Shown here: piece by piece, positions 1 through 29,523 of the stretch
Layout of the letters: every line of letters starts with the position of its first letter
How positions within the stretch are numbered: the stretch's first letter is position 1
DNA from: Promethearchaeota archaeon
GTDB taxonomy: Archaea; Asgardarchaeota; Lokiarchaeia; Sigynarchaeales; SOKP01
Direction: 5' to 3'
Assembly: GCA_014729315.1 (NCBI GenBank)
Contig: WJKD01000436.1
Coordinates: forward strand, 1-29,523
DNA: 29,523 nucleotides
Translations under genes and position numbers: made by a program
The notes under the pieces: model-generated
Told to the model about the DNA's origin: nothing
The model's input: the letters and a program-made list of their open reading frames with translations, nothing else
The model's database searches: none

Positions 1-821
1 ACTCCAATAAATTCGTTGAGTTCAGAAAACGACTGTATTACATCTTCGAATTCTCTAGGTTTACCCGTCTGTTTTAAAATATTCAGATCATTTTTACAAG
101 CTAGAATTGTCGCTGCTAAACACATACCTGGATATATCGCTATGGAATATCCCATTGTTTTTAATTCTTCTACAGAAAAAACAGGAGTCCTCGGTGAGAG
201 GTTAATTAATAGTGGTTTTTGAGTGAGCAATTTTGGAACCTTTTTTACTTTATTTTTCGTCCTAGGAGCTTCGACAAAAAGAATATCCGCACCTGCTTCG
301 GTATACATTTTAGCTCGCTCAATCGCATTATCAAATCCATGTGTTGCTATGGCATCCGTTCTTGCGATAATTAAAAAATCGGAATTAGCTCGCGCATTAA
401 CTGCAGTTTCGATTTTTGCAACCATATCTTCTGCCTCGATAACTTCTTTTCCAACCATATGGCCACATCTTTTAGGCCACACTTGATCTTCAATATGTAT
501 TGCAGAAACACCTATTTTTTCATATTCTCTGACAGTTCTATCCACATTTATTATAGTTCCATAGCCCGTATCGGCATCAGCAATCAAAGGGATGTTAATT
601 ACATCTGATATGCGAGCAGCGTTTTTGACCATCTCGGTCATTGTTAATAAGCCTCTGTCGGGAAGACCATAGACTGCAGCTGAAGTTCCGTAGCCTGTCA
701 TATAAACCGCATTAAACCCTTCTGACTCGATAATCTTAGCTCCTAATGCATCGTATGCTCCGGGAGCCATAATAAAATCGTTAGCGTCAATTAGACTCTT
801 AATTGTTTTTTTTTCTTCCAT
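1..821 (-). CDS. Isocitrate lyase/PEP mutase family protein (methylisocitrate lyase-like), 3' end off the window
   Basis: This reading frame runs off the left edge without a stop, leaving about 273 residues of an enzyme that is usually near 290. The ATG at 821 is preceded by GGGAAAGAT, a ribosome binding site with a 6-base gap. The sequence has the family's metal-binding DADTGYG stretch, then IHIEDQVWPKRCGH. The KRCGH motif carries the catalytic cysteine of isocitrate and methylisocitrate lyases. An ARTDA motif follows about 45 residues later. By family knowledge such enzymes cleave 2-methylisocitrate to pyruvate and succinate, or act on related oxaloacetate or phosphonate substrates, in the cytoplasm. 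The pattern around KRCGH most resembles PrpB-type enzymes, but the exact substrate is inferred. No other methylcitrate-cycle gene is visible. The gene is divergent from the dehydrogenase on the other side of a 185-base AT-rich gap. Confidence 0.9.
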   Translation of the reverse strand, partial: MEEKKTIKSLIDANDFIMAPGAYDALGAKIIESEGFNAVYMTGYGTSAAVYGLPDRGLLTMTEMVKNAARISDVINIPLIADADTGYGTIINVDRTVREYEKIGVSAIHIEDQVWPKRCGHMVGKEVIEAEDMVAKIETAVNARANSDFLIIARTDAIATHGFDNAIERAKMYTEAGADILFVEAPRTKNKVKKVPKLLTQKPLLINLSPRTPVFSVEELKTMGYSIAIYPGMCLAATILACKNDLNILKQTGKPREFEDVIQSFSELNEFIG

Positions 822-1006
822 ATCTTTCCCTAATATCAAAAATTCTTATTAATTTAAATTAAATGTTATAGGTTTTTATATTTTGATGGAAGAAAAATTT
901 GATTTTAAAGAATTAATCACTATGGAATTTTAAAATTAAATAATTTTAAAGATAGACATCATTTAATTAAATATATTCAAAAGAGTTATTTCGAGTTGAG
1001 CAAATT

Positions 1007-1996
1007 ATAAAAGCAGCAATATTTGAGGATATAAAAAAAATCGTTTATAAAGAGGATTATCCTAAGCCCACCATCGCTTCTGATTCTGTTCTTGTTAAAA
1101 CGCATTATTGCGGCATATGCGGAAGCGATCTTCACAATTATAGACAAAAGCTTTATCAAGTGCCGTTAATCATGGGCCATGAGTTTTCTGGCGAAATTGT
1201 CCAAGTTGGCGAAGATATTAAGGATTTTGAGGTTGGAGATAAGGTAGTGGGTGTCAATGTGCTTCTTGATCTTAACGAGGGTGAATTAGATGGATTAGGT
1301 ATCTTTCGAAATGGAGGGTTTGCCGAATTTGTAGAGGTACCAGAGAAATATCTTTTCAAGATACCAGAGTCTATTTCAACAAAAGAAGCGGCGCTAATCG
1401 AGTCGTTTGCTAACGCTGCACGAGGGACTCGTTTATCTAAGATTGATACAAGCGAGAAAATTGCAATTATCGGGGGAGGAAATATTGGATTATGTTTTAT
1501 GAATTACTTGATGCGGAAAAAAGACCCAGATTATATAATAGTTATTGAACCGCATAAATTTTTAAGAGAAAAGGCCAAAGAAATGGGAGCTACTGATAGT
1601 TTTCCACCTAGTAAGGTTAAACTTCGTAAGTTTTTCAAAAAACATGGGGATCCTACATTCATATTCGATTGCGCAGGAAACGAAAAGTCATTAACTATGG
1701 CAATTAATCTTATTACTCGAGGAGGCACTGTTTTACTCGAAGGAGTTCATAGAGGGAGCATCTCTTTTCCAATGTTTCTTATTAACTCTAAAGAAGTCTG
1801 CTTAAAAGGATGTTTAGGTCACGATAGAGACGACATTCTCAATGCCATAGACTTTTTCGAGAAATCCGATTTCGATGCGGATCAATTAATTTCGGATGTT
1901 ATCCCATTGAAGGATATTGAAAAAGCATTTAATAGATGCTTGGAACCTGGTGAAAGAAACTTTATAAAGATATTAGTAAAAGTAAACGAAGTATAA
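1007..1996 (+). CDS. Zinc-type medium-chain alcohol/polyol dehydrogenase, apparent AUA start
   Basis: The protein is an NAD(P)-dependent dehydrogenase of the medium-chain (MDR) family. Counting from the ATA at 1007 it has 329 residues. C35 in YCGICGSD and H58-E59 in GHEFSGE are the expected catalytic-zinc ligands. A Rossmann motif (IIGGGNIG) and an acidic residue ending the second strand (VIEP) mark the cofactor site. The first canonical start in frame is GTG 1160, which would remove C35 and the whole first strand. The frame stays open back to a TAA at 968-970 with no ATG, GTG or TTG. The family's usual opening MKAAIF is matched by ATA AAA GCA GCA ATA TTT, so I place the start at ATA 1007, though ATT 1004 is possible. 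The lobe that normally holds four structural-zinc cysteines has none. Substrate unknown (sorbitol, threonine and alcohol dehydrogenase-like are all possible). Confidence 0.85.
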   Translation: MKAAIFEDIKKIVYKEDYPKPTIASDSVLVKTHYCGICGSDLHNYRQKLYQVPLIMGHEFSGEIVQVGEDIKDFEVGDKVVGVNVLLDLNEGELDGLGIFRNGGFAEFVEVPEKYLFKIPESISTKEAALIESFANAARGTRLSKIDTSEKIAIIGGGNIGLCFMNYLMRKKDPDYIIVIEPHKFLREKAKEMGATDSFPPSKVKLRKFFKKHGDPTFIFDCAGNEKSLTMAINLITRGGTVLLEGVHRGSISFPMFLINSKEVCLKGCLGHDRDDILNAIDFFEKSDFDADQLISDVIPLKDIEKAFNRCLEPGERNFIKILVKVNEV

Positions 1997-1997
1997 T

Positions 1998-4913
1998 CTA
2001 ATAAACATTCTTAGGAAGTAGAATAATAAACTTGCTTCCTTTTGAATAGTCGTCATCTACTTTATTTTCTACCCAAATTTTTCCGTTTAAGCTGTCAACA
2101 ATTCTTTCGATTAATAAAAATCCTAAAAGAACTCCTCTCATATCTCTAACTTGGTTAGCTCCTCCTTTAAAAATTCTTTTTCTTTGATGCTCGCTGATAC
2201 CTGGACCGTTATCAATAAATTCAATCTTTAGATAATCTTCGCCATTTTTAATAATATCGCTTAGATAAATTTCTATTTTAATTTTGTAATCAGTATTGTA
2301 TTTTACTGAATTTATAATTAGATTATGGAATAATTCAAACAACCATACATTAGCTTTAACGATCTGTCTTTTTTTAGGAGCCTTGACTTTAATTCTAATT
2401 TTTTGATTTTTGAAGTTTTCTTCAATTTTGGTAATAACAGACTGTAGTACTTCCATTACTTCAACTGATTCTAATGGGGTTTTTGCCTCTCCCACCTCTG
2501 ATAATTTCTGAATTTTATAAACTAATTGCTTTCCTTCATTAGTTTGCTCTTTAATTATTTTGATTAAATTCTTAGCGTTTTCAGCTTCGAATAAGTTTCC
2601 TAAAGAATTGAGAAAAGCTAAGATAGTTTTAGCTGAATCTTGAATACGATATAATAAATCGTTTATATCGTGAACGAAAAGTTCTTTGTAAAAGTTCGCT
2701 TGGTCGTAAGCTTCGTGGAATTTTTCTTCACTTTCCTTTAAAGCCTCTTGGGCTTTCTCTTTTAACATTTCTGATTCTTTTTGTTCCGAAATGTCTTGAA
2801 TTAACAATTGTACGCACATTTCGTCGTTGAACCTTGCTTGCGAGGATTGTACATTTCCCCAGATGAAGGAACCATCCTTTTTTCTCAATTTTATATCTAA
2901 AAAAGTTAGTTTTTCACCTTTAACAACATTTTTTAAACATTCCAAAAGCATTAGAAGGTATTTGGGAGGAATAATCTCTAATCTTGCAAATTTTTTATTA
3001 ATAATGTCCTCCTTAGAATATCCCAACATAATTTCTAAGACCGGATTACAGTCTATAATGACTCCTTTTGAGTCAATTAAGATTATAAGCGTAGGTGAAT
3101 TTTTAAACAAAAGCCGATATTTCATTTCTGATTCTTTTAACTTTTCTTGCGCTTGTTTCCGTTCTGTAATATCTCTTAAAATACATTGAACCACGTTTTG
3201 CCCTCCCATTTTTACCTCGTTAGCATTAATTTCTACGGGAATTATTTTCTGGTTAGGATTTTTAATATTTACTTCAAGAAGCGAGGACTCTTCGTTTTCT
3301 ATTTTATTTAGGATTTTCCTAAGAAAATTCTCATTTGTAGCTTTTATCTCTATTTGCGAAGCGTGAAGGCTTATTATATCTTCAAGAGGTTGATTTAACA
3401 ATCTTTCCGCTTGTTCGTTAGCATCGACTATTATACCTGACTTTCTATCAATAATTATTATTGCGTCTCTGGCAGCTTTAAAAAGTGCTTGATATCTGAG
3501 TTCTGCAATACGCAAAGCTTGAATAGTCGGTTTTAAGTCTTTTAAATCTTTTATTACTTTCTTTTGTATTTTTTTTAGTATTTTTTTTGCATAAATCCTA
3601 TTACGGTAATCCTCCTTAAGGAGGGCAAGTTTTTCGAACACATAATTATGGAAATGATCGATTATTGCTCGTGGGATTTTTTCGTCATAAAAAATTACTA
3701 AAGATAGGGGTAGTGCTCCTCCTCGCACCGAGCTGTCCACTACATAATCAAAATAAATGGCAGCTTTTACCTTTAAGTGTGTAAAGGGTAAAATGACAGA
3801 GACTCTTTTGAAATCTTCTCCACCAAAAATAAATTGAGATATTGAAAAACAGCGAATTGCAATTACTTCCGGATCGTCAAACGCTTCATTTGGATGAAAA
3901 GATATGACCTTTACTCCGACCTCCTCATCCCAATGTGAAAAAATGATGGCTAAATCACTCTTAGGTTTTGGAAAAATCTGTTCAGAAATTTGGGTAGAAA
4001 ACCAATTAAATGCTTCTTGAATTCCTTCATCCTTTAAAGCACTCGTTAAAAAGCATCTTATAGGTCGTTCTCCTAGCTTATTGATCCTAAAATTTTTTAT
4101 TAAATCTTCGATGTTAGGCTTTTCTAAATCAATTTTATTAAACAAGATAAGTAAAGGTAGTTTGCTCATGTTAGGCATCAGTGCGATATTATGAAGAATT
4201 TCCCGGGCTGAATCGTAATTTTCGGTATCTGCAACATCGACTACAAAGATCAAACCATCTTGATTTTTCAAATAGGGTTTCCATAGTTCTCGAAATTTAA
4301 GTTGACCCGGGGTGTCATATACTACTAATGAAATATTATTGACAAGAACTCTCGAAATATCAATACTGGTAGTAGGTAAGGAAGGGCTAGAGATACCCTT
4401 TCTTCTCGTTTTAATTATTGTAGTCTTTCCTGCTTGGGATAAACCATAGATTAAAATTTTAGCATCTTTCCTGTCGTAGATCACGCTTTCCTTCGGAAAG
4501 GATTCGTAAAATGTCTGGAATAATGATTTAATTTTATTTAATTTTAATTGGTGAGTCTCTTGATCAGCAGAATCTGGATAAAAGGCTTCACCAGCATTAT
4601 CTATTTTCTTGAATTCCTTCTCGAAGCCTTCCAATAATTCCTTGGATAAGTCAAAATTAATATTGCTATTAATATCAATTAAAATTGAAATTAAGAGTAA
4701 TTCTCGATTACCCCTCGCGTATTTGCTGGGTATTTCAAAAATAAGATTGGCGCTTTTAAACCCTCCAAAAATATGAACAAAGAAACCTTCCTCATATAAA
4801 TCCATTAAGGATGTTATTTGATCAATTTCGTCTTCTACAATTGACTCTGGAGCCTTCAAAAATATCCTAGGACCGTACTGGGCGTTGAAATGGCTTAAAA
4901 TAAGGACTTTCAA
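1998..4913 (-). CDS. Arf-like GTPase fused to longin-like, PAS-PAS and histidine kinase domains
   Basis: This 971-residue cytoplasmic-looking protein has no evident membrane segment. Residues 1-105 form a profilin/longin-like pattern (beta-beta-alpha-beta-beta-beta-alpha). Residues 151-310 are an Arf-like GTPase with G1 GLSQAGKTT (157-165), DTPGQ (200-204, Gln at the Arf catalytic position), NKID (259-262) and TSAL (290-293). Residues 318-430 repeat a longin-like pattern. Two PAS domains follow (about 468-590 and 592-715), then a kinase module with phosphoacceptor candidate H748 in LFVHDI, N-box residues N864 and N868, and G1 box DNGPGI (901-906). The start is TTG 4913, with GAGGG and a 7-base gap before it. 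I infer that GTP state, possibly set at a membrane or by a partner binding the longin-like parts, gates or is gated by sensory histidine phosphorylation. No receiver protein is nearby. It lies 266 bases downstream of its paralogue. Confidence 0.9.
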   Translation of the reverse strand: MKVLILSHFNAQYGPRIFLKAPESIVEDEIDQITSLMDLYEEGFFVHIFGGFKSANLIFEIPSKYARGNRELLLISILIDINSNINFDLSKELLEGFEKEFKKIDNAGEAFYPDSADQETHQLKLNKIKSLFQTFYESFPKESVIYDRKDAKILIYGLSQAGKTTIIKTRRKGISSPSLPTTSIDISRVLVNNISLVVYDTPGQLKFRELWKPYLKNQDGLIFVVDVADTENYDSAREILHNIALMPNMSKLPLLILFNKIDLEKPNIEDLIKNFRINKLGERPIRCFLTSALKDEGIQEAFNWFSTQISEQIFPKPKSDLAIIFSHWDEEVGVKVISFHPNEAFDDPEVIAIRCFSISQFIFGGEDFKRVSVILPFTHLKVKAAIYFDYVVDSSVRGGALPLSLVIFYDEKIPRAIIDHFHNYVFEKLALLKEDYRNRIYAKKILKKIQKKVIKDLKDLKPTIQALRIAELRYQALFKAARDAIIIIDRKSGIIVDANEQAERLLNQPLEDIISLHASQIEIKATNENFLRKILNKIENEESSLLEVNIKNPNQKIIPVEINANEVKMGGQNVVQCILRDITERKQAQEKLKESEMKYRLLFKNSPTLIILIDSKGVIIDCNPVLEIMLGYSKEDIINKKFARLEIIPPKYLLMLLECLKNVVKGEKLTFLDIKLRKKDGSFIWGNVQSSQARFNDEMCVQLLIQDISEQKESEMLKEKAQEALKESEEKFHEAYDQANFYKELFVHDINDLLYRIQDSAKTILAFLNSLGNLFEAENAKNLIKIIKEQTNEGKQLVYKIQKLSEVGEAKTPLESVEVMEVLQSVITKIEENFKNQKIRIKVKAPKKRQIVKANVWLFELFHNLIINSVKYNTDYKIKIEIYLSDIIKNGEDYLKIEFIDNGPGISEHQRKRIFKGGANQVRDMRGVLLGFLLIERIVDSLNGKIWVENKVDDDYSKGSKFIILLPKNVY

Positions 4914-4920
4914 TTAAGAT

Positions 4921-4925
4921 CCCTC
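4921..4925 (-). promoter_or_regulatory. Ribosome binding site GAGGG fixing the TTG start
   Basis: GAGGG lies 7 bases before the TTG at 4913 and supports that start for the 971-residue kinase. The same GAGGGAT word precedes the upstream paralogue, which makes the pair useful for aligning their starts. Confidence 0.75.
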
Positions 4926-5179
4926 AGTTCGTATTATATAATTCTTAAATTGATTATTTCAATTTTATAATTATTCCTTTTCATCTTATCTCTAAATCTT
5001 ATAAAATAAATGAATCATTTCTCGAAAAATAGTTCCCATACAATCTCGTTCTACTTAAATTTCTAATAGTTAATCTAAACTCCGAATTTATGATAATATA
5101 AATCTTATTTAAAGTTATCTAAAACCCGTTTTAGCCCTATTAGATCGTAGTACAAATTTTTTGTATAATCTCTTAAGAA
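4926..5179. other. AT-rich intergenic spacer between the two GTPase-kinase genes
   Basis: This stretch has no reading frame that looks like a gene. It is strongly AT-rich and contains several TATA-like runs on the minus strand. It probably holds the downstream paralogue's own promoter and the terminator of the upstream one, so the two genes need not share one transcript. Confidence 0.4.
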
Positions 5180-8161
5180 TTAAACAACTAAATAAATTTT
5201 ATATCTTCCATCTTCTAAATATAATTGTCCTGCACATAATTCTAATATACGTTCTACTAAAGCAAGCCTTAAAAGGATACCTATATTTCCAAATTCTATT
5301 ATAAAATGAGACTCCAAATCTTTTTCTTCACGCTCCCACTCCTTACGATTCTGATCAGCTTTCTCTAAAATAATTTGTAATCCTGGTTTATCATTTTTCC
5401 TAATTTTAGTAATTTCTATTTTAATTTTTTTTAATTCTTTATTCTCAAAATTTAATAATATAAAGAACAAATTACGAAAAACTAATCTCAAACTTTTACT
5501 AAATTGATATTCGTTTTGCGATTGATCAATAATTTCAATCTGCATATTAATATAAGGATAGATAGAATTGTAGTCTTCTTTTGCTTTTTGTATAAGTTCG
5601 GCTATTGGAAGTTTCTCATTTGAAATATTTCTAACAGTCAAATTTGTCAATTTCTTCTCAATCTTAATTAGATCTTTTGCACATTCAATTTGTTTATTAA
5701 CTGCGTTCAGTAACATCTTTTTATTTCGTTTCATCTCATAATTTTCAACAGAATTAAAATTTGAGTTTACAAAACTGCCTAATAATTTCCATAATTTTTT
5801 CATATCTGTAGTAAATAACTCATTGTAGTAAGAAATGCGATCTAATTCTTGATGGAATTCTTCTTTATTTTCTTGTAAAGTCTTCTGGAAAAAAAATTTA
5901 TCGAACGCATTAGATATAAATTCTAAACAAGTTTTTAACATCAATAAAAGATAATTATTCTGTTCCTCGGGAATTGAAACGTTATCAATACAGATAAATC
6001 CTCTAACAATCTCGTTAATTTTTATGGGAAATAATAAACGAGTTGTTAATCCTTCCTCGGATTTAAAAACATCATGAGCGTCAATAGCACTTTCGCTAGA
6101 TTGAAAAATGATCTTTCCTTTTGTGATTTCTTCTATTTCTAAAGTGATTAGCTCCGTTTTCATTTCTTTATCAATTTGATGGTAAATTTGCCCATTTTGA
6201 GACCAGCTATATTTTAAATTAACGAAGTCTTTCTTATTACAGAAAAAATAAACATTAATTCTTTTTGCTTTAAATTCTAGTCCTATATCGATTAATGTCT
6301 GTCGAATTAGTTTATCAAAACCCTCTTTATTAATAACCAAAAAACGGGAAGATATTTTAGATATTAATTTTTCTAATTCAAGTCTACGCTTTAAAAACAA
6401 TTCCATTTTCTTTCGTTGAGTTACATTCCTTATAATCAACATAGTCATCATCCTGTTGCCTATTTGGACTTTACTAGCGCTAATTTCTAGTGGAATTTCT
6501 TTGCATTTTGAGTGTTTTAGAACAGTTTCTATAGTTTCACCGTTCAAGTTGTCATTTGCAATAATCTCGGAGAGATTACCATCCTTATTCTTAATCTTTA
6601 ATTGTGTTAAATCTAATCCGATTATGTCTTCTATCGATCTCGTCAATAGCTTTTCTGCTTGAGGGTTTGCATCAAGAATTAAACCAGAATCAGTATCAAT
6701 AATAATTATAGCCTCTTGCGCAAACTTGAACAGAGTTCGATACTGTAATTCGGTTGAATTAAGGTATTGAAATGTATATTTTAATTCTCTTAATTTTGAG
6801 GTGATAATATCTACAATTTGCTGTAAATCTTCTTCAACCGATTTTCCGTTTAGATAATATGTCTTTAAGGTTTTTAACTTCTTAAGGATAAAAAGGTTAA
6901 ATTGTTCGATTAAGGCGATTGGTATCTTATCTTTATAAAGTAGCATAAGCGCAACTGGTATTGGTTCTTCTAATAAGGTATCTCTTTTCATATAGTCTAC
7001 GTATATTGCTAATTTAGCCTTCAAACTAATCATAGGCAAGATAATGGAAGACTTGTTGTATTTCTTGTCGTTAAATAGGATTTGAGCCTTAGAAAAACAT
7101 TGAACCGCAACAGATTGAATATCTTTAAAATTTCGCTTCGGTGTCGCCCCTATGATTTTGAGACCAATGTTTTCGTCCCAGCGGGCAAAAATCAATCCAA
7201 CATCGCTTTTTGGTTTTGGTGAAATTTTTTCTGATAATTTGAGCGCTAACCAATTAAACGCCTCGTCAATATTTTTTCTCCTAATTCCGCTCGTAAAAAA
7301 GTACTTGAATGGTCTATCATTAAATCTGTCTAATTTAAGAACATTTACTAACTCTTCAACAGCTGGTTTACCTTGATCCACTTTATTGAATAGGATAAGT
7401 AGAGGTAAATCCCGCATTTCGGGTAAAAAAGCAATTTTATGTAATAAATCGCGAGCATCAGGAAATTTTATTCTGTCGTGAATGTCAAGTACAAACACTA
7501 AGGCGTCTTGGCCTTTAAGATACGGAACCCATAAATCCATAAACTTCAATTGACCCGGAGTATCAGTTGTTAAAAGTGAGACATTGTTTACCAAGATTCT
7601 GGAAATGTCCACATTAATAGTTGGTAGAATATTTTTATAAAGAGATTTTCGTCGAGATTTAATAATTGTAGTCTTGCCGGCTAAACTTAATCCGAAAAAA
7701 AGGATTTTAGCTTCGGTGTGTTCAATAGTTATGTGTTCAATTGAAAATGATTTAAAAAACGAGTCGAAAAGCCTATTTATCTCTTCAAACTTCTCCTTAC
7801 TACCTTCAAAAACTTGAGACTTTAGGTAGAACGCTTTGTAAGCGTCGTTTACCTTTTTTAATTCGTCAGCAAAATTTTTTAATAAATCTTGAGACAAATC
7901 AAAATTAACTTTCTTATCATTCTCGAAAAGGGCGGAAATCATCAGTCGTTCTTTCTGATTTCTGCTATACTCGCTACGAATCTTGAAAAGAAGGTTGATA
8001 CTCGTGAAGTTTTTAAATAAATGAACAAAAAATCCATCGTTATAAATGTCCATAAGATATGGTATCTGTTTTAAAAGAGCATTATCTAAATTGGATGGAT
8101 TTTTTAGAATGACTTTCGGCCCGACGAAAAACTCGTAATAACTTAATGCTAAAACCTTTAT
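5180..8161 (-). CDS. Arf-like GTPase fused to longin-like, PAS, GAF and degenerate histidine kinase domains; apparent AUA start
   Basis: This is a paralogue of the next gene downstream. Counting from ATA 8161 it has 993 residues, and its GTPase G1 box GLSLAGKTT falls at 157-165, the same position as in the sister protein. DTPGQ, NKVD and TSG are all present, so the GTPase looks competent. A second longin-like domain (about 320-435), one PAS (about 471-584) and a GAF-like region (about 590-750) follow. The kinase module has decayed: the sister's LFVHDI is LFTTDM here, so the phosphoacceptor His is Thr (T785). The second N-box Asn is Ile and the DxGxG box is missing. The first ATG is at 8053, but the frame continues upstream with KVLALS, matching KVLILS of the sister. 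That upstream part has no ATG, GTG or TTG before a TGA just upstream. I infer a kinase-dead regulatory partner. Confidence 0.88.
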   Translation of the reverse strand: MKVLALSYYEFFVGPKVILKNPSNLDNALLKQIPYLMDIYNDGFFVHLFKNFTSINLLFKIRSEYSRNQKERLMISALFENDKKVNFDLSQDLLKNFADELKKVNDAYKAFYLKSQVFEGSKEKFEEINRLFDSFFKSFSIEHITIEHTEAKILFFGLSLAGKTTIIKSRRKSLYKNILPTINVDISRILVNNVSLLTTDTPGQLKFMDLWVPYLKGQDALVFVLDIHDRIKFPDARDLLHKIAFLPEMRDLPLLILFNKVDQGKPAVEELVNVLKLDRFNDRPFKYFFTSGIRRKNIDEAFNWLALKLSEKISPKPKSDVGLIFARWDENIGLKIIGATPKRNFKDIQSVAVQCFSKAQILFNDKKYNKSSIILPMISLKAKLAIYVDYMKRDTLLEEPIPVALMLLYKDKIPIALIEQFNLFILKKLKTLKTYYLNGKSVEEDLQQIVDIITSKLRELKYTFQYLNSTELQYRTLFKFAQEAIIIIDTDSGLILDANPQAEKLLTRSIEDIIGLDLTQLKIKNKDGNLSEIIANDNLNGETIETVLKHSKCKEIPLEISASKVQIGNRMMTMLIIRNVTQRKKMELFLKRRLELEKLISKISSRFLVINKEGFDKLIRQTLIDIGLEFKAKRINVYFFCNKKDFVNLKYSWSQNGQIYHQIDKEMKTELITLEIEEITKGKIIFQSSESAIDAHDVFKSEEGLTTRLLFPIKINEIVRGFICIDNVSIPEEQNNYLLLMLKTCLEFISNAFDKFFFQKTLQENKEEFHQELDRISYYNELFTTDMKKLWKLLGSFVNSNFNSVENYEMKRNKKMLLNAVNKQIECAKDLIKIEKKLTNLTVRNISNEKLPIAELIQKAKEDYNSIYPYINMQIEIIDQSQNEYQFSKSLRLVFRNLFFILLNFENKELKKIKIEITKIRKNDKPGLQIILEKADQNRKEWEREEKDLESHFIIEFGNIGILLRLALVERILELCAGQLYLEDGRYKIYLVV

Positions 8162-8167
8162 TATAAT

Positions 8168-8172
8168 CCCTC
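8168..8172 (-). promoter_or_regulatory. Ribosome binding site GAGGG preceding an AUA start
   Basis: GAGGG ends 6 bases before ATA 8161. The sister gene has the same GAGGGAT word 7 bases before its TTG. This places initiation at ATA (8161) rather than at the ATG 8053, which has no comparable site and would cut off the first strand of the longin-like domain. Confidence 0.65.
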
Positions 8173-8324
8173 AATTTCATTCAAGCTGTTCTATTCTATA
8201 TTTTTTCTTATTGATAAATAGTAATTAAGGAGTATATAAATTTACATAAAATTGTGCTATTCGTTCTAGTCTCACTCAATAAAATCGTATAAAAGAAGGT
8301 AAAAAAAGATAATATATTTATTTA

Positions 8325-9011
8325 TTAATTCAGAATCTCTCCATCTTCCATTTTAATGATTCTGTCGCAACAAGTCGATTCAATCAATCGATCGTCGTGA
8401 GTAGCGATTAAAATAGTGGTGGCTCTCTCGTCTGCGATCTCTCGAAAGTAGTTTCCAATTATTTCACCGTTTTCCGAATCTAAATTTCCAGTGGGTTCGT
8501 CAGCAAATATCATTTTTGGATCGTTTATTAATGCTCGGGCAATTGCCACACGCTGTCTTTCGCCCCCACTCAATTCTTTTGGAAGATGATTTAATCGGTG
8601 TCCCATTTGAAGCATTTTTAATATCTCCTCGCATTTTTTTTTATAACCATTCTTGTTGATTTTTCCGATTTTACACATTAACTCAACATTCTGGAGCACT
8701 GATAACGACTTCACTAAATTAAACGACTGAAAAATGAATCCGATCGAATTTCTTCGAGCTTGTGTCATTAGTTTATGTTTCGTTTTTTGATTGTAAGTGG
8801 TATTTTCAAAGTTAATCTTTCCCTCAGTTGGATGTAGCAATAAACCCATAACAGATAAGAGTGTAGTCTTTCCAGCTCCGCTTGGTCCCATCAATAGAGC
8901 AACCTCTCCTTCATGCATTCTGAGATTTGCATCCTTCAGAGCTTCTACTTTGACTCCGTTTAATCCATAAGTTTTGGACACATTTTTAAGAGACATTATA
9001 ACATTATTCAT
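8325..9011 (-). CDS. ABC transporter ATPase (LolD/MacB type)
   Basis: This 228-residue ATP-binding subunit powers an FtsX/MacB-family membrane complex. Walker A GPSGAGKT is at 42-49, the Q-loop Gln at 95, the signature LSGGE at 147-151, Walker B with DE at 171-172, and the switch His at 205. The sequence EPTGNLD after Walker B is typical of the LolD/MacB branch. ATG 9011 follows AGAGGT by 10 bases. Its permease partners are probably the two FtsX-type genes at 12.6-15.6 kb. They are not adjacent, but they carry the same upstream DNA element. With no outer membrane expected in an archaeon, the complex may work by mechanotransmission or by moving lipids or peptides across the cytoplasmic membrane. 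The cargo cannot be told from the sequence. Confidence 0.95.
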   Translation of the reverse strand: MNNVIMSLKNVSKTYGLNGVKVEALKDANLRMHEGEVALLMGPSGAGKTTLLSVMGLLLHPTEGKINFENTTYNQKTKHKLMTQARRNSIGFIFQSFNLVKSLSVLQNVELMCKIGKINKNGYKKKCEEILKMLQMGHRLNHLPKELSGGERQRVAIARALINDPKMIFADEPTGNLDSENGEIIGNYFREIADERATTILIATHDDRLIESTCCDRIIKMEDGEILN

Positions 9012-9072
9012 TTTTACATTACCTCTTAAGTGTTTAGTATTATGTAGAACAAAGCGGATAAATATAAATCTT

Positions 9073-9096
9073 TTATAGAGTCCAATTTTAGAAAAA
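9073..9096 (-). promoter_or_regulatory. Shared upstream element, copy A (before ABC ATPase)
   Basis: On the minus strand this reads TTTTTCTAAAATTGGA followed by CTCTATAA. It lies about 62 bases before the ATPase ATG and just ahead of a TATA-like TTATATTT (9061-9068). Near-identical copies stand before both permease genes. I read it as an operator or activator site next to the core promoter. Confidence 0.6.
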
Positions 9097-9186
9097 GATC
9101 CTAAATAAAACAGCTAAAATTAATGTGATTGGAATTAGTATTTCGTAAGAAATGATAATAAAATCAAAAAAAAAATTATTTATACC

Positions 9187-11037
9187 TTAAATATTTAATT
9201 TTTCCACTATTTCTTGTTTAGGAACACCCGTTTTCCAATCCCATCCAACTTGTTCGTAGAAATTTTTGAGATTATCTTCGAGGGATAGCTCAATGTTCAT
9301 CACCGCACCGCTTTTCAATGTTTTACTTACAATTTTTGGTAATTTATCGTCTTTTCTGCTAATACCTAGTTTACAATTTATTATTCGTTTTAACTGATTT
9401 CCCCGTTCTCCAGCTTTTAATGCACCCCTTTTCTTCCCTAGACTTTTAAAACCTGTTGATGCCTCCAATAATCGTGCTAATTGCGTTTGTTGAATATGAG
9501 AGAAATTACATATTACTGCGGAGTCCCATAAATTAGTTAGATTCCAATATAATGCGAGTCCTTTCTCTTTCCCATTAGCCGTAAATCTATCTCCTGTTTT
9601 AACCCCTGGGATTTTAGCAGTGTCGCCTTCGATATTAAAGATGTCGGGTTTTTCGTGACTTGCCCCTACATTACAAATCATGTACGCAAGTGCTTGTAAC
9701 GCATACGCGCGAGGGTCGTGCATTGGGACTTCAAGACCCTTAACATGAGCCGCTAATTCGGGATCTACATCAAGAATCTCTGCCATTCTTTTTGTGCCTT
9801 CCGCAAGAACATCTCCGATTCCTTCTCTATTTATAGTTTTCTCTAATAACTTAATTACAACTTCTGAGTTTCCGAATTTAAGCTCTTCGTATTTGAGATC
9901 TTTTAGTAATGGTGTGATTTTTTCTGAAGCTAGTCCTTGATCAGCTAAATACAACAAAAAAGCGATGCTAACTCCCGCAGAAATAGTGTCAACGCTTTCT
10001 AAATTACATAAATGATTGCATTCTAAAATTGGGTCCCAATCTAAAATGTCGCACAATGGTCCGAAAGCAGCCGCAGTTTCGTATTCTGGGCCGTCTATTT
10101 CAATCTCTTCGCCATTCTTTTCCATAATTGTCGTTCTCCCACAAGCAACAGTGCATCCAGCACAGTTATAATTAAGAACGGGATATTTCTCTTTTAATGC
10201 TCTTCCGGTCAGATATTCCGCTTTGAAGTCGGTGGATGTAAAGTATCTGTGAGGGACATCGCCCAATACCATTCCCATATCCATATAGCATAAGGTTCCG
10301 TAATGGTTAAAGAAATTTAAACCAAAATTCTGGCTCATACCCCGTCGAATAGTTTCTACAACATCTTTTATTTTTTGAGAGTCCGCATATTCGATTTTAT
10401 TTCTTCCTCTAATCGCTATTGCTTTTAATTTCTTATCACCCATGATAGCACCTAAACCACATCTACCAGCGGCTCTACCCTCATCGTTAATTATGCATCC
10501 ATATTTAACGAGATTTTCTCCTCCCTTTCCTATACACGCAATCCTAACTTTCTCATCTCCGAGTCGTTGGCGGATAATTTCCACAGTTGATCTTGTATCT
10601 TTACCCCAAATATCTTGCGCATCCTCAATTTCGATATTTGTATCATTTATTACTAATATTTTGGGTTGTTCAGCTTTCCCTGTAATTATAATAGCGTCAA
10701 ATCCACTCTTTCTTAAAGCAACGGGAAAATAACCTCCTGAGGTAGATTCACCCCATATTCCGGTCAAAGGAGAAATTGCAGTCACGCAATATCTGCTGCT
10801 AGAGGGCACCATCGAGGCAGTTAAGGGTCCAGTAGAGAAAATTAGCGGATTAATCGATTCAAAGGGATTTTCTTTTAATTTTCTGTAATCTTCGTCCGTG
10901 AGTATCTCGTCGGTTAATTTTGCTGATAAACCGGCTCCGCCAACGAATCTTTCTGCTATATCTTCGCTTAAATCTTTAATCTCTATCGTTTCCTTACGCA
11001 AGTCAACATAAACTATTTTTCCATTATAACCATACAT
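9187..11037 (-). CDS. Aldehyde ferredoxin oxidoreductase (tungsten enzyme)
   Basis: This 616-residue protein has the full length of the AOR family. These enzymes hold a tungsto-bispterin cofactor and one [4Fe-4S] cluster, and oxidise aldehydes to carboxylic acids with ferredoxin, reversibly. The N-terminal part (YNGKIVYVDL, then ERFVGGAGL) is diagnostic. Cluster ligands are C292, C295 and C299 in CAGCTVAC, plus C510 in AVICNF. The RCGLGAIMG stretch near 193-200 belongs to the pterin-binding region. ATG 11037 follows AGAGGT by 8 bases. The gene starts 12 bases after the iron alcohol dehydrogenase stops, so the two form an operon. Together they could interconvert alcohol, aldehyde and acid. Whether they oxidise alcohols or dispose of reductant by reducing acids is not shown. 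Confidence 0.95.
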   Translation of the reverse strand: MYGYNGKIVYVDLRKETIEIKDLSEDIAERFVGGAGLSAKLTDEILTDEDYRKLKENPFESINPLIFSTGPLTASMVPSSSRYCVTAISPLTGIWGESTSGGYFPVALRKSGFDAIIITGKAEQPKILVINDTNIEIEDAQDIWGKDTRSTVEIIRQRLGDEKVRIACIGKGGENLVKYGCIINDEGRAAGRCGLGAIMGDKKLKAIAIRGRNKIEYADSQKIKDVVETIRRGMSQNFGLNFFNHYGTLCYMDMGMVLGDVPHRYFTSTDFKAEYLTGRALKEKYPVLNYNCAGCTVACGRTTIMEKNGEEIEIDGPEYETAAAFGPLCDILDWDPILECNHLCNLESVDTISAGVSIAFLLYLADQGLASEKITPLLKDLKYEELKFGNSEVVIKLLEKTINREGIGDVLAEGTKRMAEILDVDPELAAHVKGLEVPMHDPRAYALQALAYMICNVGASHEKPDIFNIEGDTAKIPGVKTGDRFTANGKEKGLALYWNLTNLWDSAVICNFSHIQQTQLARLLEASTGFKSLGKKRGALKAGERGNQLKRIINCKLGISRKDDKLPKIVSKTLKSGAVMNIELSLEDNLKNFYEQVGWDWKTGVPKQEIVEKLNI

Positions 11038-11049
11038 TATTTTTACCTC

Positions 11050-12399
11050 TTAGAATTTATATAAGTTAATCAAATCCTCCATTTTGTTTTCCCACGCAAT
11101 TTCCATTATTCTCCGTACATTTTCTTCGGTGAACGGTCTGCTGGAATATAAACTACAATTATCCGTATGAGCTAAATCAGTCAGTAAATCGAGCTTCTCT
11201 TCAAACTCCTCTCTTGATATTTTTGGTCGATCTAGTTCTGATATTGATTTTGGAGCACCAATCTTATCCATAAATTTTTTTAAATTCGTTATTAATCCCT
11301 TTAGGATATACTCGTCGGACTTATTAGCAAGTTCGTAAATCACTTCGTGTCGGGGTTTATTACTTAATTCAACGGCAAAAACTTCGGCAAGTTTGTGAAA
11401 TCGGTCTGTGACTTTTGATTGATAAGCAATGGATGCCGCAGTAAAGATTCCTACTGAGATTCCGTGATGGACGTGAAATAAAGCACCAAAAGAATGACCA
11501 AGAGCATGTTCAATTCCTGCAGCACTGGTATTGATAAATCCTACACCCGCGAGATAAGATCCCATTTGCATTTTTTCCCTCGCTTCCATATCGTCTCCTC
11601 GCTCTACAGCCCTAGGAAGATATTGTAAAATTAACTCAATTCCTTTTATGTTCATTGCGTCTGTAAATGGCGAACTACCGATTAGAACATAAGCCCCCAC
11701 AGCATGAGCCAATGCGTCCATTCCTGTGCCCATCGTCAGCCATTGAGGCATTGTTTTTACGAAATCGGGATGCAAAACAACAAAGTCGGGACAGAATTCG
11801 TATAATGCCACAGCCGCTTTCACTGGAGGCTCTCTTGTATCGTCGTAGATCATAGCGTTAAAGGATCCTTCCGCACCAGTTCCACTGGTTGTGGGAATCG
11901 CTGCTAGGATGTCCACTTTCTTACGCAGTCCTAAATAGGACGGAGGCATCATCTGATTAACGTTAATTTCGGGTTTTTCGTAATACAAAAGTATTAACTT
12001 TGACATGTCGATTGCTGATCCGCCTCCCACTGCGATAAATACTTTGGGTTTAAATTCTTTACAGATATCGATTGCCTTGATTATTTTTGATTTAGGAACT
12101 TCAGGTAGTACCTCATCAAAAATCCGGCTGTCTATATCTCGTTTATCTTTTAGTGTCTTCGCAACCCGTTCACCAAACTTCCTTAAATCTTGATCCACAA
12201 TAATTAAAACTCGCTTTTCGTCGTCGTTAAGATAAGCACCGAGGTGTATTGTAAAGTCGGTGAGACTATTAGTTCCCGAGAAGACAGTTTTCGGTGTAGT
12301 TATCGGTAAATGATAGCCCTTCATTGCGTTTGAAGCGCTTTTAACATATAGATTTCGAAGTGCTGGGTCTTCGTACCAAATTTGTTCTCGTTTTGACAA
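11050..12399 (-). CDS. Iron-containing alcohol dehydrogenase
   Basis: This protein of about 449 residues belongs to the iron-dependent (group III) alcohol dehydrogenases, cytoplasmic NAD(P)H enzymes that interconvert alcohols and aldehydes. GGGSAID binds the cofactor, and PTTSGTGAEGS is the conserved Gly-rich turn. The metal ligands are expected in MDALAHA (Asp and His) and in EHALGHSFGA and FHVHHG (two His), and all are present. A GTG at 12408 opens the frame, but it lies inside AAGGTGAT (12404-12411). That word is a good ribosome binding site for TTG 12399 with about 7 bases between, so I prefer TTG (MSKREQIW). The aldehyde ferredoxin oxidoreductase follows 12 bases later, so the product aldehyde is probably handed to it. 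A TATA-like run lies about 20-30 bases upstream. Confidence 0.93.
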   Translation of the reverse strand: MSKREQIWYEDPALRNLYVKSASNAMKGYHLPITTPKTVFSGTNSLTDFTIHLGAYLNDDEKRVLIIVDQDLRKFGERVAKTLKDKRDIDSRIFDEVLPEVPKSKIIKAIDICKEFKPKVFIAVGGGSAIDMSKLILLYYEKPEINVNQMMPPSYLGLRKKVDILAAIPTTSGTGAEGSFNAMIYDDTREPPVKAAVALYEFCPDFVVLHPDFVKTMPQWLTMGTGMDALAHAVGAYVLIGSSPFTDAMNIKGIELILQYLPRAVERGDDMEAREKMQMGSYLAGVGFINTSAAGIEHALGHSFGALFHVHHGISVGIFTAASIAYQSKVTDRFHKLAEVFAVELSNKPRHEVIYELANKSDEYILKGLITNLKKFMDKIGAPKSISELDRPKISREEFEEKLDLLTDLAHTDNCSLYSSRPFTEENVRRIMEIAWENKMEDLINLYKF

Positions 12400-12588
12400 A
12401 TTTATCACCTTACGATTTATTTATATTAGATTCTTTTTAAGTTTTTCAAATGTTTGAAATTATCTAAGATCTTATAAAATTTGATAGAAGAGATACGCAC
12501 TTGCTATATGATTCTTGGGTCTAATAGTAATAAGAACGCAGATTATAAACTCAATAAGCTAAATAATTAAAAAAGAAGGATAAAAAAA

Positions 12589-13725
12589 TTAACCTTGAAA
12601 TACGACGGCTGGATCAATTTTATGAACCTTTCTAATTGCTATTAAAGAACAAAACACAGATGTGATGATAGTTAATCCGTAAAACAGAAATGTCGTTGGC
12701 AAATGAATTATAATGGGTATAACGGCGTTCTGCGAAAATAGTCCAAGCACATATGTTAGTAATGTTGCTAACCAAAAACTAACCGAGACAAGGATTAATA
12801 CTTGACCAATCAACATTTTATTAAGAAATCCTTTGCTTGCTCCAATCGCTTTTAGCGTTCCAAATTCAGGGATTTTTTCTTGAACCGTCTGATAAGTCGA
12901 TATTGATATAATGATCATTCCAACGAAAAATCCCATAAACACGAGGATATATATACTACCTCCCATCCCACCCTCGTTTACGACAAAATCGTACGAATTC
13001 TGACGCAGTTCATCGCTACTTAAAATCTCCATGTCTTTTAGCTGATACACATCTTTGACTTCTTCAATCGAAGCTTCAAGGTCGTCTATTGACGCATCTT
13101 CGGCTAATTTTATCGCGTATGTATTACTCCAATTTCCTGCCCATGGAGCTGTTTTCCTCATCGTTTCGAGAGATCCCCAAATGAATGGAGTGTTCATCCA
13201 CCGTGAGTTTTTACAAAACCCTACGATTTCGACTTCAACATCTCCTATAGTAAGTTTATCTCCCATTTTGGGAGTTTCCTCCATTATGTCTTTCAAGGAT
13301 ACATCAACAATGACGGTATTAGCGTCTTTAAGGTTATCCACGTTGCCTTTGACGATGTCCCATGGTTCAACTTCTTCACTGGATAATTCGAACCCAAGGA
13401 TCATACACTCGACTATTTCTTCGTCAGTTTCAATTCTAGAGTAATCGTAAATAAGTCTATTTATCTCCTCTATTTCCTTAAGATTCTTAATCTTATCGTA
13501 GATCTCGTCATCTAAATATCCACTCCCGAAAACTTCTTCGTTATCTTCGTCTCGAATCCATACATCGTGATCCCATTTGTCGATTATACTCGAACATCTC
13601 GTTAGAACGCCGTTCCACATTCCAGCGCTATATTGAATGAGAAATAAACTCACCGTAAGCCCAACAATTATTAAAACTAGTTTTAGTTTCTTGTGAAATA
13701 AATCATTTATTGTTAAATTAACCAA
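12589..13725 (-). CDS. FtsX/MacB-type ABC transporter permease (first copy)
   Basis: The 378-residue protein has one transmembrane helix near 14-36, a large soluble region of about 215 residues (MacB periplasmic-core-like, outside the membrane), then three helices at about 260-284, 306-332 and 340-366. This four-helix layout is that of FtsX/LolC/MacB permeases. The KIPEFGTLKAIGASK stretch between the second and third helices is the conserved coupling loop that contacts the ATPase. The start is TTG 13725, after a weak GGTTGAT. It is a paralogue of the permease at 14.5-15.6 kb: both open with VNLTI and end with IRKVHK.DP. I infer that the two form a heterodimer served by the ATPase at 8.3-9.0 kb. 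Confidence 0.92.
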   Translation of the reverse strand: MVNLTINDLFHKKLKLVLIIVGLTVSLFLIQYSAGMWNGVLTRCSSIIDKWDHDVWIRDEDNEEVFGSGYLDDEIYDKIKNLKEIEEINRLIYDYSRIETDEEIVECMILGFELSSEEVEPWDIVKGNVDNLKDANTVIVDVSLKDIMEETPKMGDKLTIGDVEVEIVGFCKNSRWMNTPFIWGSLETMRKTAPWAGNWSNTYAIKLAEDASIDDLEASIEEVKDVYQLKDMEILSSDELRQNSYDFVVNEGGMGGSIYILVFMGFFVGMIIISISTYQTVQEKIPEFGTLKAIGASKGFLNKMLIGQVLILVSVSFWLATLLTYVLGLFSQNAVIPIIIHLPTTFLFYGLTIITSVFCSLIAIRKVHKIDPAVVFQG

Positions 13726-13770
13726 TTTTAATCAACCATCTACTTTTTGTAATTTTTAATATATTATTCT

Positions 13771-13797
13771 TTTAGAGCCCAATTTTTGTGAAAATTG
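13771..13797 (-). promoter_or_regulatory. Shared upstream element, copy B (before first permease)
   Basis: On the minus strand this reads CAATTTTCACAAAAATTGGG followed by CTCTAAA. The first part is a perfect dyad, CAATTTT and AAAATTG around CACA. A TATA-like AATATATT (13758-13765) follows, and the TTG start is 45 bases downstream. It matches copies A and C. Confidence 0.6.
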
Positions 13798-13913
13798 CTT
13801 GAAACGATTCTTTAAAATAGGTCAATATCTACTAAAAACTCACATTTTTGGAATGGTAAAATTTAATGACTTTTTCATATTCCATCGATTATTACATCTT
13901 CTAGCAAATAATC

Positions 13914-14426
13914 ATGAAGGAAAACTATTCGAAAGAGCAATATTTTTTTGATGAGCTTACAATTTCCAAGTTAAGCAAATTTTTGAATAATTTTGAAAAT
14001 CCTTGTTTATTATGCGCTCCTATGCTTGGAAGAGAAGTTAACAAGAATCATCAAAAATGTATTATACTAGATATCGACGCGAGGTTTTCTGATGTCATTG
14101 GATTTCGATATTACGATATAAATAATCCACATTGGATCGCAAGAAATTTTGATATTATTTTGTGCGATCCCCCTTTTTTTCAATTTAGGTTCTCTTCTTT
14201 ATTTAAAGCGATTGCAATGTTAAGTAATTATGATTTTGATCAAAAACTCATGATTAGCTACTTAACGAGAAGAAAGGATCGATTCTTGAGAATTTTTGAC
14301 TCTTTTCGTTTGGTTTCAACTGGGTATTATCCAACTTATGTTAGCGTAGTAAATCGAGGAAAAAACCAAATTGAGTTTTTTGCTAATCTTTCACCGCGAG
14401 AAATTGCGCTATTAAATGAAATTTAA
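13914..14426 (+). CDS. EEF1AKMT1/N6AMT2-like methyltransferase (PF10237 family)
   Basis: The 170-residue protein resembles the family that includes human EEF1AKMT1 and yeast Efm5, which methylate a lysine of translation elongation factor eEF1A (earlier named N6-adenine methyltransferase 2). I see QYFFDE near residue 9 (family QFWYSDE), a CAPMLGR stretch where the family has SAPS, YYDINNP near 66-72 (human YDYNNP), and the catalytic-site motif DPPF at 85-88. The family lacks the usual Gly-rich SAM motif, as here. The assignment rests on my memory of the human sequence, not on a search. The likely substrate is aEF1A or another translation protein, but this is inference. It is the only plus-strand gene between the two permeases, and nothing links it to transport. 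Confidence 0.8.
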   Translation: MKENYSKEQYFFDELTISKLSKFLNNFENPCLLCAPMLGREVNKNHQKCIILDIDARFSDVIGFRYYDINNPHWIARNFDIILCDPPFFQFRFSSLFKAIAMLSNYDFDQKLMISYLTRRKDRFLRIFDSFRLVSTGYYPTYVSVVNRGKNQIEFFANLSPREIALLNEI

Positions 14427-14483
14427 TGTTCCTGATTTTGGTTAAAAACACAATACTAAAAAAGAGAAAAAGAAAGATTTTCT

Positions 14484-15614
14484 TTAAGATCTAAAAATAA
14501 TCCCAGGGTCGGTTTTGTGAACTTTTCTAATTGAGAATAGGGAACATAGTATCCCAAGACCTATAGAAATACCGTACGCCACGAATGTCCAGAAGATGTT
14601 TAAAATTATTGGAAATGTGGAAAACTGAGATAAAATCGGAGAGATTAATAGCGCTGTAATAGTAGAAAATACAAAACTTAAGGTCACAATTATAGATGTC
14701 TGTCCTATTAGAATATTATTTACATACCTTTTATCCGCTCCTAGTGCTTTCAAGGAAACCAATTCAGGAAGTTTGTCAGAAACCGATTGATACATCGAAA
14801 TAGAAATGATAACCATCGCGACCGTAAATCCAATTACTGCTAAAATCCCTAGCGAAGCAGCTACACCAAAATCATTCAAAAGATAATCCCTTACGCTTTC
14901 TTTCATCTTTTCCGCAGAAACTATTTTTATATCGTCGTCGAATTCTTCTAAATCGTCTTTTAAATCGTCAATAGTATATCCTTCATTGAGGGCAAGTCCA
15001 ATATATATACTCTCGTTTTCCAAATGTAAAAGATCTTTAGCTCGATCGACATGAGTCCATATACCGGGATTTCCAAATTTTCTAAAATTTTCACAAAATC
15101 CGACAATTTTTAATTCCTCGTCAAAATCTCCGACTTTAATCTTATCACCAACAGTTAAGTCCGGAAAAAATTTATCTCTTAACAAGACATCGACTATGAT
15201 TGTGCTATTTTTCTTTAAATCGTTTAAATTGCCTTCGACTAAGTCCCAGGGTTCTAATAAATCGCTCTTAGGATCGTAGCCCAAGATGAAAGAACCGGTA
15301 TCTTCATCCTTATGATTTATGTTGACATAACCATCGAATACTTGATCTGCTTTCTTAACGCTCTTTGCTTCTTTAACTTCCTTAAATATGTCATCTGACA
15401 CACTCCCGCTGATCATAATGTTTGGTACATTCTTTTGAATTACATAACAATCGTATTCGCTATTATCAACTACTAAAGTTGCTTGTTCCAAAGTTCCGTT
15501 TACCATTCCGAAACTAACATGGACCATTAATAAGCTCATGCTTAATCCCAGAATCACCAAGATCAACCTAGTTGGATAATGTAAAAGATCCTTTATTGTT
15601 AAATTGACCATCAT
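14484..15614 (-). CDS. FtsX/MacB-type ABC transporter permease (second copy)
   Basis: The 376-residue paralogue of the first permease has the same layout: one N-terminal helix (about 12-35), a soluble region with many acidic residues, and three C-terminal helices. The coupling loop reads KLPELVSLKALGADK. The start is ATG 15614, with ATG 15611 also possible, and no strong ribosome binding site precedes it. The soluble region differs from the first copy more than the membrane parts do. That suits a heterodimer whose two outer domains have split roles. The gene has its own promoter element (copy C). Confidence 0.92.
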   Translation of the reverse strand: MMVNLTIKDLLHYPTRLILVILGLSMSLLMVHVSFGMVNGTLEQATLVVDNSEYDCYVIQKNVPNIMISGSVSDDIFKEVKEAKSVKKADQVFDGYVNINHKDEDTGSFILGYDPKSDLLEPWDLVEGNLNDLKKNSTIIVDVLLRDKFFPDLTVGDKIKVGDFDEELKIVGFCENFRKFGNPGIWTHVDRAKDLLHLENESIYIGLALNEGYTIDDLKDDLEEFDDDIKIVSAEKMKESVRDYLLNDFGVAASLGILAVIGFTVAMVIISISMYQSVSDKLPELVSLKALGADKRYVNNILIGQTSIIVTLSFVFSTITALLISPILSQFSTFPIILNIFWTFVAYGISIGLGILCSLFSIRKVHKTDPGIIFRS

Positions 15615-15684
15615 TATACACTTTTAAGTTTTATTTAGAAAATTTAATTCGTTATGAAAAGTCATTTTAGATTATATAAATGAC

Positions 15685-15710
15685 TTATAGAGCCCGATTT
15701 TTGAAAAATT
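15685..15710 (-). promoter_or_regulatory. Shared upstream element, copy C (before second permease)
   Basis: On the minus strand this reads AATTTTTCAAAAATCGGG followed by CTCTATAA. A TATA-like TTTATATAAT (15671-15680) comes 4 bases later and the ATG about 57 bases beyond that. Spacing and sequence agree with copies A and B. Confidence 0.6.
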
Positions 15711-15780
15711 ATCGTTATAACAAAATTACTAACAATCTGCTTGATAATTAGGAATGGAAAAATCTTAATTAAAATCCATA

Positions 15781-16377
15781 ATGAGTAAACATATGGCGGA
15801 AATAAATTTTGAAATTACTTGTTTTGAAAAAGGCGGACCCCAAAATAGTGACAAAGCATTAGAAATTGCCAAAAAGTACGCAGATCAATTAAATGTAAAA
15901 GATATTGTCGTCGCAAGTACAACGGGCGGAACAGCGGATAAGGCTCTGGAAAAGTTTAATCCTAGCGAGTATAATCTAATGATTGTTACGCATTCTTATT
16001 ATTTCGTGAACGAAAAAAAACGCCAAGAATATGACGAAAAAAAATTGGCAGAACTCAAAGATTCGGGAGCTAAAGTATTAAGCGTTACGCATGCAATGAG
16101 TGGTATCGAACGGGGAATCAGAATATCGATGAATCAATGGTGTTTTGTTGACCTGATGGCAAAATTTTTGAGAGAACAATTTAGCCAAGGAACGAAAGTA
16201 TGCATTGAAATCGCAAGTATGGTAGCTGATGCGGGAATGATCGAGAGTTTAGACAGAGATATACTTTGTATTGCTGGTACGGGAAGAGGCGCAGATACTG
16301 TCTGTTTAATTAAACCCGCCCCTACGAGCGCGTTTGATAAATTACGGGTCAGAGCGATACTTGCGAAACCTCTATAA
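15781..16377 (+). CDS. Stand-alone pyruvate kinase C-terminal (alpha/beta) domain protein
   Basis: The 198-residue protein resembles archaeal and bacterial proteins made only of the pyruvate kinase C-terminal alpha/beta domain, without the catalytic barrel. The pattern is ALEIAKKYADQL, then IVVASTTGGTADKA, then MIVTHSYYF, with a final Gly-rich strand (CIAGTGRGADT). It cannot be a pyruvate kinase alone. In the full enzyme this domain binds allosteric effectors, so a small-molecule binding or unknown enzymatic role is the reasonable guess. The start may be ATG 15781 or ATG 15793; neither has a clear ribosome binding site. It lies 64 bases before threonine ammonia-lyase on the same strand, whose product 2-oxobutyrate resembles pyruvate. 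A functional link is inference only. Confidence 0.75.
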   Translation: MSKHMAEINFEITCFEKGGPQNSDKALEIAKKYADQLNVKDIVVASTTGGTADKALEKFNPSEYNLMIVTHSYYFVNEKKRQEYDEKKLAELKDSGAKVLSVTHAMSGIERGIRISMNQWCFVDLMAKFLREQFSQGTKVCIEIASMVADAGMIESLDRDILCIAGTGRGADTVCLIKPAPTSAFDKLRVRAILAKPL

Positions 16378-16441
16378 TAAATTTTTTTTATTTTTATAAT
16401 AATATCTAAAATCTTGAACTACCTAATCAATATTGAGGTAA

Positions 16442-17677
16442 ATGACGAAAATAAACCACCACAACGAGTATATATCTGAAATTAAGCAAATTAGAAAATC
16501 TTTCGGTGAGTTTGTCCGGAAGACGCCTTTAGAATTAAATAATACTTTTTCGAGGATGACTGGTAATAATATTTATTTAAAGTTAGAAAATTTTCAGAGA
16601 ACGGGTTCGTTTAAAATCCGGGGAGCATATAATAAAATATCAAAATTGTCGAGAGAACAGAAAAAGCTAGGGGTGATCACAGCGTCTGCTGGGAATCATG
16701 GTCAAGCAGTTGCTCTAGCGGCTAATACATTTGATATCCCGTCTACGGTTGTTGTTCCAGAAGGCGCGCCGATTGTCAAAATCGAAGCTATTAAAAATTA
16801 TAACGATCAAGGAGAAATTATAGAATATGGTCGTACATACGATGACGCTTATCAGAGGGCGTTCGAAATTAGAGAAAAGAAAAATTTAACATTTATTCAT
16901 GCCTACAACGACTTGGATATCATCAATGGTCAAGCAACCATCGGTCTTGAGATGATGAATCAATATCCAGATCTTGAATACATTTTCTGTCCAATTGGGG
17001 GCGGTGGACTTATTAGTGGAATTAGTTCCTATTGTAAAACGATAAATGAGAATATTAAAATCATTGGCGTACAATCTAAAAACGCTACTTCAATGTATGA
17101 ATCTCATAAGCGAGGTGAGTTAACTTTAATCGAGTTAAAAGATACAATCTGTGATGGAATTGCTGTGAAAAAACCTGGAGATATTACTTTTGAATTGATT
17201 AGAAAATATGTCGATGACATAATCCTTGTTTCAGATGAGGAAGTTGCGAATTCTATACTTTTATTATTGGAACGAGCAAAAACTTATGTTGAGGGCGCGG
17301 GAGCAGCGGCTTTAGCGGCAGTAATTTCAAACAAATTACCCTTAAAGAACAAAAGTGTTGGCGTTATAATTTCTGGTGGGAATCTTACTCCAAATTTACT
17401 CAATAGAATATTAATTAAAGGATTGATTAAAGAAGGAAGGTTAGTAAAATTTAAAACTATGATTCCCGATATACCGGGCACTTTAATTAAAGTATTGGAT
17501 ATTATTGCCCAAGAAAAAGGTAATATCGTTTCTATTCAACACGAGCGAGAACGATTAGAATTAGAATATAAGATGACAGAAGTCATAATCGAGATTGAAA
17601 CAAGGAATCACGAGCACATAAATCAAATAATGAATAGCTTAAAACACCATTTTGAGATTGAGATCTTAAAGTTTTAA
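16442..17677 (+). CDS. ilvA: Threonine ammonia-lyase with C-terminal ACT domain
   Basis: The 411-residue PLP enzyme deaminates L-threonine to 2-oxobutyrate and ammonia, either for isoleucine synthesis or for threonine breakdown. The PLP lysine is K58 in GSFKIRGAY. SAGNHGQ (82-88) and GGGGL (186-190) bind the cofactor's ring and phosphate. From about 330 an ACT domain (IPDIPGTLIKVLDII) provides amino-acid regulation. The single ACT domain and this length match the shorter threonine dehydratase form found in archaea and many bacteria (also called TdcB-like), so the symbol ilvA is by function. GAGGT stands close before ATG 16442. Serine deamination is a possible side activity. Confidence 0.93.
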   Translation: MTKINHHNEYISEIKQIRKSFGEFVRKTPLELNNTFSRMTGNNIYLKLENFQRTGSFKIRGAYNKISKLSREQKKLGVITASAGNHGQAVALAANTFDIPSTVVVPEGAPIVKIEAIKNYNDQGEIIEYGRTYDDAYQRAFEIREKKNLTFIHAYNDLDIINGQATIGLEMMNQYPDLEYIFCPIGGGGLISGISSYCKTINENIKIIGVQSKNATSMYESHKRGELTLIELKDTICDGIAVKKPGDITFELIRKYVDDIILVSDEEVANSILLLLERAKTYVEGAGAAALAAVISNKLPLKNKSVGVIISGGNLTPNLLNRILIKGLIKEGRLVKFKTMIPDIPGTLIKVLDIIAQEKGNIVSIQHERERLELEYKMTEVIIEIETRNHEHINQIMNSLKHHFEIEILKF

Positions 17678-17791
17678 TTTAGAAAACCATAGACTTCGCT
17701 TTTTTTTCCATTTCAATACAGAGCCATTCGTTATAATTAATGAATTTTAGACGCTAACCTTAAATTTGAAAGCAAATCCTAATAACTTGAG

Positions 17792-18376
17792 ATGTCCAAT
17801 AATAATAAAAATGTATATCTCCGAAAGATAGGACCCATCAACTCCACGATATTAAAATATTTAAAAAAAAATATAGGGGAAGTCTTTAAAGGTTCTAACA
17901 TTTCATTTGAAATGCCCGAAGAGACACTACCTTTAAAGGATTCTGATTACAATAAAGAAAGAAAGCAATACGATGGCTCTTTGATTCTTAATCGAATTGC
18001 CCGACAATCGAAGAAAAACCTATACTTTAGAACTATTGGTGTAATGGATGTAGATCTTTTTTCCAAAGGATTAAATTTTATATTTGGTATTGCGACTATG
18101 CCTAGAAGTAGACACTCGAAATATTATGGTTCTTGTATTATTTCTGTAACGCGACTAAGGGAAGAATATTATGGAAATGCTCCTAATAGAAAATTATTCA
18201 GGACGAGGACTTTAAAAGAAGCTGTTCACGAATTAGGCCATACTTTTGGATTGCAGCATTGTAAAAATCGTTGTATTATGAGATTCTCCAACCATCTAGG
18301 AGAAACTGATCTAAAACCAGTAGAATTTTGCAGCTCCTGCAAAAAAGATTTAAATTCCTTTTTGGAAAATCTATAA
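17792..18376 (+). CDS. amzA: Archaemetzincin (zinc metalloprotease)
   Basis: The 194-residue protein is of the usual size for archaeal archaemetzincins, soluble zinc peptidases with human relatives AMZ1 and AMZ2. The active site is HELGHTFGLQH, in which three His bind zinc and the Glu is catalytic. A second zinc site is formed by cysteines in HCKNRCIM and, further on, FCSSC. The N-terminal NVYLRKIGPI matches the family's first strand. The loop between the first two cysteines has three residues, where I remember four in the family consensus. Natural substrates of archaemetzincins are not well established. The gene stands alone, 115 bases after threonine ammonia-lyase. Confidence 0.92.
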   Translation: MSNNNKNVYLRKIGPINSTILKYLKKNIGEVFKGSNISFEMPEETLPLKDSDYNKERKQYDGSLILNRIARQSKKNLYFRTIGVMDVDLFSKGLNFIFGIATMPRSRHSKYYGSCIISVTRLREEYYGNAPNRKLFRTRTLKEAVHELGHTFGLQHCKNRCIMRFSNHLGETDLKPVEFCSSCKKDLNSFLENL

Positions 18377-18480
18377 CTGCTTCTAATGAAAAATAAGTGA
18401 GAAAGATTAAACTTTATATGTGACTACTCAATAATTCATTAGTAATTTTATTCAAAATTAAATTTTAAGTGGTAATTGAA

Positions 18481-18633
18481 GTGAAATGTAAAATTTTCGA
18501 AGTGGAGAGAGGAAAAAAGGCTGAAGATAAAATTAACGATTGGTTAAATCAATTACAAAATCTCAATATTAAGTTTATAACCCAAACCATTAAAGGATCC
18601 CTTCTTATTACCTCGATCTTTTACGAAGAATAG
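18481..18633 (+). CDS. Small 50-residue protein, Cse60-like pattern
   Basis: A GTG at 18481 opens a 50-codon frame ending in TAG. The protein starts MKCKIFEVERGKKAEDKIND and continues with an amphipathic helix, then two short strands ending in LLITSIFYEE. This strand-helix-strand-strand plan, with an N-terminal [V/I]F[E/D] and a C-terminal ITxIYxE, recalls small bacterial and archaeal proteins of the Cse60 type, whose role is unclear. The match is by pattern memory only. A GTGGT lies about 7 bases upstream of the start. AT-rich spacers surround it. The amino-acid composition and clean ends suggest a real gene, though shorter than most gene callers accept. Confidence 0.55.
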   Translation: MKCKIFEVERGKKAEDKINDWLNQLQNLNIKFITQTIKGSLLITSIFYEE

Positions 18634-18775
18634 ATAAAAAGTCCAAAAATATTAACCTAAGTTTCAATTTTGGCCTGTGAATGAATTTCTAATATTTAAT
18701 TAATATTAATGGCATTCTTCATAAATATTTATTAAATTAAAAAAAAAAGATAAAATACAGAAGATCTACTAGGAA

Positions 18776-20476
18776 TTATTCAGCGTCCCATTTCCCTTCT
18801 GATCGTGCTTTTTCTATGTCCTTGGGCACTCTGTCCTTTAATGTAACATAGTCTGTTTTTGCTACGCGATTTAGTGGAAATTCGTCTATAAAGACAATTA
18901 GAGAAGGTCTTTTATATGCTGCCATCCCTCTAGCGTGTTCCATCACCTGTTCTCTTGTTAATGTCTGACTTTCTTTAACTTTTATATATGCAATTATCCC
19001 CTCCGAATATACCTCGTGTTTTCCTCCTAAAACTGCAACGTCTTCGATTTGAGGCATTTCCGCCAGAAATGCTTCTACTTCGGGAGGAAAAACCTGATAT
19101 CCTTTTGGTTTTATAAGAAATTTCCTTCTTCCCTCAAGATGAAGTCCATCGTCGTCAATATAACCCATATCTCCCGTATAAAGTATTCCATCCTTTGAAA
19201 GCGTTTTATCGGTTGCTTCCTCGTTTCCAAAATATCCTAAGAATGTTTGCGGTCCTTTAAAACAAATTTCTCCTATTTCACCCTTAGCTAGTTCTTCTCC
19301 GGCGGTTCCGTCGACTTTCATTGGTTTTCGAATACTCATAGGGTAAATCGGAAAGTCATTACCTAACGCGGTGACGAATCGCTCCCAATCGTCTTTTACC
19401 GTAATATAGGTGCAGAATCCAGAGGTTTCTGTTAATCCTAAACCACCTCCAATTTGTGGGGCCATCATCCTTAGCTTTTCTAAAAAAGGCCGATCCACCG
19501 ATTGACCGGCACAAATCACAAATCTTAATGAGCTCACATCGTATTCGCTATAATTAGGTAAGCGCCATTCCATCGCGTACAGAGCGGGAATCTGACCTAC
19601 TACGGTAGCACGGTGTTTTTGGATCGCATCTAAGGTCTTCATTGCGTCAAAAATATGTAAGACAATACAAGTCCCCCCGCCAAAAAATGTGGTCATAAGT
19701 TGCTCTGCAGAACCACCGACATGAGAAGGAGGAAGATTTACGATCATTTTGTCCGAAACTTCAAGCCCAAAAGCTTTTGCTAAACACATATTCTGGCAAA
19801 CTATTCCTTCATTCTTAATCATCGCAGGTTTCGGAAATCCCGTACTTCCAGTCGTAAAAACGATCATAATCGGGTCTTTACCATTTACTGAAGCGCATTC
19901 CTTCCGATAATCTTTCATTGACTCAAGATTTTTGACAGCTTCTTCATATTCTTGTTGTGCTTCATCCATGATTTCGTAAGCTGGGATAATTCCTTTACGA
20001 TATTTATCCTCTGGCGAACTAAACTGAACAACGTATTCCAACCAAGGATTATTTTTCTTCACTGCCGCACCAATCATACCGAAATTTGCTGCTGAGGTTT
20101 TACCGAGATGGCAATACATTTTAGCCTTATCTTGAAGAATTTCTAAACAGCGCATAATTTCAGGCGGTTTTAATCTTAAATCTAGAGGCGTTAACATAAC
20201 ACCGAGCTTTGCGCACGCGTAAATTAATATAATATGTTCCGCTAAATATGGGAGCGAGGTTATTAAAATATCTCCTTTTCTGAAATCCATATTATACAAT
20301 TTAAAAGCAATAATATCAATGTTTTGTTGGAAGTCTTTGTACGTGTATTTTTTACCCGTATCGTAAATGATAAAAGCTTCTTTATCGGGAGTCTCTTCCG
20401 CCCATTTATCTATAATACCACATAGCGTATGAGGATATTGTTCAAATTCTTCTTGTGAAATTTTTTTTCCCCTCAA
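18776..20476 (-). CDS. Acyl-CoA synthetase / AMP-dependent ligase
   Basis: This is an adenylate-forming enzyme of about 561-566 residues. It activates a carboxylic acid with ATP and transfers it to CoA. The phosphate-binding loop TTGSTGFPK is at 208-216, the acid-adenylate motif GLTETSG at 347-353, YTGD at 433-436 and the hinge LEGRRK at 447-452. The catalytic Lys of the C-terminal domain is K540 in NRVAKTD. Together with the aldehyde ferredoxin oxidoreductase it could link acids to CoA thioesters, but it is a separate gene and the acid is unknown. The first canonical start is TTG 20476. However, that codon overlaps GAGGGG (20469-20474), which is spaced 7 bases from an in-frame ATT at 20461, so the true start may be AUU. 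Confidence 0.93.
   Translation of the reverse strand: MRGKKISQEEFEQYPHTLCGIIDKWAEETPDKEAFIIYDTGKKYTYKDFQQNIDIIAFKLYNMDFRKGDILITSLPYLAEHIILIYACAKLGVMLTPLDLRLKPPEIMRCLEILQDKAKMYCHLGKTSAANFGMIGAAVKKNNPWLEYVVQFSSPEDKYRKGIIPAYEIMDEAQQEYEEAVKNLESMKDYRKECASVNGKDPIMIVFTTGSTGFPKPAMIKNEGIVCQNMCLAKAFGLEVSDKMIVNLPPSHVGGSAEQLMTTFFGGGTCIVLHIFDAMKTLDAIQKHRATVVGQIPALYAMEWRLPNYSEYDVSSLRFVICAGQSVDRPFLEKLRMMAPQIGGGLGLTETSGFCTYITVKDDWERFVTALGNDFPIYPMSIRKPMKVDGTAGEELAKGEIGEICFKGPQTFLGYFGNEEATDKTLSKDGILYTGDMGYIDDDGLHLEGRRKFLIKPKGYQVFPPEVEAFLAEMPQIEDVAVLGGKHEVYSEGIIAYIKVKESQTLTREQVMEHARGMAAYKRPSLIVFIDEFPLNRVAKTDYVTLKDRVPKDIEKARSEGKWDAE
20469..20474 (-). promoter_or_regulatory. Ribosome binding site GAGGGG, apparently serving an AUU start
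   Basis: GAGGGG lies 7 bases before ATT 20461 in the frame of the acyl-CoA synthetase. The canonical TTG at 20476 overlaps it and has no site of its own, so the site points to ATT as the initiating codon. Confidence 0.45.
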
Positions 20477-20715
20477 AATTAATTTAAGTTTGGCTTATAA
20501 TAAGAAATTCTATTAAATAACTATAATCTTATTTATTTTAATCGACTATTAAAGTATTTCATAAATAGTATTCAAGGAATTAAGTGATAATATTAATTTT
20601 TTTCAAATTTTCGTTCGAGTATTTCTAAAAACTTTTGGTGAAAAAATGTTGTGTAGGTTCGAATGCTTAAAGAATAATAGAAAATATTAAAATAAATGCA
20701 ATAAATAAAATTTAC

Positions 20716-21069
20716 ATGAATGAAAGCTTGAATTCTTTGTTTAGTAGATGGAACGAATTAAACGCACAAATTGCACAAGACCTAGGAAGTTTTGATTTTG
20801 AATCCATTAAAAAAATTCGCAAAGAACAAAAACAGATTGAAAATTCAATTTACGATGAAGTGTTATTGAAAGCCCCGCAAGATATAAAGCAAATTCTCCC
20901 CGAAGAATGTGGAGAAATGGAAATGGGCTACGAAATGTCTAAAAATAAATTTTATTTTGTAATGGAGGCTCCCGACCAAGACGAAGAAGGTCCAATGATA
21001 TTAGACGCTATTACCATTGACTCAAGTGGGAATGTTGAGCTTATTAAAGATTTTGAACCACCAGAATAA
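20716..21069 (+). CDS. Acidic hypothetical protein, 117 residues
   Basis: I do not recognise this protein. It is acidic and soluble, with a helical first half (residues 1-60, rich in Glu, Lys and Gln) and a second half that looks like strands (KNKFYFVMEA, LDAITIDSSGNVELI). No signal peptide, cysteine pair or known motif is visible. It lies between the divergent acyl-CoA synthetase and the deacetylase, 144 bases before the latter on the same strand. Codon use resembles its neighbours and the frame is clean, so it is probably a real, lineage-restricted gene. Confidence 0.7.
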   Translation: MNESLNSLFSRWNELNAQIAQDLGSFDFESIKKIRKEQKQIENSIYDEVLLKAPQDIKQILPEECGEMEMGYEMSKNKFYFVMEAPDQDEEGPMILDAITIDSSGNVELIKDFEPPE

Positions 21070-21213
21070 TATTTATAATAGGCACTTCAAGTGTACAACT
21101 TTCCTAACTCTTAATTTTATACTCATTAATATTAATTTAAGGAAAATTATATTAATCAAGGTAATAAACTTTCAAATAAAGATATATAAAATTTTTACGA
21201 GGTTTATTATTCA

Positions 21214-21984
21214 ATGAAAATCGTGTTTGACGAAAAATTTTACACTTCAAATTATGCTATGGATCCCGCAGCGTCAGCTGGTCGGATACAGAGCATTACT
21301 AATGTGTTAAATGAAGAAGAGGAATATGAGTTTATAAAACCAAGAGTTGCGAAAAAAGAAGATATCCTTAGAGCTCACACCGAACGACATTATAATCGCA
21401 TAAAGAACGACGAAGTGTTATTTGAGATGGCTTCCTTAGCAGCCGGAGGTTCGATTATAGCGGCTGAAGAGGCTAACAAAGGGAATCCTACATTTGCGGT
21501 GGTGAGACCTCCGGGACATCACGCCTCTTCTGATTCTTGCTGGGGGTTTTGTTTTTTCAATAATATGAGTATTGCTCTCTTATCTTTATATTCCCAAAAG
21601 TTAATAAAGTCCGCTTTTGTCCTTGATTTTGATTTGCACACAGGCGACGGTAACATAAACATACTAAAGAGTCGCTCAGACGATTTTAAAGTGAAGATAT
21701 TAAATCCAAGTTCAAGCGGAAGAACAAATTACTTAAAGGAAGTTAAAAATTACATGGAAAATTTAGAGACCATCGATATTTTCGCAGCGTCTGCGGGTTT
21801 TGATCAAGGCCACGAAGATTGGGGTCACTTACTTTATCCCGAAGATTACACCGAGATAGGGGAGCTGATGAAAGAATATTCCGAGAAATTATGCAAGGGT
21901 CGTCGTTTTGCTATTTTAGAAGGAGGATATAACCATGATGTGCTTGGAAAAAATGTGGATGCCTTTTGTCAGGGATTCAAATAA
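21214..21984 (+). CDS. Histone deacetylase-family amidohydrolase
   Basis: The 256-residue protein is a compact member of the arginase/deacetylase fold family (class II HDACs, acetoin-utilisation protein AcuC, acetylpolyamine amidohydrolase). The active site looks complete: the catalytic His pair H102-H103 in RPPGHHA, zinc ligands D140 and H142 in DFDLH, D197 in SAGFD, and the transition-state Tyr Y239 in EGGYN. It therefore probably removes acetyl or similar acyl groups from a lysine or polyamine. It is shorter than the usual 300-370 residues, with loops trimmed around the central barrel. GAGG stands 12 bases before the ATG. Whether it acts on archaeal chromatin proteins, an enzyme such as the nearby acyl-CoA synthetase, or a polyamine is not shown. 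Confidence 0.9.
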   Translation: MKIVFDEKFYTSNYAMDPAASAGRIQSITNVLNEEEEYEFIKPRVAKKEDILRAHTERHYNRIKNDEVLFEMASLAAGGSIIAAEEANKGNPTFAVVRPPGHHASSDSCWGFCFFNNMSIALLSLYSQKLIKSAFVLDFDLHTGDGNINILKSRSDDFKVKILNPSSSGRTNYLKEVKNYMENLETIDIFAASAGFDQGHEDWGHLLYPEDYTEIGELMKEYSEKLCKGRRFAILEGGYNHDVLGKNVDAFCQGFK

Positions 21985-22007
21985 CATATCATAATTCAGC
22001 TTTAAAC

Positions 22008-22490
22008 TTAATCTTTCTCACTTCTGGCTTTTCTTCTTAAGTATTTTTTATAATTATTAATTTTCCGTTTTATTTTTGATTGCAGTGATATTGGAAATTC
22101 GTCAAAAGTGAAATCTTGATATCTTTTATAGCACCTACAACAAAAACGGATTTCTAAAATCTTGAAATCGTTGAAACAACGATTAGATGGTTTGCGATGG
22201 AGCTTAGCATCACAAGATATACAGTAATTATAAAATTCAGCAATTTTACGTTTTTTTTCAATTTCTTTTCTTCGTTTTTCTTGTTCCCTTCTTAACTCCT
22301 CTCTTCTTTCTAACTCTAAGAGATAACCTTCCATGCTTTTTGCAAGATTATTTTTAAATTCAAGATCGATTTCAAGTTGTCTTCCAATTGCTTTTCTAAT
22401 TAATTCTGATCTAGTTTCGCCATTTCGTTCAGAAAGCATACTTAATGCCTTTATATATGAATCTGGAATATTAATTATAATAATTTTCAT
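22008..22490 (-). CDS. Ribbon-helix-helix protein with coiled coil and zinc-ribbon-like tail
   Basis: The first 45 residues (MKIIIINIPDSYIKALS, then ETRSELIRKAIGRQL) fit a CopG/Arc-type ribbon-helix-helix DNA-binding domain. A charged helix rich in Glu, Arg and Lys (about residues 50-85) is likely a coiled coil. It is followed by a cysteine region with CISC and FCCRC about 25 residues apart, suggesting a zinc ribbon, and then a very basic C-terminus. An ATG at 22508 is possible, but GGGAT sits 7 bases before ATG 22490, and the domain begins there, giving 160 residues. It is divergent from the MarR gene across a 300-base spacer. The target DNA is unknown and autoregulation is plausible. Confidence 0.8.
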   Translation of the reverse strand: MKIIIINIPDSYIKALSMLSERNGETRSELIRKAIGRQLEIDLEFKNNLAKSMEGYLLELERREELRREQEKRRKEIEKKRKIAEFYNYCISCDAKLHRKPSNRCFNDFKILEIRFCCRCYKRYQDFTFDEFPISLQSKIKRKINNYKKYLRRKARSEKD

Positions 22491-22796
22491 ATTAAATCCC
22501 AATATCATTTCATTTTGTAAATTATACGAATTATATTGATCCTTTCAGCCTTTATAAATCTATCCTAGAGGATACTCGAGCAAACTTCTGTTAAAACAAT
22601 TTTTTATCAAGAAAAAATAAAGTTTAAAGATTATTTCGAAATCTTAAATGATTAGGTAAAAATTGTTCAGCGATTCAATTTATAAACTAAATTATTAGTT
22701 TCTGATTTGGTGAAAAATCTTATTAAATCTATTTATCGCAAAATTTCAATGTAATAAGGCTTATAATAATTAGTATCCTTATTATTTTATAAAAAT

Positions 22797-23258
22797 ATGA
22801 AGAAATTGTCCAGCGATGATTCCTCAGAAGAGATACTTTTTCTAAAGGTTATTGACCTCATTCGGAAATTAGAAAAACAATTAAATCAAATCGACAGGAT
22901 CTCGTTTCGAATTCATGGAGTTGAAGATATAACTCCTCCTCAAATGTTTATTTTAAGGCAATTATGGATGGAGGATGGGCTTCAGTTAAAAGAGCTTGCA
23001 GAAAGAGGGAACTGTAGCCGAGCCACTATGACGGGCGTTGTAGATAGCTTAGAAAAGAAAGGATATATTTTACGCACACCAAATCTTGAGGATCGAAGGA
23101 GTTATTTAATAAAGTTGACGTCTAAAGGAAAAGAATCTAAAGAATACAAACTTCCAATAGATAAAGAGAGAAAAGACTATTTCCGTGCGTTTTCAACCGA
23201 GGATCTTAATACATTATACCAGCTTCTCAAAAAACTATTAAATTCAATTCAAGAATAG
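22797..23258 (+). CDS. MarR-family transcription regulator
   Basis: The 153-residue protein has the winged-helix layout of MarR repressors: an N-terminal dimerising helix, then DITPPQMFILRQL, LQLKELAERGNCSRATMTGVVDS as helix-turn-helix, the wing (GYILRTPNLEDRRSYLIKLTSKG, in which the DRRS turn is diagnostic), and C-terminal helices. Such proteins usually sense a small phenolic or other ligand and regulate adjacent or efflux genes. Only a few bases separate the ATG from the likely transcription start (TATA-like TTATAATAA near 22760), so the message may be leaderless. Its target could be the divergent ribbon-helix-helix gene or itself. A link with the three-copy ABC element is possible but untested. 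Confidence 0.92.
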   Translation: MKKLSSDDSSEEILFLKVIDLIRKLEKQLNQIDRISFRIHGVEDITPPQMFILRQLWMEDGLQLKELAERGNCSRATMTGVVDSLEKKGYILRTPNLEDRRSYLIKLTSKGKESKEYKLPIDKERKDYFRAFSTEDLNTLYQLLKKLLNSIQE

Positions 23259-23406
23259 GACTCTGGCTCTAAATTTCATTCATTTACCAATTTTTGGCAG
23301 TCTAACCTCAAACGATACTTAGTTAGGAACCTTATTATATGATTGCTTATTATATTTTAATATAATCAAAATTAACAAATTTAAATAACTTAACTTAGAA
23401 TGAAAA

Positions 23407-23739
23407 ATGGACTATAAAGAGATATTAGATAAGTGTAAACTCACCGAAAATGAAATGAAGGCATTCTTAAAACATAGCGAAAAAATGGATCCTAAAAAAG
23501 ATCATAAGATGGCTTATCGTACCCTAATGAATCCAACTCGTAGGTCAGTACTTAAGGGAATTGGATTTAACGTAAAAACAACTCAAGAACTTATCAATGA
23601 GTTAAACATTGAAGAAGATCAATTAAACTATCATTTATCGATGTTAGAACAACTTCATTTCATAATGGATTGCCAAGACGGATGGAAATCGACTCCACGA
23701 GGTATAGGATTCCTTACAAACGCAACCGTAGAATTTTAA
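23407..23739 (+). CDS. Winged-helix regulator, ArsR-like
   Basis: The 110-residue protein has a central DNA-binding pattern: MNPTRRSVLKGI, TTQELINELNIEEDQLNYHLSML and a short wing ending in TPRGIGFL. The NYHLSML recognition helix and the initial NPTRR are typical of ArsR/HTH_20-type winged helices. Sixty residues of charged sequence precede or flank it, possibly for dimerisation. There are no cysteine pairs, so metal sensing of the ArsR kind is not indicated. The downstream methyltransferase starts 39 bases after the stop and is likely co-transcribed, a common pairing of ArsR-like regulators with SAM-dependent methyltransferases. Confidence 0.8.
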   Translation: MDYKEILDKCKLTENEMKAFLKHSEKMDPKKDHKMAYRTLMNPTRRSVLKGIGFNVKTTQELINELNIEEDQLNYHLSMLEQLHFIMDCQDGWKSTPRGIGFLTNATVEF

Positions 23740-23778
23740 TAATTATGATACCTATTATCTAACTTCTGGTGAACGATA

Positions 23779-24351
23779 ATGGATTTGAAACATATAAAGA
23801 AACTAATCGGTGGTCCGTTTGAACTAATTGCTGATTCTCTCTCAGAAATTGTTAATGATTTGGACATCGATAAAACTGCAAAAGTCTTAGATCTTGGAAC
23901 GGGAAGAGGCATGATGGCAATAATTCTCGCATTGAACGAATACCATGTTCTTACTGGTGAGCCAAAAGAGGATAAAACCATGTATGCGAAAAAAGATTGG
24001 TATGGAAATGCCCAGAAAGCAGAGGTCGCCAATTTAATATCTTTTAAGCATTTTGAGGTTGAAAAATTACCTTTTGAAAATGAATCCTTTGACGCAATTT
24101 TTACTTATGGGAGCTTTCATCATTTTCGCGACAAAAAAATTGCTTTAAAAGAAAGCCTAAGAGTACTTAAGCACGATGGAATTCTTTGTATTATTGAACC
24201 CGGGCCAGAAATGATCAAAAACATTCAAAAGAGAGTCGGAAATCATCCCGATGTTGAGGATCCAAGAAATTATTTGGACGATTTATCCGTTAGAATTGAA
24301 AAAATAAAAGATAGTCAACTTATCGATGCGTATAGAATAGTTAAAAAATAA
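23779..24351 (+). CDS. SAM-dependent methyltransferase, class I
   Basis: The 190-residue protein carries the SAM-binding motif DLGTGRG at 38-44, the motif IV region FDAIFTYGSFHHF (104-116), and LKESLRVLKHDG, the usual helix and turn of UbiE/Methyltransf_11 enzymes. GGTGA before the ATG gives a plausible ribosome binding site. The expected acidic residue that binds the SAM ribose hydroxyls is not obvious in the second strand (YHVLTGEP), so E61 is the candidate. The substrate is unknown; size and context suggest a small molecule. It appears to be under control of the winged-helix protein upstream. Confidence 0.85.
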   Translation: MDLKHIKKLIGGPFELIADSLSEIVNDLDIDKTAKVLDLGTGRGMMAIILALNEYHVLTGEPKEDKTMYAKKDWYGNAQKAEVANLISFKHFEVEKLPFENESFDAIFTYGSFHHFRDKKIALKESLRVLKHDGILCIIEPGPEMIKNIQKRVGNHPDVEDPRNYLDDLSVRIEKIKDSQLIDAYRIVKK

Positions 24352-24429
24352 CGAAACTACAATTATTTTGTAAAATATTTTGAAATAATGGAGAAAAAAA
24401 TTTGAATCTTGATGGATTCAAAAGTTTTC

Positions 24430-25752
24430 TTATTTTACTTGATAGAACTTATCTTCGAATTCTGGTTTTCCGCTATACTTTTGCATGAATAATAATGGGC
24501 CCTTGTCGAGATTTTTAAAGAAGTATGAAGGAATCCTAATACCTGCTTTTTTAAGTTTTTCTTGGAGTCCTTCTGTAGAAGGCGGACATCCTTCTAACAT
24601 GATTAATTCGTTGATATTTGGATGATTTTTGTTTTTGTTACATTGACATTGACCGACTAAAATCGTTTTATTCATATCGGGAGATGGTTCCATCCTTTTT
24701 CCTGTGAGTACTTCTATTTTATCGAATGGTTTTCCTTTCCACGCAGCTTTAATTCCCATTAAAAGTATACCGTTTAACATCGAACAATAGGTACACATAG
24801 ACTTGTCGTATTTATGATATTTAATCCCAGAAATTCCGGCTTTTTCATAAGGTAAAGGCAAATCGTCGTCTCCCGCGTAAATGTAATCCCATTCGTGATG
24901 CTCAGCTAATTCATCGATATTTTCCCCTTTAATTTCAATATCGGATAAATCTAAGGGTCTTTTTCTTTCATCGGCAGCTTCTTTTAGATGGGGGATGTCA
25001 GAAGGCTCGAATCCTAATAGTTTAGCTCCTACGATGTCAGCAGCTAAAATATCTTTAGAGGCTACTAATATATTCATCCTGTGGGCCTTCCCATCCATGG
25101 CTGGTCCGCGCTCAAGCGAATATATCCCGTCAATAATCGTCAATCCATGAGATATTGAGTTGGGAAGGTGCGCAACATTGTAATCTAAATCGTGTTCAGG
25201 ATCTGCACTATGGAATTTTTTTCGGGAGGGCATATTAATTAAACCCTTTAGATTTTTTATCCCAAGACTAACCATACATTGAGCGTGAGTTTTTAAAACG
25301 GGTAGATCAATTAAAAAATCGGATTCCAACGCAATTTTACTCATTTTAGCGCTAACGCTATTTCTTAAATCAACTTTTTCGTATTTATGTTCGAAAAGAT
25401 TTATCACTTTGACTCCATATCTTTCTTTCAAGTTGTTGTAACCCAATTTCTCAAAAGCGTCCGCAGCAGTTTCTCTGTCTCTCGGATCTTCGGTAATGAT
25501 ACCCTCCCCAATAGTAATGTCTTTTACATCTTTTTTTTCCAATAAATTCACTACATCTTCAACGACTCTCGAAGTAGTCAGAACGCCCCATTTGGGAAAT
25601 ATACAATGTCGATTCCAGTAGACGATATTAGGCTTAATAAAGACTTTATTTTCTTTCGTTAATTCGCTGAAACCTTCGGAAAGTTCTATAACTTTGCGGA
25701 CGGAATCGAGAGGTTTCTCATACTTCACCACAGATACGATTTTCTTATTCAT
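24430..25752 (-). CDS. DUF362 domain protein
   Basis: The 440-residue protein matches the DUF362 family: VFIKPNIVYWN near residue 43, then an IGEGI stretch, VINLFEHKYEKVDL, FLIDLPVLKTHAQCMVSLGIKNLKGL, and a C-terminal region with HGLTIIDGI. The KTHA motif and IKNLKG are diagnostic. Cysteine clusters near the C-terminus (CTYC, CQC) might hold a metal or iron-sulfur cluster, but the classical ferredoxin double CxxCxxC found in some members is not there. The biochemical role of the family is not established; members are often near redox enzymes. GAGCGGT stands 6 bases before ATG 25752. The gene is convergent with the methyltransferase and has no partner on its own strand nearby. Confidence 0.85.
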   Translation of the reverse strand: MNKKIVSVVKYEKPLDSVRKVIELSEGFSELTKENKVFIKPNIVYWNRHCIFPKWGVLTTSRVVEDVVNLLEKKDVKDITIGEGIITEDPRDRETAADAFEKLGYNNLKERYGVKVINLFEHKYEKVDLRNSVSAKMSKIALESDFLIDLPVLKTHAQCMVSLGIKNLKGLINMPSRKKFHSADPEHDLDYNVAHLPNSISHGLTIIDGIYSLERGPAMDGKAHRMNILVASKDILAADIVGAKLLGFEPSDIPHLKEAADERKRPLDLSDIEIKGENIDELAEHHEWDYIYAGDDDLPLPYEKAGISGIKYHKYDKSMCTYCSMLNGILLMGIKAAWKGKPFDKIEVLTGKRMEPSPDMNKTILVGQCQCNKNKNHPNINELIMLEGCPPSTEGLQEKLKKAGIRIPSYFFKNLDKGPLLFMQKYSGKPEFEDKFYQVK

Positions 25753-25937
25753 TTAATACCGCTCTTATATTATTTTTATTCTTTACTAAGATTGAATATA
25801 TTATGTTTTAAAAATAAATTTGTTAATTATAATTCTTAGTAGATTTAAAATTGTCATTTAGGCTTATAGTTCTTATATTTAAACTGAAAGAATAATCGGA
25901 ACATATGAATTAAGAAAAGTTATTGAAAATATTACAA

Positions 25938-26363
25938 CTATTCATCCAAAACACCCTTTTGAGAAATCTCTTGTGGAAGGATTGAAAGCGTAGCAAAAAC
26001 GAACCATGTTTCTTTCAAGGAGATTCTTTTATATATCGTGAAGTTTGTTAAGGACGGTGGTACAGCGAAAGCCATTAAGCTGCCCATTGCAATGCCTATA
26101 GCTACGGGCACGCTTTTAGTTAACGCCCACTTGCCCGCCTTTTTAAGGACCTTCTTTAAGGAATCCCAACGGGTTGGTTTCTCGTTGTGAATCATGAAAG
26201 TCCCAGCGATATCGTAATATTTATCCAGATTCCAGTCGGTCAAGGCATCCGTAATTTGCTCGATAGAAGAAAAGCTAAATTCTTGATACACCTTGTCTAT
26301 ATGTACCATTTTGTCAGATTGAAACAATAGCTTGAATATTTTGCGATCTTTCAAGAAAATCAC
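25938..26363 (-). CDS. Hypothetical protein with a probable membrane segment, 141 residues
   Basis: I do not recognise this protein. The first 60 residues look soluble (VYQEFSFSSIEQITDALTDW), a basic stretch follows (RWDSLKKVLKKAGKWALTK), then a hydrophobic run VPVAIGIAMGSLMAFAVPP that could be one membrane helix, and a second weakly hydrophobic patch (ETWFVFATLSIL). The start is GTG 26363, or a later TTG 26354 or the ATG at residue 19. Base composition is richer in G and C than the flanks. The opposite strand also has open frames here, so strand choice is not certain, though the Lys/Arg-then-hydrophobic layout favours this one. Confidence 0.5.
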   Translation of the reverse strand: MIFLKDRKIFKLLFQSDKMVHIDKVYQEFSFSSIEQITDALTDWNLDKYYDIAGTFMIHNEKPTRWDSLKKVLKKAGKWALTKSVPVAIGIAMGSLMAFAVPPSLTNFTIYKRISLKETWFVFATLSILPQEISQKGVLDE

Positions 26364-26880
26364 TAAATATAATAAAGAGAACGATATTTAATCTTTTATT
26401 ATTAAATTTAAATTTTCTACTATAAATATGTATTTAATTTCGTGGCATTTAACAATTAGACATATGTCTCATCTTCTGCTTAAGCTATGTATCTCAAATG
26501 AAATAAGCGGTTTTAATTGATTATCGATAATTGCAATCACGAAACTTTTTGCTTACACTTTTCTCCGATACCTTTTTTTATTTATACTTCTTCTATGTTG
26601 GCTTAATAGTCTTTTTAGATATTCATCTTTTGATTTTCTAAATCTCGAGTCTAACTTACTCTCAATTAAATAAATATAATTTTTTAATTTAATATATAGT
26701 ATTAAGAGACGATTTATCAGTCAATTTTGACACTTTTTAAATCTAAGCCCTCATGCTTTCTAATAGCATCTTATAGATAAAAATCCAAAAAATTTGCCCT
26801 ACTTTTTTTAGATTCAATTGTTTCTCAGATATTTTATACAACTAATATGTTTGTTTATTACTTAATTCTTAATTCTGTAT
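26364..26880. other. 517-base AT-rich intergenic stretch
   Basis: There is no clear gene here. The minus strand has a stop-free run of 56 codons (26553-26720) coding for a Lys/Arg-rich peptide but lacking any ATG, GTG or TTG. It may be a relic of the end of a gene. The rest is low-complexity A and T with several poly-T runs, some of which may end transcription of the HEAT-like gene on the minus strand. Confidence 0.4.
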
Positions 26881-27522
26881 TCACTTATATTTATTTATGA
26901 AATTCTTTGCAACTTTTCTAGTTTTTGGACTAATACTCTCAATATGTTTTTTAACGAATTTAAATAAAACATCTTTCTTTGGAAAATTTTCATATAATAA
27001 ATGAAAACCCTCAATTAAAAAGCTCATAATCACAGCTTTTTGTTTTTCTGAATATTTTATGCTATTTTCAAAGTCTAATAACCGGTCAACTACTGTTTCT
27101 GATAGTTCTGGTTTAATAGATGCTATTTTTATGACATTTTTTATACAGGCTTCAGCAGTCATTATTCTGTCATCATTTAATAAATTCAAGTAATCATCAA
27201 TAATATCAATAAATTTGTTTTCTTCATCGATTTTTGCTAGCTGAGCAAGTAGAATTAATCCAAAATTCCGATGGTATGAGTTTGAATGAAATAAAAGTTT
27301 ATATATTTCATCCCAGTATTTATAGAGCAATTCGGGTTTTAATGACCCAACTTCTTCTAGGATATCGAAGCAATGGTAATATTTCATTATATGTGAATTA
27401 TTTATCATATTCTCTACGATAAAATCACGGGTCTGTGGATTTGAGATTGCTAATTCTACATACTTTTGTTTTTCAAAATCCTTTTTAGAAATATCATTTA
27501 ACATATCTTCCATATCATTCAT
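26881..27522 (-). CDS. HEAT/armadillo-like helical repeat protein
   Basis: The 213-residue protein is nearly all alpha-helical, with paired helices of about 38 residues each. Examples are LLYKYWDEIYKLLFHSNSYH then RNFGLILLAQLAKID, and RIMTAEACIKNVIKIA then PELSETVVDRLLDF. This is the pattern of HEAT-type repeats that bind other proteins. No catalytic motif is visible. It begins 10 bases after the stop of the transglutaminase-like gene on the same strand, with GAGCTGAT as ribosome binding site, so the two are an operon. A scaffold or adaptor role for the upstream enzyme is the natural guess. Confidence 0.75.
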   Translation of the reverse strand: MNDMEDMLNDISKKDFEKQKYVELAISNPQTRDFIVENMINNSHIMKYYHCFDILEEVGSLKPELLYKYWDEIYKLLFHSNSYHRNFGLILLAQLAKIDEENKFIDIIDDYLNLLNDDRIMTAEACIKNVIKIASIKPELSETVVDRLLDFENSIKYSEKQKAVIMSFLIEGFHLLYENFPKKDVLFKFVKKHIESISPKTRKVAKNFINKYK

Positions 27523-27532
27523 TTTAATCAGC

Positions 27533-28414
27533 TCAGATCCATTTATCTGGGAAACCTTTTTTCCCTAATTGATTACACAGTGTATTAATTGTTTCCAGAG
27601 AAATTCTCTGTTCAGTAGTATCTCTTGCGACTTTATCTAGGAGATTATTATCTTTCTCTGGATTTACTGCGTTTTCTCGACCCATTATTCCCCAACAGTC
27701 CCAAGCTTGCATCTCAATTTTATTCAAGCAGAATAAGTCTCGAATCATATTATCTCTAATAAACCAAAGTCCCTCTAAACCAGGTTCATAAGTTCCATAA
27801 TTCTTTGGGTCATCTGAATTATTTCTACAGATTGACCAAGCTTCGCCACCAGTTAAAAAAAACGATTTGCCAACATTTAAAGGATTAATGTCTATCTGTG
27901 CCATTCCCGCACCAAATTCAGCGGGAATTTTATCTAAGTGTTTCTGGACTTGGTGCATCCAAAGGTCTATTCTTTTCCAATCATTACTAGTCTCATCCCA
28001 GTATTCACATACCCAATGATCAAACTTTTTAATGGGAGCAAAGAAAGTCGCAAATCCAGATCGAATTCTTGAGGGTATTCCCTTATGTCGTAATGAAGCA
28101 CATAGGAGAAGGGATATATCCCTACAATTTCCGAAGAGTTTATTTTTAAAAACTCCATTGGTATTTTTATTATTCGCATTTCTATTAGCGAGGGCTTTTA
28201 GTTTATTTGCTGCACTCTTTATATTCACATCGGATTTATGCTTTTTAGGTATATTAAAAACTCCTAAATTAACCAAAAAATCGATGGCTGTTATATTATG
28301 CATTATATCACATATTCCATTTAGATCTTCTGGAGTTTGCTCAAGAATGTAAAGGTAATCCCCAGGACTGCTTAATAAGCCGTGATTCTTATAAAAATCA
28401 ATTGGATCTTCCAT
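27533..28414 (-). CDS. Transglutaminase-like superfamily protein
   Basis: The 293-residue protein has the papain-like transglutaminase core. The catalytic Cys is C97 in FGNCRDIS, followed by a helix (LLLCASLRHKGIPSRIRSGF), His H133 in FDHWVCEYWD, and Asp D150 in RIDLW. This triad and the GIPSR turn are diagnostic. Bacterial and archaeal members may be proteases, transamidases or peptide-N-glycanase-like enzymes, and I cannot say which. There is no signal peptide, so it acts in the cytoplasm. No good ribosome binding site precedes ATG 28414. The HEAT-like gene follows it in an operon. Confidence 0.85.
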   Translation of the reverse strand: MEDPIDFYKNHGLLSSPGDYLYILEQTPEDLNGICDIMHNITAIDFLVNLGVFNIPKKHKSDVNIKSAANKLKALANRNANNKNTNGVFKNKLFGNCRDISLLLCASLRHKGIPSRIRSGFATFFAPIKKFDHWVCEYWDETSNDWKRIDLWMHQVQKHLDKIPAEFGAGMAQIDINPLNVGKSFFLTGGEAWSICRNNSDDPKNYGTYEPGLEGLWFIRDNMIRDLFCLNKIEMQAWDCWGIMGRENAVNPEKDNNLLDKVARDTTEQRISLETINTLCNQLGKKGFPDKWI

Positions 28415-28602
28415 TTTTTAATTAATTTTTCCTTTTATTTTTTATTAGAAATTATTTATATATGCAAATAAATAAACTAAAAGGGAGTATAGATTTTTTT
28501 TTCATAATAATACAAAAATATTTTGAACTTTCAAGAACATTTTCCTATAATTTATTCAAATATTTAAGAATAATGTCAATATATTACATAAATAACCAAT
28601 AG

Positions 28603-28884
28603 GATCGGTTAAATCAGCTCAACAACAAAAGAAGCATTAGCGAATTATATGATTACCTTGTTTTGTTTGATAAATTTTATTCAATTAACAAATGATTTGA
28701 ATACATAATCAATCCTTATGGAAATAATTACTCTTCATTACAAAAAAGAATAATTCAATTCGCATCAGAATTAGATTAAGTTAAATATCACGATATAACA
28801 GGATTTAATTCTTTAGAAAAAAATTATTTTATAAGGGATCTGCCTTCCCAAAACACAATTACCAGATTAACAAAAATGATTTAA
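28603..28884 (+). pseudogene. Possible decayed coding fragment
   Basis: One frame reads as protein-like sequence (YDYLVLFDKFYSINK, then FEYIINPYGNNYSSLQKRII, then VKYHDITGFNSLEKNYFIRD) broken only by TGA at 28693 and TAA at 28777, and ended by TAA at 28882. In sequence this AT-rich I would expect about one stop per 12 codons by chance; here there are two internal stops in 93 codons. No intact start is visible and I cannot name the parent gene. It could be a chance run. Confidence 0.3.
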
Positions 28885-29082
28885 TCCCCGTCCGAGATTA
28901 AAATGTAAAGAAAAATCCTCAAGTTCTTTGATTTAAATTGTATATAAGAAAATGGCATAAAAATATAACAACATGTCTGGTGTGCAAATAGCTCTTCAAA
29001 TTTTTTATTCCTTTTAAATCTTCATTAAGCGAATTTATCAAATCCCTGTTAACAAAATAATAATATATGAAAAAGAAAAAGA
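28885..29082. other. AT-rich spacer after the decayed fragment
   Basis: I see no gene, RNA or repeat in this stretch. It probably contains the end of transcription of the P-type ATPase gene entering from the right. Confidence 0.35.
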
Positions 29083-29523
29083 TTAAAATGTAATTCTATT
29101 TTTCCTGGCAAAGTATTTAACGCCTTCGAAAGAAACCACGCAAATCATCGATATTGCGAAACACACGAGCCAGTCCAACGCAGTTAAATACATAAACATG
29201 AAATTAATGTTAACCATTGCGAGGGCAACTTGTACTCCGGGTATATACATTAAGGCAAGAAACAATCCAAATAAGAGTCCAATGACGAGATACATGAATC
29301 TGCTGGAATCCTCTATTATTGACTTAATTAAGGACTTATTTGGTCGTCTTATTTGAAAGATTAAAAACGATTCGCAAAAGAAGAGAGTGACCATTAGCAT
29401 TGTGAGCGACTTAGCTGTCCTTAAGTTTGTTCCTTCAGTAAGTCTTGAAGTTGCAGAACTATAAAGGTATCCGTCATTGAAAAAACCAAACTCGTGGTTT
29501 TCCTTAAATACAGGATATATACC
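29083..29523 (-). CDS. C-terminal end of a P-type cation-transporting ATPase (5' end off the window)
   Basis: The frame is open to the right edge, giving 146 visible residues; ATG 29400 is internal. The sequence LRTAKSLTMLMVTLFFCESF and the final membrane helices (about three in view: MLMVTLFFCESFLIFQI, MYLVIGLLFGLFLALMYIPG and LDWLVCFAISMICVVSFEG) match the last membrane segments of calcium/cation P-type ATPases (family P2). In these the conserved T-x-T-x-F-F-Q region precedes the last helices, and the final helix ends with E-x-x-K. The phosphorylation DKTG motif and ATP domain lie outside the window, so ion specificity is unknown. It ends in a short basic tail (KYFARKNRITF). Confidence 0.75.
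   Translation of the reverse strand, partial: GIYPVFKENHEFGFFNDGYLYSSATSRLTEGTNLRTAKSLTMLMVTLFFCESFLIFQIRRPNKSLIKSIIEDSSRFMYLVIGLLFGLFLALMYIPGVQVALAMVNINFMFMYLTALDWLVCFAISMICVVSFEGVKYFARKNRITF

Follow-up and report, generated by a model that had tools for sequence, protein, structure and literature searches.

Arf-type GTPases fused to PAS sensors and a histidine-kinase fold, mostly a pseudokinase by motif, in Asgard archaea

The stretch of DNA analysed here (the window, 29,523 nucleotides of contig WJKD01000436.1 from a Promethearchaeota archaeon) carries two long genes that lie in tandem on the minus strand. P0001 (1998-4913) is a complete frame of 971 amino acid residues with a TTG start, and P0002 (5180-8161) is a complete frame of 993 residues with an apparent ATA start. 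In the frame of P0002, ATG, GTG and TTG are absent before position 8053, and GAGGG is found six bases ahead of the ATA codon at 8161. Since the family alignment runs from this ATA codon, the end of the gene at 8161, as proposed in the first-pass annotation, was right. P0001 consists of a longin-like domain, an Arf-type GTPase, a second longin-like domain, two PAS domains, DHp and CA, with the kinase motifs retained. P0002 consists of a longin-like domain, an Arf-type GTPase, a second longin-like domain, one PAS, a GAF fold, a DHp-like and a CA-like region, with the kinase motifs gone. The switch in each protein is eukaryote-like, and the sensor kinase joined to it is of bacterial type. Pfam and AF2 bore out the initial description, in which tandem paralogues combine, within one chain, a GTPase resembling Arf with PAS/GAF sensors and the fold of a kinase. 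No group lies closer to the ancestor of complex cells than the Asgard archaea.

The GTPase occupies the residues 147-313 of P0001 (3975..4475, minus strand) and 144-313 of P0002 (7223..7732, minus strand). In both proteins the best domain family was Pfam Arf (2.6e-35 for P0001 and 4.6e-29 for P0002) and the fold is that of Arf. The best PDB match was Arf1 with an E value of 2e-27, far beyond chance. G1 to G5 are complete, with GLSQAGKTT, DTPGQ, NKID and TSA in P0001 and GLSLAGKTT, DTPGQ, NKVD and TSG in P0002. The G-boxes (GLSxAGKTT, DTPGQ, NKxD, TSA/TSG) and the likeness to Arf that had been read from the letters were both confirmed. Compared to Asgard ArfR and eukaryotic Arf (PMC12554972; structures 8oum and 8ouk), the GTPase of the fusion is internal and follows about 145 residues, the free amino-terminal amphipathic helix is absent, and a long carboxy-terminal sensor is attached; an internal substitute for the helix is possible. 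Because of the internal position without the free helix, we name the GTPase Arf-type and not a member of ArfR. At G3, Arf1 has DVGGQ and the fusion family has DxPG(Q/K). In a GTPase tree, the fork joining the fusion GTPase with Arf was supported by 85/47, and the Rag rows were separate (100/98, with a long-branch warning). Gtr1_RagA was not listed by Pfam at E<=1 for P0001 or P0002, and it was weak in some relatives (4e-10 in P0124 and 5e-7 in L022).

On both sides of the GTPase a longin-like domain is predicted. The first covers the residues 1-112 of P0001 (4578..4913) and 7826..8161 in P0002, where 36 residues precede the first ATG. The second, longin/roadblock-like, covers the residues 320-436 of both proteins (3606..3956 and 6854..7204; all on the minus strand). 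The strand-helix order of longin, E-E-H-E-E-E-H, was observed in both flanking domains of both AF2 models. A significant Pfam or PDB sequence match was not found for domain 1 of P0001, nor a sequence match for domain 2; because the AF2 order is present but a sequence match is not, we infer the longin identity from the predicted fold. Likewise, no longin match in PDB or Pfam was obtained for A3, A4 and A5, and the Pfam Longin profile gave nothing above the cut-off in four genomes (0/4). A Folliculin match in the relative P0012 was sub-threshold (E 7e-4). Among the 50 rows of the fold-match lists, Arf fills the list, and the absence of a longin structure from them is uninformative. An internal duplication as the source of the two domains was unsupported, as domain 1 and domain 2 matched each other in hhalign with probabilities of 1.1% and 5.7%. 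The Asgard longin-GTPase-roadblock proteins of MK-D1, which have a GTPase between longin and roadblock and are often annotated as Arf, show the same build as the amino-terminal half of P0001 and P0002 (PMC10933270); the main text of that paper does not contain the word 'kinase', and its figure gives further domains only as '?'.

In the second half of P0001, Pfam detected two PAS domains and HATPase_c (1.3e-16). The PAS domains at the residues 466-582 (3168..3518) and 594-708 (2790..3134) are also present in the AF2 model. They are followed by the DHp helices (2484..2750), where His748 (codon 2670-2672) is the phosphoacceptor and HisKA gave no Pfam match at E<=1, and by the CA domain (2007..2471; all on the minus strand). 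P0001 retains the phosphoacceptor His, the N-box Asn868 and the DxGxG motif as DNGPG; in its G2 loop the middle Gly is missing and two of three Gly are present. Its tail shares 34-42% identity with six stand-alone kinases from the genome of one relative. By these residues, the kinase of P0001 may be active.

P0002 showed one PAS in Pfam and AF2 (residues 466-582, 6416..6766, minus strand). The GAF fold at the residues 608-745 (5927..6340, minus strand) was seen in the AF2 order and in a phmmer match of 40.2 bits to a GAF-containing relative (E 2e-12 in a database of 120 proteins), with no Pfam match for GAF. The DHp-like helices (5642..5866) and the CA-like domain (5186..5614; both on the minus strand) were predicted by AF2, and HATPase_c had no Pfam match at E<=1. 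The phosphoacceptor His is replaced by Thr785 (codon 5807-5809), the N-box Asn by Ile and the G1 Asp by Lys, and the G1 box reads Lys-x-Asp-x-Asn in place of DxGxG. By motif, P0002 is a pseudokinase. The first-pass annotation had placed PAS or GAF sensors and a histidine-kinase module in both proteins. This held for the sensors and the fold (Pfam, AF2) and for the residues of P0001; since P0002 is without the catalytic residues, a kinase module in both is true of the fold only.

P0001 and P0002 are likely old paralogues side by side. The pair looks old rather than freshly copied because the GAF and the tail of P0002 differ from P0001: the GAF is absent from P0001, and the tail scored 67.6 bits in phmmer to the relative P0039 and 27.8 bits to P0001. 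These two differences, and the position of P0002 in clade B of the family tree described below, disfavoured a recent tandem duplication. P0002 forms the longest end branch of that tree, and its placement was flagged as uncertain. For the PAS of P0002, the one in P0001 is almost the best match (103.5 bits, with 104.0 for the best), and in an AU test with the residues 1-465 a sister relationship of P0001 and P0002 was not rejected (p 0.132).

The surroundings of the genes were then compared. Of the 23 other ORFs in the window with at least 80 residues, 20 were scanned and no receiver domain was found at E<=1e-5; the earlier statement that no receiver is nearby holds for these 20. No conserved operon partner was observed in 22 loci, where the commonest neighbour family, ABC-type ATPases, occurred in 5 and the next in 3. 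In one genome of a relative (G001), which has 18 receiver-domain matches, both genes for PAS-fused GTPases adjoin Gtr1/RagA GTPases (3.2e-29 at L001; 7.1e-25 and 6.8e-23 at L022). Such neighbours, and the divergent tandem paralogues in the window, speak for a heterodimer in which P0001 and P0002 would pair via their longin/roadblock-like domains like Gtr1/Gtr2 or RagA/C and act with Rag GTPases, one sensing arm being active and the other pseudo. We consider this arrangement improbable. A second fusion gene did not adjoin the fusion in any of the 16 other kinase-bearing loci or in L022, several of which are on short contigs, the Rag neighbours were limited by sequence clustering to two loci of one genome, and the Rag rows stand apart in the GTPase tree, with the long-branch warning given above.

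A protein search with P0001, in which the 7991 candidates sharing most words were scored, gave 193 matches, and 120 of these were listed. Of the 120 matches listed, one comes from the window and one, P0122, is without Arf; Arf and PAS occur together in all the remaining 118 (precomputed Pfam column). The best eight outside matches of the 193 covered 96-100% of P0001 at 51-57% identity. All named sources among the matches listed are Asgard MAGs, with the source labels Promethe-, Loki-, Hod-, Hermod-, Heimdall-, Thor- or Odinarchaeota. When 227 genomes were searched at E<=1e-60, all from the phylum to which the closest named relative belongs (Lokiarchaeota LW40_45, itself among the 227), at least 18 had a match that spans from residue <=83 to >=594 and hence GTPase and PAS; the number is a lower bound because three candidates were scored per genome. 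Among the 18, the form of G093 has 701 residues with two PAS and no kinase, and the form of G138 is cut by the contig end. An assembly chimera joining a GTPase gene to a kinase gene has practically no probability left and was ruled out. Nothing in its favour was found, relatives on other contigs align along 96-100% of the protein, and at least 18 of the 227 genomes have PAS-fused forms. The three faults that the first-pass annotation had warned of, a missing GTPase, a missing kinase domain and a mis-joined assembly, did not occur. The fusion is real and widespread in Asgard MAGs.

Shorter relatives were found by a search with the residues 1-450. They include longin-Arf forms of about 312-323 residues (for one of these, P0155, the source gives the label Bathyarchaeota), longin-Arf-longin forms of about 483-499 residues, the same with a Cys-rich CxxC...CxxC tail (P0124-P0127, 623-641 residues) and two-PAS forms without a kinase (699-706 residues). 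The genome locus L022 encodes 844 residues with Arf and three PAS and no kinase. This modular series suggests a stepwise addition behind the GTPase core, with the direction inferred from database proteins taken as listed. Among the five PAS-only kinase-free forms examined, the G-boxes are intact in L022 and in P0140, which has two PAS, and eroded in P0153, P0157 and L039. This erosion in 3 of 5 is the reverse of the main trend.

The residues of the switch and of the kinase were compared in an alignment of 121 proteins, from which the copy of P0001 that stems from the window itself (P0003) was left out. Gly162 and Lys163 of G1, Asp200, Pro202 and Gly203 of G3 and Asn259 and Lys260 of G4 were invariant in all 120 rows that have the domain. 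At the phosphoacceptor position 748, Asn was found in 68 proteins, His in 28, Gln in 12, Ser in 3, Thr, Tyr and Lys in 2 each, Phe in 1 and a gap in 3, and the N-box Asn868 was kept in 28 of the 121. A set of 110 near-complete members, obtained by leaving out 11 rows that were partial or odd (P0034, P0038, P0090, P0113 and P0116-P0122), was used for a tree of the residues 1-465, where the kinase columns are excluded (quick method, midpoint root). The tree splits at one branch (SH-aLRT 98) into clade A with 34 rows including P0001 and clade B with 76 rows including P0002. His, Asn and Asp together were kept in 14/110, every one in clade A, and His, Asn and the full DxGxG in 6/110 (P0001, P0004, P0083, P0098, P0109 and P0114). 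Clade B has His in 7 of 76 members, Asn868 and Gly903 in none and Asp901 in 75, from which the CA domain may still bind nucleotide. The rows are related and many in clade B are close relatives, so that these counts are not independent events. In the 16 kinase-bearing loci from whole genomes (L001, L023-L037), His was found in two, L025 and L037. For a control, we examined six stand-alone PAS kinases, the best kinase matches to P0001 in one relative's genome, a selection that favours kept motifs. None of the six has lost His, Asn, the Asp or second Gly of G1 or any of the three G2 Gly, and two of them have Ala in place of the first G1 Gly; a seventh control locus from a bacterium (L002) gave no hit. 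The general coupling of small-GTPase switching to a phosphorelay that had been proposed for this system was not supported: the GTPase residues are invariant and the kinase residues are kept in a minority. Across the family the kinase half is, by its residues, mostly a conserved pseudokinase; in P0001 and a small number of its relatives a phosphorelay is plausible.

The starred branches of the tree force at least six changes of the His+Asn+Asp label. This repeated loss would suit kinase tails that are unselected relics, decaying as passengers behind the GTPase. However, the frames are open, the tails of P0001 and P0002 are both predicted to fold by AF2, and the mean pairwise identity within clade B is 0.62 for CA and 0.53 for DHp, with 0.76 for the GTPase. 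Because of these identities we take the clade B tails as conserved and not decaying, and a relic origin as very improbable. Sub-threshold HATPase_c matches were seen in two clade B members (2e-4 and 7e-4). GAF also occurs in some clade A members and was dropped as a mark of clade B.

The G3 Gln of the GTPase was kept in 33/34 members of clade A and in 26/76 of clade B, where the position is Lys in 44, Tyr in 4 and His in 2. By this replacement, GTP hydrolysis may be weak in clade B. A coupled loss of the kinase His and the GTPase Gln was unsupported (of 7 independent pairs, on average 0 went in the same direction and 1.8 in the opposite one).

The best reading of these results is that a PAS/GAF-sensing dimer gates an Arf-like switch, and that the kinase is mostly reduced to a conserved pseudokinase. 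The conserved core is longin-like domain, Arf-type GTPase and longin-like domain, where the GTPase is observed and the flanking folds are predicted, and the longin-like domains may act as a built-in partner of the GTPase and as a dimer platform. PAS, GAF and the DHp/CA histidine-kinase fold would have been added behind this core. Changes in PAS or GAF could pass through the long helices (residues 439-480, 583-604 and 709-770 of P0001) to the GTPase and control how it exchanges or hydrolyses nucleotide; once GTP-bound, it would recruit effectors. In most members the folded pseudokinase might serve for dimerisation or for sensing of a nucleotide or partner. P0001 with its near-complete kinase motifs and P0002 with lost motifs might conceivably work as an unequal pair. 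Since most members retain the kinase half as a conserved pseudokinase, the working output would seem to lie in the Arf switch. We consider this reading, in which sensors gate the Arf switch and the kinase has been repurposed, slightly more likely to be right than wrong. For the family history, in which an Arf switch of Asgard archaea captured a sensor histidine kinase that became a pseudokinase gating the GTPase, with the phosphorelay mostly abandoned but surviving in a few members such as P0001 as a fossil or hybrid, the chances appear evenly balanced.

The GTPase is amino-terminal to the PAS domains, which is the position of a kinase's input and counts against the reading above, as do the loss of the G3 Gln in clade B, the eroded G-boxes of three PAS-only forms and the Asp901 retained in clade B. 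The main rival, above all for P0001, is a histidine kinase gated by the GTPase, whose nucleotide state would set the autophosphorylation of the DHp His and the transfer to a receiver encoded elsewhere, the phosphorelay remaining in P0001-like members. We retain it because the domain order of GTPase, PAS, DHp and CA favours it, and because the loss of Gln in clade B and the eroded G-boxes weaken the first reading. It also fits His748, Asn868, DNGPG and HATPase_c of P0001, the 14 members with His, Asn and Asp and the receiver-domain matches in the genome G001. It is impossible, however, for the 96/110 members that are without at least one of His, Asn and Asp; the G2 loop of P0001 is without the middle Gly that is present in the six stand-alone kinases, and the 20 scanned ORFs of the window contained no receiver. 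Overall we regard it as possible but rather unlikely.

Several known systems share parts of the fusion. LRRK2/Roco proteins have a GTPase and a kinase in one chain like the fusion but, unlike it, as Roc-COR and Ser/Thr kinase. In DivL, a Tyr takes the place of the phosphoacceptor His. In DivL-type pseudo-histidine kinases (PMC4211667, PMC9430884), a kinase fold is likewise repurposed without ordinary phosphotransfer; they have no GTPase, and in the fusion family the loss is characteristic of a broad clade of archaea. Actinobacterial conservons and Rup neighbourhoods (PMC4316618) contain a small GTPase with a histidine kinase, the conservons also a roadblock protein, but as separate polypeptides and with MglA/Rup rather than Arf. 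Two-component PAS histidine kinases (PMC10343646, PMC5847659) have the order PAS-DHp-CA in common with the fusion; the fusion differs by its GTPase and by the catalytic residues lost in most members. 'GTPase' and 'Arf' are absent from the main texts of these two papers, an Asgard kinase survey and an archaeal census. A description of an Arf/PAS/kinase fusion was not found in the open-licence PMC literature searched, and the papers on Arf origin by Vargova 2025 and Zhu 2025 may mention multidomain forms. The individual parts are known; their combination, and what became of it, is new within that literature.

Prokaryotes typically read their environment by two-component sensing, and eukaryotes typically run their membranes by small-GTPase switching. 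A family in which the switch is retained and the phosphorelay largely given up offers a concrete, testable picture of how Arf-type switches might have become connected to environmental sensing before eukaryotes arose. If the favoured reading is true, a direct signalling route from PAS/GAF to a small GTPase would exist in Asgard archaea. Both the GTPase and the lost catalysis are masked when such a protein is labelled, for example, 'histidine kinase' or 'PAS domain S-box protein'. Some pipelines label the fusion 'PAS domain S-box-containing protein/small GTP-binding protein'.

The G-boxes of the GTPase were compared in the alignment of the main family. In clade B, which includes the window protein P0002, the catalytic glutamine of the G3 box (column 204) is replaced by lysine in 44 of the 76 proteins, and the remaining G-box residues are retained. 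The opposite pattern to that of the main family was observed by sequence comparison in P0153, P0157 and L039:3027-5132, relatives with PAS domains only and no kinase, whose G-boxes are eroded.

When the frame of P0002 was read from window position 8161, no standard start codon was found across its 36 conserved N-terminal residues. The apparent start is the ATA at 8161, with a GAGGG six bases 5' of it, or an ATT/ATA just upstream. Between positions 8325 and 15614 of the window, the domain scan showed one gene for an ABC ATPase, two for MacB/FtsX-like permeases and, interspersed among these, one each for aldehyde ferredoxin oxidoreductase and iron alcohol dehydrogenase.

In one Lokiarchaeota genome, a domain search showed that both PAS-fused GTPase genes adjoin Gtr1/RagA GTPases, one at L001:6683-7654 and two consecutive ones at L022:10904-12933. 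Homoserine dehydrogenase and threonine synthase genes lie near a fusion gene in two genomes (L022:3315-8099; L028:2328-4717); these two fusions are of different types.

Inspection of the relatives P0124-P0127 revealed a CxxC...CxxC tail C-terminal to the same longin-Arf-longin core as in the family; a P0127-like gene is found at L038:8459-10351. In P0127 the domain search gave a sub-threshold RING match (E 0.028), reminiscent of TRIM23, an Arf-RING protein.

The proteins of loci L042, L043, L044 and L045, free-standing (about 150-170 residues) or longer, share the N-terminal longin-like domain and gave no longin match in the Pfam search; L045 showed a weak match to the Afi1 docking domain (E 0.5). 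In G001, the Lokiarchaeota genome mentioned above, a frame of about 473 residues at G001:C3:122660-123370 has a weak Folliculin match immediately before an Arf-region match. Frames of 471-492 residues with a Folliculin match, counted on this match only, occur in four other genomes.
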